Origin: Flavobacterium sp. UMI-01 | GTDB taxonomy: Bacteria; Bacteroidota; Bacteroidia; Flavobacteriales; Flavobacteriaceae | Direction of reading: 5' to 3' | Length of the DNA: 64,000 nucleotides | Assembly (NCBI RefSeq): GCF_019656315.1 | Contig: NZ_BPLU01000006.1 | Span: forward strand, 124,001-188,000 | Part shown: piece by piece, positions 1-64,000 of the stretch | Layout: each line of letters opens with the position of its first letter | Position numbering within the stretch: position 1 is the stretch's first letter | The notes under the pieces: generated by a model | Database searches by the model: none | What the model saw: only the letters and a program-made list of their open reading frames with translations | What the model was told of the DNA's origin: nothing | Program-made: the position numbers and the translations under genes

Positions 1-1
1 G

Positions 2-964
2 ATTAACGGTACTGCTTTCGACAAATCAGGTAATTTATGGATTAACAACAGCAGAGTCAACAACGGCATAAAAGTTTTAAAAACCAATGGGGAATGGGAA
101 GAATTCTCCACAAATATGATTCTGAACAATATTGGTTCCAGTGTGAACTTTAATAAAATTACAATTGATAAAAATGACATTAAATGGGTAACTACAGACC
201 GTCAAGGATTATTAGGATTTGATAGTAAAACCAATACATTCAAGAAAATCACACGCGGAGAGACCCTTGGTAATCTACCTATTGCTAATGTTAACGTTTC
301 AGCTGTGGACAAAAACAATCAGCTTTGGATAGGCACCTATTCCGGTTTAAGAATACTCCCTAATGTAAATAATTTCCAAACCGAAGATCAACTCACTACA
401 AAACCTATAATAATATTAGAAGATGGAGTAGCACAAGAACTTATGTATGAACAATTCATTACTGATATTGTAGTCGATGGAGCTAACAACAAATGGATTG
501 CTACAGTCGATTCAGGTTTGTTTTTAGTTTCCTCAGATGGTCAAAAAACAATACATCATTTTACTACAAATAATTCCCCATTACCAAGTAACATTATTAA
601 CGATGTAGGCATCAACGAAGTTACTGGCGAAGTATTTATAGCAACTACAAAGGGAATGGTTTCATTCAAAGGAACCGCCACAAAAGCTAACGATGATTTG
701 AGCAATGCGTATGTATATCCCAATCCTGTTCGTCCTGGGTATCAAGGAACGGTTAAAATCACGGGTTTAATTGATAAAGCCAATATTAAAATTACAGATA
801 TTGAAGGGAATTTGGTATTTGAAACCACTTCCGAAGGGGGTACAATCGAATGGGATACTACTGCATTTGGAAAATACAAAGTGGCTTCAGGAGTGTATAT
901 GATTTTTATTGCTGCCGAAGATGGCATTGAAACCAAGGTAAAAAAACTGATGATTGTTCGCTAA
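2..964 (+). CDS. porZ: PorZ-like two-propeller protein, C-terminal part (partial)
   Basis: The reading frame is open from the first bases of the window, so the start lies upstream and only about 320 C-terminal residues are seen. They contain repeated propeller-type blades (for example NKWIATVDSGLFLVSSDG and NQLWIGTYSGLRIL) of the two-component-regulator propeller kind. A C-terminal domain of about 85 residues follows, beginning YVYPNPV and ending KKLMIVR, which resembles a type A sorting domain of the type IX secretion system. Propeller protein plus sorting-like domain next to recO is the arrangement I know for PorZ, a surface component of the T9SS attachment complex. The ATG at 116 is internal. 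An ordinary T9SS-exported propeller protein is the alternative. Confidence 0.7.
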   Translation: MNGTAFDKSGNLWINNSRVNNGIKVLKTNGEWEEFSTNMILNNIGSSVNFNKITIDKNDIKWVTTDRQGLLGFDSKTNTFKKITRGETLGNLPIANVNVSAVDKNNQLWIGTYSGLRILPNVNNFQTEDQLTTKPIIILEDGVAQELMYEQFITDIVVDGANNKWIATVDSGLFLVSSDGQKTIHHFTTNNSPLPSNIINDVGINEVTGEVFIATTKGMVSFKGTATKANDDLSNAYVYPNPVRPGYQGTVKITGLIDKANIKITDIEGNLVFETTSEGGTIEWDTTAFGKYKVASGVYMIFIAAEDGIETKVKKLMIVR

Positions 965-987
965 CAAACAGGCCAAATTTGATCGTA

Positions 988-1701
988 ATGCAAGTCAAAA
1001 CCAAAGCAATCGTTATTTCCTCAATTAAATTTCAAGAGAAAAGCCTGATTGTCAAATGTTTTACACAATCCAGCGGGTTGAAGTTCTATTTTGTTCGAAA
1101 TGCATTTGCAGGACGAAAAGTCAATCAAAAAATTGCCTATTTTCAGCCGCTTTCTATTTTAGAAATTGAGGCGATACATAAAAATAAAGGGACTTTAGAG
1201 AATTTTAAAGAAATTAAAATCAGCACCCCTTTTCAGACTATTCACTCTGATATTTACAAAAGTACGATGGTTTTGTTTTTGTCCGAAGTATTGTATCATT
1301 CGATACATGAAGAAGAAAAAAACGAACTCCTTTTCGATTTTTTAGAAACAGCCTTAGTATGGCTCGACCATCACAACGAAGTAGCTAATTTTCATTTGAT
1401 ATTGTTGTTAGAAACGACCAAATATTTAGGTTTTTATCCTGATATATCCGACATTGACCAAAACTTCTTCGAAATGAGAGAAGGGAATTTTACCCCCTTT
1501 ATTGGGGTGGACACACTCACAGAACATCAAACTTTGCTGTTCAAAAAATTAATTCATTTAAAATTTGATACCAACCAAAAAGTTTTTCATGTGGTTGAAC
1601 GACAAATCCTTTTAAAAATTTTAATGGATTATTACCATCTTCACTTGGACGGGTTTAAACTCCCCAAATCATTAGAGGTTCTTAAGGAGGTTTTCTCCTG
1701 A
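988..1701 (+). CDS. recO: DNA repair protein RecO
   Basis: This 237-residue protein begins MQVKTKAIVISSIKFQEKS, the usual RecO N-terminal OB-fold, and continues into the helical C-terminal region (FYPDISD near residue 155). RecO binds single-stranded DNA and, with RecR, loads RecA in the RecF pathway. A TTG nine bases upstream (979) is in frame, but the ATG at 988 gives the normal family start. It lies 23 bases after the porZ-like stop on the same strand, so the two may be co-transcribed. No zinc-binding cysteine cluster is visible, as in many bacterial RecO proteins. Confidence 0.9.
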   Translation: MQVKTKAIVISSIKFQEKSLIVKCFTQSSGLKFYFVRNAFAGRKVNQKIAYFQPLSILEIEAIHKNKGTLENFKEIKISTPFQTIHSDIYKSTMVLFLSEVLYHSIHEEEKNELLFDFLETALVWLDHHNEVANFHLILLLETTKYLGFYPDISDIDQNFFEMREGNFTPFIGVDTLTEHQTLLFKKLIHLKFDTNQKVFHVVERQILLKILMDYYHLHLDGFKLPKSLEVLKEVFS

Positions 1702-1774
1702 TTTTAGCCGTTGCTTTTTTAAGATAAAGAGTATGTTAAAAACCAACAGAGAAGTAAACTTTTACAGTTTCGCT

Positions 1775-1805
1775 TTTGCCTATTTACTATAAATCACTAC
1801 TTTCG
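1775..1805 (+). promoter_or_regulatory. Bacteroidota-type promoter for ileS
   Basis: A TTTG at 1775-1778 is followed, after 19 bases, by TACTTTCG at 1798-1805. This fits the flavobacterial -33 TTTG / -7 TAnnTTTG pattern with one mismatch. The predicted start of transcription is near 1810, which rules out the in-frame TTG at 1810 as a translated start and supports the ATG at 1831. Confidence 0.6.
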
Positions 1806-1830
1806 CAAATTGATTAAAGAAAAGGACAAA

Positions 1831-4800
1831 ATGAGCTCAAAATTTACTGAATACAAAGGACTTGACTTACCTAAGGTAGCGTCAGAAGTTCTTGATTTTT
1901 GGAAGAAAGAAAATATATTTGAAAAAAGTGTAACTACTAGAGAAGGAAACGCACCTTACGTTTTTTTTGAAGGACCTCCTTCGGCAAATGGACTGCCAGG
2001 AATTCACCACGTAATGGCACGTGCGATCAAAGATATTTTTTGTAGATACAAAACTCAAAAAGGGTATCAAGTAAAACGTAAAGCAGGTTGGGACACCCAT
2101 GGTTTGCCAGTTGAATTGGGAACTGAAAAAGAATTGGGAATCACCAAAGAAGACATTGGAACTAAAATTTCAGTAGCGGAATACAACGAAGCTTGTAAAA
2201 AAACCGTCATGCGTTATACCGATGTATGGAACGACCTTACTGAAAAAATGGGGTATTGGGTAGATATGGAGGATCCATACATTACCTATAAATCCAAATA
2301 TATGGAGTCGGTTTGGTGGTTATTGAAACAAATCTACAACAAGGATTTGATGTACAAAGGCTACACCATTCAGCCGTATTCTCCAAAAGCAGGAACAGGA
2401 TTATCCTCTCACGAAGTAAACCAACCAGGGTCTTACCGTGATGTGAGTGATACTACCATTGTAGCGCAGTTTAAAGTCCTATCCCCAGCCCTTTCCAAAG
2501 GAAAGGGAGATGGTGTGGAAAATTCCATTGAAAAAGCTTTCGGTCTTGTCTCCCCTCCTTTGGAGGGGTCGGGGGAGGATTTTCATATTCTAGCATGGAC
2601 GACTACTCCTTGGACTTTGCCATCTAATACCGCTTTGACTGTAGGTCCAAAAATCGATTATGTTTTAGTTAAAACTTTTAACCAATATACATTTGAGCCA
2701 ATCCAAGTGATTTTGGCCAAAAACTTAGTGGGTAAACAATTTGGTAAAACCTATTTTGCTACTGAAGAAGCTGCTGATTTTGAAAATTACAAAGCAGGAG
2801 ACAAGAAAATACCTTATCAAATTGTTGCTGAAGCAAAAGGTGCCGATTTAGTAGGCATTCGTTACGAACAATTATTGCCTTTGGCTTTGCCATACCAAAA
2901 TCCAGAAAATGCATTTAGAGTGATTTCGGGAGATTTTGTTACCACTGAGGACGGAACAGGGATTGTACATACTGCCCCTACTTTTGGTGCGGATGATGCC
3001 AAGGTGGCCAAAGAAGCTACACCAGAAGTTCCACCCATGTTAGTTTTGGATGAAAACAGCAACCCTGTGCCTTTAGTCGATTTACAAGGACGATTTGTAA
3101 ACGGATTGGGTGATTTATCTGGAAAATACGTTAAAAACGAATACTACAACGAAGGTGAGGCTCCTGAACGTTCGGTAGATGTAGAAATAGCTATTCGATT
3201 AAAAGAAGAAAACAAAGCCTTTAAGGTTGAAAAATACGTGCATAGTTACCCACATTGCTGGCGAACAGACAAACCGATTTTATACTATCCACTAGATTCT
3301 TGGTTTATCAAAATCACAGAAGTTAGGGATCGAATGTTTGATTTGAACGAAAACATCAACTGGAAACCAAAAGCTACTGGAGAAGGGCGTTTTGGGAACT
3401 GGTTGAAAAATGCTAACGATTGGAACTTATCCCGCTCAAGATATTGGGGAATTCCATTACCCATTTGGAGAACCGAAGACAAACAAGAAGAAATTCTGAT
3501 TGGTTCTGTTGAGGAATTATACAACGAAATTGAAAAAGCGATTGCAGCTGGTGTTCAATCATCCAATCCTTTCAAAGGATTTGAAGTGGGGAACATGGCG
3601 GAATCCAATTACGATTTGATCGATTTGCATAAAAATGTGGTCGATGCGATTACGTTAGTTTCTGCTTCGGGCAAACCCATGAAACGTGAAGCCGATTTGA
3701 TTGACGTTTGGTTTGACTCAGGAGCAATGCCGTATGCCCAATGGCACTATCCTTTTGAAAACAAAGATTTAATAGACAATAACAAATCGTTCCCAGCTGA
3801 TTTCATCGCGGAAGGAGTTGACCAAACGCGCGGATGGTTTTACACTTTGCACGCTATTGGAACTTTGGTTTTCGACAACATTGCTTACAAAAATGTAGTT
3901 TCAAACGGATTGGTTTTAGATAAAAACGGGCAAAAAATGTCTAAGCGATTAGGCAATGCTGTTGACCCATTTGAAACTTTAAAAGAGTACGGTCCAGATG
4001 CTACGCGCTGGTACATGATTGCCAATGCAAATCCTTGGGACAACTTAAAATTCGACATTGAAGGCGTGGCCGAGGTAAGACGAAAATTCTTTGGAACCCT
4101 TTACAACACCTATTCTTTCTTTAGTTTGTATGCCAATATTGATGGGTTTACACACGAAGAAGCAGAGGTGCCTTTACAAGAAAGACCTGAAATTGACCGT
4201 TGGATTTTATCAGAACTACATAGTTTAATCAAGATTGTAGATGAAGCCTATGCTGATTATGAGCCTACTAGAGCCGCTCGTGCTATTTCTGATTTCGTTC
4301 AGGAAAACCTGAGCAACTGGTACGTGCGTTTGTGTCGTCGTCGTTTTTGGAAAGGCGATTACGCACAAGACAAAATTGCAGCTTATCAAACCTTATATAC
4401 CTGTTTGTTGACTGTTAGTAAATTAAGTGCTCCCATAGCGCCTTTCTTTATGGACAAGCTTTACAGAGACTTAACTTTGGCAACACAAACAGAAAAATTC
4501 GATAGTGTACATTTGGCGGAATTTCCAAAATACGTTGAAAACTTTGTTGATAAATCGTTGGAGAGCAAAATGGAGAAAGCACAGACCATTTCATCACTGG
4601 TTTTATCACTGCGAAAAAAGGAAATGATTAAGGTGCGCCAACCATTGCAAAAGGTAATGATTCCAGTACTTGACGAGCGTCAGAGGGGCGAAATTGAAGC
4701 AGTTTCTGAGTTGATAAAAGCGGAGGTAAACGTTAAAGAAATCCAACTTTTAGACGATGCTTCTGGGATATTGGTAAAACAAATTAAACCTAATTTTAAA

Positions 4801-5292
4801 GCCTTAGGCCCTCGCTTTGGAAAAGATATGGGATTGATTTCTAAGCAGATACAAGGTTTTTCTAATGACGACATCAACAAATTAGAACGTGAGGGGAGCT
4901 TAACGCTTGAAATTGCAGGAAATGCCGTAACTTTAACCTTAGAAGATGTAGAGATTACTTCTCAAGATATTGAGGGTTGGTTAGTGGCTAACGCCAATGG
5001 AATTACGGTTGCATTAGACATCGTGATTACACCAGAATTGAAAAATGAAGGAATATCAAGAGAGCTGGTTAACCGCATTCAGAACATTAGAAAAGATTCT
5101 GGATTTGAAGTAACTGACAAAATAAAAGTGCATTTGCAAAACAACTCGCTGTTAAAAGCAGCTGTTGAGCCTAATTTAAACTATATCAAGTCCGAAACCT
5201 TAACAGAAGACTTATATTTTGAAGAAGCTATCGCAAATGGCATAGAAATTGAATTTGATGATATAAAAACAATAATAACGATTACTAAATAA
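1831..5292 (+). CDS. ileS: Isoleucyl-tRNA synthetase with an in-frame palindromic insert
   Basis: This class I aminoacyl-tRNA synthetase charges tRNA-Ile. With the ATG at 1831 it has 1153 residues. The HIGH-type motif is GIHH near residue 57 within PPSANGLPGIHH, and KMSKR lies at 702-706. The GLPGIHH form and the length resemble the eukaryote-like IleRS type (an inference). The CP1 editing domain lies between and includes WTTTPWTLPSNTA. About 33 residues at 217-250, just before that motif, are encoded by two back-to-back perfect palindromes and look like a repeat inserted in frame. The C-terminal anticodon-binding helical domain is intact. The DksA-like gene starts 7 bases after the stop. Confidence 0.96.
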   Translation: MSSKFTEYKGLDLPKVASEVLDFWKKENIFEKSVTTREGNAPYVFFEGPPSANGLPGIHHVMARAIKDIFCRYKTQKGYQVKRKAGWDTHGLPVELGTEKELGITKEDIGTKISVAEYNEACKKTVMRYTDVWNDLTEKMGYWVDMEDPYITYKSKYMESVWWLLKQIYNKDLMYKGYTIQPYSPKAGTGLSSHEVNQPGSYRDVSDTTIVAQFKVLSPALSKGKGDGVENSIEKAFGLVSPPLEGSGEDFHILAWTTTPWTLPSNTALTVGPKIDYVLVKTFNQYTFEPIQVILAKNLVGKQFGKTYFATEEAADFENYKAGDKKIPYQIVAEAKGADLVGIRYEQLLPLALPYQNPENAFRVISGDFVTTEDGTGIVHTAPTFGADDAKVAKEATPEVPPMLVLDENSNPVPLVDLQGRFVNGLGDLSGKYVKNEYYNEGEAPERSVDVEIAIRLKEENKAFKVEKYVHSYPHCWRTDKPILYYPLDSWFIKITEVRDRMFDLNENINWKPKATGEGRFGNWLKNANDWNLSRSRYWGIPLPIWRTEDKQEEILIGSVEELYNEIEKAIAAGVQSSNPFKGFEVGNMAESNYDLIDLHKNVVDAITLVSASGKPMKREADLIDVWFDSGAMPYAQWHYPFENKDLIDNNKSFPADFIAEGVDQTRGWFYTLHAIGTLVFDNIAYKNVVSNGLVLDKNGQKMSKRLGNAVDPFETLKEYGPDATRWYMIANANPWDNLKFDIEGVAEVRRKFFGTLYNTYSFFSLYANIDGFTHEEAEVPLQERPEIDRWILSELHSLIKIVDEAYADYEPTRAARAISDFVQENLSNWYVRLCRRRFWKGDYAQDKIAAYQTLYTCLLTVSKLSAPIAPFFMDKLYRDLTLATQTEKFDSVHLAEFPKYVENFVDKSLESKMEKAQTISSLVLSLRKKEMIKVRQPLQKVMIPVLDERQRGEIEAVSELIKAEVNVKEIQLLDDASGILVKQIKPNFKALGPRFGKDMGLISKQIQGFSNDDINKLEREGSLTLEIAGNAVTLTLEDVEITSQDIEGWLVANANGITVALDIVITPELKNEGISRELVNRIQNIRKDSGFEVTDKIKVHLQNNSLLKAAVEPNLNYIKSETLTEDLYFEEAIANGIEIEFDDIKTIITITK
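2481..2580 (+). repeat. Protein-coding palindromic repeat inside ileS
   Basis: Two perfect hairpin palindromes lie within 80 bases. The first is CCCTTTCC/GGAAAGGG at 2489-2507 with an AAA loop. The second is CCCCTCC/GGAGGGG at 2552-2568 with a TTT loop. The whole block keeps the reading frame and is GC-richer than its surroundings. It encodes a stretch rich in S, P, G and E that does not look like synthetase sequence. GC-rich CCCTCCTTTGGAGGG-type repeats recur in flavobacterial genomes as far as I recall. This copy appears to be a coding insertion tolerated in a surface loop of the editing domain. Confidence 0.7.
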
Positions 5293-5299
5293 TTGGGTT

Positions 5300-5680
5300 A
5301 TGACAGAGGAAGCTACACGATACTCAGACGCTGATTTAGCAGAGTTCAAGGAGATTATTTTAAACAAAATAGAGAAAGCACAAGCTGATTTAGATTTGAT
5401 TAAAAGTGCGTATATGAATGATTTGAATAACGGAACCGATGACACATCGCCTACGTTCAAAGCTTTCGAAGAAGGTAGTGAAACCATGTCTAAAGAAGCG
5501 AATTCGCAATTGGCTATTCGTCAAGAAAAATTTATACGTGATTTGAAAAATGCCTTATTCCGTGTGGAAAACAAAACCTACGGAATTTGTAAAGTAACAG
5601 GTAAGTTAATTAGCAAAGAAAGATTAAAAATTGTTCCTCATGCTACAATGAGTATCGAGGCTAAGAACTTGCAACGATAA
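5300..5680 (+). CDS. TraR/DksA-family protein lacking most zinc cysteines
   Basis: This 126-residue protein has an N-terminal coiled-coil-like half (about residues 10-85) and a C-terminal segment YGICKVTGKLISKERL, followed by VPHATMSIEAK. That is the DksA/TraR C4 zinc-finger fold in sequence pattern. Only one of the four cysteines is present, so no metal site is expected. DksA proteins bind RNA polymerase through the secondary channel and modulate the stringent response. It is probably co-transcribed with ileS (7-base gap) and is followed by a perfect inverted repeat. The family assignment is good, but its effect on transcription is inferred. Confidence 0.85.
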   Translation: MTEEATRYSDADLAEFKEIILNKIEKAQADLDLIKSAYMNDLNNGTDDTSPTFKAFEEGSETMSKEANSQLAIRQEKFIRDLKNALFRVENKTYGICKVTGKLISKERLKIVPHATMSIEAKNLQR

Positions 5681-5700
5681 TAATTGAATTTTAAACCTTA

Positions 5701-5745
5701 AAATTCCAAATTCCAAGCCTAATAAATTATTGGAATTTGGAATTT
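5701..5745. repeat. Perfect 16-bp inverted repeat
   Basis: The arm AAATTCCAAATTCCAA (5701-5716) is matched by its exact reverse complement at 5730-5745 across a 13-base loop. No T tract follows, so it is a poor intrinsic terminator by itself. It resembles AT-rich palindromes found repeatedly between flavobacterial genes, and could end the ileS-dksA transcript or stabilise its 3' end. Confidence 0.75.
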
Positions 5746-5789
5746 ATATTTTACAAATTACCTATTTTTACGCACTTAAAAATTTTATA

Positions 5790-6392
5790 ATGTCACTACT
5801 TAAAGCGTATCTACTCATCTTCTTAGTTTTAATGGTCGATCAAGTATCTAAAATTTACATCAAAACTAATTTTATTTTAGGAGAAGAAGTCGAGGTATTC
5901 CGTTGGTTCAAAATATTATTTGTTGAAAATGAAGGAATGGCCTGGGGCACACGCATCCCAGGAGAATATGGAAAGTTATTTTTGACTGTGTTTAGAATTT
6001 TTGCCGTAGGCGGTATTGGGTATTGGCTTTGGGATTCTGTTGAACGTAAACACAGCTCTAACTACCTTATCGTAGCTATTGCCTTAATTTTTGCAGGAGC
6101 TTTTGGCAATATTATCGATTCTGTTTTTTACGGTGTATTGTTTGACGAAAGTCATTCCCAACTTGCTACTCTTTTTACAGATGAACCCTATGGAACGCTT
6201 TTTCACGGCAAAGTAGTCGATATGTTTTACTTCCCGTTTTGGCAAGGTTTTTTACCTGACTGGCTACCTATTTGGGGCGGAAGAGAATTTACCTTCTTCA
6301 ATGCCATTTTTAATATTGCTGATGTAGCCATATCAACAGGTGTTGGGATTTTAATCGTTTTTAATAAAAAAGCATTTCACAACAGCCATTAA
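5790..6392 (+). CDS. lspA: Lipoprotein signal peptidase (signal peptidase II)
   Basis: This 200-residue inner-membrane aspartyl protease removes signal peptides from prolipoproteins after lipid modification. Four hydrophobic segments are visible. The two catalytic-aspartate motifs are GAFGNIID (middle) and FNAIFNIADVAIS (near the C-terminus). The protein is longer than the E. coli enzyme (about 165 residues) because of an extra periplasmic stretch between these motifs, as in other Bacteroidota. A longer in-frame reading from TTG at 5730 begins inside the palindrome and is not used. A strong bidirectional terminator follows. The many lipoproteins in this window are its likely substrates. Confidence 0.93.
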   Translation: MSLLKAYLLIFLVLMVDQVSKIYIKTNFILGEEVEVFRWFKILFVENEGMAWGTRIPGEYGKLFLTVFRIFAVGGIGYWLWDSVERKHSSNYLIVAIALIFAGAFGNIIDSVFYGVLFDESHSQLATLFTDEPYGTLFHGKVVDMFYFPFWQGFLPDWLPIWGGREFTFFNAIFNIADVAISTGVGILIVFNKKAFHNSH

Positions 6393-6411
6393 AATAAAAT
6401 CATATTACATC

Positions 6412-6450
6412 AAAAAGACCAATTCAGTATTTAGAATTGGTCTTTTTTTT
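6412..6450. terminator. Bidirectional terminator between lspA and a small lipoprotein gene
   Basis: The stem AAAGACCAATTC/GAATTGGTCTTT encloses an 8-base loop. It is followed by T8 on the + strand and preceded by A5, so it can act for lspA and for the convergent small gene whose stop codon lies at its edge. Confidence 0.85.
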
Positions 6451-6631
6451 ATTTGTTTTGTCCTGGCGCATACTGTTTAGCGCTTGTCCCTCCATATATT
6501 TTTTTGGCTTGACCAGGCGGAAGTTGTGTCTTAGTACTCGTTCGGGTACTTATGCTGCAACTGGAAATCAAAAAGACGGAAAGCGTTGCAAACAAGATAA
6601 ACCTAACGGAATTATTAATAAAGGTTTTCAT
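6449..6631 (-). CDS. Small lipoprotein of 60 residues
   Basis: The protein has a positively charged start (MKTFINNSVR), a hydrophobic stretch, and the lipobox-like sequence SVFLISSC, so the mature form would be a lipid-anchored peptide of about 35 residues. The mature part contains QLPPGQAKKIYGG and ends APGQNK, a pattern I recall in short flavobacterial lipoproteins sometimes labelled quinol oxidase subunit 4 without evidence. The ATG at 6631 is chosen because upstream in-frame codons are hydrophobic and lack a signal-peptide layout. The function is unknown. It lies 38 bases downstream of the cyclo-ligase gene on the same strand. Confidence 0.65.
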   Translation of the reverse strand: MKTFINNSVRFILFATLSVFLISSCSISTRTSTKTQLPPGQAKKIYGGTSAKQYAPGQNK

Positions 6632-6669
6632 AGATTGGGGTTTTATTATTTGGAAGTGAAGATACAAAA

Positions 6670-7245
6670 TCATAATGGGAAAGAATAAATTTTTATCGGT
6701 GTCACACAATAATCAAGCGCGACATCGGTTTCAAAAACATCACTAATTACTTCTTCACTTTCAAAGAATGACAAACCTATTTTGATTGTACCTGCTTGAC
6801 ACTCTGCTAAAAATTTATCATAGAACCCTTTTCCATATCCCACCCGATGACCTTTTGCATCAAAAGCTAACAATGGAACAAAAACCACTTCAATCTTTGA
6901 AGAAGGCACCTCAATTCCCTCTACAGGCTCAGGAATATTATATTCATTTTTTTTGATTTTAGTATTGTCTGTCAATAAAAAATGAATCATTTTTCGGTTC
7001 TCAAAGTCGGTTTTTGAAACCACAATTTCTTTATCTTTTCCTGATAAAAGATGCAATATTAGTTCCGTATCTACTTCTTGCTGTTCTTCAATGGGAAGAA
7101 AAACATGAAAATAGGTCTTTTCCCAAATAGGTAGCTTGAGTAAAGCATTGGCAATAGCCAAACTTTTTTCTTCGATTTCAGCGGCATTCAGCTTTTGCCT
7201 TAACGCTTTATATTGGGCACGTAAAGTTTTTTTATTTGGACTCAT
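6670..7245 (-). CDS. 5-formyltetrahydrofolate cyclo-ligase
   Basis: This 191-residue enzyme uses ATP to convert 5-formyl-THF to 5,10-methenyl-THF, recycling folate. It starts MSPNKKTLRAQYKALRQKL and contains the family's C-terminal nucleotide-binding motif VPLLAFDAKGHRVGYGKGFYD, near residue 135. The ATG at 7245 overlaps the end of the upstream M14-like gene by 14 bases, indicating translational coupling. Upstream in-frame codons up to 7278 are less likely to be used. Confidence 0.9.
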   Translation of the reverse strand: MSPNKKTLRAQYKALRQKLNAAEIEEKSLAIANALLKLPIWEKTYFHVFLPIEEQQEVDTELILHLLSGKDKEIVVSKTDFENRKMIHFLLTDNTKIKKNEYNIPEPVEGIEVPSSKIEVVFVPLLAFDAKGHRVGYGKGFYDKFLAECQAGTIKIGLSFFESEEVISDVFETDVALDYCVTPIKIYSFPL

Positions 7246-8209
7246 TATATAAACTTTTGGAAATGTGATATACAGCATCCCCTTGATAAACTATAGGCGA
7301 ATGATTGGCATTAATGACATACCCATCATTAGGTGCCTTGACTTTTCGTTCAAATTTACCAAATGGATCAGTAATGGTTGCCAAAACTTCCCCTTTGCGA
7401 ACAAATTGTCCAATCTTATTATGATCATGAAACATTCCAGAACATTTAGCTCGCAACCAAATGGAAGAATTGATATAAATACTTTCGGTTTCTTTAAAAT
7501 GCACACTGTGTTTGGGATCGAGCATCCCTAAAAAAGACAACAATCGCTTTACTCCCTCAATCCCTGATTGAGCCACATCATCGTTAATATCCAAGGATTT
7601 GCCTCCTTCAAAAAGCAACATTTTGACATTGAGTTTTTGACTCGAATTGCGAAACGAGCCTGCAATATTTTTGGAGAACAAAGTAAAAGGCGCATTGAAA
7701 ATAGAAGCCATTTCTTTGAGTTGTTCGTTTCCTGGTATCAATCGTATTTGAGGAGCATTAAAACGACTGGCTCCACCAGCATGAAAATCTACTGCATAAT
7801 CGACATGTGGCATGATTTCAGTCAAAATATGATACGCAAATCTACTAGCGAGAGAGCCTTTTTTTCGTCCTGGAAATACCCGATTTAAGTCTCGTCCATC
7901 AGGAAACTGCCGGGACATATTAATATACCCAAACATGTTAATAATAGGAATACAAATAATAGTACCTCTTTTAGGTTTATTTATTTTTTGAGTAATAATT
8001 TGGCGTACAATTTCGATACCATTGATTTCGTCACCATGAATTCCTGCTGAAAAAAGTACCGTAGGACCATCAAATTTAGAACGTTGTATAATCACAGGAA
8101 TTTTTAGCTTGGCAGCATTATGCATTTTAGCAATTTCCATATCAATGGTCTTGCTCTCTCCCGGTAATACAGTCTCTCCTAAAATTGTTAACGGTTTATT
8201 GCTTTTCAT
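7232..8209 (-). CDS. Succinylglutamate desuccinylase/aspartoacylase-like (M14) zinc hydrolase
   Basis: This 325-residue protein has the zinc-site pattern of the M14 aspartoacylase group: GIHGDEINGIE (His and Glu ligands, near residue 57), PDGRDLNRVFPG (substrate Arg region) and VDFHAGG (third ligand His). A C-terminal beta-rich region of about 90 residues (RKGEVLATITDPFG) is lipoyl/biotinyl-like, as in many bacterial members. Such enzymes remove acyl groups from amino acids or peptides. The substrate cannot be read from sequence. It is first in a short minus-strand operon with the cyclo-ligase. Confidence 0.85.
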   Translation of the reverse strand: MKSNKPLTILGETVLPGESKTIDMEIAKMHNAAKLKIPVIIQRSKFDGPTVLFSAGIHGDEINGIEIVRQIITQKINKPKRGTIICIPIINMFGYINMSRQFPDGRDLNRVFPGRKKGSLASRFAYHILTEIMPHVDYAVDFHAGGASRFNAPQIRLIPGNEQLKEMASIFNAPFTLFSKNIAGSFRNSSQKLNVKMLLFEGGKSLDINDDVAQSGIEGVKRLLSFLGMLDPKHSVHFKETESIYINSSIWLRAKCSGMFHDHNKIGQFVRKGEVLATITDPFGKFERKVKAPNDGYVINANHSPIVYQGDAVYHISKSLYNESK

Positions 8210-8466
8210 ATTTTAAATAAAGTCTAAAAGTAGAAATTATTATTTGAAATTCGTAATTTTGAATACGTCGTTCGTTTCAAAGAATATTTATTGTTTTTTC
8301 AAAAAAACATCACTAACAAAACTAACGCCATTTACCTATTGCCTTATTGGGCGAGTTTAACTTTTAAATAGTTCAAACTTCCAAAAAATGTTGAATACCC
8401 TTGTATTGGGATTTTTTCCTGATGCAGCACTCAAATGAAAAAATCATTTGATGAAAAAATAAAAGA

Positions 8467-10278
8467 ATGCAAACACCTAGTCTCGACCTACAAATTCTCA
8501 CGTTACCTGATGCACCGGGTGTATACCAATACTACGACAAAGACGGTAAAATTTTATATGTAGGCAAAGCCAAAAACTTAAAAAAAAGAGTCTCTTCCTA
8601 TTTCAATAAAATTCACGACAGTGCCAAAACCAATGTATTAGTCAAGAAAATTGTCACCATCAAACACATTGTGGTTCCTACTGAAACTGATGCGTTGCTG
8701 CTCGAAAACAATTTAATCAAAACCTTGCAACCAAGGTACAACATCAACCTCAAAGATGACAAAAGTTATCCTTGGATTTGTATAAAAAAAGAACCTTTTC
8801 CCAGGATTTTTGCCACTAGAAGAATGATTAAAGATGGTTCAGAATATTTTGGTCCCTATACAAATTTCAAGACGGTACATACCATGTTGGAACTCATTAA
8901 AGAACTGTATCCGTTACGAACCTGTAATTATGATTTGAGTAAATCAAACATCGAGTCGGGTAAGTTCAAAGTATGTCTTGAATACCATATTGGGAATTGT
9001 AAAGGCCCTTGTGAGGGCTATGAATCCCTTGAAAATTACCAAAAACAAGTGGATGCCATTCGGGATATTTTAAAAGGAAATTTCAAAAGCAGTTTGAAAG
9101 ATTTCAAAAAACACATGATGGATTTGGCTCAAAAAATGCAATTTGAAGAGGCTCAAAAAATCAAAGAAAAAATTGAGGTTTTAGAGAATTATCAATCGCG
9201 TTCTACAATTGTGAATCCTAAAATCACGAACATCGATGTGTTTTCTATTATTTCTGATGAAGGGGCGGCTTATGTCAACTTTTTACAAATTTCGCATGGT
9301 GCTATCATTCGCTCTCATACCATGGAAATCAAGAAAAAACTAGATGAAACAGACGAGGAATTATTAGAATTAGCCATTGTCGAACTTAGAGAACGTTTCA
9401 AATTGCTTTCAAAAGAAGTAATTGTTCCCTTTGATATTGATTTAGGGGATGCCATCAAAGTGACCGTGCCTCAACTAGGCGATAAGAAACAAATTTTGGA
9501 TTTGTCTATTCGAAACGCTAAGTTTTATAGAATCGAACAAATGAAACAATTGCAAATTATTGACCCTGACCGTCACACTAATAGGATCATGGCGCAAATG
9601 AAAAAAGATCTGCGACTACCTGTAGAACCTCGTCATATTGAATGCTTTGACAACTCCAACATTCAGGGGACCAATCCTGTTTCGGCTTGCGTGGTTTTTA
9701 AGGATGGAAAACCTAGTAAAAAAGATTACCGCCATTTCAATATCAAAACCGTTGAAGGCCCTGATGATTTTGCTTCTATGGAGGAAGTAGTGTATCGTCG
9801 CTACAAACGGTTATTAGAGGAAAACCAACCTTTACCCAACTTAATTATTATTGATGGGGGAAAAGGACAATTGTCATCGGCATTAAAAAGCTTAGATGCA
9901 TTGGAATTACGAGGAAAAATCACTATCATAGGGATTGCCAAAAGACTAGAAGAGTTATTTTACCCTGGCGATTCAGTGCCTTTGTATCTGGACAAAAAAT
10001 CTGAAACCCTTAAGGTCATTCAACAATTGCGAAATGAAGCCCACCGTTTTGGGATTACGCATCATAGAGACCGGCGCAGTAAAGAAGCACTCAACTCTTC
10101 AATTGAGTCCATTCCTGGAATTGGCGAAAAAACGATGCTTACCCTAATAAAACACTTTAAAAGTGTTAAAAGATTACAATTAGCAAGCGAAAAAGAAATT
10201 TCGGACGTTATTGGTATATCGAAAGCCAAAAAAATTGTCGAATTTTACAAAACCAGAACCGAACAAAAACCGAGCTAA
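8467..10278 (+). CDS. uvrC: Excinuclease ABC subunit C
   Basis: This 603-residue nuclease makes both incisions in nucleotide excision repair. It has an N-terminal GIY-YIG domain (APGVYQYYDKDGKILYVGKA, about residues 14-90), a UVR motif rich in Gln and Glu near 205-240 for UvrB binding, a central RNase H-like nuclease domain with HIECFDNSNIQGT, and C-terminal helix-hairpin-helix motifs (SIPGIGEKTMLTLI). The length is normal. A palindrome CAAATGA/TCATTTG about 30 bases upstream may be part of the leader. The patatin gene starts 20 bases after the stop. Confidence 0.96.
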   Translation: MQTPSLDLQILTLPDAPGVYQYYDKDGKILYVGKAKNLKKRVSSYFNKIHDSAKTNVLVKKIVTIKHIVVPTETDALLLENNLIKTLQPRYNINLKDDKSYPWICIKKEPFPRIFATRRMIKDGSEYFGPYTNFKTVHTMLELIKELYPLRTCNYDLSKSNIESGKFKVCLEYHIGNCKGPCEGYESLENYQKQVDAIRDILKGNFKSSLKDFKKHMMDLAQKMQFEEAQKIKEKIEVLENYQSRSTIVNPKITNIDVFSIISDEGAAYVNFLQISHGAIIRSHTMEIKKKLDETDEELLELAIVELRERFKLLSKEVIVPFDIDLGDAIKVTVPQLGDKKQILDLSIRNAKFYRIEQMKQLQIIDPDRHTNRIMAQMKKDLRLPVEPRHIECFDNSNIQGTNPVSACVVFKDGKPSKKDYRHFNIKTVEGPDDFASMEEVVYRRYKRLLEENQPLPNLIIIDGGKGQLSSALKSLDALELRGKITIIGIAKRLEELFYPGDSVPLYLDKKSETLKVIQQLRNEAHRFGITHHRDRRSKEALNSSIESIPGIGEKTMLTLIKHFKSVKRLQLASEKEISDVIGISKAKKIVEFYKTRTEQKPS

Positions 10279-10298
10279 CGATTAATAAATTGAGTTTT

Positions 10299-12527
10299 AT
10301 GCACACGCAACTAGTCTTTATTAAAAAATGTCTTAACCTAATGTTGGTATTACTGGTAGGTTTTCAAATGCTAGCACAAGACCAAACAAAACCCAAGATT
10401 GGACTGGTTTTAAGCGGGGGCGGCGCTAAAGGTTTTGCTCATATTGGAGTTTTAAAAGTCCTTGAAGAAGCTGGCGTAAAAATAGATTATATTGGCGGTA
10501 CTAGTATGGGCGCCATTGTAGGTGGTCTCTACGCAACAGGATATAATGCCAAACAATTGGATTCCATTTTTAGAGCTACTAATTTTGACGAATTATTAAG
10601 TGATTATATTCCTAGAGCTTCAAAAAATTTCTATGAAAAACGAAATGACGAACTCTACGCCTTAGTGCTCCCTTTTGATAAATTTAGAATTGGGATTCCG
10701 GATGCACTTTCCAAAGGGCTTTATAATTTTAATTTACTCAGTAAGTTGACACGAAATGTGAGACACATTACTGATTTTAATCAACTCCCTACTCCCTTCT
10801 TGTGTATTGGTTCTAATATTGAAACAGGAAAACAAGTTATATTGAACAAAGGCAATCTAGCCCAAGCCATGATTATTAGTGCTGCCTTTCCTTCATTATT
10901 TTCTCCCAATGAATTAAACGACGAACTTTTAATCGATGGTGGGGTTACTAACAATTATCCGATTGACGAAATCAAAGCATTGGGAGCCGATATTATCATT
11001 GGTGTTGACGTACAAAATGACTTATTGGATAAGAAATCATTAAACGATGCCACCCGTATTTTGGTTCAAATAACCAACTTACATTCTATCGAAAAGATGA
11101 AGAGAAACGTTCTCAAAACCGACATTTACATCAAACCCGATATAAAAGATTATGGTGTAATTTCATTTGACTTAGGAGATGAAATCGTTAAAAAAGGAGA
11201 AGAAGCGGCTTTTTCAGTATATGAAAAAATAAAAGCCCTAGTGGACGAAAATAACAAATACAAAAAACCACCCTTACATTTAAGTACTGAAAAACTAAAA
11301 ATTCAAGAAATTAATTGTAACGAACTAAAAAATTATACCAAAGAATACATCACAGGAAAATTGCGATTTAAAGCAGGTACCGAAATAACATACAAACAGC
11401 TAGAAAAAGGCATCAATAATATCGACGCCACCCATAACTTTAGTAGTATTGATTATTATTTAACACCAAATGTTACTGGAGGAGACAATTTAAACTTGGT
11501 TTTAAAAGAAGAACCAATCAAATCATTTTTAAAATTTGGACTGCATTATGATGAATTATTCAAGAGTGCGGTTCTGGTAAACGTAACCCAAAAAAAACGA
11601 TTTTTTAAGAACGATATCGCCTCATTAGATATTGTATTGGGAGATAATATTCGGTATAATTTTGATTATTATGTAGAAAACGGATATAACTTCAGTGTTG
11701 GATTCAAATCGCAGTTCAATCAGTTCAACCGCAACGTAAATAATTCACAAGGCAATTTAGATTTTGCTTATTTAGGACCAAATACGGTAAACGTTGACTT
11801 TTCAGACATTACCAACCAAGTGTATTTTCAATCCTTATTTCTTCAACGATTTTTGTTAGGAGGCGGATTCGAGCTAAAGTATTTGAAAATTAAATCAGAA
11901 ACAATTGCAAATGTAGATCCCGTTATTGATAACAGCAATTATTTCAGTGCTTTTGGGTATCTTAAATACGACACCTTCGACGACAAACACTTTCCCACCA
12001 AAGGATGGTACTTTTCAGGAGACTTACACACCTATTTATTTTCCTCAGATTACACCGAAGCGTTTAATCCTTACACGATTATGAAAGGAGATTTTGGTGG
12101 TGCCGTAACCCTTTGGAATAATTTCACTGTCACCATTAAAAATGAAGCAGGATTTGCTGTAGGAGATAAAAGTGTGCCTTTTTTAAACTTTGCTTTAGGA
12201 GGATACGGATTTAATCCTATTAATAATTTCAGACCCTTTAATGGATATGATTTTTTAAGCTTAGGAGGGAATAGCTACATCAAAGCAACTGCCAATTTGG
12301 ATTATGAATTTTACAAAAACAACCACGTTAACTTTTCGGCTAATTATGCCAATATTGGTGACAAAATTTTTAAAAGTGTGGACGATTGGGTAACCATTCC
12401 TAAATATTCGGGTTACGCATTAGGTTATGGTCTAGAAACCATCATTGGCCCAATCGAAATCAAACATTCATGGTCACCAGACCATACCAAAGGATACACA
12501 TGGATAAGTATTGGTTTTTTATTCTAA
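10299..12527 (+). CDS. Patatin-like phospholipase with outer-membrane beta-barrel
   Basis: The 742-residue protein has a signal peptide (to about residue 27, ending MLAQ). A patatin domain follows with the oxyanion motif SGGGAKGFAHIG, the nucleophile elbow GTSMG and the catalytic Asp in LIDGGVTNNYP. A POTRA-like segment lies near residues 340-400, and a C-terminal region of about 330 residues has alternating aromatic/polar strands ending YTWISIGFLF, typical of BamA-type barrels. This is the layout of PlpD/type Vd-like proteins, so it is probably an outer-membrane-anchored lipase. The ATG at 10299 is preferred over an in-frame TTG at 10290. Confidence 0.9.
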   Translation: MHTQLVFIKKCLNLMLVLLVGFQMLAQDQTKPKIGLVLSGGGAKGFAHIGVLKVLEEAGVKIDYIGGTSMGAIVGGLYATGYNAKQLDSIFRATNFDELLSDYIPRASKNFYEKRNDELYALVLPFDKFRIGIPDALSKGLYNFNLLSKLTRNVRHITDFNQLPTPFLCIGSNIETGKQVILNKGNLAQAMIISAAFPSLFSPNELNDELLIDGGVTNNYPIDEIKALGADIIIGVDVQNDLLDKKSLNDATRILVQITNLHSIEKMKRNVLKTDIYIKPDIKDYGVISFDLGDEIVKKGEEAAFSVYEKIKALVDENNKYKKPPLHLSTEKLKIQEINCNELKNYTKEYITGKLRFKAGTEITYKQLEKGINNIDATHNFSSIDYYLTPNVTGGDNLNLVLKEEPIKSFLKFGLHYDELFKSAVLVNVTQKKRFFKNDIASLDIVLGDNIRYNFDYYVENGYNFSVGFKSQFNQFNRNVNNSQGNLDFAYLGPNTVNVDFSDITNQVYFQSLFLQRFLLGGGFELKYLKIKSETIANVDPVIDNSNYFSAFGYLKYDTFDDKHFPTKGWYFSGDLHTYLFSSDYTEAFNPYTIMKGDFGGAVTLWNNFTVTIKNEAGFAVGDKSVPFLNFALGGYGFNPINNFRPFNGYDFLSLGGNSYIKATANLDYEFYKNNHVNFSANYANIGDKIFKSVDDWVTIPKYSGYALGYGLETIIGPIEIKHSWSPDHTKGYTWISIGFLF

Positions 12528-12850
12528 TCTAATTCGTTTCCAAAATACCTACTGAAACTAATTTCGTTACACATTAGTACGTACACAACCTAAACGACAT
12601 TAAAAAGGACTTTTTTCTGTTTTTAAAAAATCAGGAAAACATTCTTTTTTCAACTATTCTTATGGTTTTAAACCAAAACCCCTAAAAAAGCCATTTTTTA
12701 AAACGCAAAGCAACCACCAGATAATTATAAGGATAATATAAAAAAACGACTTTTTTTTTATTATGTAAAAAAATAACCGTTTTTATGAGCGAACTTCATA
12801 AATCGTTCCAAAAATATATGTTTTGATGCAAATAATTCAATGTTCTTAGC
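12528..12850. other. Gap without recognisable gene
   Basis: About 320 bases of very AT-rich sequence with many A and T homopolymers follow the patatin gene. No credible reading frame and no strong hairpin were seen. The only notable feature is at its right end, where a promoter-like TAACTTTG introduces a possible small RNA. Confidence 0.5.
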
Positions 12851-12862
12851 TAACTTTGTAAT

Positions 12863-12973
12863 CACAAAACGGAAGGGGTGGTTTCCTTCCTATTTGATAT
12901 AAATTTCATAATTTATAGTTTTTTGGTTAGTTAATAGTATAAAAACTCAGTCATTAATTTGACTGAGTTTTTA
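12863..12973 (+). ncRNA. Candidate small RNA ending in a strong terminator
   Basis: A -7-like box TAACTTTG lies at 12851-12858. About 110 bases downstream is a textbook terminator: stem AAAAACTCAGTC/GACTGAGTTTTT at 12941-12972. The terminator is over 400 bases from the patatin stop, and no reading frame lies between box and terminator, so it probably ends an independent short transcript. The 5' part holds a hairpin GGAAGG/CCTTCC (12871-12890) with a G-rich loop. No matching -33 TTTG was found at the usual spacing. I cannot assign it to a known RNA family. Confidence 0.45.
12941..12973 (+). terminator. Strong intrinsic terminator
   Basis: A perfect 12-bp stem with an 8-base loop ends in T5. 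It closes the candidate small RNA and insulates the DUF3108 operon downstream. Confidence 0.8.
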
Positions 12974-13044
12974 TGTTTTAATATATTTGGAACAAATTTT
13001 GCACTTCTAAATCCATAAAATAGAAAAAATAAGTTATGAAAGGA

Positions 13045-13083
13045 GTATAAACCCATTGAAACACTACTCGCAATGGTTTATAC
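13045..13083 (+). other. Hairpin in the DUF3108 leader
   Basis: GTATAAACCCATTG (13045-13058) pairs with CAATGGTTTATAC (13071-13083), a 13-bp stem with one bulged C and a 12-base loop. It stands 40 bases before the DUF3108 start, and could be a binding site or a stabilising 5' structure. Confidence 0.45.
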
Positions 13084-13123
13084 GAATGGCATATGACTGA
13101 TAAACAGCAACAAATATCTACAT

Positions 13124-13894
13124 ATGAAAAAATTAGTGCTCTTCTTGATAATAATAATCAGTTTTAGTTTTGACTCTCGTAACGATGATGCTTATGGCGT
13201 AGGTGAATGGTTTAAATTCCGAATCCATTACGGCATTGTAAATGCTGGCTACGCTACCCTGGAAGTAAAAGACGGTGTCGTTGACAATAAAAAAGTATTT
13301 CATGTAATAGGAAAAGGATACACTACGGGAATGTCTCGTTTCTTTTTTAAGGTTGATGATTTATACGAAAGTTATATTGACAAAGAAACTGGAGTTCCTT
13401 ACCGATTTGTTAGAAAAATAGATGAAGGAGGGTATACTAAAAATCAAGAAGGTTTTTTTAATCAACACGCTAATAAAATTTTAGTGAAAGATTATAAAAA
13501 CAAAAATGAAAAAACATTTGTTGTACCTGACAATACTCAGGACATCCTATCTTCTTTTTATTATTTACGAAATCACCCTAGTATTGATAAACTAAAAATT
13601 GGGGAATCCATCGTTATCGACATGTTTTTTGATGACGAAACCACAAAATTTAAGTTAAAGTATATAGGTCGTGAAGATATTACCACTAAATTTGGGGTCG
13701 TTCCCTCCATGATATTCAGACCACTTGTTCAATCAGGTCGTGTTTTCAAGGAACAAGAAAGTTTAACCGTTTGGATATCAGACGATGACAATAGATTGCC
13801 TGTTCGAATAAAAGCTAGCTTAGCAGTAGGTTCCATAAAAGCAGATTTGGATTCCTTTAAAGGGTTGAGCAATCCATTTAAAATAAAAATGTAA
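13124..13894 (+). CDS. DUF3108 exported protein
   Basis: This 256-residue protein has an N-terminal signal peptide (MKKLVLFLIIIISFSF). It then carries the DUF3108 pattern: GEWFKFRIHYGIVNAGYATLEV near residue 28, a central YESYIDKETGVPYRFVRKI, and a C-terminal WISDDDNRLPVRIKASLAVGS. The fold is predicted periplasmic, beta-rich and of unknown function. Its stop codon overlaps the start of the tryptophan dioxygenase gene by one base (TAATG), so the two are translationally coupled. Confidence 0.85.
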   Translation: MKKLVLFLIIIISFSFDSRNDDAYGVGEWFKFRIHYGIVNAGYATLEVKDGVVDNKKVFHVIGKGYTTGMSRFFFKVDDLYESYIDKETGVPYRFVRKIDEGGYTKNQEGFFNQHANKILVKDYKNKNEKTFVVPDNTQDILSSFYYLRNHPSIDKLKIGESIVIDMFFDDETTKFKLKYIGREDITTKFGVVPSMIFRPLVQSGRVFKEQESLTVWISDDDNRLPVRIKASLAVGSIKADLDSFKGLSNPFKIKM

Positions 13895-14829
13895 TGAACG
13901 TTAATGAAAGTACGGGCGCTATTTTAAAAGACATAGAATTAAAATATGAAGCTATAGACCAAAAAACAGATACTCAACTCGAAGGTTTACTTTGGTCAAA
14001 ACCTATTACTTACTGGGATTATATGCATACCGATGCATTATTGAATCTTCAAATTCAAAGAACAACCTTGCCTGACGAAATGGTTTTTATTCTTTACCAT
14101 CAAGTAAATGAGTTGACTTTTAAAATGATTCTTTGGGAAATAGAACAAATCGCAAATACCTCAGCCATACAAGCCGCTTTTTTCACAGAAAGATTAACCC
14201 GAATCAGTCGTTATTTTGACATGCTTACCACTTCGTTCAGCATAATGGAAAACGGTATGGACGTGACTCAATACATGAAGTTTAGAAACACCTTAACTCC
14301 TGCAAGCGGATTTCAAAGTGCACAATACCGATTGATTGAATTTGCTTCAACTGATTTGATTAACCTTGTAGATCACCGTTTCCGAAATACCATCACAGCA
14401 GAAACAACTGTGGAAACAATTTTTGAAAAACTTTATTGGCAAGCTGCTGGCAAAGATCATCAAACAGGAAAAAAATCATACACCTTGGCTTCATTTGAGG
14501 AAAAATACAAAGCTTCCTTTTTGACCTTTATGGAAAATCATAAAAGTTGTAATATCTGGCAAAAATTTAAACAACTGTCCATTGACGACCAAAAAAATCC
14601 AGCACTTATCGAAGCCATGAGACATTTGGATTATACGATAAACATTACTTGGGTAATGCAACATTTACAAGTAGCCATCAAATATATCGACCAAAGCGGA
14701 CAAGGTGATGGCGAGGCAACTGGTGGCAGTGACTGGAGAAAATACATGCATCCTAAATACCAAAAAAGAATATTTTTCCCAGAATTATGGTCTGATGAAG
14801 AATTAAAAACTTGGGGAGAAGAAAAATAA
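13894..14829 (+). CDS. kynA: Tryptophan 2,3-dioxygenase family protein
   Basis: This 311-residue heme enzyme of the TDO family would open the indole ring of tryptophan to N-formylkynurenine. Family motifs seen include LPDEMVFILYHQVNELTFK, ENGMDVTQYMKFRNTLTPASGFQSAQYR and GEATGGSDWRKYM. Middle and C-terminal His residues could serve as heme ligand. It is embedded between DUF3108 and M23 peptidase genes, not other kynurenine genes, so the in vivo role (tryptophan catabolism versus quinolinate supply) is open. It depends on heme made by the hem cluster. Confidence 0.9.
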   Translation: MNVNESTGAILKDIELKYEAIDQKTDTQLEGLLWSKPITYWDYMHTDALLNLQIQRTTLPDEMVFILYHQVNELTFKMILWEIEQIANTSAIQAAFFTERLTRISRYFDMLTTSFSIMENGMDVTQYMKFRNTLTPASGFQSAQYRLIEFASTDLINLVDHRFRNTITAETTVETIFEKLYWQAAGKDHQTGKKSYTLASFEEKYKASFLTFMENHKSCNIWQKFKQLSIDDQKNPALIEAMRHLDYTINITWVMQHLQVAIKYIDQSGQGDGEATGGSDWRKYMHPKYQKRIFFPELWSDEELKTWGEEK

Positions 14830-14861
14830 ATTGTAGAAATACCAAAAAAAGAAATTAGAGT

Positions 14862-16088
14862 TTGAAGTACTTAGCAGCCATTTTAATCGTATTAACCACG
14901 CTATTCTCATGCGATAAAAAATCAGAACAAACGCCCGTCGTAAAAAAAATAGTAAAACCCAAAGCGGATAATTCCGATTTCGGATTTAACTATGCTGATT
15001 TTAATGTCGTTCAAGATACCGTAAAAAAAGGAGATACTTTTGGCACTATCATACAAAAACAAAATATTGGCGATAGAAAGGTTCACGAAATTGTACAAAG
15101 TGTAAAAGACACCTTTGATGTAAGAGTCATCAGACCCAATAAAGCCTACACCATGCTTAGGTCTAAAAATAAGACGAACAAACTAGAAGTTTTTATTTAC
15201 CAACCGGATGCGCTTAACTATTATATTTTTGACTTTAGAGATTCCGCAATTGTAGCCTACAAAAAAACACGTCCTATCACTATCAGAAAAAAAACTATTG
15301 GCGGCGTTCTCAAAGGCTCTTTGTCTGAAACCCTTGATAAATCAGGAGTTGATGCTGGACTAGCGAGTCAGATTACCAAAATATATTCTTGGACCATTGA
15401 CTTTTTTAAATTAAAAAAAGGCGACCGTTTTGGAATTCTTTTCACAGAACGTTACATTAACGACTCTATTTACAATGGTGTTCACGAACTTCAAGGAATG
15501 TTTTTTGAGTACAAAGGCAAGATTAATTACGCCTTTCCCTTTGTCAAGGAAGGTTCTTCAGGGAAAATTGAATTTTATGATGAAGATGGAAAAACACTGA
15601 AAAATTTCTTCTTAAAAACCCCTATCAAGTTCAGCCGCATCTCTTCGCGTTTTTCTGCTAACCGATTTCATCCCGTACAAAAAAGGTGGAAAGCACACAA
15701 AGGAACCGATTACGCTGCGCCAACCGGAACACCTATTACAACAACTGCTTCAGGAGTTGTAGAACAAACTGGCTATACGGCAGGAAATGGAAATTATGTC
15801 AAAGTAAAACACAACAGCACCTACTCTACTCAATACTTACACATGTCAAAAATCTTGGTTCGTCGCGGACAAAGAGTTACTCAAGGACAAGTGATAGGAA
15901 AAGTAGGCAGTACCGGATTGGCCACAGGACCTCATGTGTGCTATCGTTTTTGGAAAAATGGTGTTCAGGTCGATGCTTTAAAACTAAATTTACCCACAGG
16001 CGAACCCATGACTGGCAATAACAAAACGAAATACTTACAAAACATAGAACCTCTCAAACGCGCACTCGATAGCATAGGGAATTTATAA
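14862..16088 (+). CDS. M23-family metallopeptidase lipoprotein
   Basis: The 408-residue protein starts at a TTG with MKYLAAILIVLTTLFSCDKK, a clear lipobox ending at Cys17. It has an N-terminal region with a LysM/OapA-like pattern (VKKGDTFGTIIQKQNIG) and a C-terminal peptidase domain with zinc motifs HKGTDYAAPTGTP and TGPHVCYRFWKNG. It likely cuts peptidoglycan cross-bridges or activates amidases. It lies 32 bases after the dioxygenase on the same strand and may be the third gene of that operon. Confidence 0.9.
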   Translation: MKYLAAILIVLTTLFSCDKKSEQTPVVKKIVKPKADNSDFGFNYADFNVVQDTVKKGDTFGTIIQKQNIGDRKVHEIVQSVKDTFDVRVIRPNKAYTMLRSKNKTNKLEVFIYQPDALNYYIFDFRDSAIVAYKKTRPITIRKKTIGGVLKGSLSETLDKSGVDAGLASQITKIYSWTIDFFKLKKGDRFGILFTERYINDSIYNGVHELQGMFFEYKGKINYAFPFVKEGSSGKIEFYDEDGKTLKNFFLKTPIKFSRISSRFSANRFHPVQKRWKAHKGTDYAAPTGTPITTTASGVVEQTGYTAGNGNYVKVKHNSTYSTQYLHMSKILVRRGQRVTQGQVIGKVGSTGLATGPHVCYRFWKNGVQVDALKLNLPTGEPMTGNNKTKYLQNIEPLKRALDSIGNL

Positions 16089-16119
16089 AAATAGTACAAC
16101 CTACCTTTCTTACTAAAAT

Positions 16120-17370
16120 CTATCTTTTTAATGTAAAATGGGAACTGAATTTTTTTAACTGCTTATCTACCTCATAATCAACCACAAACCAATAGTCACT
16201 AGCTGGCATAGGTATCCCCATATAGTTACCATTCCAACCATTATTTTTAGGTGAAATTTCCGCTAATAATTTGCCTAACCTATCATAAATTCGAATTTTG
16301 GCAGATGAATTATCTTTAAGAGATTCTATATTCCAAGTATCATTATAGCCATCTCCATTGGGAGTAAAAACCGTAGGATAATCCAGAACTAAAATATTTG
16401 ATTTAGTTACAGATTGACTGCACCCAAGCGGATCCTTCACTGTTACTGTATGGAATCCATAAGAAACATTTTCAAATATTGGGCTTTTTTGAAAATCCCC
16501 AAAATCTAATTGATATAAATAATCTCCTTTACTATTCGTATGTATAGTAAGACTATTTTTTTCTGCTAACCCTCCAGAAACTTTCCATTGAAAATCATTC
16601 AACACATTTAAAGGATTTATTGTCACATTTAAAGTTTGTTTAGGTGCACAAGGATGCATAACAGCATCTGGGGTGAATTCATAAACAAATGTCCCAGCGA
16701 GAGCTGTATCAATTACCGAAGGAAACCACGTCCCTGAAATTCCATTTTTTGAAGTCGTTTGTAAATTTGGTGGAATTGTACCTTGGCAAATCGGCCGTAT
16801 CGGATCAAAATCAGGATAATCTGTTTTACAAGGTATTTTACAAATGGATGTAAGCGTGGGAGTAAGGACACAAGAGGGAACATCGACTGCAGTTAAAGTC
16901 AAAGCCACTGTTTGTCCTTCTTGTAACCCTTGAATGGTAAGACTTAAAGGAGATACTTGTGACCCTACAATAGGACTTCCTCCATCAATGGTATAACTAT
17001 AGTCAAATCTTTTTTGGCCAACATAACTAAAAAAAAAGTAAGCATCATTATTGGGTCTTACAGTGTTGGACAAGTAAAACGGCACTTCTACATAAACACT
17101 AATAATCATTGGAGAACTTGTATGACCATTTATAGTTTGAGTAACAAAATAATTCGTAATCCCAGCCGTTGCAGTAGAAGGTGTAGGCGCTATAGGTGAA
17201 TAATTTCCCGTTATTCCATCTGTCCATAATAAATTGGAGCCTTGAGCAATAAGCTGAAAAGCAGGGTCACCCTTACAATAAAAATAATGTGTTTGTCCTG
17301 TAGGTGGATTTAATTGACTATATCCTTTACAACAAAATAGTAAAAAAAATACTATGCATATATTTTTCAT
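16120..17370 (-). CDS. T9SS type B sorting-domain (gliding motility-associated) protein
   Basis: The 416-residue exported protein has a signal peptide (MKNICIVFFLLFCCKGYSQ), a middle of Ig-like or PKD-like beta repeats, and a C-terminal domain starting TVFTPNGDGYNDTWNIES and ending FSSHFTLKR. The VFTPNGDGxND sequence is the hallmark of the CHU_C/type B sorting signal used by the type IX secretion system. It would be exported to the cell surface or medium. The passenger function is unknown. Confidence 0.9.
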   Translation of the reverse strand: MKNICIVFFLLFCCKGYSQLNPPTGQTHYFYCKGDPAFQLIAQGSNLLWTDGITGNYSPIAPTPSTATAGITNYFVTQTINGHTSSPMIISVYVEVPFYLSNTVRPNNDAYFFFSYVGQKRFDYSYTIDGGSPIVGSQVSPLSLTIQGLQEGQTVALTLTAVDVPSCVLTPTLTSICKIPCKTDYPDFDPIRPICQGTIPPNLQTTSKNGISGTWFPSVIDTALAGTFVYEFTPDAVMHPCAPKQTLNVTINPLNVLNDFQWKVSGGLAEKNSLTIHTNSKGDYLYQLDFGDFQKSPIFENVSYGFHTVTVKDPLGCSQSVTKSNILVLDYPTVFTPNGDGYNDTWNIESLKDNSSAKIRIYDRLGKLLAEISPKNNGWNGNYMGIPMPASDYWFVVDYEVDKQLKKFSSHFTLKR

Positions 17371-17667
17371 GATAATATAACGTTACAAAAAAGCAGATTT
17401 ATTGACACCTTTTTTAAAACAGGTTTAAAGGTATCACATAAAATTTACCTTACCAAAAATCAACCGACAACTATCTCAAAAACAAACCTGTATATGAAAA
17501 GACAAACAAAATCACAACTTGACTAAAACAACAAACGATTCTACTCTTTCTTATACTACCAAAGATTATTAAAGTAAATTAAAATGGTATTTAATACTAA
17601 AGGACAAAATTAGTTAAAAGGATTTTCAGTATTTTTACACCACTTAAAAAACTTGAACTAAAAAAAG
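17371..17667. other. Divergent intergenic region
   Basis: About 300 bases separate the minus-strand T9SS cargo gene from pgi. The sequence is AT-rich with no reading frame and no strong hairpin. Promoters for both genes must lie here, but only a weak TATTTTTA-like box before pgi was seen. Confidence 0.4.
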
Positions 17668-19311
17668 ATGGCTTTACAAACAATCAACCCAACCACAACT
17701 GCTGCTTGGAACAAACTACAAAAACATTTTGAAGCAATTCAAAATAGTAGCATGCAAGAAATGTTCAAAGAAGACCCTTCAAGAACAGAAAAATTCAACA
17801 TTCAATGGAATGATTTTTTAATTGATTATTCTAAAAACAATATCAACCAAGAAACCATTGCTTTATTGATTGATTTGGCTAACGAAATGGGGTTACAAAA
17901 CGCCATTGCTGACTATTTTGGTGGGGAAATCATCAATCAAACAGAAAAAAGAGCCGTTCTTCACACCGCTTTAAGAGCCAAAGAAACGGAAACAATCAAC
18001 GTAAATGACAGCAATGTTATTCCTGAAGTTTATGACGTAAAAGGAAAAATTAAAGCTTTTACAAATGACATTGTCTCAGGAAATCGCAAAGGATATACAG
18101 GAAAAGCTTTTACCGATGTTGTAAACATTGGAATTGGAGGTTCTGACCTAGGCCCTGCTATGGTTGTCGAAGCATTACAATTTTATAAGAACGATTTGAA
18201 TGTACATTTTGTTTCTAATGTTGATGGCGACCATGTTAACGAAATCATCAAAAAATTAAACCCTGAAACAACCCTTTTTGTCATTGTATCCAAAACCTTT
18301 ACTACTCAAGAAACATTGACAAATTCTGAAACCATCCGCAAATGGTTTTTAGAAAGTGCAACACAAGAAGATGTTGCCAAACATTTTGTGGCTGTTTCTA
18401 CCAATATGCAAAAGGTAACCGAGTTTGGAATCAATCCTGATAATGTGTTCCCAATGTGGGACTGGGTTGGAGGACGATTCTCATTGTGGAGTGCTGTAGG
18501 ATTAACAATCAGCCTAGCGATAGGTTACGATAACTACGAACAATTACTACAAGGAGCTAACGAAATGGACACGCATTTTAAAGAAACTCCTTTTGAACAC
18601 AATGCTCCAGTAATTCTAGCTTTATTAAGCATTTGGTACAACAATTTCTTTGGCGCCGAAAGTGAAGCTTTGATTCCTTATACTCAATATTTACAAAAAC
18701 TAGCGCCTTATTTACAACAAGGCACAATGGAAAGCAACGGTAAAAGTGTTGGTCGTGATGGAAAACCTGTCAATTATCAAACAGGAACTATTATCTGGGG
18801 CGAACCAGGAACCAATTCACAACATGCTTTCTTTCAATTAATTCACCAAGGAACGAAATTGATACCTTCTGATTTTATCGGATTTATCAAACCATTATAT
18901 GGCGACCAAGGGCATCACGACAAACTTATGTCTAATTTCTTTGCCCAAACTGAAGCCTTATTACATGGAAAAACAGCCTCTCAAGTACAAGCTGAATTTG
19001 ACAAGCAAGGATTAGACGCCGCAACTGCAGCTTACTTATTGCCTTTTAAAGTGTTTACAGGAAACAAACCGACTAACACTATCTTAATCGAAAAACTATC
19101 GCCTAAAACCTTAGGTGCGTTAATTGCGATGTATGAGCATAAAATTTTCGTGCAAGGGATTATTTGGAATATTTTTAGTTTTGACCAATGGGGAGTTGAA
19201 TTAGGAAAACAATTGGCCAATTCTATTCTTGACGAAATCAATACCCAAACGGTAAAAAACCACGATAGTTCTACTTCTTTTTTATTAAATCATTTTTTAA
19301 AAAATAAATAA
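17668..19311 (+). CDS. pgi: Glucose-6-phosphate isomerase
   Basis: The 547-residue cytoplasmic enzyme interconverts glucose-6-phosphate and fructose-6-phosphate. It carries the two SIS phosphate-sugar-binding domains with the loop [16 protein letters not shown] near residue 155, [14 protein letters not shown], and the signature [14 protein letters not shown] near 270. The length matches the long bacterial/eukaryotic PGI type. A good terminator follows 36 bases after the stop. Confidence 0.96.
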
Positions 19312-19347
19312 AATTTACGTCACTCGTTAAAGTGGTGTTAAAACCCC

Positions 19348-19385
19348 AAAGCCTTACTGCTTCAATGATAGTAAGGCTTTTTTTT
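19348..19385 (+). terminator. Intrinsic terminator after pgi
   Basis: The perfect stem AAAGCCTTAC/GTAAGGCTTT has a 13-base loop and is followed by a T run. Confidence 0.85.
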
Positions 19386-19425
19386 ATGACTTTTTTGTTT
19401 ATATTTGTTTAAAAAACACTAATTT

Positions 19426-19848
19426 ATGTACGAAATCATTAAAGAGTTTCATTCTGGCTGGGCTTATTTAGCTCTTATTTTATTAATAGTAGCAGTAGCA
19501 AATGCAGCTACAGGTTTATTTTCTAAAAAAGAATTCACTCCTAAAGACCGAAAAATTGCATTATTTGCTTTAATAGGTACACACACACAGTTGTTAATTG
19601 GATTGATACTTTATTTTGTTTCTCCTCTTGGTTTCGCTTCTTTAGGTCAAATGGCCGATAAAATGTTACGATTGACTTCACTTGAACATCCATTAATTAA
19701 TATTGCGGCCATTACTTTGATTACTATAGGCTGGTCTAAGCATAAAAAATTAATTACTAGCGAGTCTAAATTTAAAACATTTTCTATCTTTTATGGAGTA
19801 GGCTTGTTGCTCATTTTGAGTAGAATACCATGGAATTTATGGTTATAA
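19426..19848 (+). CDS. Small four-helix membrane protein (often labelled cytochrome B)
   Basis: The 140-residue protein shows four hydrophobic helices, at about residues 12-32, 45-65, 85-105 and 120-138. Conserved-looking histidines occur at EFHSGWAYLAL, GTHTQLLIG and EHPLINIAAI. Similar Bacteroidota proteins are commonly labelled cytochrome B or confused with ribosomal L27. The regularly placed intramembrane His residues make heme binding possible but unproven. The gene stands alone between two terminated units. Confidence 0.6.
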   Translation: MYEIIKEFHSGWAYLALILLIVAVANAATGLFSKKEFTPKDRKIALFALIGTHTQLLIGLILYFVSPLGFASLGQMADKMLRLTSLEHPLINIAAITLITIGWSKHKKLITSESKFKTFSIFYGVGLLLILSRIPWNLWL

Positions 19849-19932
19849 GTTAATCAAAAAAACCTACTTTTTTCTTAGCATTTAGCAATAGGTATGGTTT
19901 TTGCAAAATAGATGACAATCAAAAAAATCAAA

Positions 19933-20403
19933 ATGAGAAAATCGATAACACTATTTTTTTTAATAGCTATTATTGGACTAGCCACCAGTCAAAGTTCCAT
20001 TGTTGAGAAATTAAAATCTTCTTTGCAAAAACCAACCGTTTCTAAAGACAGCATCAAATCATCCAAAGACACCATTAGGCAAGAACCAAAACTCAAACTT
20101 AAGTTCTATAAAAAAGATGCCAACGCATCTTATTATCACGATAAATTTAATGGTAAACGTACAGCCAGTGGTGTAAAATTCGACAATAACGCTTATACTG
20201 CGGCACATCGAAAATTCCCTTTTGGAACCAAATTAAAAGTGACCAATCAAGCCAGTGGCAAATCCATCATAGTAGAGATCACAGACAGAGGCCCTTTCTC
20301 TAGAGGTCGAGAAATCGACTTGTCTAAAAGAGCTTTTATGGAAATTGCAAAAAATAAAGGAATAGGCGTCATGATTGTCACCATCGAAGAGGTTATCGAC
20401 TAG
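19933..20403 (+). CDS. RlpA-like septal ring lytic transglycosylase family protein
   Basis: The 156-residue exported protein has a signal peptide (MRKSITLFFLIAIIGLATSQ), a Ser/Lys-rich linker, then a double-psi beta-barrel RlpA domain. The domain shows YYHDKFNGKRTASGVKFD, FGTKLKVTNQ and ITDRGPFSRGREIDLSKRA. RlpA proteins cleave naked glycan strands at the septum. The SPOR domain of E. coli RlpA is missing, so this is the short form. An upstream in-frame ATG at 19912 is also possible. The last 4 bases overlap the convergent CYTH gene. Confidence 0.88.
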   Translation: MRKSITLFFLIAIIGLATSQSSIVEKLKSSLQKPTVSKDSIKSSKDTIRQEPKLKLKFYKKDANASYYHDKFNGKRTASGVKFDNNAYTAAHRKFPFGTKLKVTNQASGKSIIVEITDRGPFSRGREIDLSKRAFMEIAKNKGIGVMIVTIEEVID

Positions 20404-20876
20404 TTTTTTTCCCAAGTTACATAAGGATGTTTACTCAAGTAAGCATTGTAATATTTAGAATTACCCGTCACTTCCTCACCTAACCATGAAGGCTTTTGTA
20501 TGGTTTCAGACTCACATAAAAGTTCTAATTCTGCCATAACCAAACCTTGATTGCGTCCATAAAACTCATCAATTTCATACACTTGCCCTAGGTATTTCAC
20601 CTCATATCGTGTTTTATCTATCACACCATCTTCACACAGCAACAATAGTTCTTCTGCTTCGGCTACTGGAATTTCTTTCTCCCATTCGTACCTAGACATC
20701 CCTGAAGCGCTGGTAACACCTTTGATAGTTAAAAATCCGCGATCCCCTTTGATTCGAACCCTAACTGTTCTTTCGGGTACAGCACTCAAATACCCCTGTT
20801 TAATTCGGTTATGAGAAAATGCAACCTCTTTATAGGCATTTGAAGTAACTAAAAACTTGCGTTCAATTTCAATCAT
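20400..20876 (-). CDS. CYTH-domain (triphosphate tunnel metalloenzyme) protein
   Basis: The 158-residue protein begins MIEIERKFLV, the ExExK motif of CYTH enzymes. It continues with KQGYLSAVPERTVRVRIKG and YEIDEFYGRNQGLVMAELEL, which supply the charged tunnel residues. Bacterial members hydrolyse inorganic triphosphate or similar; the substrate is not readable here. It converges on the rlpA-like gene with a 4-base overlap. Confidence 0.88.
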   Translation of the reverse strand: MIEIERKFLVTSNAYKEVAFSHNRIKQGYLSAVPERTVRVRIKGDRGFLTIKGVTSASGMSRYEWEKEIPVAEAEELLLLCEDGVIDKTRYEVKYLGQVYEIDEFYGRNQGLVMAELELLCESETIQKPSWLGEEVTGNSKYYNAYLSKHPYVTWEKN

Positions 20877-21014
20877 AATTCATTTTATTTTTTGGAGCTA
20901 ATACCCGCTGTATGCTATAGCTCTCTCTGATTTCTAGCAGCAAGAACGGAGTCAAACTGCGTTCAAAATTAGATTATTTTATTGACAATACGACCACTCA
21001 ATCAAAATCCTAAC

Positions 21015-21022
21015 TAAATTTG
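21015..21022 (+). promoter_or_regulatory. TAAATTTG -7 box before dinB
   Basis: A perfect TAnnTTTG element lies only 4 bases before the dinB ATG. If used, the transcript would start at or next to the ATG and be leaderless. No TTTG at the expected -33 spacing was found, so the assignment is tentative. Confidence 0.35.
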
Positions 21023-21026
21023 TCTC

Positions 21027-22118
21027 ATGACCGAACCACTCTCATACAGAAAGATTATTCACATTGATATGGATGCTTTTTTTGCATCTGTAGAGCAATT
21101 GGACAATCCTGAACTAAGAGGAAAACCCATTGCGGTAGGAGGAGCCGAAAACAGAGGGGTGGTTGCGGCTGCTAGTTACGAAGCTCGAAAATTTGGTGTT
21201 CGTTCAGCCATAAGTGGTGCATTGGCCAAAAAAAATTGTCCTGACCTTCTTTTTGTCCCACCTCGTTTTGAACGTTACAAAGAAATTTCCAAAAAGATTC
21301 ATGCTATTTTTAGAGACTATACTGATTTAATCGAACCACTTTCGCTAGACGAAGCGTATTTGGATGTTACCCAAAACAAAAAAGGCAATCCCAGTGCTAG
21401 TTTATTAGCAGAAGAAATCCGTAACCGAATATTCGCCGAAACAGGATTAACGGCTTCAGCAGGAATTTCCATCAATAAATTTGTGGCCAAAATTGCCAGT
21501 GATTACAACAAACCAAACGGTCAAAAAACGGTAAAACCTGAAGAAGTCGAAACGTTTTTAGAACAATTACCTATTAGAAAATTTTATGGTGTCGGCAAAG
21601 TCACTACCGAAAAAATGTACCAACTGGGCATCTTTACTGGAACCGATTTAAAATCAAAATCAATAGAATTTCTGGAGAAACATTTTGGAAAATCAGGCGT
21701 CTTCTATTATCATGTGGTACGGGGAATTCACAACAGCCCCGTAAAATCCAATCGCATCTCAAAATCTGTTGCTGCTGAACATACGTTTGAAACCAATCTT
21801 TCCTCGGAAGTATTCATGCTAGAACAATTACAAGGAATAGCAGCCACACTAGAACGCCGATTAAAGAAAAATAATGTCTCAGGCAAAACCGTAACACTCA
21901 AAATAAAATACAGCGATTTTAGTCAACAAACACGCTCGAAAACCTTACCTTATTTCATTGCGGACAAAGGTCTTATTATGGAAACTGTTCAGGAACTACT
22001 ATACCAAGAACGCATGAAGGATTCTGTGCGCTTATTGGGCATTTCAATGAGCAACCTCAACACCGAATCCACTGAGAAAAAAAAGATGATTGCGGTCCAA
22101 TTAAAATTCGAATTTTAA
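21027..22118 (+). CDS. dinB: DNA polymerase IV (Y family)
   Basis: The 363-residue translesion polymerase carries HIDMDAFFASVEQ (metal-binding Asp) near residue 12 and the catalytic pair in SLDEAYLDVT near 107. Next come a helix-hairpin-helix thumb region (IRKFYGVGKVTTEKM) and a C-terminal little-finger domain. It copies damaged DNA without proofreading. No LexA-type operator was recognised upstream. Confidence 0.95.
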   Translation: MTEPLSYRKIIHIDMDAFFASVEQLDNPELRGKPIAVGGAENRGVVAAASYEARKFGVRSAISGALAKKNCPDLLFVPPRFERYKEISKKIHAIFRDYTDLIEPLSLDEAYLDVTQNKKGNPSASLLAEEIRNRIFAETGLTASAGISINKFVAKIASDYNKPNGQKTVKPEEVETFLEQLPIRKFYGVGKVTTEKMYQLGIFTGTDLKSKSIEFLEKHFGKSGVFYYHVVRGIHNSPVKSNRISKSVAAEHTFETNLSSEVFMLEQLQGIAATLERRLKKNNVSGKTVTLKIKYSDFSQQTRSKTLPYFIADKGLIMETVQELLYQERMKDSVRLLGISMSNLNTESTEKKKMIAVQLKFEF

Positions 22119-22139
22119 CTTAACCAACACTTCTATTCC

Positions 22140-22994
22140 TTATGCCTGCTTAGCTATCGTAACACGATGTGGATATGGAATTTCGATTCCAGCCTTATCT
22201 AATGCTATTTTGCAATTCTCCAAAGTAGTAAAATACACATCCCAGTAATTTTCAGGTGCTGTGTAGGGTCTAACAGCAAAATTAATTGAACTGTCCGCTA
22301 ACTCTGACACACTCACTGAAGGTGCAGGATCCTCTAACACCTTAGGATTAGATACTAATACTTCAAGTAACACCGCTTTGGTTTTCTTGATATCTTCACC
22401 ATAGCCTACACCAATGGTCAAATCGACACGCATTTTTCCTTCGGCAGTATAATTGATGATATTACCATTGGCCATAGCCCCGTTAGGCACAATAGCCAAT
22501 TTGCTTTCGGGCGTAATAATTTTGGTGGTAAATATTTCAATTTGTTTTACTACTCCTAGCACACCTTGAGCTTCAATTAAATCTCCAATTTTATAAGGTT
22601 TAAACATAATAATCAATACGCCTCCTGCAAAATTTGACAAAGATCCTTGCAACGCCAAACCTACAGCTAATCCCGCAGCAGCAATCACTGCTGCTAAACT
22701 TGTCGTTTCTACACCCAGTGTAGAAATTACCATAATAATCAAAAATATTTTAAGCGCCCATGTTAACAAATTAAACAAAAACACTTGTAAAGATTCGTCA
22801 TAATTATGCTGGGTCATCACGGTTTTAAACATGCGCGTAATTCTCTTTATCACCCAAGAACCCACCAAATAAATTAGCAGGGCATACAACACGGGCAAAC
22901 CGTATTTTTCAATATACCCTATTGCACTTTCAATTGAAATATAATCCAAAAAACTATTCGTTTGATAGGTTGCTTTAGTAATTGTTTCTTCCAT
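22140..22994 (-). CDS. MscS-family mechanosensitive channel
   Basis: The 284-residue inner-membrane protein has three transmembrane helices in the first 130 residues. The pore helix is rich in Ala and Gly (TTSLAAVIAAAGLAVGLALQ), followed by GSLSNFAGGVLI. The beta domain contains KPYKIGDLIEAQG. It would open on hypo-osmotic shock. The length is the MscS short form. It is oriented opposite to dinB. Confidence 0.92.
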   Translation of the reverse strand: MEETITKATYQTNSFLDYISIESAIGYIEKYGLPVLYALLIYLVGSWVIKRITRMFKTVMTQHNYDESLQVFLFNLLTWALKIFLIIMVISTLGVETTSLAAVIAAAGLAVGLALQGSLSNFAGGVLIIMFKPYKIGDLIEAQGVLGVVKQIEIFTTKIITPESKLAIVPNGAMANGNIINYTAEGKMRVDLTIGVGYGEDIKKTKAVLLEVLVSNPKVLEDPAPSVSVSELADSSINFAVRPYTAPENYWDVYFTTLENCKIALDKAGIEIPYPHRVTIAKQA

Positions 22995-23176
22995 AGTATT
23001 GTATTAAAATTTAACTTAAAGGGCTAGTCCAACCCCATTTTATACCTTTTAAAACTATTAACCACTTCTATTCCAAAAGAAAGCAAAGCGCCATAAGTAA
23101 TTCACAAAAAAGGACTCATACAATATATAAATTTATGTGTTAAAAAACAACTCTTCCCTATTCCCAGCCCAAACAA

Positions 23177-23208
23177 AAGAGCCACTCTCAAAAATGAAAA
23201 TGGCTCTT
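23177..23208 (-). terminator. Terminator after gpsA
   Basis: The stem AAGAGCCA/TGGCTCTT lies 23 bases beyond the gpsA stop. Read on the minus strand, it is followed by a short interrupted T tract. Confidence 0.55.
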
Positions 23209-23230
23209 GAACGTTATACTTGCGTTATAC

Positions 23231-24226
23231 TTAATCTAACTTATCCGTTAACTCTTTAAAAATCTTTTTGGCATTTTTATTCTCATACAAAATAGCATGC
23301 ACCGCATCAATAATTGGCGTTTTCGCACCGTAACCTTGATTGAGTTTATAAGCACTTTTGGTTGCATAATAGCCTTCGGCTACCATACTCATTTCCATCA
23401 TAGCACTTTTTACCGTGTAGCCTTTGCCAATCATATTTCCAAACATACGGTTTCTTGAAAAAACCGAATAACCGGTAACTAACAAATCTCCTAAATAAGC
23501 CGAATCGTTAATATTACGTTTCATTTTATGCACTTTTCGAATGAATTTTTTCATTTCGCGTATTGCATTACTCATAATAACCGATTGAAAGTTATCCCCA
23601 TAACCCAAACCATGAGCAATACCTGCCGCAATAGCATAAATGTTTTTCAACATTGCAGCATATTCTGTCCCGATAATATCATCTGTTATTTTGGTTTTGA
23701 TATAATTACCCGAAAGGTTTTTGGCGATAAATTTAGCTTTATTTTCATCACCACAAGCAATAGTCAAATAAGACAATCGCTCTAAAGCTACCTCTTCTGC
23801 ATGGCAAGGACCTGTAATAACCCCTATATTATAATATGGAATGTCATAGGCATGATGAAAATGTTCACCCACAATCAAACTCGTTTCAGGAACAATCCCC
23901 TTGATGGCCGAAAAAATAATTTTATCGGTAAGAGAAACGGTTAATTTTTGTAATTCTGTTTCCAAAAAAGCTGAGGGAATCGCAAATATGAGATAATCCG
24001 CTTGTGCAACGGCTTCATTGATATCATTGGTAAGAACGAGTTTAGTAACATCAAATTCAACTGAACTCAAATAATTAGGATTGTGCTTGTACGCTTTTAA
24101 ATGTTCAATAGCTCCTTCATTGCGCATGTACCATATTACCTCAGTCACATTATTGCAAAGCATTTTAGTAATGGCAGTAGCCCAACTCCCTCCTCCAATT
24201 ACTCCAATTTTTTTTATTTCGCTCAT
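23231..24226 (-). CDS. gpsA: NAD(P)H-dependent glycerol-3-phosphate dehydrogenase
   Basis: The 331-residue enzyme reduces dihydroxyacetone phosphate to sn-glycerol-3-phosphate for phospholipid synthesis. The Rossmann motif is IGVIGGGSWATAITKML at the N-terminus. IFSAIKGI and ITGPCHAEEVA lie in the middle, and the catalytic Lys region is EYAAMLKNIYAIAAGIAHG. It is a single gene bounded by its own terminator. Confidence 0.95.
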   Translation of the reverse strand: MSEIKKIGVIGGGSWATAITKMLCNNVTEVIWYMRNEGAIEHLKAYKHNPNYLSSVEFDVTKLVLTNDINEAVAQADYLIFAIPSAFLETELQKLTVSLTDKIIFSAIKGIVPETSLIVGEHFHHAYDIPYYNIGVITGPCHAEEVALERLSYLTIACGDENKAKFIAKNLSGNYIKTKITDDIIGTEYAAMLKNIYAIAAGIAHGLGYGDNFQSVIMSNAIREMKKFIRKVHKMKRNINDSAYLGDLLVTGYSVFSRNRMFGNMIGKGYTVKSAMMEMSMVAEGYYATKSAYKLNQGYGAKTPIIDAVHAILYENKNAKKIFKELTDKLD

Positions 24227-24459
24227 TTTAGAATAAAAATTTGGTCAAAAGTACTTAAAAATGGGCGAATCCTATAATAAATGATGTGTTAGAATGTCCT
24301 TTTTTATGAATATAGAACTCGCAAAAAACCACTTTTTTTTAATCACAGTACAATATAAGGTTTTATATAACGTTCTAACTCACTAATAGACAACTATTTT
24401 ACATTCTCATCCTAAAATAGTAGTGTTTATATTAGTTTAATTATGTTTTTGGTGTTATG
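24227..24459. other. Gap without recognisable gene
   Basis: The AT-rich stretch between gpsA and the aldose epimerase terminator holds no reading frame. It includes short imperfect repeats around CTATTTTA/TAAAATAG (24390-24421). The gpsA promoter must be in its left part. Confidence 0.4.
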
Positions 24460-24499
24460 AAAAGGCGTTTTAGAAATTCTAAAACGCCTTTTTGTTTTT
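24460..24499. terminator. Terminator after the aldose epimerase gene
   Basis: A perfect 15-bp inverted repeat has arms AAAGGCGTTTTAGAA and TTCTAAAACGCCTTT. It lies about 30 bases beyond the epimerase stop, with T runs on both sides, so it can act in either direction. Confidence 0.8.
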
Positions 24500-24526
24500 T
24501 ACATAACGAAAAGTGGGAATTGACTT

Positions 24527-25681
24527 TTATTTAATCGAAAATGCAAATGATGTTTGGCTTTGGTACTTTTCGCCAGGTTTCAAAACGGTAGTTGGAAAAT
24601 CCTTTTGATTTGGTGAATCTGGATAGTGTTGGGTCTCTAAGCAAAAACCGGTACGTTGCGCATAAGTATTGCCATTTCGCGTAGGTAAAGTTCCATCGAG
24701 AAAATTTCCTGTATAAAGTTGAATTCCAGGTTCCGTAGTTCTTACTTCCATCAAGCGTCCACTGATAGGTTCATAAGCTGATGCTGCAAATCGGAATCCT
24801 TTTTCTTGATGATTTAAAACCCAACAATGGTCATAACCCAAGCCTCGTTTTAATTGTTCATTAGCCTCATTAATTTCTTTACCGATGGCTTTGGATTTCC
24901 TAAAATCAAACGGGGTATTGGCAACTGACTCAAATTTACCCGTTGGGATAAGAGTATCATCAACAGGCACTATTTGATCGGCATCTATAACTATTTCATG
25001 GTCTAAAACAGTTTTAGAAAAATCACCCGACAAATTAAAATAAGTATGTTGTGTGAGGTTTACAATTGTTTTTTGATCCGTTGTCGCTTCATATAAAACA
25101 TCCAAAGTATTTTCCTGAGTCAATGAATAGGTAACATACACTGTTAGATTTCCAGGAAACCCCTCCTCACCGTCTTTACTTAGGTATTTTAATTTTAATG
25201 AAGCCGCTTCTCCTTCCTTAACCTCTTCTACTGCCCAAATTACTCTATGAAAACCTTCGGGACCACCATGCAAGCTGTTATTCCCATTATTAGCTGCTAA
25301 TGTATAGGTTTTGCCATCTAAGGAAAATTTAGCATTGGCAATCCGATTGCCATACCTCCCAATAAGAGCTCCAAAATAAGGATGGGGCTCCATATATTGT
25401 TCTAAAGTTGAAAAACCAAGTACCACTTCTTCACTTATACCCTTTTTATTAGGCACTTTTAATGAGGTGATGATGCCACCATATGTAATAATGGATACTT
25501 CCATTCCTTTTTGGTTTTTAAGTAGGTAACTTTCAACCTTTTCCCCCTTGGCTGTGGTGCCGTAAATTGATTTTTCGATGGTCACAATATTGTTTTTTGA
25601 AATTTTGGTATCCTTTAAGTCCTTTTGATTGCCTTTGCATGAAACACTAAGACTAATCAAAGAGAGAAAATTCAAAACCAA
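24527..25681 (-). CDS. galM: Aldose 1-epimerase (mutarotase) lipoprotein
   Basis: The 384-residue protein interconverts alpha and beta anomers of aldoses. Motifs seen include GRYGNRIANAKFSLDGK, NGNNSLHGGPEGFHRVIW (substrate His), NLTQHTYFNLSG (catalytic His) and GIQLYTGNFLDG. The N-terminus (LSLISLSVSC) has a lipobox, so the enzyme is probably lipid-anchored in the periplasm. No ATG precedes it; a TTG at 25681, 7 bases after the upstream stop, is the best start, but the N-terminus lacks the usual lysines and may be mis-set. It is last in a four-gene minus-strand set. Confidence 0.88.
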   Translation of the reverse strand: MVLNFLSLISLSVSCKGNQKDLKDTKISKNNIVTIEKSIYGTTAKGEKVESYLLKNQKGMEVSIITYGGIITSLKVPNKKGISEEVVLGFSTLEQYMEPHPYFGALIGRYGNRIANAKFSLDGKTYTLAANNGNNSLHGGPEGFHRVIWAVEEVKEGEAASLKLKYLSKDGEEGFPGNLTVYVTYSLTQENTLDVLYEATTDQKTIVNLTQHTYFNLSGDFSKTVLDHEIVIDADQIVPVDDTLIPTGKFESVANTPFDFRKSKAIGKEINEANEQLKRGLGYDHCWVLNHQEKGFRFAASAYEPISGRLMEVRTTEPGIQLYTGNFLDGTLPTRNGNTYAQRTGFCLETQHYPDSPNQKDFPTTVLKPGEKYQSQTSFAFSIK

Positions 25682-25688
25682 AAAATTA

Positions 25689-26090
25689 TTAGATAATTCC
25701 TTTGGTTTGCATTTCGATTATCACATCAGATGGATTTTTGAAAGTAGGTGCCTGCTCAATAATGCTCCCTACACGTTTTTTGTTCAACTTGAAACTAACA
25801 TCATTAGTTGTTGTAAATAACAATGCGGTCAAAAACGGATTGTTCATATAAGGCGCCAAAACACTAAAAATGTTTTCTAATGAATGAAAACTCTCTATTT
25901 CTTCTGTTTTATAGCGAGCAATTAATGACATTTTAAAAGTGGTGTCACCATCCAAGACAGGTCTTACATAAATGTTTTTCAGCTCTGTATCACCAATGGT
26001 TTTGGCTAATGTAAGTTTTGCAAAAGTGCCATTATGAATACTTTCGACCACTTTTTCCCAAAAAGTGACAAATACGGGATGGAAGGACAT
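25689..26090 (-). CDS. Stand-alone small domain resembling the N-terminus of a SAM methyltransferase
   Basis: The 133-residue cytoplasmic protein contains FAKLTLAKTI, LKNIYVRPVL, IARYKTEEI, LTALLFTTTNDVSFKLNKKRV and APTFKNP. From memory this matches the first domain of larger Bacteroidota class I methyltransferases, which continue with a Rossmann domain. Here the protein stops at MQTKGII and the epimerase gene follows 7 bases later, so no methyltransferase part is present. It is either a natural single-domain paralogue or a truncation. The recollection of the family is not verified. Confidence 0.5.
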   Translation of the reverse strand: MSFHPVFVTFWEKVVESIHNGTFAKLTLAKTIGDTELKNIYVRPVLDGDTTFKMSLIARYKTEEIESFHSLENIFSVLAPYMNNPFLTALLFTTTNDVSFKLNKKRVGSIIEQAPTFKNPSDVIIEMQTKGII

Positions 26091-26113
26091 AAATTGGTTA
26101 TTTTATAATTAAA

Positions 26114-26896
26114 TTATTCTCCTATAAATTGTGCTTTTCTTTTTTCTAAAAAAGCTGTTGTTCCTTCTTTAAAATCTTTGGTTCCAAAAGATTGCCCAAA
26201 ATACTTAATTTCGGTATCAAATCCGTTTTCTCCATCTCTAAAGTTAGCGTTGATGGCATGAATAGCTTTGCTAATGGCCAAAGGAGCATTTTTAACGATT
26301 TTCAAGGCTATGCTTTCGCAAAAATCAAGCAACTCTGATTGTGGAACAACATGATTGACTAAACCTATCTGAAGTGCTTCCTCGGCAGGAATCATACCCG
26401 CAGTCAAAATCATTTCCATGGCACGGCCTTTGCCTATCAATTGGGGCAAACGCTGTGTTCCTCCATACCCTGGAATTAATCCTAATGTTACTTCAGGCAA
26501 ACCCATTTTAGCATTTTCTGAGGCAATTCGGAAATGACACGCCATGGCCAATTCTAATCCACCTCCTAAAGCAAAACCATTAATAGCTGCAATCACTGGC
26601 GTTTTTAAATTTTCGACATAATTGAACAATGTTTCCTGACCAAAAGCCGCTAACTGAATTCCTTCTTCAACTGAAAAATCAGCAAATTCAGCAATATCAG
26701 CTCCTGCTACAAACGCTTTTTCGCCACTACCCGTTAAAACAATCACACGCACCACAGGGTTTTGATCCAAACTTTCAAAAGCTTGATGCAACTCGGCAAT
26801 GGTTTCTTTATTTAAGGCATTGAGTTTTGCAGGGCGATTGATGGTAAGGGTTGCAATATTTTCTTTTATACTAATTAAAATCGTATTGTAGTCCAT
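26114..26896 (-). CDS. Enoyl-CoA hydratase/isomerase family protein
   Basis: The 260-residue crotonase-fold enzyme hydrates enoyl-CoA in fatty-acid or butyrate-type metabolism. It shows the oxyanion segments AGADIAEFADF and NGFALGGGLELAMACHFRIAS, and the catalytic Glu region LPEVTLGLIPGYGGTQRLP. Both glutamates expected of a hydratase are present. It lies 12 bases after the sensor kinase stop, suggesting co-transcription without an obvious functional link. Substrate chain length is unknown. Confidence 0.9.
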   Translation of the reverse strand: MDYNTILISIKENIATLTINRPAKLNALNKETIAELHQAFESLDQNPVVRVIVLTGSGEKAFVAGADIAEFADFSVEEGIQLAAFGQETLFNYVENLKTPVIAAINGFALGGGLELAMACHFRIASENAKMGLPEVTLGLIPGYGGTQRLPQLIGKGRAMEMILTAGMIPAEEALQIGLVNHVVPQSELLDFCESIALKIVKNAPLAISKAIHAINANFRDGENGFDTEIKYFGQSFGTKDFKEGTTAFLEKRKAQFIGE

Positions 26897-26908
26897 GATG
26901 CTAATTTA

Positions 26909-28381
26909 TTAAGAATTAATAATAGGAAGTGTAACGGTAAAACGAGTTCCTTGACCAAAGGTTGACTCAAAGGTAATTGTTCCTTTGTAATTTTCAATGA
27001 TGTTTTTGATAATACTCAGTCCTAATCCCATTCCACTACTTTTAGTGGTGAATTTTGGTTCAAATACACGGGCACTATCTTCTGGGCGAATTCCAATACC
27101 ATTATCTTCCACCGTTATCATCACCTGATTGTTTTCGCTTTTGATACCTACAATTACCGTTTTTTCTAATTGATTATCGGGAATAGACTGAATGGCATTT
27201 TTAACCAAATTGGTAATAATTCGAATCAATTGTGTTCGGTCAATTTTAGAAATAATTTCAGGTGATTCCGCCTTAAATAAAATGTGATCTTCATTAAAAA
27301 TATCCAAGGTCAATTCGACTACTTCGACCACATTCAAGGTTTCATTTTGTTGCGCTGGCATCGAAGCAAAATTTGAAAAAGCCGAAGCAACGGCACTCAT
27401 CGTGTCAATTTGTTGAATCAAGGTGTCTGAGTAATCCTTCATTTTTTGTTGAATATTGGGGTCGTTAGGGTCAAATTTTCGTTGAAAACTTTGCACAGTC
27501 AATCGCATGGGTGTCAACGGATTTTTTATTTCATGCGCCACTTGCTTAGCCATTTCTCGCCACGCTTCTTCTCTTTCGCTTTGCGCTAATTTTACGGCAC
27601 TTATCTCGAGTTCGTCCACCATTCGGTTATAGGCAGCAATCAAGGAATTGATTTCTTTACTGCTGGCTTCGAGAACAATTTTTTTATTTTTTTGACTCAA
27701 TGTAGTTTCGTATAATTTATCCGAAATCGTTTTGAGCGACTTGGTAATGTATGCCGACAAAAAGTAAGCTAATGCAAAAGCTACAATCAACATGAAAGAA
27801 TATACCTGCCCCAATCGAATCAAGAAATTATGCAGTTCCTTATCATAAAACCCATCATCTTCCAGATAGGGAAGATTTAAGATACCCAAAGGTTTAAATT
27901 TATCATCTTTGATTTGGGTGTAGGAAGACCTGTTTTTGACGCCATTAATGGTTTTGATATCCACATATCTTTTTTCGATTGAGGAACGAACCAATTTCAA
28001 AATGTATTTTGGGATAGGTAATGCTGTTTTATCCACAGAAAAAGTTTCTTTGGATGATTTTAGCAAAAAACCATCTAGGCTGTAAATGTTAATTTCAATA
28101 TTATGAATATGAGCCAATTCGTGGATTTTGTCCTTAAAAATTAAATCCAAATTATCTGTAGTAAGCGGATAAGTCGTAGTAGAAAGCACATAATTAATAT
28201 GCTCTCTCACAGCATTTTCTTTACGTTCTAATCGTTCTTGATGGTATTCTTTGGCTTCGTTTTTAAACTGAATAATCGAAATAGAGGCTAATAAAATCGA
28301 TGCTACAATAATAACTACTATCATCGAAAGGAAGATTCGAATGCGTAGTGATAGCATTGCTATTTTAAAGTTTTTCAGCAT
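26909..28381 (-). CDS. Membrane sensor histidine kinase with HAMP domain
   Basis: The 490-residue protein has transmembrane helices at about 10-33 and 195-217 flanking a periplasmic sensor region. A HAMP segment is followed by the phosphorylated H-box AHEIKNPLTPMRLTVQSFQ. The N-box is NLVKNAIQSIPDN, the G boxes are VEDNGIGIRPED and SGMGLGLSIIKNI. The H-box with NPLTP resembles the NtrY group. No response regulator gene is adjacent, so it is an orphan here. It heads the minus-strand operon ending in the epimerase. Confidence 0.92.
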   Translation of the reverse strand: MLKNFKIAMLSLRIRIFLSMIVVIIVASILLASISIIQFKNEAKEYHQERLERKENAVREHINYVLSTTTYPLTTDNLDLIFKDKIHELAHIHNIEINIYSLDGFLLKSSKETFSVDKTALPIPKYILKLVRSSIEKRYVDIKTINGVKNRSSYTQIKDDKFKPLGILNLPYLEDDGFYDKELHNFLIRLGQVYSFMLIVAFALAYFLSAYITKSLKTISDKLYETTLSQKNKKIVLEASSKEINSLIAAYNRMVDELEISAVKLAQSEREEAWREMAKQVAHEIKNPLTPMRLTVQSFQRKFDPNDPNIQQKMKDYSDTLIQQIDTMSAVASAFSNFASMPAQQNETLNVVEVVELTLDIFNEDHILFKAESPEIISKIDRTQLIRIITNLVKNAIQSIPDNQLEKTVIVGIKSENNQVMITVEDNGIGIRPEDSARVFEPKFTTKSSGMGLGLSIIKNIIENYKGTITFESTFGQGTRFTVTLPIINS

Positions 28382-28385
28382 ATTC

Positions 28386-28475
28386 TTTTTAGTATTCAGT
28401 GTTCAGATTTTGAGTTTTCAGACAGTTTTGCTGTTTAGTATTCAGTGTTCTCATTATTTCTGAATACTAAAAACT
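28386..28475. repeat. Short direct repeats between kinase and hemJ
   Basis: The sequence TAGTATTCAGTGTTC occurs twice within about 50 bases, and a related inverted copy (GAATACTAAAAACTG) follows. Similar AGTGTTCAG words appear after hemE (35554-35577). They look like members of a low-complexity intergenic repeat family. Confidence 0.5.
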
Positions 28476-28477
28476 GA

Positions 28478-29035
28478 TTACTGACCACTGTTCTTTTCTC
28501 TAATTTTTTTATAAAATTTGAATCCTAACATAATCAAAACTGAAAAAAGTACAATCCCGATTACACCATAAATCCAATTTACGGCATTTTTTAATACCAC
28601 CAGAAAAACGACAGCAAAAAGTATAATAGTAGCGCCTTCATTCCACAAGCGCATAAAATTAGTGGTGTATTTCACCTCGTCCTGTTGTAATTGTTTGAAT
28701 ATTTGATGGCATTTTAAATGATACAAATACAACACAAAAACAAAGCCAAGTTTGACATGCATCCAAGGCATTTGTAACCAAACATTGCCTATAGGGGTAA
28801 AAAATAACATCCAAAAAGCAAAAATACTCGCTAATACCGCCGATGGCCACGTGATGATATACCACAGGCGATACGACATGATTTTGAATTGTTTCTGTAA
28901 AATCTCCTTTTCGGGAGAAGGCTTATCTGCGGCTTCAATTTGGTACACAAACAATCGTACTATGTAGAATAACCCCGCAAACCAAGTAATGACAAAGATG
29001 AGGTGTAAGGATTTAAGGTAGTTGTAGAGTTCCAT
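28478..29035 (-). CDS. hemJ: HemJ-type protoporphyrinogen oxidase (CopD/UPF0093 family)
   Basis: The 185-residue inner-membrane protein has about four to five helices. The conserved His regions are LKSLHLIFVITWFAGLFY (helix 1) and WMHVKLGFVFVLYLYHLKC (helix 3). HemJ oxidises protoporphyrinogen IX to protoporphyrin IX and is the usual enzyme in bacteria lacking HemG and HemY. Its place beside hemH, the next enzyme in the pathway, strongly supports this over a generic CopD copper protein. Confidence 0.85.
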   Translation of the reverse strand: MELYNYLKSLHLIFVITWFAGLFYIVRLFVYQIEAADKPSPEKEILQKQFKIMSYRLWYIITWPSAVLASIFAFWMLFFTPIGNVWLQMPWMHVKLGFVFVLYLYHLKCHQIFKQLQQDEVKYTTNFMRLWNEGATIILFAVVFLVVLKNAVNWIYGVIGIVLFSVLIMLGFKFYKKIREKNSGQ

Positions 29036-29165
29036 TGTTTTTTTAGTTTAAAGTTTAAAATTGTTTAAAGTTTGTTTAAAAATACTACAAATGAGAAAAA
29101 ATCTGTATCCAATTTGGCCAAGAACTTTAACCCCTTAAACAAATTTTAAACTTTTAAACAAAATT

Positions 29166-30179
29166 TTACTTTGCCCAATCATTAATCCAATTACTCATTG
29201 TTTTACACCATTCTTCACCATCGTTTAAACAAGGAACAGCTAGAAATTCTTCTCCACCATTTTCTTCAAATTCTTCTTTGGCACGCATCGCTATTTCTTC
29301 TAATGTCTCTAAGCAATCAGCTACGAAAGCAGGAGTAACAACGGCTAGTTTTTTTATTCCTTTTGCTGGCATTTTGTTGATTTCAACGTCCGTATAAGGT
29401 TCTAACCACTTATCTCCTGCTAGACGAGATTGAAAAGTTACGCTGTATTTTTCTTTTGGAATTCCTAAAGCCGCCGTAACTAATTTTGTGGTTTCATAAC
29501 ATTGATGACGATAGCAAAACTCATGAGCTGGTGACGGTGTATTACAGCACGATCCGTCTATTTTGCAATGGGATTTGGTCACATCGGTTTTACGAATGTG
29601 CCTTTCAGGCAAACCATGATATGAAAACACCAAGTGATCGTATTCAAAATTATCTAAATGACTCTTCATCAAATCTGCTAGATTTTGGATGTAATCCGGT
29701 TTGTTATAAAATGCCGGAACAGAGCTGAATTTCATGTTTGGAAAATGCTTTTTACGCACTTCCTCTGCTTTTTCTAAAACTGTCACTGTCGATGACATAG
29801 CATGATGCGGATACAACGGAAAAAGCAACACTTCAGTAACTCCTTTGTCTGCCAATTCTTTTAACCCTTGGTAAATTGTAGGATTACCATAACGCATGGC
29901 TAAGGCTACGGGAATTTGAACTTGTGGTTTTACTTTTTCAAACATTCGTTTAGAAAGCACAATCAAAGGCGAACCTTCTTCCCACCAAATCTTGCTGTAT
30001 GCTTCAGCCGAATCTTCTGGACGTTTTCTTAAAATAATACCACGAACTAATAACGCACGCAGTAAAAACGGAACGTCAATAACGTATTTATCCATCAAAA
30101 ATTCGTCTAAATACGGTTTTACATCTTTTGGGGTGGGACTCTCAGGTGAGCCTAAATTGATAAGTAATGTGCCTTTCAT
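29166..30179 (-). CDS. hemH: Ferrochelatase
   Basis: The 337-residue enzyme inserts Fe2+ into protoporphyrin IX, the last step to protoheme. It begins MKGTLLINLGSPESPTPKDV. The metal-site His lies in LVFSYHGLPERHIRKTD near residue 190, and the C-terminal acidic region CLETLEEIAMRAKEEF supplies the second ligand. It lies between hemJ and the AraC regulator on the minus strand, so hemH-hemJ could be one unit although separated by 130 bases of AT-rich inverted repeats. Confidence 0.95.
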   Translation of the reverse strand: MKGTLLINLGSPESPTPKDVKPYLDEFLMDKYVIDVPFLLRALLVRGIILRKRPEDSAEAYSKIWWEEGSPLIVLSKRMFEKVKPQVQIPVALAMRYGNPTIYQGLKELADKGVTEVLLFPLYPHHAMSSTVTVLEKAEEVRKKHFPNMKFSSVPAFYNKPDYIQNLADLMKSHLDNFEYDHLVFSYHGLPERHIRKTDVTKSHCKIDGSCCNTPSPAHEFCYRHQCYETTKLVTAALGIPKEKYSVTFQSRLAGDKWLEPYTDVEINKMPAKGIKKLAVVTPAFVADCLETLEEIAMRAKEEFEENGGEEFLAVPCLNDGEEWCKTMSNWINDWAK

Positions 30180-30310
30180 AAAATATTTTTTTCATCATTT
30201 CCATTCCGAAGCATGTGGAATTTTGTCGCAAAAGTAATTCAACCCCGTGGAGTAAAAAGTACAATTAACTATTTTTTATTTATTGTTTCATTATAAAAAT
30301 CAATGTGGGA

Positions 30311-31183
30311 TTAAGTCGTAGGATTAATGGACATCAAATATTTTTTGGGAGTGGTACCAAATTTTTTCTTAAATGCCGCAATAAAATGACTTCCAGTACT
30401 ATACCCTATTTTCAACCCTACCTCATTGACGTTATAGGAACCGCTATCGAGCAATTTTCGAGCAAAATCCATTTTGTAATCAAATAAAAAACCATAAACA
30501 GTATCTCCATAAATTTGTTTGAAACCCATCTTGAGTTTTTTTAAATTTAGTCCTACTTGATCTGCTAATTCTTGTAATCCTGGTGGTTCTGCCATATTGG
30601 AAAGAATTATCTCTTTGGCCTTACGTATTTTGAGCACATTGTCTTCATCTGTCAAAAACGGACATTGTTCTGCATTAGGGTCTTCGGTGCGGTTAAAATA
30701 CAAACTCAATAATTCGTATCCCTTACCTTTATAATACAAATTTTTAATGGAAGGATGTAAATTGTAATGAAACAATTGACTCAATACAATTGCCATTGAT
30801 GGACTAATATTGCCTTCATTATAGTATTTTTTATTTTTATTTTCATCATTCAAAAAAGTAATATAATCGGCCTCAGCTGAAAATAACGCATGAAATTTTT
30901 TGATAGAAATGATAAGTGAAATTGCCCAAGAATTAGGTGCCAATTCTAGATTCAAAGGCAATTCTTTTTGAGGATTGTACAATAGCAAAGATTTCTCTTC
31001 TTTTAAATCTAAGAGGTAATTCCCTTGATTAAAAATTAATTTCGCACTGCCTTTTAGCCCAAAATGAAACTGAATCAATCCATTACTTACCTCACGTTGT
31101 GCATAAAAAGGTTCCGAACCATCATTTTGAAAGCGTATTAATATAAAATCGTCTTCAATCTTTATAATTTCTTGCGAACCCAT
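30311..31183 (-). CDS. AraC-family transcriptional regulator
   Basis: The 290-residue regulator has an N-terminal sensing half of unknown ligand. Its C-terminal DNA-binding domain has two helix-turn-helix motifs, LQELADQVGLNLKKLKMGFK and VNEVGLKIGYSTGSHFIAAF, ending KKFGTTPKKYL. It is divergent from hemA with a 229-base gap that contains a -7 box for each gene and the palindrome TTTAGA-N5-TCTAAA. That context suggests a role in iron or heme control, as for iron-responsive AraC regulators of other bacteria; this is inferred. Confidence 0.88.
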   Translation of the reverse strand: MGSQEIIKIEDDFILIRFQNDGSEPFYAQREVSNGLIQFHFGLKGSAKLIFNQGNYLLDLKEEKSLLLYNPQKELPLNLELAPNSWAISLIISIKKFHALFSAEADYITFLNDENKNKKYYNEGNISPSMAIVLSQLFHYNLHPSIKNLYYKGKGYELLSLYFNRTEDPNAEQCPFLTDEDNVLKIRKAKEIILSNMAEPPGLQELADQVGLNLKKLKMGFKQIYGDTVYGFLFDYKMDFARKLLDSGSYNVNEVGLKIGYSTGSHFIAAFKKKFGTTPKKYLMSINPTT

Positions 31184-31229
31184 AGCGACATTTTTTTAAT
31201 TAGATGATGATAAAAATCAGTTTTTGTTA

Positions 31230-31246
31230 TTTAGAATAACTCTAAA
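31230..31246. promoter_or_regulatory. TTTAGA-N5-TCTAAA operator-like palindrome (araC-hemA)
   Basis: TTTAGA (31230-31235) and TCTAAA (31241-31246) form a perfect 6-bp dyad with a 5-base spacer, 47 bases before the AraC start and downstream of its -7 box. The same dyad with the same spacing lies in the sufS leader (54507-54523). The shape resembles DtxR/Fur-type iron boxes. The binding protein is unknown. Confidence 0.55.
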
Positions 31247-31276
31247 CAAACCCGTTGCGAGGAGTTAATTTCACTG

Positions 31277-31284
31277 CAAAAATA
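31277..31284 (-). promoter_or_regulatory. TATTTTTG -7 box for the AraC gene
   Basis: It is a perfect TAnnTTTG match read on the minus strand, about 95 bases before the AraC start. It places the palindrome at 31230-31246 inside the early transcribed region. Confidence 0.45.
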
Positions 31285-31378
31285 GTATATTTTAAACAAA
31301 ACAAGGGGTTTACTGTTAAAAAAACACATAGCGATACAAAAAGAACTTCTAGCGTTACTTTTATCAATACTATAATAA

Positions 31379-31386
31379 TAATTTTG
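31379..31386 (+). promoter_or_regulatory. TAATTTTG -7 box for hemA
   Basis: A perfect TAnnTTTG match ends 26 bases before the hemA ATG at 31413. The predicted transcript start excludes or nearly excludes the in-frame TTG at 31398. No clear -33 TTTG was found. Confidence 0.5.
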
Positions 31387-31412
31387 TTGCACTTTCTTTG
31401 AAAAGGCAATTT

Positions 31413-32669
31413 ATGGAAAAAAATCTAACATCGAAACACCATTATTTTTACGCAGTAGGACTAAGCTATAAAAAAGCGGACGCCGAGACTAGAGGTAAAT
31501 TTAGTTTAGATGCAATAGCCAAAACCCAATTGTTAGAGCAAGCTAAAGCCGACGGAATCGAAAGTCTCGTAGTTACTTCTACTTGTAATCGTACCGAAAT
31601 ATATGGTTTTGCTGAACACCCTTTTCAGTTAATCAAATTGATCTGCGAATACAGTCAAGGCAGTGTGGAGGAATTTCAACGAGTGGGTTTTGTTTACAAA
31701 AATCAAGAGGCCGTAAATCATATTTTCAGAGTAGGAACTGGATTGGACAGTCAAATTTTAGGAGATTTTGAAATAATTTCTCAAATCAAAACCAGTTTTA
31801 TCCATTCCAAAGCATTGGGACTAGTCAATGCATTTATGGAAAGACTCGTAAATGCCGTGATTCAAGCCAGTAAAAAAATCAAAACCGATACCGAAATTTC
31901 TTCCGGAGCTACCTCAGTTTCTTTTGCCTCAGTGCAATACATTTTGAAAAATGTAGAAGATATTTCTAATAAAAACATCTTGCTTTTTGGGACAGGAAAA
32001 ATTGGGCGTAACACTTGTGAAAACTTGGTAAAACACACCAAAAACGAGCATATTACACTAATCAACCGAACCAAAGACAAGGCAGAGAAATTAGCAGGCA
32101 AATTGAATTTGATTGTAAAAGATTATTCTGAATTACACTTAGAATTACAAAAAGCCGATGTATTGGTTGTAGCCACTGGCGCTCAAAATCCTACGGTAGA
32201 TAAAGCCATTTTAAACTTAAAGAAACCTTTATTGATTTTGGATTTATCCATTCCAAAAAATGTGAACGAAGATGTAGAAGAGATTGAAGGAGTCACTTTA
32301 ATTCACATGGATTACCTTTCGGAATTGACCGATGAAACATTGGAAAACAGAAAAAAACACATCCCAGAAGCAGAAGCAATAATCGAAGAAATAAAAGAAG
32401 AATTCATCACTTGGACCAAAGGACGAAAATTTGCGCCTACTATCAATGCATTGAAAGCCAAATTGAATGACATCAAAAAAGCCGAGCTGAACTTTCAAAG
32501 TAAAAAAATAGCCGATTTCAACGAAGAACAAGCCGAAATCATTAGTGCTAGAATCATTCAAAAAATCACTACCCATTTTGCCAACCATTTGAAAGATGAA
32601 AACACAATGGTAGATGAAAGTATCCAATGGATAGAAAGAGTATTCAAAATTGAAGCTGCGGTTAAATAA
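31413..32669 (+). CDS. hemA: Glutamyl-tRNA reductase
   Basis: The 418-residue enzyme reduces glutamyl-tRNA to glutamate-1-semialdehyde, the committed step of C5 heme synthesis. The catalytic Cys is residue 58 in VTSTCNRTEIYG. The NADPH-binding segment is ILLFGTGKIGRNTCENL, and a C-terminal helical dimerisation domain follows. The ATG at 31413 is used, not the upstream TTG at 31398. It is the first + strand gene of the hem cluster. The next enzyme, HemL, is not in this window. Confidence 0.96.
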   Translation: MEKNLTSKHHYFYAVGLSYKKADAETRGKFSLDAIAKTQLLEQAKADGIESLVVTSTCNRTEIYGFAEHPFQLIKLICEYSQGSVEEFQRVGFVYKNQEAVNHIFRVGTGLDSQILGDFEIISQIKTSFIHSKALGLVNAFMERLVNAVIQASKKIKTDTEISSGATSVSFASVQYILKNVEDISNKNILLFGTGKIGRNTCENLVKHTKNEHITLINRTKDKAEKLAGKLNLIVKDYSELHLELQKADVLVVATGAQNPTVDKAILNLKKPLLILDLSIPKNVNEDVEEIEGVTLIHMDYLSELTDETLENRKKHIPEAEAIIEEIKEEFITWTKGRKFAPTINALKAKLNDIKKAELNFQSKKIADFNEEQAEIISARIIQKITTHFANHLKDENTMVDESIQWIERVFKIEAAVK

Positions 32670-32895
32670 CCATTATTCAAATTAAACCATTAAGAAATTA
32701 AGTTTCATTAAGTAAACAGAACAAATCTGTATTCTATTTATATAAATTAAGTTACAAATTCACGAATGAGTTTAAAATCTTCGATAAGAAATAAAAGAAG
32801 TATAATTCGCGAATTCGTGGCTGAAAATTTAATAAAAGTAATGTCTTAGTGGTTAGAAAAAAATAAATGTTTAAAAACATTTGCAAAAAATAAAA
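32670..32895. other. hemA-hemC intergenic region
   Basis: This 226-base AT-rich gap has no reading frame. It includes TTCACGAAT (32759-32767) and CGCGAATTCGTG (32808-32819), which can pair partly and resemble a recurrent flavobacterial intergenic repeat. An ACATTTG box just before hemC (32878-32884) may be part of a separate promoter. Confidence 0.35.
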
Positions 32896-33822
32896 ATGGC
32901 AGAAAAAACAATACGAATAGGTACTCGAGATAGTGAATTAGCGTTATGGCAAGCCCATACGGTTCAAAAAAAACTAAAAGATTTAGGGTATAAAACCGAA
33001 ATCGTAGCCGTAAAATCACAAGGAGACATCATTCTTGACAAACCATTATACGAATTAGGAATTACAGGGATTTTTACCAAAACATTGGACATTGCTATGA
33101 TAAATGGCGAGGTTGATATTGCAGTACATTCTATGAAAGATGTCCCCACTGCTTTACCAACAGGGATTGTTCAAGCGGCAGTGCTGGAAAGAGCCAACAC
33201 CCTAGATATTTTAGTACACAAAGGAAATCTAGATTTTTTAGAAACTACAGGAACCATCGCTACTGGAAGTTTGCGTCGCCAAGCGCAATGGTTGCATAAA
33301 TATCCTAATCATACGGTAGTGGATTTGCGCGGCAATGTCAATACCCGAATGCAAAAATTGCAAGACAACGACTGGAACGGAGCTGTTTTTGCTGCTGCAG
33401 GATTAGAACGAATCAACCTAAAACCTAGCGATTATATCGACTTAGACTGGATGATTCCAGCACCCGCTCAAGGGGCTATGCTTGTTGTGGCCATGGGAGA
33501 AGACCATTTCACCCTCGATGCACTGTCACAATTAAACGATATCGAAACAGAAATTTGTACCTATATTGAACGCCAGTTTTTACGAACACTAGAAGGGGGC
33601 TGTACCGCTCCTATTGGCGCTTTGGCAAAATACAATGAAGAGGAGGATACCATTCACTTTGATGGCGTTTTGTTTTCATTGGATGGGAAAGAAAAAATCG
33701 AAATCAATAAAGTAGTCGATATTTCCGAATGGAAAAAATTAGGGTTCTATGCGGCTAAAGAAATTTTAGACAATGGTGGAGCGGAATTAATGGCGGAAAT
33801 TAAAAGCAAATTAAAGAAATAA
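32896..33822 (+). CDS. hemC: Porphobilinogen deaminase (hydroxymethylbilane synthase)
   Basis: The 308-residue enzyme links four porphobilinogen units into hydroxymethylbilane. It starts MAEKTIRIGTRDSELALWQ. Motifs seen are HSMKDVPTALP, the Arg-rich GSLRRQAQ and DLRGNVNTR, and the dipyrromethane cofactor Cys in EGGCTAPIGALA. An in-frame TTG at 32881 is not needed. The stop overlaps the hemD start by one base (TAATG). Confidence 0.96.
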   Translation: MAEKTIRIGTRDSELALWQAHTVQKKLKDLGYKTEIVAVKSQGDIILDKPLYELGITGIFTKTLDIAMINGEVDIAVHSMKDVPTALPTGIVQAAVLERANTLDILVHKGNLDFLETTGTIATGSLRRQAQWLHKYPNHTVVDLRGNVNTRMQKLQDNDWNGAVFAAAGLERINLKPSDYIDLDWMIPAPAQGAMLVVAMGEDHFTLDALSQLNDIETEICTYIERQFLRTLEGGCTAPIGALAKYNEEEDTIHFDGVLFSLDGKEKIEINKVVDISEWKKLGFYAAKEILDNGGAELMAEIKSKLKK

Positions 33823-34505
33823 TGAGCCAGATCAGCATACTAGCTACCAAAACATTATCTGCAGAGCAAAGACAAGTATTTTTGGATGCTGATTTTGATT
33901 TATTGGAACAAGATTTTATCGAAATAAAAAACAACCTTTTTGAACTGAATTCTATCAATAACAACTTGATTTTTAGTAGTCAAAATGCGGTTTTGAGTTT
34001 GATGGAACAAAAGGGTTGGGAAGTTCTAAAAACAAAATCTGTTTTTTGTGTTGGAATTAAAACCAAAGAGTTATTAGAACAAAACGGTTTTACAGTGGTC
34101 GCCTACATGGACTACGCTTCAGAATTGGCCGAAATTATTACCTTAATATATAATAAAGAGAGCTACACTTTTTTTAGCGGCAATTTGCGTAAGGAAACAT
34201 TGCCACAAGCTTTGAAAAGCGCTGGTGTCACTTTTAACGAAATTGAAGTGTATGAAACCAAGCTGGCTCCTTTCAAGATATCAGCCCAAGAAAATTTTGA
34301 CGGAATTATGTTCTTCAGTCCTTCGGCAGTGGAAAGTTATTTGACCAACAACAAAATCAAAAAGGAAGTGTGCTTTTGTATAGGAACAACCACAGCTTCA
34401 GCATTAGAAGCAAAGAAAATTAAAAACATTGTAATTCCTGAAATCCCGACCATTGAAGAGGTGATTTTAGAAGTTATAGAATATTATAAACCGGAAAATA
34501 GCTAG
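33822..34505 (+). CDS. hemD: Uroporphyrinogen-III synthase
   Basis: The 227-residue protein cyclises hydroxymethylbilane to uroporphyrinogen III. The family is weakly conserved. The recognisable parts are IFSSQNAVLSL, FCVGIKTKELLEQNG, FFSGNLRKETLPQAL and MFFSPSAVESYL, followed by FCIGTTTASALEAKKI. Coupling to hemC and position before hemE make the call secure. Confidence 0.92.
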   Translation: MSQISILATKTLSAEQRQVFLDADFDLLEQDFIEIKNNLFELNSINNNLIFSSQNAVLSLMEQKGWEVLKTKSVFCVGIKTKELLEQNGFTVVAYMDYASELAEIITLIYNKESYTFFSGNLRKETLPQALKSAGVTFNEIEVYETKLAPFKISAQENFDGIMFFSPSAVESYLTNNKIKKEVCFCIGTTTASALEAKKIKNIVIPEIPTIEEVILEVIEYYKPENS

Positions 34506-34527
34506 CAATCAGCTAAAAAATTAAAAC

Positions 34528-35553
34528 ATGATCAAGAACGACCTATTTTTAAGAGCTTTAAAAGGAGAAACTGTACAACGTCCACCGGTGTGGATGATGC
34601 GTCAAGCAGGTAGGTATTTACCAGAATTTCGCGAGTTACGTGACAAATATGATTTTTTTACGCGTTGTGAAACACCAGAATTAGCGGCTGAAATCACCGT
34701 ACAACCTATCCGTCGTATTGCTCCAGACGCTGCTATTTTATTCTCAGATATTTTGGTAGTACCAAGAGCTATGGGAATTCACGTAGAATTGAAAGACAAT
34801 TTGGGTCCCATTATCCCAAATCCTATTCGTACTATGGAGCAAGTCAATCAAGTATTTGTACCCAATATCGAAGAAACGCTAGGCTATGTAATGGATGCCA
34901 TAAAATTGACCAAAGAAATGTTGAACGACGAAGTGCCTTTGATAGGTTTTGCAGGTTCACCTTGGACGATTTTCTGTTATGCAGTGGAAGGAAAAGGTTC
35001 CAAAAGTTTTGATACTGCCAAAGGATTTTGTTTTTCAAACCCAGTAGCAGCGCATACTTTATTGCAAAAAATCACCGACACCACTATTTTATACCTTAAA
35101 GAAAAAGTAAAAGCAGGTGTGAATGCCGTTCAAATTTTTGATTCATGGGGTGGCATGTTATCCCCTACAGATTATCAAGAATTCTCATGGAAATATATTA
35201 ACCAAATCGTAGAAGCTTTGGCAGAGGTAACGCCTGTGATTGTTTTTGGAAAAGGATGTTGGTTTGCGTTGAACGAAATGGGAAAAAGCAAGGCTTCGGC
35301 TCTTGGGGTAGATTGGACTTGTACTGCCAGAAATGCGCGCTATTTGTCAGGTGGTAACATCACTTTACAAGGGAATTTTGACCCTTCAAGACTGTTGTCG
35401 CCAATTCCAACCATCAAGAAAATGGTTCACGAAATGATTGACGAATTCGGGAAAGACAAATACATCGTAAACCTAGGTCACGGAATCTTACCAAACATTC
35501 CTGTGGATCATGCGAAAGCGTTTATTGATGCTGTTAAGGAGTACGGGCATTAG
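34528..35553 (+). CDS. hemE: Uroporphyrinogen decarboxylase
   Basis: The 341-residue TIM-barrel enzyme removes four carboxyl groups to give coproporphyrinogen III. It contains [20 protein letters not shown] near residue 18, the catalytic Asp in [30 protein letters not shown], and the C-terminal [11 protein letters not shown]. It lies 22 bases after hemD in the same operon. Confidence 0.97.
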
Positions 35554-35609
35554 ACAGTGTTCAGGAATTAGTGTTCAGCCTCGCCATATAACTTGCAAAA
35601 GTTTATAAA

Positions 35610-35655
35610 TTCCGTAGGAACGACACATATTGTAGCAACGGATTTTAATCCGTTG
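35610..35655. repeat. REP-like palindromes between hemE and hemF
   Basis: TTCCGTAGGAA (35610-35620) has the CCGTAGG core also seen at 36685 and 36747. It is followed by the hairpin CAACGGATT/AATCCGTTG (35636-35655). Both look like members of repeat families dispersed in this chromosome. Confidence 0.6.
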
Positions 35656-35673
35656 ACGATTAGATAAACAACA

Positions 35674-36642
35674 ATGAAAGAACAATTTTACACATATATA
35701 CAAACCCTCCAAGACCAAATCTGTGCTGGATTAGAAAAGATAGATGGTCTTGCAAAATTCCGTGAGGATATTTGGGAACGTCCAGAAGGTGGAGGCGGAA
35801 GAACCCGAGTGATTGAAAACGGTGCTGTTTTCGAAAAAGGAGGCGTTAATATCTCAGCAGTTCATGGAAAATTGCCTGATACGATGCAAAAGATGTTCAA
35901 TGTAGGCGAAGCCGATTTTTTTGCCTGCGGACTAAGTTTGGTTATCCACCCCAAAAATCCCATGGTGCCTACAGTGCATGCCAACTGGCGTTATTTTGAA
36001 ATGTATGCTTCGGCAGAGCTCAGCACAAGTTCGGCAGAGCTCAGTACAGGTTCGACTTCGCTAGGGACAGGTTCAAGAAAAATTATTAACCAATGGTTTG
36101 GTGGCGGACAGGATTTAACACCTTATTATTTATTTGAAGAAGATGCTATCCATTTTCATCAAACTTGTAAAACCGCTTGTGATAAACATGATCCAGAATT
36201 TTACCCGAATTATAAAAAGAAATGCGACGCCTATTTCTGGAATGCCCATCGCAATGAGGCTAGAGGTATTGGCGGATTGTTTTTTGATTATCTAAAAGCA
36301 ACTCCCGATATGGCAATGGAAGATTGGTACAATTTTGTGACAGAAGTTGGAAACAGTTTCTTAGATGCGTATTTGCCAATAGTGGAAAGAAGAAAAGATT
36401 TGCCTTATACAGCAGCCAACCGTACTTGGCAGGAAATTCGTAGAGGTCGTTATGTTGAGTTCAACTTAGTTCACGACAAAGGCACTTTATTTGGTCTAAA
36501 AACCAATGGTAGAATCGAGAGTATTTTGATGTCGTTACCACCACATGTGCAATGGGTGTACGATCATCATCCCGAAGTAGGAAGCGAAGAAGAGAAATTA
36601 ATACAAGTTCTTGAGAAACCTATTGATTGGATAGCTTCGTAG
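35674..36642 (+). CDS. hemF: Oxygen-dependent coproporphyrinogen-III oxidase with a repeat insert
   Basis: The 322-residue enzyme oxidatively decarboxylates coproporphyrinogen III using O2. Motifs are ERPEGGGGRTRVIENG, HPKNPMVPTVHANWRYFE, WFGGGQDLTPYYLFEED and RRGRYVEFNLVHDKGTLFG. Three 21-base tandem units (36010-36072) encode seven-residue repeats of SAELST type inside a loop between NWRYFEMY and INQWFGGG. Catalytic residues around the loop are intact, so the enzyme is probably active. It shows the organism can make heme aerobically. Confidence 0.95.
   Translation: MKEQFYTYIQTLQDQICAGLEKIDGLAKFREDIWERPEGGGGRTRVIENGAVFEKGGVNISAVHGKLPDTMQKMFNVGEADFFACGLSLVIHPKNPMVPTVHANWRYFEMYASAELSTSSAELSTGSTSLGTGSRKIINQWFGGGQDLTPYYLFEEDAIHFHQTCKTACDKHDPEFYPNYKKKCDAYFWNAHRNEARGIGGLFFDYLKATPDMAMEDWYNFVTEVGNSFLDAYLPIVERRKDLPYTAANRTWQEIRRGRYVEFNLVHDKGTLFGLKTNGRIESILMSLPPHVQWVYDHHPEVGSEEEKLIQVLEKPIDWIAS
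36010..36072 (+). repeat. Three in-frame 21-base repeats inside hemF
   Basis: The units begin at 36010, 36031 and 36052 and encode SAELSTS, SAELSTG and STSLGTG. The first two units differ at two positions. The third is diverged but keeps its length and end. Similar TTCGACTTCGCTCAGCAC-type repeats are known to me from other flavobacteria. Here they lengthen a surface loop without breaking the frame. Confidence 0.8.
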
Positions 36643-36682
36643 AAGCAACAGATTTATAGCAAAGGAAAATGTTTTTTTAATT

Positions 36683-36830
36683 GAGCTCCGTAGGAGCGGT
36701 ATATTTATAGCGACATATTTATAGAAAAAATATTCCGTTCCATCTAGCTCCGTAGGAGCGGCATATTTATAGCGACATATTTATAGATATATTTATAGAT
36801 ATGTTTATAGATATGTTTATCGCATATTAT
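36683..36830. repeat. REP palindromes and AT-rich tandem units upstream of the RAYT gene
   Basis: The hairpin GCTCC-GTA-GGAGC occurs at 36685-36697 and again at 36747-36759. Each copy is followed by a CATATTTATAGCGACATATTTATAGA-like tail, so the repeat period is 62 bases. From about 36776 the tail decays into 12-base tandem units of the type ATATTTATAGAT and ATGTTTATAGAT. This is the usual appearance of REP clusters served by a nearby RAYT transposase. Confidence 0.8.
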
Positions 36831-36843
36831 TGTAATATTTAGT

Positions 36844-37302
36844 ATGGCAAACACCTATTCTCAAATTTATATTCATATTGTTTTTGCTGTAAAAGGCAGA
36901 CAAAATTTGATTTCTAATAATTGGAAAGATGAATTATATAAATACATCACGGGAATCACTACAAATGAAAATCAAAAATTAATTGCTATTAACGGAATGC
37001 CTGATCATCTTCATATTTTGATTGGATTAAAGCCTGATAAATCATTGTCTGATTTGGTTAGAAGTATAAAAGCAAATTCTTCTCGTTTTATAAATGAGAA
37101 AAAATGGATTAATGGTAAATTTGAATGGCAGACTGGTTTTGGTGCATTCTCATATAACCACTCTCAATTAACAAATGTGATTCGATATATTCAAAATCAA
37201 GAAGAGCATCATAAAAAGAGAACATTCAAAGAAGAATATGTTGATTTTTTAAAGGCATTTGATATCGATTATAATAATCTATATCTATTTGATGATGTTT
37301 AA
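36844..37302 (+). mobile_element. IS200-like Y1 transposase, probable RAYT
   Basis: The 152-residue protein begins MANTYSQIYIHIVFAVKG. It contains the HUH pair in GMPDHLHILIGL and the catalytic Tyr in IRYIQNQEEHHKKR, as in TnpA of IS200/IS605. No tnpB gene or IS ends are present. GCTCC-N3-GGAGC palindromes flank it on both sides, so it is better described as a REP-associated tyrosine transposase than an active IS200. It interrupts the run hemF-hemB without damaging either gene. Confidence 0.85.
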
Positions 37303-37317
37303 AAATATAAAGATGTC

Positions 37318-37382
37318 ACCCCTACGGGGTTCATATCTAATATAAATAACAAATTACTATAAATATAACGCTCCTATGGAGC
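37318..37382. repeat. REP palindromes downstream of the RAYT gene
   Basis: ACCCC-TAC-GGGGT lies at 37318-37330 and GCTCC-TAT-GGAGC at 37370-37382. The second has the same arms as the two upstream copies. It lies 16 bases before the hemB ATG and so occupies the hemB leader. Confidence 0.75.
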
Positions 37383-37398
37383 TTTAAACAAATATACT

Positions 37399-38406
37399 AT
37401 GTTCCCAATACACAGAGGTCGTCGTTTGAGAGTAAACGAATCTATAAGAAGTTTAGTTAGAGAAACCACTTTATCACCATCGGATTTTATGTTTCCGATG
37501 TTTATTGCTGAAGGCGAAAATGTACAAGTCGAGATTCCATCAATGCCAGGAATCTTTCGTCGTTCGATTGATTTAACGGTAAAAGAAGTTCAGGAATTGT
37601 TCGATTTGGGTATTCGTGCCGTAAACATTTATGTAAAAGTAAGCGAAGATTTAAAAGACAATACCGGTAAAGAAGCTTGGAATCCCAATGGTTTGATGCA
37701 AAATGCCATCCGTGCTATCAAAGCGGCTTGTCCCGAAATGATTGTAATGCCTGATGTGGCTTTAGACCCCTATTCTATTTACGGTCACGACGGAATTATT
37801 GCCAATGGCGATGTCGAAAACGATTCGACTAACGAGGCTTTAGTCAAAATGGCGGTTTCTCATGCTCAGGCGGGAGCCGATTTTGTAGCCCCTTCTGATA
37901 TGATGGACGGACGTGTATTGCGTTTGCGTCAAGGATTAGATGCGGCAGGTTTTCATAATGTAGGGATTATGAGTTATTCGGCTAAATATGCTTCGGCATT
38001 TTACGGTCCTTTCCGTGATGCTTTGGACTCAGCTCCAAAAGTAGAGTCTGGAGCTGAACCTGTCGAAGTGCCTAAAGACAAAAAAACCTACCAAATGGAT
38101 TATGCCAACCGCATTGAGGCCGTAAAAGAAGCCCTTTGGGATGTGCAAGAAGGAGCTGATATGGTAATGGTAAAACCTGGTATTGCTTATTTGGATATCG
38201 TTCGTGAAGTAAAAAACGCGGTTGACGTTCCTGTAACGGTGTATCATGTTTCAGGAGAATATGCCATGATCAAAGCTGCAGCCGAAAAGGGTTGGCTCGA
38301 AAATGACAAAATCATGATGGAACAATTGATGTGCATCAAACGAGCAGGTGCAAGTTTAATTTCAACGTATTTTGCTAAAGAGGCGGCTATTTTATTAAAC
38401 CAATAG
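37399..38406 (+). CDS. hemB: Porphobilinogen synthase (delta-aminolevulinate dehydratase)
   Basis: The 335-residue enzyme condenses two 5-aminolevulinate molecules. Schiff-base lysines lie in MSYSAKYASAFYGPFRDA and MVMVKPGIAYLDIV. The metal site reads DVALDPYSIYGHDG, in which the cysteines of zinc-type enzymes are replaced by Ala and Asp, so this is the Cys-less, probably Mg-dependent type. Residues around KVESGAEPVEV (near 214-225) look longer than I expect for the family and may be another small in-frame repeat insert. Confidence 0.95.
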   Translation: MFPIHRGRRLRVNESIRSLVRETTLSPSDFMFPMFIAEGENVQVEIPSMPGIFRRSIDLTVKEVQELFDLGIRAVNIYVKVSEDLKDNTGKEAWNPNGLMQNAIRAIKAACPEMIVMPDVALDPYSIYGHDGIIANGDVENDSTNEALVKMAVSHAQAGADFVAPSDMMDGRVLRLRQGLDAAGFHNVGIMSYSAKYASAFYGPFRDALDSAPKVESGAEPVEVPKDKKTYQMDYANRIEAVKEALWDVQEGADMVMVKPGIAYLDIVREVKNAVDVPVTVYHVSGEYAMIKAAAEKGWLENDKIMMEQLMCIKRAGASLISTYFAKEAAILLNQ

Positions 38407-38472
38407 CCTGATAATTATCAACATTGGTATTTAGAATAAAAACTAAATTTTAGCCTATAAAATTGTTTTAAA

Positions 38473-38868
38473 ATGAAAAAAATAATACTTCTTATTAGCA
38501 TCGTATCTCTAGCTATTGCCTGCAAAAAGAAAGAAGCAGAGCCTTTTAAAAAAAAACCTGAACCTGTTTCTGAAGGAATGCAAGCTACTGTGAAAACACC
38601 AGAAGAACTTGGTGAATCCATCTTTACAGGAAAAGGAAATTGTACCAGTTGCCACCAAATAGACACAAAAACTATTGGTCCAAGTGTACACGAAATTGCT
38701 AAAATTTACAAAGAGCAAAATGGCGATATCGTAAAATTTCTAAAAGGAGAAGGGGAAGCCATCGTGGATCCAAGTCAATTTGAAGTGATGAAAGCCAATT
38801 TTGCTATTACAAAGGCATTAAGCGATGAAGAGTTAAAAGGATTAGAAGCCTACATTTACAGTAAATAA
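38473..38868 (+). CDS. Small c-type cytochrome lipoprotein
   Basis: The 131-residue protein has a lipobox (SLAIAC, Cys17), a charged linker, and one cytochrome c domain with the heme-binding motif CTSCH at residues 57-61 and a Met in FEVMKANF as likely sixth ligand. It is a periplasmic electron carrier anchored to a membrane. It follows hemB by 66 bases and ends at a strong terminator, so it may share the hem operon whose product it uses. Confidence 0.92.
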   Translation: MKKIILLISIVSLAIACKKKEAEPFKKKPEPVSEGMQATVKTPEELGESIFTGKGNCTSCHQIDTKTIGPSVHEIAKIYKEQNGDIVKFLKGEGEAIVDPSQFEVMKANFAITKALSDEELKGLEAYIYSK

Positions 38869-38921
38869 CTTCCAAATCATTTGTCTTAGTTTCGTTAATA
38901 CTAAATGCAGCGACAATACTT

Positions 38922-38963
38922 ATCCTTTCTTAATTTTTGTAAAAATTAAGAAAGGATTTTTTT
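38922..38963 (+). terminator. Strong terminator closing the hem region
   Basis: A perfect 17-bp stem (ATCCTTTCTTAATTTTT and its complement) with a 2-base loop is followed by T7. Confidence 0.9.
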
Positions 38964-38965
38964 AT

Positions 38966-39379
38966 TAAAAAAATTTATTTTTTACACAACTAAATACTTT
39001 TTTTCCTACTTTAGTATTGCCTTTCCAATGACAATCAATTGGAAAGGCAACATTTCATTTCCAAAAACAAATAACATCTTTATTGGAATCTTTCCTTAGA
39101 TGTCGCTCGCATTTTTAGTTTTTCACCCAACTTTTATCTTATAAGAACCTCACACATACGGTTTAAAATAGATAATTACGACCGTGGTTACTTTTAATAG
39201 CAAGCTATAAGGATAAGCTTTCACCTAGCTTATGCATAAAGACCTACCAGCAAGTCACATAGATGAAACGGATTTTTTAAAAATCAAATCATCACAAGCC
39301 GTAACCTCTGCACGACATAAAGGAACTAAATCCAAATGCGTAATCTAGGGAATTAAATTATTAATTGTTTTTATAATGC
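38966..39379 (+). other. Long leader upstream of the TonB receptor
   Basis: This gap of about 410 bases has no reading frame. It holds a perfect 11-bp hairpin GCCTTTCCAAT/ATTGGAAAGGC (39019-39048), a TACTTTAG promoter-like box just before it (39009-39016), ATAAGCT/AGCTTAT (39213-39233), and GATTTTT/AAAAATC (39272-39286). I looked for cobalamin, TPP and SAM riboswitch cores and did not find them. It may be a long regulated 5' UTR. Confidence 0.4.
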
Positions 39380-42226
39380 ATGTTGCGTATGAGAATACCG
39401 CTAATTTATTCTTTCTTGTTTTTTCCGATTGTGTTTCTTTATTCTCAAAACAAAACACTCGTTTCTGGTAAAGTTGTAGATGCCAAAACGGCTCTCCCTA
39501 TAGCTTCAGTTGTAGTAGGACTTCAAAACACCTCGATGATGCAACTCACAGATGCCTCTGGAGTATTTTCTTTAGAAGTAGAAGCTGCTGGAAACTATTT
39601 ACTTCAGGTTCACAATCAAGGCTATAAAGATTTATTGTTGACCATTGAAGTAAATAAGAACCAAAATCTATCGTTGGGAATCCTTACAATGGAAGAAGAC
39701 ATGGCCACAGAACAACAAAGCAATACCATTAGGCTGCTAGATGAAGAATTACAAGACGATAGCGGAAGTTTCATCAGCAGTTCCATTTTATTACAATCTA
39801 CAAAAGATGTTTTTCAGCAAGCGGCGGCATTTAATTGGGGAGCGGCACGATTCAGAATACGAGGTCTTGATACAGAACACGCCGTTACCTTACTCAATGG
39901 AGTAAAAATGAATAAAATGTATGATGGCAGACCCCAATGGAGTAACTGGGGCGGACTCAATGATGTTACTCGTAATCAAGAATTAACTATAGGTACGACA
40001 GCATCTGATTATAGTTTTGGGGGACTATTAGGAACACAACAAATTCACACCCGAGCTTCGGTTTTTAAAGCTGGTTCCCGAATCACTTTTTCAGCAACAA
40101 ACACCAATTACAGTTGGAGAACTATTGGCACTTATGCTTCTGGACTGCATTCAAATGGTTGGGCTTATGTCATCTCAGCAGGGAAACGGTGGGCCAATGA
40201 AGCTTACTTTGAAGGAACAACCTATGATGCTAACTCCCTTTTTATAGGTATCGAAAAAAAACTCAACGACCAACACGCACTTAATTTCTCTGGATTTTAT
40301 ACACCCAATACCCGAGGTAAAAATTCCCCAAATACCGATGAAGTCAATCAGCTAACTGCTTCAACTTATAATTCCTACTGGGGATATCAAAACGGCAAAA
40401 AAAGAAATGCCCGAATAAAAACTATCGAAGAGCCTATCTTGATGTTAAATCATTACTTTACTCTCAACGACCATAGCTCATGGACCACAAGTTTAGTATA
40501 TCAATTTGGAAAAACAAGCAATAGCAATATTGACTATCAAAATGCGAACAGCCCTGATCCTACTTATTATAGAAAACTTCCAAGTTATTATCTTTCCCTT
40601 TATGCTCCTGACCAAGGTGAATATGCTGGTGCATTTATCCCCGACCTACCTAATGCGGAAAAAAACAAAGAAGAATTTTTTGCCAATACTCAAATCAACT
40701 GGAACAAGTTATACCTTACCAATCAAAATCCTGTATTGGATAACCAAGGAAAAATAATTCGATATACCCCCGCACAAAGTCATTATGTCGTATATGAAGA
40801 TTGCTCTTTTGATAAAAGCATCATGGGAAATACTCTTTTTACCACCACAATTAACACCAATGTATCACTACATGCAGGAGCTTCTTTTTCCAAATTAAAA
40901 TCGCACAATTACCAGCAATTAACCGACTTACTAGGCGGGCTATATTTTGAAGATTTCGATCCTTATTATACTGGTAATGCATCTCAATCGGACTTACATC
41001 ATCCTAATCGTCAAGTGGTAAAAGGTGATAAATACGGCTACAATTACCTCCTTTGGGCACAAACCATCGAGGCTTTTACTCAATTTAGATTCCAATACCA
41101 AAAAGTCGATTTTTACCTAGCGCAGTCTTTTTCAAAAACTCAGTATGAACGAGAGGGCTTGTACAAAAACGGCCTCTATCCGTCAACTTCTTTTGGAAAA
41201 AGCACCAAATTAAACTTTGAAAATTTTGGCTTCAAAGGCGGACTAATTTATAAAATTTCGGGGCGTCAATCTGTTACCTTCAATGCAGCTCATAGCACTA
41301 AAGCACCAACCCTAAAAAGCAGTTTCCCTAACGCCCGAATAAACAATAGTGTCGTTCAGGAATTGCAAAGTGAAACGAACTCTAGCTTGGATATCAGTTA
41401 TTACTATCGGGTACCGCAATGGCAAACGCGACTCACGACCTATCATATCTCACAACTGAACGCCACTCAAAATTCCTTTTTCTACGCCGAGGGAATTTTT
41501 GATAATGGTGCAGGTTATACCAACACCAATGCCTTTGTGGGACAATCTTTGACCCATTTAAATAAAAGCAATCAGGGGTTGGAATGGAGCTTAGCTTACA
41601 ACATCTCTACTACTTTCAAAACTAATTTGGCTATAGCTTATGGTCAATACATTTATACTAACAATCCCAATCTAGTCGTAACCAATGACACATGGGCCAC
41701 AGAGGAAAATCAAAATCCTCGCTTTGATTTTGGTACTACATTGCTCAAAAATTACAAGCAAGCAGGCATGCCACAACAAGCCTATAGTTGGGGATTAGAA
41801 TACCGAAATCCTAAATATTGGTGGTTGGCAACCAACATTAATTTGCTCGATGGTCGTTATGTAGATTTATCACCCATTGCCCGAACTAGCCGATTTTATA
41901 CCAATCCCACCAGTGGCTTTCCTTTTCCTGAAGCAACAGAAGAACGAGCCAAAATACTTTTGGAACAAGAAAAATTACCCGCAATAACATTAGTGAATGT
42001 TCTCGGAGGAAAATCATGGCACATTCAAAAAAACTATTTAGGCCTATTTATCAGCATCAATAATGTCTTGGACACCCATTACAAAACTGGTGGATTTGAA
42101 CAAGCTCGTAATGCTAATTTCCGTCAACGCAATCAAGATGTAAGTAGCAACAACCCTTCTTTTGGAAACAAATATTTTCAAGGATACGGCCGTACTTTTT
42201 ATATGAATCTCACTTTAAGTTTATAA
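39380..42226 (+). CDS. TonB-dependent outer-membrane receptor
   Basis: The 948-residue protein has a signal peptide (to about residue 23). An N-terminal carboxypeptidase-regulatory-like beta-sandwich (SGKVVDAKTALPIASVVVG) covers about residues 28-110. A plug domain follows with FRIRGLDTEHAVTLLNGVKM and GGLLGTQQIHTRAS, then a large 22-strand-type barrel ending FYMNLTLSL. It imports a ligand too large for porins, driven by TonB. It is paired with the DUF5689 lipoprotein 14 bases downstream. The substrate is unknown; no box like the one at hemA was found upstream. Confidence 0.92.
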   Translation: MLRMRIPLIYSFLFFPIVFLYSQNKTLVSGKVVDAKTALPIASVVVGLQNTSMMQLTDASGVFSLEVEAAGNYLLQVHNQGYKDLLLTIEVNKNQNLSLGILTMEEDMATEQQSNTIRLLDEELQDDSGSFISSSILLQSTKDVFQQAAAFNWGAARFRIRGLDTEHAVTLLNGVKMNKMYDGRPQWSNWGGLNDVTRNQELTIGTTASDYSFGGLLGTQQIHTRASVFKAGSRITFSATNTNYSWRTIGTYASGLHSNGWAYVISAGKRWANEAYFEGTTYDANSLFIGIEKKLNDQHALNFSGFYTPNTRGKNSPNTDEVNQLTASTYNSYWGYQNGKKRNARIKTIEEPILMLNHYFTLNDHSSWTTSLVYQFGKTSNSNIDYQNANSPDPTYYRKLPSYYLSLYAPDQGEYAGAFIPDLPNAEKNKEEFFANTQINWNKLYLTNQNPVLDNQGKIIRYTPAQSHYVVYEDCSFDKSIMGNTLFTTTINTNVSLHAGASFSKLKSHNYQQLTDLLGGLYFEDFDPYYTGNASQSDLHHPNRQVVKGDKYGYNYLLWAQTIEAFTQFRFQYQKVDFYLAQSFSKTQYEREGLYKNGLYPSTSFGKSTKLNFENFGFKGGLIYKISGRQSVTFNAAHSTKAPTLKSSFPNARINNSVVQELQSETNSSLDISYYYRVPQWQTRLTTYHISQLNATQNSFFYAEGIFDNGAGYTNTNAFVGQSLTHLNKSNQGLEWSLAYNISTTFKTNLAIAYGQYIYTNNPNLVVTNDTWATEENQNPRFDFGTTLLKNYKQAGMPQQAYSWGLEYRNPKYWWLATNINLLDGRYVDLSPIARTSRFYTNPTSGFPFPEATEERAKILLEQEKLPAITLVNVLGGKSWHIQKNYLGLFISINNVLDTHYKTGGFEQARNANFRQRNQDVSSNNPSFGNKYFQGYGRTFYMNLTLSL

Positions 42227-42240
42227 CCAAAACTCACCTT

Positions 42241-43587
42241 ATGAAAACCTTTCTTCCTTTCGTAATTGGACTTCTTTTTGTTTTTTCGTCCTGTGTGTCA
42301 GATACTCCTCCTGTTCCAGAATTAGTGTGTAACCAGTTGGATTTAACTCCCAACCAAACGGTAGCAACAGTACTCGAAAAAGCAACTTCGGTAGTAACTC
42401 AATATGGTTATGATGATATTCTGGAAGCGTATGTTGTATCCTCAGACGAATACGGTAATTTTTTTAAAACCCTTTATTTACAAACCATGCCCACAGCCTC
42501 CATACCAGCTATTGGTTTTAGTGTTCCCGTTGATGCCAGCAATTTATATGTCGATTATCGCTTAGGCAACAAAGTATATCTAAAATTAAAAAATCAATAT
42601 ACTGATATCTATTATGGAGGATTGCGTATAGGAGCTATTTATGCCAATGCTTTTAACGAAGCTTCAGTAGGTCGCCTCTCTCAAAATGACTATAAAAGAG
42701 TACTTTACCCCTCCTGCACCACACTTCCCGAAGAACAATTAGTACGCACCACAACTATCCCTGAATTGACCAAAGACAATAACCTCAACACGCTGGTGGA
42801 ATTGAATGAGGTACAATTTGCGGAAGCAGCTATTGGCCGGCGTTATTTTGAAGAATCCAACAATGTAGGCGGTGGGACCAATTGGTATTTAACGGACAAA
42901 AATGGCAACCAAATTTATTTAAGAACCAGTAGTTACGCTCGTTTTGCAAATAATTTAGTACCTACTACAAAAGTAAAAATCCGTGGTGTACTAACAAAAT
43001 TTGGGGCTGATTACCAATTGGTTGTTCGTTCAGAAAAAGATATCGAACCCACCACAGCGCGAGGCATTCCGTTTTTTACCGAAAACTTTCAATCGGTGAC
43101 CGATAAAAGCAATTTGAGTTTACCTGGATGGACTAATTTGACTCAAGCAGGTTCTTTGTTTTGGAAAGGAGCGGTTTACAATGGAAATGGCTGTGCCGAA
43201 TTTGCCATCAGTGGTACCAAAGTCAATTCGAATATTGCTTGGTTAATTTCACCAAAAATCGATATGGATAGCTATAAAAATGAAGTACTTACCTTTAGAA
43301 CCGCACAACACCATTTAGATGTAGATTCCCCATTAAACACATTAGAGGTATATGTTTCGACAAATTTTGACGGATTGGATGTTACCAAAGCCAATTGGAC
43401 CAAAGTCACCTTTAATGTTCCGCAACAAGCCACACCTTGGTACCAATTCATTGGATCAGGTGGAGTCGATTTGTCGCATTATACAGGCAAAATCAACATT
43501 GCTTTTAAATACATTGGCTCGGGCAAAAACACAGCGTTGGATGGCGCCTTCCAAGTAGATGATGTTCAGATATTTGGAGAAAAATAG
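42241..43587 (+). CDS. DUF5689 / choice-of-anchor J lipoprotein
   Basis: The 448-residue protein has a lipoprotein signal (FVFSSC). A DUF5689 region lies at about 30-270 (VVSSDEYGNFFKTLYLQ, VDYRLGNKVYLKLKNQY). A C-terminal jelly-roll-like domain follows with FFTENFQSV, WLISPKIDMDSYKNEVLTF and FQVDDVQIFG. Such proteins are typical partners of TonB receptors in flavobacteria, probably capturing ligand at the outer surface. The operon spacing supports co-function. Confidence 0.85.
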   Translation: MKTFLPFVIGLLFVFSSCVSDTPPVPELVCNQLDLTPNQTVATVLEKATSVVTQYGYDDILEAYVVSSDEYGNFFKTLYLQTMPTASIPAIGFSVPVDASNLYVDYRLGNKVYLKLKNQYTDIYYGGLRIGAIYANAFNEASVGRLSQNDYKRVLYPSCTTLPEEQLVRTTTIPELTKDNNLNTLVELNEVQFAEAAIGRRYFEESNNVGGGTNWYLTDKNGNQIYLRTSSYARFANNLVPTTKVKIRGVLTKFGADYQLVVRSEKDIEPTTARGIPFFTENFQSVTDKSNLSLPGWTNLTQAGSLFWKGAVYNGNGCAEFAISGTKVNSNIAWLISPKIDMDSYKNEVLTFRTAQHHLDVDSPLNTLEVYVSTNFDGLDVTKANWTKVTFNVPQQATPWYQFIGSGGVDLSHYTGKINIAFKYIGSGKNTALDGAFQVDDVQIFGEK

Positions 43588-43746
43588 TTCAAAATTACTA
43601 TGCCCTTGAAGCTCATCCGTTTGGTTGGCAGACTTAAATTTTGCGGTGTAAAACTTTAGAAACTAAAACGAGATGTATTAAATGCGCATCGTTTTAACTC
43701 TATTTATGTTCAAAAAAATTTGAATCCTACAATTGATTAAATGAAC

Positions 43747-43754
43747 TACATTTG
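43747..43754 (+). promoter_or_regulatory. TACATTTG -7 box for the AsmA-like gene
   Basis: A perfect TAnnTTTG match lies 16 bases before the ATG at 43771 and overlaps the longer in-frame reading from 43741, so the shorter start is favoured. Confidence 0.45.
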
Positions 43755-43770
43755 CAAAAAAATTATTGCA

Positions 43771-46503
43771 ATGAAAAAGAATCTGAGGAAGGGATTGAAA
43801 ATAACAGGAATTACAATGGTTAGCTTGTTGTTACTACTGTATATTTTACCAAAGTTATTTCCGGAGTTTATCACCAATCAGATTAAAATTTTTGCTAATG
43901 AAAACATCGATGGCGAATTGCATTTTACAGAATCCAATTTGTCTTTCTTTGATCATTTTCCTTCTTTGACCCTAACACTAAACGATTTTACATTAAACGG
44001 AGCCGCACCTTTCAAAAAAGACACTTTGATTCATTCCAAAGAAATGGCATTTGGGATTAATATCCCGCGATTAATTTTTAAAAAGGAAGTCAAAATCGAC
44101 CAAATTTTTGTCTCTGACGCTTTGTTTAATATCAAAGTGAACGAAAAAGGACAAGCTAACTATAGTGTGTACAAACCTAAAAAAACATCCAACGCTACTG
44201 ATGAAAGTTCAGATACAACTATTAAGCTTGAAAAAATAGACATCAAAAACACCCATTTAGTTTATGATGACCAATCGACTAAAATTTTAATCGATGCACG
44301 TGGATTCAATTATTTAGGAAAAGGCGATTTAGAAAAATCCGTTTTTGATTTATTTACCGAAGCCAAAATTGATTCGTTTGATTTCACAATGGCGGGAGAG
44401 CCTTATTTGAAAAACAAAAACGTGAATGCGAGTTTGATTACCAAAATCAACACCACTTCATTGGCCTTCGAGTTCAAACAAAACGATTTGAAAATCAACA
44501 AGCTCCCCGTAGATTTTAAAGGAACTTTCAATTTTATTAAAGATGGTTATGCGATCGATTTTAAAATAAAATCAACGGATAGCAATTTATATGATTTCTT
44601 TACGGCCTTGCCTCCGCAATTTACCCATTGGCTTGAAAAAACAAAGATTGAAGGAAAAACCGATATCTTATTGACTTTAAAAGGGAATTATGTTGAAGCT
44701 ACCAACAGCAAACCCGACCTCGCTTTCAACATGAAAATCAGAAAAGGAATGGTCGCGTATGACCAAGTACCTGTGCCAGTTACAAATTTGTTTTTAAATT
44801 TTGACACCAAACTCCCTTCTTTGGACACCCAACAATTAAACGTAAAAGTAGATTCCATTTTTTTCAATGTGGGCAAAAATTACTTGAATGGAATCGTGGA
44901 TGTCAAAGGTTTAGAAAAACCTGAAATCGCTGCTCGCATACGTGCTGCTATGGATTTAGAAAAAATGAACCGCGCTTTTGGAATTGCTAGCATTGACTTA
45001 AAAGGACTTTTCAATGCTGATATTACTGCCAATGGCGTTTATGATATCGAACAAAAAACATTGCCCAAAACAAAAGGGTCGCTATCGTTGAAAAAGGGCT
45101 GGATTAAAATGCCTTATTATCCAAATCCAATTTCGGATATAGATTTGGATATCCAAGTGGACAATCCCACAGGAAAAACCAAAGATGTTTGGGTAAAAAT
45201 GCACCCTGCTTCGTTTGTATTCGAAGGGAAACCGATGAAAGTAGAAGGTCTTTTTGGAAATTTAGACGACCTGCATTATGATTTGAAAATCAATGGCGAA
45301 TTGGATTTGGGACGCATCTATAAGGTTTTTTCTCAAAAAGGATTGGATGTAAAAGGATATATCAAAGCTCATTTGGCCTTAAAAGGAACTCAAAGCGATG
45401 CCACTCGCGGACGTTATAACAAATTGAATAATAGCGGAACTTTGGTATTAAAAAACATCACCACTCGTTCACAATATTTCCCCAAAGCTTTTGTTATAAA
45501 TGAAGGTGTTTTTACGTTCAAGCAAGACCAATTGAAATTCAATAATTTCAAAGCTTCTTATGGAAAATCTGATTTTGTGATGAATGGTTCAATGGGCAAT
45601 GTGATTAATTTTGTTCTCTCTGACAAGGCGGTTTTAAAAGGGAATTTTTTCCTCAAAAGCCCTCGACTGTACGTGGATGAATTTAGGTTTGCGAGCCCTG
45701 AGCCTATTCCTGTTGAGGGAACAGTTGCCCCATCAGCGGCTAGTACAGGAGTTGTGGTGATTCCGCCTAATTTTAATTTTAATTTGAATGCCGCTATCGC
45801 AAAAGTGTATTGGCAGGGACTCACTATTTCCAATTTGGCGGGGAATATGAATGTGAACAAAGGAAAAGTAAGCTTAACCAATTCAGGTTTTAACATTATA
45901 GGCAGTCCTGTAAAAATGGATATTGTTTATAATAGCGAAACCTTGCAAAGAGCCTTTTTTGATTTTAAAATAAAAGCCGAGGACTTTGATATCAAAAAGG
46001 CGTATAACGAAATCGAAATGTTTCGAAATATGGCATCGGCTGCCAAAAGTGCGCAGGGAATTGTATCCTTAGATTATGCCGTCAAAGGAAAGCTAAATCA
46101 AGACATGAAACCCGTTTATCCTTCCTTATCCGGCGGTGGGGTACTTTCGGTAAAAGACGTAAAAATGAAAGGATTTAAGATGTTTAATTCGGTTAGTAAA
46201 TCCACTAATTTCGAAAGCATCAAAGACCCAGATGTGACCAAAGTGGATATCAAAACCACCATTAAAAACAACATCATTACGATTGAACGATTTAAGTTTA
46301 AATTTGCAGGTTTCCGACCAAGGATTGAAGGGACTTCCAGTTTTGATGGGCGTTTGAATATCAAAATGCGTTTGGGATTGCCTCCACTGGGAATAATTGG
46401 AATTCCACTAACTGTAACTGGCACACAGGAAAAACCAAAAGTAAAACTCGGTAAAAAAACCGAAGACATTGAAGAACAAGAATATATAGAAAACCCAAAT
46501 TAA
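43771..46503 (+). CDS. AsmA-like inner-membrane/periplasmic protein
   Basis: The 910-residue protein has one N-terminal transmembrane helix (ITMVSLLLLLYILPKLF) and then a long beta-rich periplasmic part. The AsmA N-terminal pattern includes SNLSFFDHFPSLTLTLNDF, and AsmA_2-like C-terminal repeats include GVLSVKDVKMKGFKMF. The family forms lipid-transport bridges between inner and outer membranes or affects outer-membrane assembly. It ends 3 bases before the FKBP gene, implying co-transcription. Confidence 0.85.
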   Translation: MKKNLRKGLKITGITMVSLLLLLYILPKLFPEFITNQIKIFANENIDGELHFTESNLSFFDHFPSLTLTLNDFTLNGAAPFKKDTLIHSKEMAFGINIPRLIFKKEVKIDQIFVSDALFNIKVNEKGQANYSVYKPKKTSNATDESSDTTIKLEKIDIKNTHLVYDDQSTKILIDARGFNYLGKGDLEKSVFDLFTEAKIDSFDFTMAGEPYLKNKNVNASLITKINTTSLAFEFKQNDLKINKLPVDFKGTFNFIKDGYAIDFKIKSTDSNLYDFFTALPPQFTHWLEKTKIEGKTDILLTLKGNYVEATNSKPDLAFNMKIRKGMVAYDQVPVPVTNLFLNFDTKLPSLDTQQLNVKVDSIFFNVGKNYLNGIVDVKGLEKPEIAARIRAAMDLEKMNRAFGIASIDLKGLFNADITANGVYDIEQKTLPKTKGSLSLKKGWIKMPYYPNPISDIDLDIQVDNPTGKTKDVWVKMHPASFVFEGKPMKVEGLFGNLDDLHYDLKINGELDLGRIYKVFSQKGLDVKGYIKAHLALKGTQSDATRGRYNKLNNSGTLVLKNITTRSQYFPKAFVINEGVFTFKQDQLKFNNFKASYGKSDFVMNGSMGNVINFVLSDKAVLKGNFFLKSPRLYVDEFRFASPEPIPVEGTVAPSAASTGVVVIPPNFNFNLNAAIAKVYWQGLTISNLAGNMNVNKGKVSLTNSGFNIIGSPVKMDIVYNSETLQRAFFDFKIKAEDFDIKKAYNEIEMFRNMASAAKSAQGIVSLDYAVKGKLNQDMKPVYPSLSGGGVLSVKDVKMKGFKMFNSVSKSTNFESIKDPDVTKVDIKTTIKNNIITIERFKFKFAGFRPRIEGTSSFDGRLNIKMRLGLPPLGIIGIPLTVTGTQEKPKVKLGKKTEDIEEQEYIENPN

Positions 46504-46506
46504 ATT

Positions 46507-46962
46507 ATGAAAACTCACTCACTGATTGCAGGACTTCTTATCCTTTTTGTGTCCTGCACCAACAATGACCCTATCACGGACTATACCGCACAAAACGATC
46601 AAGAAATCAATACTTACATCACCGAAAAACAATTGACCACTATCAAAACCGATTCTGGCTTGTACTATGCCATTACTGAAGAAGGCGACGGCGCACAACC
46701 CACTTCTAGTTCGAATGTAACAGTTGCTTACAAAGGAACGTTCATCAATGGAGTGGTATTTGATCAAAGTTCGGCAGCCGGTATTACTTTTAACCTCAAA
46801 AATGTTATCAAAGGTTGGACAGAAGGCATCACCTATTTCAAAGAAGGGGGCAAAGGTCTTTTACTAATTCCTTCTCATTTAGCCTACGGCAACAGAAGTT
46901 ACCTAACTATTCCCGCTGGCTCGGTACTTATTTTCGAAATTCATCTCATTAGTGTAAACTAA
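46507..46962 (+). CDS. FKBP-type peptidyl-prolyl isomerase lipoprotein (copy 1)
   Basis: The 151-residue protein has a lipobox (LFVSC) and an FKBP domain with VTVAYKGTFINGVVFDQS, GWTEGITYFKEGGKGLLLIP and LAYGNRS. It accelerates proline isomerisation during folding of exported proteins. It is a tandem paralogue of the following gene; the two share the layout DYTAxNxQEI before the catalytic domain. Confidence 0.92.
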   Translation: MKTHSLIAGLLILFVSCTNNDPITDYTAQNDQEINTYITEKQLTTIKTDSGLYYAITEEGDGAQPTSSSNVTVAYKGTFINGVVFDQSSAAGITFNLKNVIKGWTEGITYFKEGGKGLLLIPSHLAYGNRSYLTIPAGSVLIFEIHLISVN

Positions 46963-47029
46963 TCTCCAAAGTTTTTTTTAGAAACAACGCAAACACCCAG
47001 TAAAACAAAGAATTAAATTAAAATAGATT

Positions 47030-47509
47030 ATGAAATACCTCGTATTAGCACTCGCCTTAACAGTATCTTTTACATCTTGTAAAAAGAAAGAACAAGAACC
47101 AACTCAAGAAACCGCTGTCCTTAGTGATTATACCGCTAAAAATGAACAAGAAATAAAGGACTATTTAGCCAAAAACAATTTGACAGCAACAAAAACCGAT
47201 TCAGGTTTATACTACATTATTACCGAAGAAGGCACAGGTGCACAACCTACAGCTGAGTCTCAGGTAACAGTAGCCTACAAAGGGTATTTTACTGATGGAA
47301 ATGTCTTTGATCAAAGTGGTCCTGAAGGAATTAGTTTTGGGTTGCAACAAGTTATTCCTGGGTGGACTGAAGGAATCACCTACTTCAAAGAAGGTGGAAA
47401 AGGTGTATTGCTTATTCCTGCACACATTGGATACGGCAACAATACCATGGGAAAAATTCCTGGTGGTTCAGTACTGTTATTTGACATACATTTACTTAAA
47501 GTGCAGTAA
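47030..47509 (+). CDS. FKBP-type peptidyl-prolyl isomerase lipoprotein (copy 2)
   Basis: The 159-residue protein has a lipobox (VSFTSC), a charged linker, and an FKBP domain with VTVAYKGYFTDGNVFDQS, GWTEGITYFKEGGKGVLLIP and HIGYGNNTMG. It is closely similar to copy 1, which ends 67 bases upstream, and is a recent-looking tandem duplication. Copy 2 has the more complete loop after HIGYG. Confidence 0.92.
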   Translation: MKYLVLALALTVSFTSCKKKEQEPTQETAVLSDYTAKNEQEIKDYLAKNNLTATKTDSGLYYIITEEGTGAQPTAESQVTVAYKGYFTDGNVFDQSGPEGISFGLQQVIPGWTEGITYFKEGGKGVLLIPAHIGYGNNTMGKIPGGSVLLFDIHLLKVQ

Positions 47510-47528
47510 TTTTTTGTATCTTAAGCTC

Positions 47529-47649
47529 TTCCCACCGAGTCACAACGGTTTCTTACCCTACGCTATTAAGGGATTTAAATCGTTGTGACTCGTTGTAAAT
47601 TTGCAAAAATTTGATTTGTGATAAATCAAATTGAAATTATTGGTGGGAA
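47529..47649. repeat. 121-base element folding as a three-way junction
   Basis: The outer arms TTCCCACC (47529-47536) and GGTGGGAA (47642-47649) pair. Inside are two perfect hairpins: GAGTCACAACG/CGTTGTGACTC (47537-47547 with 47581-47591) and AATTTGATTT/AAATCAAATT (47608-47617 with 47623-47632). The first inner stem begins directly after the outer arm. It contains no reading frame. It could be a mobile palindromic repeat or a structured RNA in the FKBP-hflX gap. Confidence 0.55.
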
Positions 47650-47700
47650 TTCTACAAAAAGAATAAAATAAATTACAATCATTACTAGCCTGCAAATCAT

Positions 47701-47708
47701 TAAATTTG
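47701..47708 (+). promoter_or_regulatory. TAAATTTG -7 box for hflX
   Basis: A perfect TAnnTTTG match lies 16 bases before the hflX ATG. No matching -33 TTTG was seen. Confidence 0.45.
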
Positions 47709-47724
47709 TGGCTTATTCCATATT

Positions 47725-48957
47725 ATGTTAGAAAAAGAAATAATCAATTTTGAAAAAACAGCCATCGTAGGTATTGTTACGCAAAACCAATCGGAGGATA
47801 AACTTAATGAATACCTTGACGAGCTAGAGTTTTTAACTTATACAGCTGGTGGTCAAGTTGTCAAGCGTTTTTCTCAAAAAATGGATAAACCCAATCCTAA
47901 AACCTTTGTAGGTACAGGAAAATTGGATGAAATCTTGTTGTATATTAAAGAACATAAAGTTTCGACTTTGATTTTTGACGATGAACTGTCACCGTCTCAA
48001 CAAAAAAACATTTCCAAACTTATCCCAGATTGTAAAGTACTCGATAGAACCAATCTCATCCTGGATATTTTTGCCCAACGCGCCGAAACATCTTATGCTA
48101 GAACACAGGTCGAACTGGCACAATGCCAATATTTGTTGCCACGTCTTTCAGGTATGTGGACACACTTGGAACGCCAAAAAGGGGGAATCGGGATGCGTGG
48201 ACCTGGAGAAACAGAGATTGAAACTGATAGACGTATTGTACGAGACAGAATCTCTCTTTTGAAAGATAAAATCAAAACCATCGACAAGCAAATGGGAGTG
48301 CAGCGAAGCAACCGTGGCGCTATGGTACGAGTAGCTCTTGTGGGTTATACCAATGTAGGAAAATCGACTTTGATGAATGCCGTGGGAAAAAGTGATGTTT
48401 TTGTAGAGAACAAACTCTTTGCGACCTTGGATACTACCGTGCGTAAGGTGGTGATTAAAAATCTCCCGTTTTTATTATCGGATACGGTAGGTTTCATCCG
48501 AAAATTGCCTACACAATTAGTGGATTCTTTTAAAAGTACCCTAGACGAAGTGCGCGAAGCCGACTTATTATTACACGTTGTAGATATTTCACACCCTGAT
48601 TTTGAAGACCATATCGCATCAGTGAATCAAACTTTGACTGATATCAAAGCACATGACAAACCTACGATTATGGTATTCAATAAAATCGACGCCTACCGCC
48701 ATTTGACCATTGACGAAGACGATTTGATGACTGAAAAAACGCCCAAGCATTATACGCTAGACGAATGGAAATCGACTTGGATGAATCGAGTGGGTGAATC
48801 TAAAGCGTTGTTTATTTCGGCCACAAATAAAGAAAATTTTGAAGAATTCAGAGAACGTGTTTATGAAGCTGTAAGACAAATTCACATCACACGTTTCCCT
48901 TATAATAAGTTCTTATATCCCGATTATAAGGATGCCATTGATAAAGAAGAGGAATAA
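47725..48957 (+). CDS. hflX: GTPase HflX
   Basis: The 410-residue ribosome-splitting GTPase has an N-terminal HflX domain (TAGGQVVKRFSQKMDKPN; FVGTGKLDEI), a Gln/Arg-rich coiled coil with GPGETEIETDRR, then the G domain. G1 is GYTNVGKSTLMNAVG, G3 is SDTVGFIRKLPTQLV and G4 is NKID. A charged C-terminal tail follows. It rescues stalled ribosomes under heat or antibiotic stress. It is likely a single-gene unit. Confidence 0.95.
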   Translation: MLEKEIINFEKTAIVGIVTQNQSEDKLNEYLDELEFLTYTAGGQVVKRFSQKMDKPNPKTFVGTGKLDEILLYIKEHKVSTLIFDDELSPSQQKNISKLIPDCKVLDRTNLILDIFAQRAETSYARTQVELAQCQYLLPRLSGMWTHLERQKGGIGMRGPGETEIETDRRIVRDRISLLKDKIKTIDKQMGVQRSNRGAMVRVALVGYTNVGKSTLMNAVGKSDVFVENKLFATLDTTVRKVVIKNLPFLLSDTVGFIRKLPTQLVDSFKSTLDEVREADLLLHVVDISHPDFEDHIASVNQTLTDIKAHDKPTIMVFNKIDAYRHLTIDEDDLMTEKTPKHYTLDEWKSTWMNRVGESKALFISATNKENFEEFRERVYEAVRQIHITRFPYNKFLYPDYKDAIDKEEE

Positions 48958-49396
48958 TTCCGCCCAAATTTAAAACCCAAATTCCGCAATAGAAATCTAC
49001 TCAACTTTATTTTTCAATACTTTCGTTTCCCTACGAAATCTATTGCGGAATTTAGGCTAAAATCTTGGTTGAAAAGCCTTGTCAATTCAAATTTTAACCT
49101 TTCTCTTTTTTCAACACCCAAATTAGTTGCGTAATTTGGGTAGTAATAGAAAAAATAACACGTTTAATCGGGTTAATTTAAAAATACTGCCTGTCATTTT
49201 ATAATGAATCTCTTAACTTTTTGATTGCCTAAAAAGAGGTAACTTTATGGTGTTGTGTTTCCCATAATCTCTCCCAACCAAAATACCGCAATTCATCCTT
49301 TCATGATGGTAAACTCCTTACTATCCTGATTCAATTTGCCAATGTGCATCTTATATTATGCTGACTTAGATTACTTCAAACACTAAACTATTTATA
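48958..49396. other. Intergenic region with inverted repeats
   Basis: This gap of about 440 bases has no reading frame. AAATTCCGCAATAG (48979-48992) pairs with its exact complement at 49040-49053 over a 47-base loop. ACCCAAATT/AATTTGGGT (49116-49141) forms a 9-bp hairpin. The first may help end the hflX transcript. A TAACTTTA box near 49239 could start the transcript of the next gene. Confidence 0.5.
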
Positions 49397-49927
49397 ATGA
49401 AATCTTTAATTGTCATTTTGTTGTTTTTTAGTTTTACCCTAACCTCGTTTTCACAAGAGAAACCAGCATCCGAAGACGGAGCCATGGACATTACCAAATT
49501 ACCTGAAATCGTAATTAATAAAGCTGAGAAAGATTTCTCTGTTTACATCCATCATCATAATCCCGACCAAAGCGTAAAACGTATTCAGGATAAATTTATA
49601 GCCTATGATATTGGAAAAGATTACGAAGGATACGAAGAATACCTGGTGGTGATGGAACTAAAAAAAGGGTCTTTAGCTGCCACTTATAATGAAAATGGAA
49701 AATTGACTCGTGTGGTGGAAAATTATAAAAATGTAAGGTTACCCAATAACGTCATTGTTTCGGTTTATAAATCCTATCCTGAGTGGACGATATTGAATGA
49801 TAAATTAATGTCTGAACAAATAGACGGAGAAATTATTCAAAATCGATACACCTTAAAAATCAAAAAAGGGAAAGAAACAAAGCGACTCGTAGTCAATCCC
49901 AATGGAGAAATTTTAAAAGTACTTTAA
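49397..49927 (+). CDS. Secreted protein of unknown function
   Basis: The 176-residue protein has a signal peptide (to about residue 20, ending TSFSQ). The mature part has two repeated-looking alpha/beta segments (LPEIVINKAEKDFSVYIHHH and VIVSVYKSYPEWTILNDKL) and ends IKKGKETKRLVVNPNGEILKVL. The segments resemble PepSY-like periplasmic modules, but I do not recognise the family with confidence. It converges on DUF3078 across a shared terminator. Confidence 0.65.
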   Translation: MKSLIVILLFFSFTLTSFSQEKPASEDGAMDITKLPEIVINKAEKDFSVYIHHHNPDQSVKRIQDKFIAYDIGKDYEGYEEYLVVMELKKGSLAATYNENGKLTRVVENYKNVRLPNNVIVSVYKSYPEWTILNDKLMSEQIDGEIIQNRYTLKIKKGKETKRLVVNPNGEILKVL

Positions 49928-49930
49928 TCT

Positions 49931-49971
49931 AAAACTCAAAACCCTAAAAATTAAGGTTTTGAGTTTTTTTT
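49931..49971. terminator. Bidirectional terminator
   Basis: AAACTCAAAACC pairs with GGTTTTGAGTTT across a short AT loop, with a T run on the + side and A run on the other. It serves the secreted protein gene and the convergent DUF3078 gene. Confidence 0.85.
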
Positions 49972-50818
49972 AAAATCCATAATTGGCTCCAAGACCAAAA
50001 ACTTCACGTATTTGAGTTCCTTTGATGGCATTATCATCATAAATAGCTTGCAATGCAATATTAGCCGTTAAGTATTTATTGATTTTCATAACCACATTCA
50101 TTTGGTAATCAACATCAACATTTTTGGGTTTTTCCAAATAATTAGAATACAGATTCAATCTGTTTTCGACCGAAACGTTAGTCATGATATTGACTTTGTA
50201 ATAGGCTGAGACACTGGCTCCAAATTCGAAACGGGTCACATCTCCTTGTTGCACCCCAAATGAAGGTCCTAAATCAGTAAAATGTTTGTGAACAATAATG
50301 AGTTTGCTGGTGGCTGGCGCAATGTTGACACTTAAATTATCACTTTTTTTCCAAAGCATACCGGGACCTAATTGAAAATAGGCAGGAGAGAAAAAATGCG
50401 ATAGCAAATCACCTGATTTATTATAACCAACATCCATTTGGGTTTTAAAATTAAAAAAAGCAGAATAGTACCAATTGTTAGACGCTTTTTTACCCCAAAG
50501 CGAATTCAGTTCCAATCGGTCATCTGTTTTGGCTGTTACGGGTTCGCCTTTAATTTTACTCAAACCATAGGCCAAAATAAATTTGTTATCCCAAACCACT
50601 TCGCCTTTTTTATAATTGAAATCATAATTGAGACCAAAATTTCCAGCAACATTCGATGTACCTCCCCCTAACCATTCTTGATTATAAGCTGATTGATTAA
50701 AAAGCAACGAAATGTTTCCTTTTTTAGTCCAAACTTTAGTCGTGTCATTCACTTTTTCTTGGGCTTGGATAGCCAAAGCCAAAAAAGCAAAACAAAGGGT
50801 GAATACGCTTTTTTTCAT
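49970..50818 (-). CDS. DUF3078 outer-membrane-type protein
   Basis: The 282-residue protein starts MKKSVFTLCFAFLALAIQAQ (signal peptide) and continues WTKKGNISLLFNQSAYNQEW, the usual DUF3078 opening, followed by many short beta strands and the C-terminal EVFGLGANYGF. It is predicted to be a small outer-membrane beta-barrel of unknown role. The ATG at 50818 is used; the longer reading upstream lacks signal-peptide features. It is downstream of DUF2480, as often seen in flavobacteria. Confidence 0.85.
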   Translation of the reverse strand: MKKSVFTLCFAFLALAIQAQEKVNDTTKVWTKKGNISLLFNQSAYNQEWLGGGTSNVAGNFGLNYDFNYKKGEVVWDNKFILAYGLSKIKGEPVTAKTDDRLELNSLWGKKASNNWYYSAFFNFKTQMDVGYNKSGDLLSHFFSPAYFQLGPGMLWKKSDNLSVNIAPATSKLIIVHKHFTDLGPSFGVQQGDVTRFEFGASVSAYYKVNIMTNVSVENRLNLYSNYLEKPKNVDVDYQMNVVMKINKYLTANIALQAIYDDNAIKGTQIREVFGLGANYGF

Positions 50819-50918
50819 AGTAATAAAGATTTGGTTTTTTGTAAATATAAAAAAAATGCCCCTTACTAAGCGGGAAAAAAACCTAGTAATGGGCCAATTT
50901 TTTAAGAAGTTTATAAGA

Positions 50919-51428
50919 TTACTTTTTAAGTGCTTTGTACAAAGGCACTGCTGAGCAGGCTTCTCCATACATTATACTACGTGCGTAAGGCTGTAAATAG
51001 TGTGCGGCCAATACATACGCTCGAGTAGGTACTGGTTTCTTAGAACAGCCTTTGATAATCATCGATTTGTTAGTGTACACGGTATAATCAATCTTTGGCA
51101 ATAACTCTTCATACAAGGAAGCATCCAAATCTGTAAGAGTACCATCTACAATTTTTTTTGCAAAAGGAGCCAACTGTATCGCCACTAAAATAGAAGCCCA
51201 AGCCGGTACAATTGCATCGGTGCTACAATGTACCGCCACCAAATGATCTTGATATTGTGACCAATCGTGGTTTTTGAGATTTTCTCTAAACTCTTTTTCT
51301 TTTAATAAAAAGCCTTCTAAAAGCCATTGCGAAATATCGATTTGTGTACGAATCCCTTTTGGATAATAATCCTCAAGGTCAAACACTTCGAGTTTGCTCT
51401 CCGCAACTTTATTAATTATTTCGTCCAT
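50919..51428 (-). CDS. DUF2480 family protein
   Basis: The 169-residue cytoplasmic protein contains FDLEDYYPKGIRTQIDISQWL, VHCSTDAIVPAWASILVA and IIKGCSKKPVPTRAYVLA, the DUF2480 pattern. Two conserved cysteines (HCST, GCSKK) are notable given the Fe-S operon around it. The function is unknown; a role near sulfur or Fe-S metabolism is inferred only from position. Confidence 0.85.
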   Translation of the reverse strand: MDEIINKVAESKLEVFDLEDYYPKGIRTQIDISQWLLEGFLLKEKEFRENLKNHDWSQYQDHLVAVHCSTDAIVPAWASILVAIQLAPFAKKIVDGTLTDLDASLYEELLPKIDYTVYTNKSMIIKGCSKKPVPTRAYVLAAHYLQPYARSIMYGEACSAVPLYKALKK

Positions 51429-51437
51429 TTTTTTTTA

Positions 51438-51505
51438 TTTAGTGATCAAGTAATCGGTTTTTAAGCGATCAATTGATACTGATGACTTAAAAACGGATCA
51501 CTGAA
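51438..51505. repeat. Imperfect inverted repeat between DUF2480 and SufT-like genes
   Basis: AGTGATC near 51442 and GATCACT near 51498 form outer arms, and GTTTTTAAG/CTTAAAAAC form inner arms. It resembles the AGTGTTCAG-type intergenic repeats near 28.4 kb and 35.6 kb and probably has no coding role. Confidence 0.4.
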
Positions 51506-51514
51506 TACTTTTTA

Positions 51515-51838
51515 TTAAAGCATTCCTAATTCTAATTTAGCCTCTTCACTCATCAAGTCTTTGCTCCATGGTGGGTCAAAAGTGATTTCAACCTCGGCAT
51601 CTTTGATGTGTTCAATAGCTTTTATTTTTTCTTCCACTTCTCTTGGTAAACTCTCCGCCACAGGACAGTTAGGAGAAGTTAAGGTCATCAGGATTTTCAC
51701 CTCATAGTCGGTATTAACCATTACATCATAAATCAACCCTAATTCGTAAATATCCACAGGAATCTCAGGATCATAAATTGTTTTCAACTTTTTTACAATC
51801 GCTTCTCCTAATTCGTTAGTATCTATTTCTTGTTCCAT
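51515..51838 (-). CDS. SufT/MIP18-like Fe-S assembly factor (DUF59)
   Basis: The 107-residue protein has the DUF59 motifs TIYDPEIPVDIYELGLIYDV, TLTSPNCPVAESLP with the conserved Cys, and EITFDPPWSKDLMSEEAKLELGML. Relatives help deliver Fe-S clusters to target proteins. Another ATG three codons upstream (51847) is possible. It belongs to the suf operon, separated from sufE by a GxxExxY gene. Confidence 0.9.
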   Translation of the reverse strand: MEQEIDTNELGEAIVKKLKTIYDPEIPVDIYELGLIYDVMVNTDYEVKILMTLTSPNCPVAESLPREVEEKIKAIEHIKDAEVEITFDPPWSKDLMSEEAKLELGML

Positions 51839-51916
51839 TTTTATCATTTTTTTGTTTTTTAAACATATAAGTAATTTAAGTTTTTATTCCTCAAACTTAA
51901 TACTTAGATGTTTTTG

Positions 51917-52330
51917 TTAGTCATTTAAACTTCTAAAATATTCATTTACTATGGTTTTTTGGCCTTCGTAATAAATATTTTTAACATTAAAATTAATTAA
52001 TAATCCCATTGGAGCATTCAATAAGTTCATATAAGTTAGTAATTGTGCTTCAAAAAGCGGACTCATTTCAGAAACAGATTTCAATTCTACTACTAATGTG
52101 CTTTCTACAAATAAATCGCACCTTAACTTAGACTCTAATTCATATCCTTTGTATTTTAAAGGTATTGCTAATTCAGAGATAAAATTTATTTTTCGTAATT
52201 CAAGTTCTTTTTTTAAACATTGATGATACACCGATTCCAATAGGCCTGGGCCTATACTTTTATGAACTTCTATAGCGGCTCCGTTCAACTCATAAACTAA
52301 ATCTTTCAACCTGCTTTTCGTTATACACAT
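51917..52330 (-). CDS. GxxExxY protein inserted in the suf operon
   Basis: The 137-residue protein contains the naming motif GPGLLESVYHQCL near residue 28, and the PD-(D/E)xK-like core LRCDLFVESTLVVELKSV. The family is nuclease-like by fold, of unknown function, and occurs sporadically in many bacterial genomes in varied contexts. It lies between sufE and the SufT-like gene with about 80-95 AT-rich bases on either side, unlike the tight packing elsewhere in this operon, suggesting a later insertion. The ATG at 52330 is used; 52351 is a TTG. Confidence 0.85.
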   Translation of the reverse strand: MCITKSRLKDLVYELNGAAIEVHKSIGPGLLESVYHQCLKKELELRKINFISELAIPLKYKGYELESKLRCDLFVESTLVVELKSVSEMSPLFEAQLLTYMNLLNAPMGLLINFNVKNIYYEGQKTIVNEYFRSLND

Positions 52331-52423
52331 AACAATTAGTTTTTTAATCAACTAAATATAGTTTAAGTTTATTTAAGAAAAAAAACTTACATGGCTTATA
52401 TGGTTGAAAAAAGTTCTAAAAAA

Positions 52424-52843
52424 TCAAGCCTTAGCATTGAATGCTATCGCATACATCTTGATGTTTTTAATCATCGAGACCAATCCATTGGCTCTTGTTG
52501 GTGACAAATGTTCTTTTAATCCTATTTTGTCAATAAAACTCATATCGGCATCTATGATATCGTTTGGTGTTTGATTTGAAAACACTCTAATCAATATAGC
52601 AATGATTCCTTTGGTCAATATGGCATCACTATCAGCCGTGAAAACAACTTTATCATCGGCTTGTTCTCCTTGAAGCCACACTTTGGATTGACAGCCTTTG
52701 ATTAAATTATTGTCGGTTTTGTATTCTTCTTTAATGAGTGGTAATTTTTTACCCAGTTCGATGATGTATTCGTAACGTTCCATCCAGTCATCAAACATCG
52801 AAAACTCATCTACTATTTCGTCTTGTATTGCTTTAATTGTCAT
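52424..52843 (-). CDS. sufE: Cysteine desulfuration protein SufE
   Basis: The 139-residue protein accepts persulfide sulfur from SufS. The active Cys lies in LIKGCQSKVWLQGEQ near residue 50, and the C-terminal part reads FIDKIGLKEHLSPTRANGL. The ATG at 52843 overlaps the upstream lipoprotein gene by 11 bases, so translation is probably coupled. Confidence 0.94.
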   Translation of the reverse strand: MTIKAIQDEIVDEFSMFDDWMERYEYIIELGKKLPLIKEEYKTDNNLIKGCQSKVWLQGEQADDKVVFTADSDAILTKGIIAILIRVFSNQTPNDIIDADMSFIDKIGLKEHLSPTRANGLVSMIKNIKMYAIAFNAKA

Positions 52844-53276
52844 TGTTTTGTTTTGCAAAAGAATTTATTTTTTCTACTATTTCTTTTATTTGTTCTGGAG
52901 GAAATCCATGGTCAAACGAAGCCGATTCATAGATTTTCTCTTTGTATGTAATATTCAGATTCGCTATTGCTGCTCCGTCATAAAATCGTTTTTGTGTAGG
53001 TGATTTTAAAGTTTTTAGTTGCTCTAAATCTACTTTTTCAAACAGCTTCACCAAGGCTTTCCAATCCGTATCTGATATTTTTATTTTATTACGCTTTTCG
53101 TTTCCTGAACGATCATTACTTACCCAAACTTCCTGATTATTAATGGTTGTCTTTTGATAAAAACCTCTCGAATGAGCAACATATTCAATTACTGCCGTTT
53201 TCAAATCTTGATTTGAATGTTCACATCCACTTTTTGAGATAAGAAGACTGAAAAGCAATAGTGAGAGTATTTTCAT
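52833..53276 (-). CDS. Small lipoprotein of unknown function between sufS and sufE
   Basis: The 147-residue protein has a signal sequence with a possible lipobox (LLISKSGC). A mature domain follows with TAVIEYVAHSRGFYQKT, KIKISDTDWKALVKLF and YKEKIYESASFDHGFPPEQI. I do not recognise a named family. It lies 10 bases after sufS and overlaps sufE, so it is a true operon member, but an exported product is unexpected in a cytoplasmic Fe-S pathway. Confidence 0.7.
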   Translation of the reverse strand: MKILSLLLFSLLISKSGCEHSNQDLKTAVIEYVAHSRGFYQKTTINNQEVWVSNDRSGNEKRNKIKISDTDWKALVKLFEKVDLEQLKTLKSPTQKRFYDGAAIANLNITYKEKIYESASFDHGFPPEQIKEIVEKINSFAKQNNDN

Positions 53277-53286
53277 AATTTATGTT

Positions 53287-54501
53287 TTACGACAACATCA
53301 TTTGGGCTTTTTTGACCGCTGCAACCAGACTGTCAATTTCTTCTTTGGTATTGTAAAAAGAAATCGATGCGCGAATAGTTCCCGGAATTCCGTAAAACTG
53401 CATGATGGGTTGTGCACAATGATGTCCTGTACGCACTGCAATTCCTAACTTATCGACAATCGAACCAATGTCATACGGATGGATTCCTTCAATATTAAAC
53501 GATATCACTGATGTTTTATTTTTGGATGTTCCATATATACGCAAACCTTCAATTGCTACTAATTGCTTGGTGGCATATTCCAACAACTCCAATTCTTGTT
53601 TTTGAATGTTCTCAAAACCTACAGAATTCATATAATCAATAGCAGTTCCTAAAACGATTCCTCCAGCAATATTAGGCGTTCCCGCTTCAAATTTATGAGG
53701 CAAATCAGCATACGTTGTTTTTTCGAAAGAGACTTCCTTAATCATCTCTCCACCTCCTTGATAAGGCGGTAGTTTATTCAACCAAGCTTCTTTTCCGTAT
53801 AAAATTCCAGTTCCCGTAGGCCCACACATTTTATGACCAGAGAACACATAAAAATCACAATCCAATTCTCGAACATCTGGTTTGATATGCGGTACGGCTT
53901 GCGCGCCATCAATCAAAATAGCTGCTCCCACTTCATGCGCTTTTTCAATCATGTATTTCACAGGATTGACTGTTCCTAAGGCATTGGAAATATGATTCAC
54001 GGTAACGATTTTCGTTTTATCCGATAACAATTTATCGTATTCCGCCATAATCAATTCCCCGTCTTCATTCATCGGAATGACTCTTAGAGTAGCTCCTGTT
54101 TTTTCGCAAAGCATTTGCCAAGGCACAATATTACTATGATGCTCCAATGAAGAAACCACTACCTCATCGCCTGGTTTTAAAATAGAAGCAAAACCATTGG
54201 CAACCAAATTAATCCCGAAAGTGGTTCCTGAAGTAAACAACACTTCATGGGCATGTTCCGCATTGATGTGGGCTTGTACCTTACCGCGCGCTACTTCATA
54301 CGCATCAGTAGCCAACTGGCTAAGCGTGTGCACTCCACGATGAATATTGGCATTAATTTCTTGGTAATATTGGGCTATTGCATCAATGACCACCTGAGGT
54401 TTTTGAGAAGTAGCTCCGTTATCGAAATATACTAAAGGTTTTCCGTTTACTTTTTGAGAAAGAATAGGAAAATCGGCTCTTATTTTTTGTAAGTCTAACA
54501 T
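53287..54501 (-). CDS. sufS: Cysteine desulfurase SufS
   Basis: The 404-residue PLP enzyme takes sulfur from cysteine for Fe-S clusters. It shows YFDNGATSQKPQVVIDAI at the N-terminus, the PLP Lys in FYVFSGHKMCGPTGTG, and the active Cys in RTGHHCAQPIMQFYG near residue 360. It is first in the minus-strand operon sufS-lipoprotein-sufE-GxxExxY-SufT-DUF2480. The scaffold genes sufBCD are not in this window. Its leader carries the TTTAGA dyad. Confidence 0.96.
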   Translation of the reverse strand: MLDLQKIRADFPILSQKVNGKPLVYFDNGATSQKPQVVIDAIAQYYQEINANIHRGVHTLSQLATDAYEVARGKVQAHINAEHAHEVLFTSGTTFGINLVANGFASILKPGDEVVVSSLEHHSNIVPWQMLCEKTGATLRVIPMNEDGELIMAEYDKLLSDKTKIVTVNHISNALGTVNPVKYMIEKAHEVGAAILIDGAQAVPHIKPDVRELDCDFYVFSGHKMCGPTGTGILYGKEAWLNKLPPYQGGGEMIKEVSFEKTTYADLPHKFEAGTPNIAGGIVLGTAIDYMNSVGFENIQKQELELLEYATKQLVAIEGLRIYGTSKNKTSVISFNIEGIHPYDIGSIVDKLGIAVRTGHHCAQPIMQFYGIPGTIRASISFYNTKEEIDSLVAAVKKAQMMLS

Positions 54502-54506
54502 AATTA

Positions 54507-54523
54507 TTTAGAAAAATTCTAAA
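54507..54523. promoter_or_regulatory. TTTAGA-N5-TCTAAA operator-like palindrome (sufS leader)
   Basis: A perfect dyad (TTTAGA at 54507-54512, TCTAAA at 54518-54523) lies between the -7 box and the sufS ATG. A further half site ATTCTAAA stands at 54537-54544 on the other side of the -7 box. It matches the araC-hemA dyad in arms and spacing. Confidence 0.55.
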
Positions 54524-54525
54524 CA

Positions 54526-54533
54526 CAAAAGTA
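54526..54533 (-). promoter_or_regulatory. TACTTTTG -7 box for sufS
   Basis: A perfect TAnnTTTG match on the minus strand lies 25 bases before the sufS ATG, flanked on both sides by TTTAGAAT half sites. Confidence 0.5.
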
Positions 54534-54684
54534 CTAATTCTAAATGGTTTTAATCACCTATTCACGAATTTTTAGGATTTGATTACAATATAGTTTTGGA
54601 AAACAATTGAATCATTTAAGTTTCTCTACTTATCTTCAAAATTGTTACTGAAAAATAATTAAATTGCAGTAAAATCAACTGAAA

Positions 54685-56025
54685 ATGAAAAGAATACTCC
54701 AGTACTCTGCCCTACTTCTCATTCTACTGTTAATTTATTTTGGCTGGAACACCTATCCTAAGTTGGATTTGATTTCTGGCTTTTCTGCCAAAAGTGTTGC
54801 TTCGGGACATTTTATTGACCGGCGTCCACTGGAATTGATAGAAGCACAAGACAATGATATAGACTTGGTCGATTTGGCTTCCAATAGTATTAATGAAGTG
54901 GGAAAATTTGCCACTGCCTCTGTTTACGGCATCAAAGAACGCAAAGCGATTTATCGCGAAGGTCTTGGGGCAACTTTAATCCATGATGATTTTGATACGA
55001 GCCAACCTTATTTAGTTCCCAAACGTTTAAAAGCAACCCCAGGTCTCTATCCTTATGGAGATGAAAAACCTAAAGACACCCTTTTTGAAAACATAGATTA
55101 TTCAAAATTGAATTCTGCTGTCCAAAATGCATTTGATACGGGGAACCAAAAAATAAAACGTTCTCGGGCGGTTGTAGTCATCTATAAAGACAAAATCATA
55201 GCCGAAAAATACGCCAAAGGTTTTAACGAAAAAAGTAAAATATTGGGCTGGTCCATGACCAAAAGCATTACCAGTGCGGTTTTTGGAGTACTGGCACAAC
55301 AAGGCAAATTCGACATTTACAAACCTGCTCCCATTCCTGAATGGCAAAACGACGAACGAAAAAACATTACCACCAATAATTTACTCCAGATGAATTCGGG
55401 ATTAGAATGGGTTGAAAACTACAACACCATTTGCGATGCTACCCAAATGCTTTTTCAGGCCGAAGACATGGGCAAGGTACAACTAGAAAAACCCTCAGTT
55501 TACAAACCCAACATGCACTGGAACTATTCCTCAGGTACGACCAACTTATTATCTAAAATTTTGCGGAGCCAATTCAAAACCCATCAAGAATACTTGGATT
55601 TTTGGTACACTAATCTCATCGACAAAATAGGAATGCACTCGATGCTGATTGAAACCGATATGGCAGGAAATTATATTGGTTCTTCGTATGGCTGGGCGAC
55701 AGCTCGTGATTGGGGAAAATTTGGTTTGTTGTACTTACACCAAGGCAATTGGAACGGCGAACAGATTCTTTCGCCTAGCTGGGTGCGTTACACTCACACC
55801 CCCACTGCAACTTCTAACGGACGCTATGGCGCACAATTCTGGCTCAATGCGGGCGGACATTTTCCTGATGTGCCTCGGGATATGTATTATTGTAGTGGGT
55901 TTCAAGGACAGATGGTCGCCATCATTCCGTCAAAAGAATTGGTGATTGTACGAATGGGGCTAAAGGAAGAAAACGGTTTTAATTTTAACCACTTTTTGCA
56001 ATCGGTTAGTGCTTCGATTCACTAG
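54685..56025 (+). CDS. Serine hydrolase (class C beta-lactamase/PBP4* family)
   Basis: The 446-residue protein has an N-terminal transmembrane or signal segment (YSALLLILLLIYFGW). Its catalytic motifs are SMTK (in WSMTKSITSAVFGVLAQQG, near residue 193) and YSSGT after HMHWN-type sequence (NMHWNYSSGTTNLL). A C-terminal FQGQMVAIIPSKELVIVRMG completes the fold. Such proteins act as esterases, D-amino-acid peptidases or similar. True beta-lactamase activity is not implied. Confidence 0.88.
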   Translation: MKRILQYSALLLILLLIYFGWNTYPKLDLISGFSAKSVASGHFIDRRPLELIEAQDNDIDLVDLASNSINEVGKFATASVYGIKERKAIYREGLGATLIHDDFDTSQPYLVPKRLKATPGLYPYGDEKPKDTLFENIDYSKLNSAVQNAFDTGNQKIKRSRAVVVIYKDKIIAEKYAKGFNEKSKILGWSMTKSITSAVFGVLAQQGKFDIYKPAPIPEWQNDERKNITTNNLLQMNSGLEWVENYNTICDATQMLFQAEDMGKVQLEKPSVYKPNMHWNYSSGTTNLLSKILRSQFKTHQEYLDFWYTNLIDKIGMHSMLIETDMAGNYIGSSYGWATARDWGKFGLLYLHQGNWNGEQILSPSWVRYTHTPTATSNGRYGAQFWLNAGGHFPDVPRDMYYCSGFQGQMVAIIPSKELVIVRMGLKEENGFNFNHFLQSVSASIH

Positions 56026-56169
56026 AAACTGGAACTCAGATAGTAAAAGAATTTACTCCGATGGAGCTTTATTACGACTTTTATTCAGGATGGGTATAAA
56101 GAGGAGCGAAATATATAATCACCATACTAATCGTTTTATGGTTTGCATTTGCGGATTTTGGAAAAAAGA

Positions 56170-56262
56170 AGTCCTTACTAGTCCTGATGGGAGCGGCATC
56201 CTTTATTGGGGTTCATTTTTGGAACCCCAATAAAGATACAGCGGACAGCAGGAGCGAACGTA
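56170..56262. repeat. Structured intergenic repeat with strong hairpin
   Basis: A 14-bp perfect stem, CTTTATTGGGGTTC/GAACCCCAATAAAG (56201-56235, 7-base loop), sits between GTCCTGATGGGAGCGGCAT and ATACAGCGGACAGCAGG, which can themselves pair partly (CCTG with CAGG). Sequences of this design, AGTCCTGAT...AGCGGACAGCAGGA, are in my memory a dispersed flavobacterial intergenic repeat. It lies between convergent genes and may terminate both. Confidence 0.65.
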
Positions 56263-56306
56263 ATTATAGAAATCACCCGTGGTACTCCTGCTAAAAAAAT
56301 TTATGA

Positions 56307-57347
56307 TTACAATGAAATGCTTCTTTTTTCCTTATGGCTTTGTTGAGCGGCATCGATGATTTGCATCACTTGAATTCCTTCCTGCGCGGTAACGGGTTCA
56401 GGAGAATTGTTGCAAATGGCCTGATACATCCCGTCAAAATAATCGTAATAATTGCCTTGAAGCGTAGGGATTTTTTCGCGGATGATTTTGCCTTCCACTT
56501 CGGTATGCAATAGTCCTTCGTGGGCTTTGTCTTCGGTTCCCCAATCGTGTAAATTGGGTTTGTGGTCCAATTTCAAATGGTCTTCTTGAACATCGCCTCG
56601 CATTTTAAAAAACGAACCTTTCCTGCCCTGAAGGATGTAGGACGGAATCGTTTCACGGTTAAAGTAGCCCGCTTTAAGGCGTGTTCTAAAATTAGGATAC
56701 TGCAAGACAATATCTATCCAATCATCGACTAAAGAATGTTCGCGGGTAATGCGAATATCTGCTTGTACAGCTTGCGGAAACCCAAACAAATACAAGGCTT
56801 GGTCAATCAAGTGAGGCCCTAAATCTTTGAGGATTCCTGCGCCCTCATTACGGGTTTCTTTGTGGGTTTTGGGACTCAGTTCAGGATTATAGCGGTCATA
56901 ATGAAACTCGGCTTCGATGAGTTCTCCTAACAGTCCTTGGTCACAGACTTTTTTAACGGTTTTGAAATCACTGTCCCAACGGCGGTTTTGGAAAACGCCC
57001 AGTTTCAGTCCGTTTTGCTGTGCCAAAGCTGCCAATTCCTTGGCCTCTGCCAACGTCGTTGTAAAAGCTTTCTCGACAATAGCGTGCTTGCCAGCTTCCA
57101 AGACTTTTTTGGCAAATTCATAATGCGTTGCTGTGGGTGTATTAACAACAATCAGTTGGGCATCGCTTTCTAAAACCGCTTCGAGTGTGGGAAAACTTAC
57201 GGTTTCTGGATAATCTACTTGTATGGCCTTTTTCGAACGTTCCCATGAGCCCATCAACTCAAATCCGGGGTGAAGGTGTAAAAAAGGAGCATGAAATACT
57301 TTGCCTGACATGCCGTAGGAAAGGAGCGCTGTTTTTATTTTTTGCAT
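56307..57347 (-). CDS. Gfo/Idh/MocA-family oxidoreductase
   Basis: The 346-residue NAD(P)-dependent enzyme starts MQKIKTALLSYGMSGKVFHA (Rossmann fold). It has VVNTPTATHYEFAKKVLEAGKHAIVEKAFT with the EK(P/A) motif, and DLGPHLIDQALYLFG in the C-terminal domain. EKAF replaces the more common EKPF/EKP. It probably oxidises a sugar or inositol-like alcohol; the substrate is unknown. The ATG at 57347 is chosen; the upstream extension to 57467 does not fit the family. Confidence 0.9.
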   Translation of the reverse strand: MQKIKTALLSYGMSGKVFHAPFLHLHPGFELMGSWERSKKAIQVDYPETVSFPTLEAVLESDAQLIVVNTPTATHYEFAKKVLEAGKHAIVEKAFTTTLAEAKELAALAQQNGLKLGVFQNRRWDSDFKTVKKVCDQGLLGELIEAEFHYDRYNPELSPKTHKETRNEGAGILKDLGPHLIDQALYLFGFPQAVQADIRITREHSLVDDWIDIVLQYPNFRTRLKAGYFNRETIPSYILQGRKGSFFKMRGDVQEDHLKLDHKPNLHDWGTEDKAHEGLLHTEVEGKIIREKIPTLQGNYYDYFDGMYQAICNNSPEPVTAQEGIQVMQIIDAAQQSHKEKRSISL

Positions 57348-57519
57348 GGTGCTTACTTTTTGTTTTTTTGAAAGTTCGTTTGGGTTGTTTTGCTTGACTG
57401 ATAAAGTAAAAAAACAAAAATAAATTGGATTGTCAAAAAGAGTATTTATTTTCTCATTAATTAACAAACATTTAAAAGGTTATAGCGTATTATTGCAAAA
57501 GAAATACAATAGAAAAGCT

Positions 57520-57527
57520 TACTTTTG
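57520..57527 (+). promoter_or_regulatory. TACTTTTG -7 box for rseP
   Basis: A perfect TAnnTTTG match lies 31 bases before the rseP ATG. Confidence 0.5.
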
Positions 57528-57557
57528 TGAGTTAAAAAAAAGAATTAAAATTTTATA

Positions 57558-58901
57558 ATGGAACTATTTATCAAGCTTTCTCAGTTTTTATTGAGCTTAT
57601 CTTTACTGATTATCCTTCACGAATTAGGGCATTTTATCCCCGCCAAATTATTCAAAACCAGAGTCGAAAAATTTTATCTATTCTTTGATGTGAAATTCTC
57701 CTTATTGAAGAAAAAGATTGGAGAAACTGAATACGGTATTGGGTGGTTGCCATTAGGAGGTTATGTAAAAATCTCTGGGATGATTGACGAAAGCATGGAC
57801 AAGGAACAAATGGCTTTGCCACCACAACCTTGGGAATTTCGTTCTAAGCCAGCCTGGCAACGTTTGATTATTATGTTAGGTGGCGTAACGGTGAATTTTA
57901 TTTTGGCGTTCATTATTTACATTGGAATGGCTTTTACCTATGGGGATACGTATGTGGCTATGCAAGACATGCAAGACGGTTTGTTGATTGAAAATCCTGT
58001 TTTACAAAAAATAGGTTTTCAAACAGGAGACAAAATCATCGCCATAGATGGTGATAAAATAGTCAAGTTTGACAATCAAATCAACATGAAAATTGTCATG
58101 GGGAAAGAAGTCCTTATCGAAAGAAACGGTGCAACACAAACTCTAACCATGCCAGCTGATATCGTGGATCAATTGACAAAAGAAGACAAAGGACATCTAG
58201 TTGCGCTACGTATGCCGTTTGTAATTGGTGCTGTAACTCCTGAATCACCTAACTCCTCTTTGCAACCCAAAGATTTGATTTTAGCCTTGAACAACCAAAA
58301 GATAAAGTATTTTGATCAAGCCAAAACAATTTTAGAAGCCAATAAGAACAAAACCATCTCGGCAACTGTTTTGCGTGACCACAAAGAAGTACCTGTATCG
58401 GTAGCGGTAAATACCGATGGAAAACTGGGGGTTCAATTAGGGGGATTAGGCATGGAATCTTTAGAACAATTAGGATATTATAAAGTACGCAAACAAGAAT
58501 TTGGTTTCTTAGAATCTATTCCTGTGGGCATCCAAAAAGGAAAAGACCAATTAGTTTCCTATGGCAAACAATTGCAAATGATTTTTAATCCTGATACAGG
58601 TGCTTACAAACAAGTAGGGGGTTTTAAAGCCATATTTGATATTTTTCCTAGTACTTGGAGTTGGGAAATCTTTTGGTCGCTTACTGCTTTGTTATCGATT
58701 ATGCTTGGGGTAATGAACTTATTGCCTATTCCAGCATTGGATGGAGGTCATGTATTATTTTTATTATACGAAATGGTCAGCGGTAAAAAACCAAGCGACA
58801 AATTCCTAGAAAATGCCCAAATGGTTGGTTTTGTTTTACTTATCTCACTCCTACTATTTGCTAACGGAAACGACATTTACAAGGCAATCGTAGGGCGATA
58901 A
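57558..58901 (+). CDS. rseP: RIP metalloprotease RseP (site-2 protease)
   Basis: The 447-residue intramembrane zinc protease has HELGH at residues 21-25 in the first helix. Two PDZ-like domains occupy the middle (FQTGDKIIAIDGDKI and LQPKDLILALNNQKI). The C-terminal ligand Asp lies in NLLPIPALDGGHVLFLLYE. It cleaves anti-sigma factors or leftover signal peptides within the membrane. The length is typical. It lies about 135 bases before the tRNA-Asn gene. Confidence 0.95.
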   Translation: MELFIKLSQFLLSLSLLIILHELGHFIPAKLFKTRVEKFYLFFDVKFSLLKKKIGETEYGIGWLPLGGYVKISGMIDESMDKEQMALPPQPWEFRSKPAWQRLIIMLGGVTVNFILAFIIYIGMAFTYGDTYVAMQDMQDGLLIENPVLQKIGFQTGDKIIAIDGDKIVKFDNQINMKIVMGKEVLIERNGATQTLTMPADIVDQLTKEDKGHLVALRMPFVIGAVTPESPNSSLQPKDLILALNNQKIKYFDQAKTILEANKNKTISATVLRDHKEVPVSVAVNTDGKLGVQLGGLGMESLEQLGYYKVRKQEFGFLESIPVGIQKGKDQLVSYGKQLQMIFNPDTGAYKQVGGFKAIFDIFPSTWSWEIFWSLTALLSIMLGVMNLLPIPALDGGHVLFLLYEMVSGKKPSDKFLENAQMVGFVLLISLLLFANGNDIYKAIVGR

Positions 58902-58930
58902 AAAAAATTGAAAAAAAATTTAATTTTTGC

Positions 58931-58960
58931 TTGCAGATATCAAATTTAGCCCTATCTTTG
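58931..58960 (+). promoter_or_regulatory. Promoter for tRNA-Asn
   Basis: TTG at 58931-58933 is followed after exactly 19 bases by TATCTTTG at 58953-58960. It is among the clearest -33/-7 pairs in the window. The tRNA starts about 70 bases downstream. Confidence 0.65.
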
Positions 58961-59036
58961 CAACCGCTTAAACAAACAAACACAACGTTCAAATTAAGCA
59001 CACAAACATACCTGTACGCATTTAAATTATACAGTT

Positions 59037-59110
59037 TCCTCCTTAGCTCAGTTGGTTAGAGCATCTGACTGTTAATCAGAGGGTCCTTGGTTCGAGCCCA
59101 AGAGGGGGAG
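59037..59110 (+). tRNA. tRNA-Asn (GTT)
   Basis: The 74-base gene folds as a normal cloverleaf. The acceptor TCCTCCT pairs with AGGGGGA (one G-U). The D-arm is AGCTCAGTTGGTTAGAGC, the anticodon stem/loop CTGACTGTTAATCAG has anticodon GTT, and the T-arm is CTTGG-TTCGAGC-CCAAG. The discriminator is G and CCA is not encoded. Its 3' half is a usual attachment site, and an integrase gene follows. Confidence 0.95.
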
Positions 59111-59119
59111 CTTCTTTAG

Positions 59120-59152
59120 AAAAGACTTTACATTTGTAAGGTCTTTTTTTTT
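59120..59152 (+). terminator. Terminator after tRNA-Asn
   Basis: AAAAGACTTTAC pairs with GTAAGGTCTTTT (one G-U) and is followed by a T run, 10 bases after the tRNA end. Confidence 0.8.
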
Positions 59153-59334
59153 GGCTGTAAGTCAATGAAATCAACACTTTACAAAGGTTTACAACAGGAA
59201 TTTATATTTTCTATTATGACAACTTTGATAGTTTTTTTTGAGAAAAAAAGGTAGCATATTAGGTAACATATTTTTCTGAAAAGGTAACACTTTTTTATCG
59301 CAACAAATTGTATGTCTAACTAAAACCAAAAGTT

Positions 59335-60555
59335 ATGACAAAACACAATTTCAAAATCCTTTTTGTTCAGGCTAAAAACAGAACAAACAAGAAAAATCAA
59401 TCACCATTATATTGTAGAATTACGCTAAATGGAATAAGAAAACAGTTTGCAACAGGAATTCAAATTGAAGCATCAAATTGGGACAATAAAAGTCAAATAA
59501 TTTTAAATCTTCATAAATCAGCTAAGCTCTATAATACCCAACTGGACAATATAAAATCAAAACTTAACAAGCTTTACACCATTTTAAGCATGGAAGAAAG
59601 TAGTTTTACTATTGACGACCTATACAACAAATACCTTGGAAAGGAAATCAAGAAAAAAGAAAAGGTTCTCTCCTATTATAAACAATATCTTTCTAAAATT
59701 AAAAAACTCGTAGGATTAGAAATAAAAGCAAACACCTACGATAAGTTCGAGTATGTTGGCAAACATTTGGAAGCTTTCCTAAAATGGAAATTCAAAAAAA
59801 CTGATTTCCCATTAGAAGAATTGAGCTTACAGTTTCTGGATGATTTTGACTATTACTTAAAAACGGAAAAGAAACAAAGTCAAATTACCATCAACAAAAC
59901 CATTCAAAGATTCAGAACACCAATAAAAAAAGCTATTTCAGAAGGATATTTGGACAGGGATCCCTTTATACTTCATAAAACAAAAACAGTCCGTAAAACA
60001 ATTATTTTCCTTACCAATGAAGAACTTAAATCACTTGAAAATTTAAAATTAAAACAAAAGAGATTGAGCCTTATCCAAGACCTATTTATTTTCTGTTGCT
60101 ACACAGGATTGGCATTTAATGAGATGACATCATTAGAAAAAAAGCATATACTAATGGGCTTTGACGGAATGAATTGGATTCAAATGAAAAGAGAAAAAAC
60201 ACAACGTCAAATATCTATCCCCATTCTTCCTATAGCACAAGATATAATTGATAAATACACTTCAAACAAGGAATTGCTGTTTCCTAAAATTAGCAATCAA
60301 AAGTTTAATTCCTATCTTAAAGAAATAGCTGCCATAGCAGGTATTGAAAAAAATCTGACTCACCATATTGCCAGAAAAACATTTGCTTCCACTGTGTTAC
60401 TATACAATGATGTCCCAATGGAAATCGTTTCAGAACTTTTGGGGCATTCTAATATGACTATTACTCAGGAAAGCTATGGTAAGGTTGTACAGAAAAAAGT
60501 GAGTGAAGTAATGGGTAGATTGAAATTAAAAATTAATCAACAGCAAAAAAAGTAA
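59335..60555 (+). CDS. Tyrosine recombinase (integrase) of a tRNA-Asn element
   Basis: The 406-residue recombinase has an N-terminal arm-binding domain (SPLYCRITLNGIRKQFATGI), a SAM-like core-binding domain (about 100-200) and a C-terminal catalytic domain. Box II is THHIARKTFAS and LLGHSNMT, with the nucleophile Tyr in TQESYGKV near residue 385. At the first catalytic Arg position the sequence reads CYTGLAFNEM, so that Arg is missing, as in Bacteroidota CTnDOT-like integrases. Position and orientation next to tRNA-Asn indicate integration there. Confidence 0.9.
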   Translation: MTKHNFKILFVQAKNRTNKKNQSPLYCRITLNGIRKQFATGIQIEASNWDNKSQIILNLHKSAKLYNTQLDNIKSKLNKLYTILSMEESSFTIDDLYNKYLGKEIKKKEKVLSYYKQYLSKIKKLVGLEIKANTYDKFEYVGKHLEAFLKWKFKKTDFPLEELSLQFLDDFDYYLKTEKKQSQITINKTIQRFRTPIKKAISEGYLDRDPFILHKTKTVRKTIIFLTNEELKSLENLKLKQKRLSLIQDLFIFCCYTGLAFNEMTSLEKKHILMGFDGMNWIQMKREKTQRQISIPILPIAQDIIDKYTSNKELLFPKISNQKFNSYLKEIAAIAGIEKNLTHHIARKTFASTVLLYNDVPMEIVSELLGHSNMTITQESYGKVVQKKVSEVMGRLKLKINQQQKK

Positions 60556-60564
60556 ATATCACTA

Positions 60565-60605
60565 AAAGTGGGTATTGTAATAAAAGAATAATCCCACTTT
60601 CTTTG
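60565..60605 (+). terminator. Probable terminator after the integrase
   Basis: AAAGTGGG/CCCACTTT has a 20-base loop and is followed by CTTTG. The loop is long and the T tract short, so strength is moderate. Confidence 0.5.
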
Positions 60606-60661
60606 TGATTAGTACATTGAAATAATAATAAAAGTGATCCTTATTAGAAATTAAGTTGGAA

Positions 60662-60898
60662 TTAAGATTCACTATCAAAAATAAAAAACTCATCAATATC
60701 AATTTTTAAGGTCATTGAAATGGTATATAGAGTTGTTATTGAAGTATTAATAACCCCTCTTTCAATTCTACTAATTTGAGAAATTTCTACACCTATCTCA
60801 TTTGCCAACTGTTCTTGCGTAAGACCTTTAGACAAACGAAGTTTACGGAGATTTTCTCCAAAGTTGATTAATATGTTTTTTTTATTCAGATTATCCAC
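60662..60898 (-). CDS. XRE-family helix-turn-helix regulator
   Basis: The 78-residue protein is almost entirely one HTH domain: LRKLRLSKGLTQEQLANEIG, then EISQISRIERGVINTSITTL. It is typical of element-encoded repressors. It is divergent from the secreted-protein cluster, and the 95-base gap contains the dyad TAGGCA-TATT-TGCCTA overlapping a -7 box, so it probably represses that promoter and possibly its own. Confidence 0.9.
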   Translation of the reverse strand: MDNLNKKNILINFGENLRKLRLSKGLTQEQLANEIGVEISQISRIERGVINTSITTLYTISMTLKIDIDEFFIFDSES

Positions 60899-60932
60899 GA
60901 AATAAAATTCGTTGAATAAAGCATTTTTTAGG

Positions 60933-60954
60933 TAGGCATATTTGCCTATATTTG
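60933..60954 (+). promoter_or_regulatory. Operator-like dyad overlapping a -7 box
   Basis: TAGGCA (60933-60938) and TGCCTA (60943-60948) form a dyad with a 4-base spacer. Its end overlaps TATATTTG (60947-60954), a perfect TAnnTTTG box for the + strand genes. It is the natural target for the adjacent XRE regulator. Confidence 0.5.
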
Positions 60955-60993
60955 AAAAGAAATTGAAACTTAAAATACTTAAAAATCCTACTT

Positions 60994-61651
60994 ATGAAAA
61001 AAATAATACCCCCTATAATGCTGCTGATTTGTATTTCAATTTTCTCCCAAAATCCAGTTAATTATAATTTAATCGGTGAAAATATAAAAAATAATAAATC
61101 TGAACTTTACTATCCTGAGTTGATGGCTAGATTTCAAAAGGGAGACACAACACTAACATTGAATCAAAAAAGACATTTATACTACGGATTCACTTTTCAA
61201 GAAAAATTCAAAAATTTTAAGTTCAATGGGCTCTTGGATAGTATTTCAAAATATGAGCAACTAAATACAAAAGAATCTCTGTTAAAAGCTCTGGATTTCA
61301 GGAAAAAAAGTCCTTGAAAGAAATCCATTTGAAACAGGAATAATTGATGGCAAACTTGCAATTTATAAAACGCAAAAAAATAATGAGGAGTTTATGAAGG
61401 GTATACATCAAATCTCATTAATTTTTGATGCAATCTTAAGTTCTGGAGACGGACTAACTAAAGAAACTGCGTTTGCAGTAACAAGCGTTTCAGCCGAATA
61501 TGAAATTACCTCAATACTAGGTTTTAGCCCCGTTAAAAACCCCGTATTTATTGATCAAAATTATGAATACATTGAAATTGAACCAAATGATAAAAATGTA
61601 AAAGGAATCTTTTTTGATGTTTCAAGGACTACATACAGAATGAAATATTAA
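60994..61651 (+). pseudogene. DUF4919-like secreted protein, frameshifted
   Basis: The first frame encodes a signal peptide (MKKIIPPIMLLICISIFSQ) and YYGFTFQEKFKNFKFNG, and stops at 61317. The next frame continues the same protein (KVLERNPFETGIIDGKLAIY ... SSGDGLTKETAFAVTSVSAEYE) to a stop at 61651. Joined, the product of about 218 residues matches the DUF4919 layout. The shift lies at or near a run of seven A at 61303-61309; six A would restore one frame. It may be a true pseudogene, a sequencing error, or a slippery tract. Confidence 0.7.
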
Positions 61652-61705
61652 ACAAACAGGAAAGCTGAAAACTGAATATAGTAAGCAAAAATTAAACTCT
61701 TAAAA

Positions 61706-62137
61706 ATGAAAAAAATCAATCTATTTATTTTGTTTTTACTTCTAAGCATAACAAGTTTTGGTCAAAACAACATTACCTATTCAAAAGACTATTTAGGAAA
61801 TACCGTGGCAAAAGACCAGTACGGTAGTATTATCGCAATAGGTTCAAAAGATTATCTAGGAAATTTTGTTTGGAAAGATCAAAATGGAAAAGTAATAAAT
61901 TCTGAATCAAAAGATTACAATGGAAATACAGTAAAAAAAGACCAATATGGAAATACTCAGAGTACTCAATCTACAGACTATTTAGGAAATAAAGTTGAAA
62001 AAGATCAATACGGTAATGTAATTTATACTTTATCTGAGGATTACCTCGGTAATTACATTAAAAAAGACAAGTATGGAAATATCTTAGGAACTTACAAAAA
62101 AGACTATTTAGGTAACTGGACTTACTATTCTAATTAA
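61706..62137 (+). CDS. Secreted 21-residue tandem-repeat protein
   Basis: The 143-residue protein has a signal peptide (to about residue 20, ending TSFGQ). Five full units and one partial unit of 21 residues follow, each with KDYLGN in the first half and KDQYGN in the second, spaced by a variable charged or hydrophobic pair of strands. The alternating pattern suggests a beta-solenoid or beta-hairpin repeat like YD/WG-type repeats. I do not recognise a named family. It starts 54 bases after the DUF4919 remnant. Confidence 0.75.
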   Translation: MKKINLFILFLLLSITSFGQNNITYSKDYLGNTVAKDQYGSIIAIGSKDYLGNFVWKDQNGKVINSESKDYNGNTVKKDQYGNTQSTQSTDYLGNKVEKDQYGNVIYTLSEDYLGNYIKKDKYGNILGTYKKDYLGNWTYYSN

Positions 62138-62154
62138 CTTAAAAAAAACCTAAT

Positions 62155-62526
62155 ATGAAAAAAATAATTATCCTATTGTCACTATTTATAGCAATATCAT
62201 CCTACGCACAAAGCAGATACAGTCAAATATCAACATCAACATTTAACCCCGAAGTGCCAAATCCAGATTATTACAAAGCAATGGCTGAACAAAAAATAGA
62301 GACAATTAAAAACAATATTTATTATTATGATAATTTAACTAAAAAAGCTTTAAAATTAGATACTGACCTAAAGTTTAAACAAGATATCTATGAAATTATA
62401 GAGTACATAAATTTACTTAAAGAAACTAATTCTATGAGTTTTAATGAAGTCGATTCATACTTAAATCTGATAGATAAAAAATATAATAAAGCAATTAAAA
62501 ATTATAATAAAAGAGTAAAAAACTAA
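62155..62526 (+). CDS. Small secreted helical protein, unknown
   Basis: The 123-residue protein has a signal peptide (MKKIIILLSLFIAISSYAQ). The mature region is helical and Lys/Asn/Tyr-rich, with NPDYYKAMAEQKIETIKNN and a C-terminal KKYNKAIKNYNKRVKN. I recognise no motif. It follows the repeat protein by 17 bases, and composition is strongly AT-biased like its neighbours in the island. Confidence 0.6.
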   Translation: MKKIIILLSLFIAISSYAQSRYSQISTSTFNPEVPNPDYYKAMAEQKIETIKNNIYYYDNLTKKALKLDTDLKFKQDIYEIIEYINLLKETNSMSFNEVDSYLNLIDKKYNKAIKNYNKRVKN

Positions 62527-62547
62527 GAAACCTTAATATGCCATATA

Positions 62548-62970
62548 ATGAAAAAAATTATTGTAGCCATAATTTTCCATACGATTTGTTACTCACAAAA
62601 TATTAATGGAAGTTACCAAAGTCGATTCAATTCGTTTAACAACCCTAATGATACAACTAAAAATTTTTTCAAACCAGAATTAAATACGATCATTATTGAT
62701 GTTTATGATTTTCCAGAAACAAATGGAAGTGTTACAATAATGAATAAAGATCAAGATGGCGAAACGTTGAGTTTAAAATATCAAATTACAGGCTCAAAAA
62801 GAACTGAGAAAGCAGATTCTGGAATATATTATTTTTATCCTGCAAAAATGTATATCAATAACATCCCAACTAGAACTCAATGCACAATTGCGATACATAG
62901 CAATTTAGATGACATAATAATTCTTTATACTGAAGCTGGTACAGTAGCAGTATTTGGAATAAAAAATTAA
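62548..62970 (+). CDS. Small secreted beta-rich protein, unknown
   Basis: The 140-residue protein has a short signal peptide (ending CYSQN) and a beta-rich mature domain (ELNTIIIDVYDFPETNGSVTI, LSLKYQITGSKR, and the end GTVAVFGIKN). The layout could be a lipocalin-like or small beta-barrel fold, but no family is recognised. It is closely spaced in the same-strand cluster. Confidence 0.6.
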   Translation: MKKIIVAIIFHTICYSQNINGSYQSRFNSFNNPNDTTKNFFKPELNTIIIDVYDFPETNGSVTIMNKDQDGETLSLKYQITGSKRTEKADSGIYYFYPAKMYINNIPTRTQCTIAIHSNLDDIIILYTEAGTVAVFGIKN

Positions 62971-62986
62971 TCTTAATTTATAAAAA

Positions 62987-63469
62987 ATGAAAAACTACTT
63001 AATAATTATCATGACATTACTAGTTAATGTAATAGCAAATGCGCAATGTGATTTCAAAATCAACAATCGGCCAGACGGGAATACAATAAAATATTTTAAT
63101 CCAAAACCTGTCATAAGACAATCCAATTATGAAGTTGGTGCTGCAATCTATAAAAACGAGACAACAAATAAGTTTATGGTTGGATTATCTGTGTTATTTG
63201 TTGGTATAAAACCAATGGATGTGACAGGTGATTTAACCATTCAAAATACTAGTCAAAAAAGTATTGTTTTAAAATTGATAAATTCAAACCAAATCAAAAT
63301 GAATGGAAGAAATTTAACTGTTGCTTTATTTGAATTAGACAACTTAAGTACAAAAATTCTTAAAAGTAATTCTTTGAAAACTTTGTTTTTCAAAATGAAT
63401 GGTAATATCTATGGAGCGACAGTTACAGAAAACAAATCAATATTAATTAACGAATTAAATTGTTTGTAA
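62987..63469 (+). CDS. Small secreted protein, unknown
   Basis: The 160-residue protein has a signal peptide (MKNYLIIIMTLLVNVIANAQ) immediately followed by CDFKINNRPDGNTIKYFNPKP, a beta-rich region, and the C-terminal LLINELNCL-like end with a terminal Cys (ILINELNCL). The two cysteines near each end could form a disulfide. No family is recognised. The stop lies 1 base before the next ATG. Confidence 0.6.
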   Translation: MKNYLIIIMTLLVNVIANAQCDFKINNRPDGNTIKYFNPKPVIRQSNYEVGAAIYKNETTNKFMVGLSVLFVGIKPMDVTGDLTIQNTSQKSIVLKLINSNQIKMNGRNLTVALFELDNLSTKILKSNSLKTLFFKMNGNIYGATVTENKSILINELNCL

Positions 63470-63470
63470 A

Positions 63471-63836
63471 ATGGGAAATGGTCTCAATAATTTATTTTTT
63501 ACACTTATCTTTTTTTTTCAATCAAAGATTCTTTTTTCACAAGAAGATATTTATGAACCTATAGGAGGGAGTTATCATTCAGATGATATTATTGGAAATC
63601 CGATGAACTTTGAATCAACATTGTCACTTTTATTACCTGGTATTATTCTTTTGTTTCTAGGATATTTAATTTTAGTAAAGTCAAAAAGTTCATGGGGTCT
63701 AATCGGTATGGTTTTCATATTAATAGGTGTGGTTTGTGTTGCTCCAGCTATAATTTCTTTATCAGTAATTCTATCATTAATAGGAGTTGTTGGTTTTATA
63801 TTATTTATTATTATGTGCTTTTTTAGAAACAATTAG
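63471..63836 (+). CDS. Small membrane protein, unknown
   Basis: The 121-residue protein has an N-terminal hydrophobic segment (LFFTLIFFFQSKILFSQ) that may be a cleaved signal, then two or three membrane helices (LLPGIILLFLGYLILV; LIGMVFILIGVVCVAP; VILSLIGVVGFILFIIMCFF). It is packed directly after the preceding secreted-protein gene, suggesting translational coupling and a joint role. Confidence 0.6.
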   Translation: MGNGLNNLFFTLIFFFQSKILFSQEDIYEPIGGSYHSDDIIGNPMNFESTLSLLLPGIILLFLGYLILVKSKSSWGLIGMVFILIGVVCVAPAIISLSVILSLIGVVGFILFIIMCFFRNN

Positions 63837-63923
63837 AACATTTTCGATTATAATTTTAAAAATGAACTTATCCCTCAACAACAAAATACTCTTAACTTAG
63901 TGTAGTTATTAAAAAGTTTGAAT

Positions 63924-64000
63924 ATGGAAAAAACCAAACAAGAATACGCAAAGGGAGCAATCCTAAATAAACTTGTTGAATCTTGTCTCAATTTCAATCC
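63924..64000 (+). CDS. Start of an unidentified gene (partial, runs off the window)
   Basis: An ATG at 63924 opens a frame that continues to the last base and begins MEKTKQEYAKGAILNKLVES. No signal peptide is visible, so the product is probably cytoplasmic, unlike its upstream neighbours. The visible 25 residues are too few to name it. Confidence 0.45.
   Translation, partial: MEKTKQEYAKGAILNKLVESCLNFN

Follow-up and report, generated by a model that had tools for sequence, protein, structure and literature searches.

A segment of the isoleucyl-tRNA synthetase gene (ileS) of Flavobacterium sp. UMI-01 is probably a member, without its nuclease, of a family of unspliced homing elements that are read in frame, are bounded by palindromes and occupy tolerant loops of their host proteins. 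On balance, the family appears to represent Bacteroidota-wide homing elements that do without splicing, in which DUF559 domains would have become permanent parts of conserved enzymes and the palindromes would be scars, the ileS segment being such a scar or a short form. Elements of this class seem to reside above all in one loop of the leucyl-, isoleucyl- and valyl-tRNA synthetases (LeuRS, IleRS and ValRS), in hosts that are conserved and in part essential. The reading draws on the palindrome-DUF559-palindrome arrangement found in leuS and the corresponding places of the ileS, valS and leuS inserts; on the presence of DUF559 at the same ileS linker in a Bacteroidales UBA5266 contig, at the valS site and at the second leuS site; and on the end hairpins, intact catalytic motif, low dN/dS, match to the homing endonuclease I-Bth0305I and clustering of copies by insertion site. 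Searches of the open-licence literature returned no description of DUF559 inside host enzymes or of the palindromic repeat.

The ileS gene lies in a stretch of 64,000 nucleotides that was analysed as a whole (hereafter the window; Table 1). Its product carries the Pfam domains tRNA-synt_1, Anticodon_1 and DUF5915, and its top solved relatives are isoleucine--tRNA ligases. As the sequence-only reading had proposed, the gene contains two perfect hairpins, CCCTTTCC-AAA-GGAAAGGG and CCCCTCC-TTT-GGAGGGG, both in the open frame of 1153 aa and ahead of the WTTTPWTLPSN motif; 44 nt separate them, so that the statement of that reading that they are back to back does not hold. The stems, of 8 and 7 bp, are GC-rich and mutually inverted. 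Each is the core of one copy of a ∼30-nt repeat, the two copies being inverted relative to each other and having CCTATCCCCAGCC and GGGGTCGGGGGAGG as outer arms. The spacer between the copies is ∼40 nt long, the frame is open throughout, and the two halves belong to different subfamilies. The encoded peptide, VLSPALSKGKGDGVENSIEKAFGLVSPPLEGSGED, stands directly before FHILAWTTTPWTLPSN. We take WTTTPWTLPSN, ATTRPET and FTTRPDT to be corresponding motifs at the opening of the editing (CP1) region. Alignment to the solved IleRS 8c8w stops at residue 212 and restarts at 217, which places the insert in a short tight turn ahead of the WTTTPWTLPSN strand.

Table 1. Features of ileS and its palindromic insert, in positions of the window. 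E-values are from repeat model R1, both ileS halves being among the sequences used to build it.
Feature	Position	Strand	Basis
ileS, isoleucyl-tRNA synthetase, 1153 aa	1831..5292	+	open reading frame; ATG at 1831 and TAA at 5290-5292 confirmed
Palindrome-bounded doublet insert, about residues 217-249 of ileS	2479..2578	+	hairpins, linker comparison, left border
Left half-element, subfamily with TTTCC stem and ATAGG tail; hairpin 2489-2507	2473..2509	-	model R1, E 5.7e-11
Spacer, encodes core VENSIEKAFGL	2511..2549	+	similar core in Flavobacterium ileS genes of the same linker type
Right half-element, subfamily with CCTCC stem and GGGAGG tail; hairpin 2552-2568	2549..2585	+	model R1, E 1.8e-7
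WTTTPWTLPSN motif adjoining the insert	2596..2628	+	counterpart of ATTRPET (valS) and FTTRPDT (leuS)

Hairpins with a stem of at least 7 bp and at least five G/C number four in the window (35% GC, distinct hairpins counted), and two of the four are the ileS pair. Under a stricter rule, by which just one of the two real ileS hairpins qualifies, first-order Markov resamples of the window contained 0.085 hairpins on average and never two within 100 nt (200 resamples). Chance is not a reasonable source of the pair. The 109-nt stretch that holds it folds better than its shuffles, both as DNA (z -3.0) and as RNA (z -4.3). No further copy of the repeat was found within the window.

The genome as a whole (4.02 Mb) was searched with a repeat model derived from 33 half-repeats, all selected by a minimum stem length of 7 bp and several taken from this same genome. 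When 150 of the 690 first-look candidates were scored, at least 28 half-copies were recovered at E ≤ 0.5, the weakest of which (E 0.02-0.33) may be chance matches. Eight of the 28 are in frame inside genes, and the list of palindrome-bearing genes, by which the sequence-only reading was to be checked, comprises ileS (a pair), valS (a pair), leuS (a pair and a single copy) and polA (a single copy); the hosts were named by their Pfam families, ValRS being recognised by its motifs. The remaining 20, which are free of DUF559, are found between genes or at their edges. Other searches returned fewer copies: two places with a DNA search and four with a pattern search (control, 0). A looser pattern matched eight places, but its reversed control matched 17, and such weak matches are without evidential value; two of the eight, in rpoC-like and obgE-like genes, were rejected as lacking a palindrome. 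The half-copies fall into subfamilies in which, by eye, stem and tail covary: TTTCC with ATAGG, TCTCC with TGAGG, and CCTCC with GGGAGG.

In leuS of the same genome, the palindromes flank a complete DUF559 domain (Pfam E 2.4e-33), and palindrome, DUF559 and second palindrome are read in one open frame of 1186 aa with no stop on either side. At a second site of this gene, after IKNIFN, there is one palindrome only. The valS doublet adds 20 aa, compared with an empty linker of 21 aa in relatives. The inserts of ileS, valS and leuS occupy corresponding places, just before TTTPWT, TTRPET and TTRPDT, respectively. The sole other DUF559 match in the genome is a free-standing gene, the flanks of which, judged by eye, resemble decayed palindromes.

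In order to place these inserts among relatives, we searched for DUF559 (PF04480) in other genomes. Within the genus it is matched in 62 of the 121 genomes sampled and, by a hand tally, embedded in other genes in 33 of the 121. The 42 embedded domains, a count made without short-frame PF04480 matches unless these were fetched, are found in the CP1 region of leuS (12) and its second site (1), a UvrD-type helicase (7), recG (5), metH before the B12 domain (11) and in the activation domain (3), and a type ISP restriction gene (3); 24 further domains are free-standing. At the order level, 93 of 395 genomes and 34 of 108 genera match at E ≤ 1e-15, which adds DUF559 inside ileS at a second site, hsdR, Eco57I-type and chorismate synthase genes, and at one end of histidinol dehydrogenase and HemD. 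The best 80 of 556 confirmed candidates in a wider scan, the query of which was built from embedded copies and is biased towards them, were all from Bacteroidota in the wide sense (one from Ignavibacteriaceae) and held 83 domains: 69 embedded, six near one end of the frame (some at contig ends) and eight free. Outside the Bacteroidota, PF04480 was present in two of 14 control genomes, those of Caulobacter and Corynebacterium. Embedded copies stand in open host frames of 317-1758 aa. Locus L076, which overlaps L092, was left out of the counts, and the weak PF04480 matches in the large frames L097-L100 were not taken as embedded. An internal start codon for DUF559 was considered and rejected, since the Met of GYMTGG varies across hosts (by eye). 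No phage or plasmid carrier was found among 40 plasmid records, all below 60% identity, and three phage records; none of the ten genera named for the plasmid matches belongs to the Bacteroidota.

Several of these copies occupy the very sites at which UMI-01 has short forms. In ileS of a Bacteroidales UBA5266 contig (L314), DUF559 lies exactly at the linker site of the window, as AQF-KISSPSKSPQRGDLQ...DUF559...KVSPLGGDLEGAYLL-AWTTTPWT with end hairpins TCTCCCCAAAGGGGAGA and TCTCCCCCTTGGGGGGAGA, and the left border AQFK is common to both genes. This contig is the single such case, and none was seen in any Flavobacterium ileS. DUF559 is present at the valS site in three loci (L334, L345 and L360, of which L345 is cut by a contig end), and at the second leuS site, after IKNIFN, genome G016 has a full DUF559 between palindromes. 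One ileS gene (G723) combines a short doublet at the window site with a full DUF559 at another site.

The ends of the embedded copies were examined in 71 cases from the genus and order sets, against 20 mononucleotide shuffles; in the wider-scan set they were inspected in six loci. Hairpins of at least 5 bp occur to the left of 59 and to the right of 56 of the 71 copies (shuffle means, 18.7 and 8.85), and hairpins of at least 7 bp to the left of 34 and the right of 25 (shuffle means, 1.2 and 0.55). A few of the end hairpins are of a type other than GC; no hairpin is present in the remaining copies, perhaps owing to erosion.

The nuclease domain itself is conserved. Its catalytic motif, xDF and ExDGxxH, is intact in 66 of the 71 embedded copies, the five deviant ones being L087, L093, L094, L151 and L165, and residues D44, F45, E55, D57, G58, H61 and D70 are invariant. 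The median dN/dS is 0.23 and the maximum 0.48 over 254 within-site pairs (dS 0.05-2, partly near saturation); embedded DUF559 is therefore under purifying selection, although in the majority of the pairs listed the flanking host sequence is constrained more tightly. A 67-row profile of the domain matched PDB entries 3hrl (E 1.4e-29) and 3r3p (E 3e-7), the latter being the catalytic domain of I-Bth0305I. The AlphaFold model of DUF559 (pLDDT 83.8) retrieved the same two entries with Foldseek (3hrl, 9.5e-6; 3r3p, 2.5e-4, TM 0.68/0.73), and Vsr weakly (E 0.06). The domain is thus homologous to I-Bth0305I, an EDxHD or Vsr-like homing endonuclease.

DUF559 copies follow the insertion site, as homing elements do. 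In a tree of the 66 domains from the genus, the copies in leuS, metH, recG and the helicase all fall into a single group of 39 (support 97/94), and the ISP restriction-gene copies stand elsewhere; site labels require 8 changes on this tree, for a minimum of 7. On a tree of 179 domains, which was built quickly from few columns and leaves many forks unresolved, the labels require 28 changes (minimum 12), compared with 112.7 when shuffled. In the same tree the L314 ileS domain is distant from all others and has free-standing copies, not other synthetase inserts, as its nearest neighbours. Presence at a fixed site is patchy: leuS occurs empty and filled, and valS empty, short and full. Between the leuS genes of sister hosts L082 and L090, dN is 0.016 in the flanks and 0.395 in DUF559; between L055 and L082 the values are 0.026 and 0.039. 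The presence of different nucleases at one site in the sisters L082 and L090 favours repeated invasion or replacement.

The linkers of related synthetases were compared. The ileS query matched 388 of 398 genus genomes; among the matches listed, 76 cover the whole query and the others are confined to its first 30-37 residues. Of 29 ileS loci read from the best 30, 21 contain one or more GC hairpins of at least 5 bp; as the loci were ranked by likeness to the window, this is no frequency for the genus. From 58 of 60 loci (L022 and L186 left out), some chosen for their likeness to the window, 54 ileS rows remained after four duplicates were removed: 16 have a short linker (21-24 aa), 26 a core ENTVxKAFGL (30-46 aa; most carry palindromes) and 12 another linker (28-42 aa). 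Related enzymes thus have several linker types and no conserved sequence at this position, in agreement with the proposal from the sequence alone that the segment is repeat-derived and foreign to the synthetase. The proposed size of about 33 residues is to be read as a maximum for the insert, as the linker core may belong to the enzyme itself or predate the palindromes now seen. This core, not recognisable as a remnant of DUF559, persists after loss of the palindromes in L190, L191 and L193-L195. In a tree of the flanks of the 54 rows, with the linker excluded, linker types interleave (17 changes, minimum 2), which suggests that the ileS linker was often replaced, gained or lost and makes these events indistinguishable. 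A single clean insertion was accordingly set aside as unprovable, linker types being interleaved and the core outlasting the palindromes. At the same two places of ileS, L187 carries another repeat family, of the TTCGACAGGCTCAG type.

For valS, 253 of 259 genomes searched gave matches, and the best 30 loci were read. Nine of them contain palindromes, as in YKI-LSPAPSEGEGADMLISPPSEGLGE-EYLTV, some with just one good hairpin half; 19 have a 21-aa linker, such as YKIEGSEEFLTV, and L238 and L248 have another, composed of CAACACCC tandem repeats. In the 30 leuS loci read, out of 115 matching genomes, the linker is 18-36 aa long (49 aa in one case) in 26 and 156-175 aa, with DUF559, in four.

To our knowledge, the palindromic elements of Rickettsia carry no nuclease; the repeat of the DUF559 family, in contrast, is found again and again at the same sites and in addition flanks an endonuclease domain. 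The Rickettsia parallel drawn in the sequence-only reading therefore holds as an analogy between coding palindromic elements, and is incomplete if the repeat is taken as passive, since the same palindrome type surrounds in-frame DUF559 in leuS of UMI-01 and in many Bacteroidota genes. The Rickettsia elements are described as palindromic repeats within protein genes that are tolerated by the enzymes and whose repeat identity fades (PMC6649704, PMC2635572). The ileS insert, to judge from its open frame and the retention of the gene in many genomes, appears to be tolerated likewise.

The ShiLan domain, an HNH homing insert in a phage DNA methylase, is thought to stay in the protein as a protruding segment (PMC11855218). 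According to that account it is, like the inserts described here, a stop-free insert in the host frame that is associated with a homing endonuclease and lacks intein or intron features; its endonuclease, however, is encoded out of frame, and the phage gene is called non-essential (PMC11855218). The DUF559 inserts are stop-free as well, and no self-splicing (Hint) domain was among the Pfam matches at E ≤ 1e-5 in 17 proteins (13 DUF559 hosts, one free-standing DUF559 and three palindrome-only hosts). Instead of an HNH nuclease in another frame they encode one of the Vsr/EDxHD type in the frame of the host, are mostly bounded by palindromes, lie in conserved bacterial enzymes and have nuclease-less short forms. 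I-Bth0305I shares with them a catalytic domain homologous by profile and fold, with the acidic and histidine residues intact, but is described as a long multi-domain protein (PMC3943268), whereas DUF559 here is a bare in-frame domain of ∼105 aa; its copies are patchy at fixed sites and related by site, as far as few columns and many unresolved forks allow. VsrA of Caulobacter is a DUF559 protein of the PD-(D/E)xK superfamily, required for the DNA damage response in a mutant, which its authors explain by double-strand breaks (PMC12907096). It is encoded by a gene of its own and has a proposed role in mismatch repair (PMC12907096), in contrast to the DUF559 domains inside host enzymes.

A full member of the family would consist of a palindrome, a DUF559 reading frame (Vsr-like, of the EDxHD/PD-(D/E)xK type) and a second palindrome in inverted orientation, all without a stop in the frame of the host. 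Translation would then make it one more domain of the host enzyme, with no need of splicing. The nuclease would cut insert-free alleles near the insertion point, and repair from an occupied allele would copy the insert in (homing). The palindromes would be the ends or recombination points of the element; as they are read in frame and contain many Gly, Pro and Ser codons, they could also serve as flexible linkers. In a LeuRS-DUF559 model that is poor overall (mean pLDDT 63.7), the palindrome-coded linkers 307-320 and 441-455 are of low confidence. After loss of the nuclease, a pair of palindromes around a short spacer would remain, as UMI-01 has in ileS and valS, or one palindrome, as at its second leuS site and in polA; by this route the ileS doublet would have descended from a DUF559-bearing form. 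Several observations weigh against the homing-family reading: the lack of a Flavobacterium ileS with DUF559 at this linker, the tree position of L314, the core that outlasts the palindromes, the different subfamilies of the two halves, the interleaved linker types, the other repeat in L187, the embedded copies without a GC hairpin and the five damaged motifs. The main uncertainty concerns the origin of the palindromes, which could be the ends of the element itself or an older repeat in which DUF559 genes settled; with 20 of the 28 half-copies lacking DUF559, they may be an independent repeat that DUF559 genes merely used.

In the usual account, self-splicing introns and inteins free homing endonucleases to invade conserved genes (PMC3943268). 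The same kind of nuclease appears here unspliced in conserved genes, by way of loops that tolerate a domain. This would give selfish DNA a testable way of extending core enzymes with domains and linkers, and it would account for coding palindromes in flavobacteria and their relatives. LeuRS, IleRS, ValRS, MetH and RecG would provide a natural set of tolerant insertion sites, and what looks like an in-frame 'extra domain' in an annotated synthetase may be a parasite.

Three other explanations were weighed. The folding of the stretch as RNA (z -4.3), and compensating changes in three inner stem columns (25 double-change cells compared with 6.2 when shuffled, in halves preselected for stems of at least 7 bp), could indicate a role of the hairpin in the ileS mRNA, in attenuation, pausing or stability, with selection on RNA structure preserving it. 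We regard this as very improbable, because the same palindromes occur in unrelated genes and between genes, have been lost in L190, L191 and L193-L195 despite the retained core, and are absent from relatives with a short linker. There is a small chance that unrelated coding repeats simply gather in a tolerant loop, the palindrome being immobile itself and spread by ectopic gene conversion. The tight turn at residues 212-217 of 8c8w, the different subfamilies of the doublet halves and the other repeats in the same loops (TTCGACAGGCTCAG type in L187, CAACACCC tandem in L238 and L248) fit such a process, which nevertheless leaves unexplained why in-frame DUF559 has an intact active site under purifying selection, recurs in metH, recG and helicase genes and clusters by site.

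A passive doublet of the REPIN or Rickettsia type, moved in trans by a Y1/RAYT tyrosine transposase and unrelated to DUF559, is unlikely, although it has more to be said for it. REPINs are described as inverted, hairpin-forming doublets of short palindromes with a spacer (PMC3116915), and the ileS doublet is likewise built of two inverted REP-like units and a spacer; the UMI-01 genome has five Y1_Tnp matches, four of them above the family cut-off, and most half-copies are intergenic or at gene edges, without DUF559. The REPINs of that account are, however, extragenic and tied to RAYT genes (PMC3116915), whereas eight of the 28 half-copies here are coding, and in-frame DUF559 ends carry hairpins far above chance at sites that also hold short doublets. 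The CCCC-type palindrome is absent from all five Y1_Tnp loci (∼1.5 kb on each side), so that a RAYT link was rejected for this genome, where a transposase may still act in trans. One of the five loci carries palindromes of another sequence.

Outside coding sequence, copies of the GC-rich palindromic repeat in the genome of Flavobacterium sp. UMI-01 (L260, L261, L263, L268-L270, L274, L278, L281, L283 and L285) adjoin housekeeping genes, as named by eye from the translations, and several are located after the stop of one gene and ahead of the start of the next. Their neighbours, named in the same way, include hisG-hisD, metF (which the repeat precedes), sulfite reductase, atpG, nuo and arg genes. 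The tail of these copies, GGAGAGGAAAAA, is purine-rich and often ends a few bases 5' of an ATG, where it looks as if it were a ribosome-binding region.

Loci of non-coding repeat copies and other features in Flavobacterium sp. UMI-01 (C, contig)
Feature	Position	Remark
Non-coding copy	C8:98811-98910	
Non-coding copy	C26:34913-34949	
Non-coding copy	C26:45328-45364	
Non-coding copy	C7:125913-126038	
Non-coding copy	C34:54364-54472	
Non-coding copy	C12:55718-58443	
Y1 transposase frame (L045)	C37:214073-214429	one internal TAA
Perfect 15-bp hairpin	window 24460-24492	AAAAGGCGTTTTAGA..TCTAAAACGCCTTTT

The loops of ileS, valS and leuS that hold palindromes elsewhere also hold other coding repeats: one of TTCGACAGGCTCAG type in ileS (L187), tandem repeats of CAACACCC in valS (L238 and L248), and VIASEAKQS-like peptides in leuS (L209, L210 and L212), the last resembling another dispersed repeat. 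An additional in-frame segment of ~90 aa, without a match to the DUF559 profile, occupies residues ~320-412 of ileS in the compared genome G684 (L374). In leuS of G016 (L092) and in metH (L309 and L313), one host gene carries two in-frame DUF559 endonuclease domains, each at a site of its own.

A second DUF559 subfamily resides in the type ISP restriction genes of L085, L095, L096 and L167, surrounded by palindromes with a different tail (CCCCTCC..GGAGGGGTGTCC..GGACGGGG). Since three of these four domains cluster with free-standing genes in the genus tree, the habit of residing in host genes may have had two separate origins.

The Y1 transposase frame is adjoined by palindromes of its own, GAGGGACTGAAAGTCCCTC, which are a separate repeat system. 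The hairpin in the window is terminator-like.
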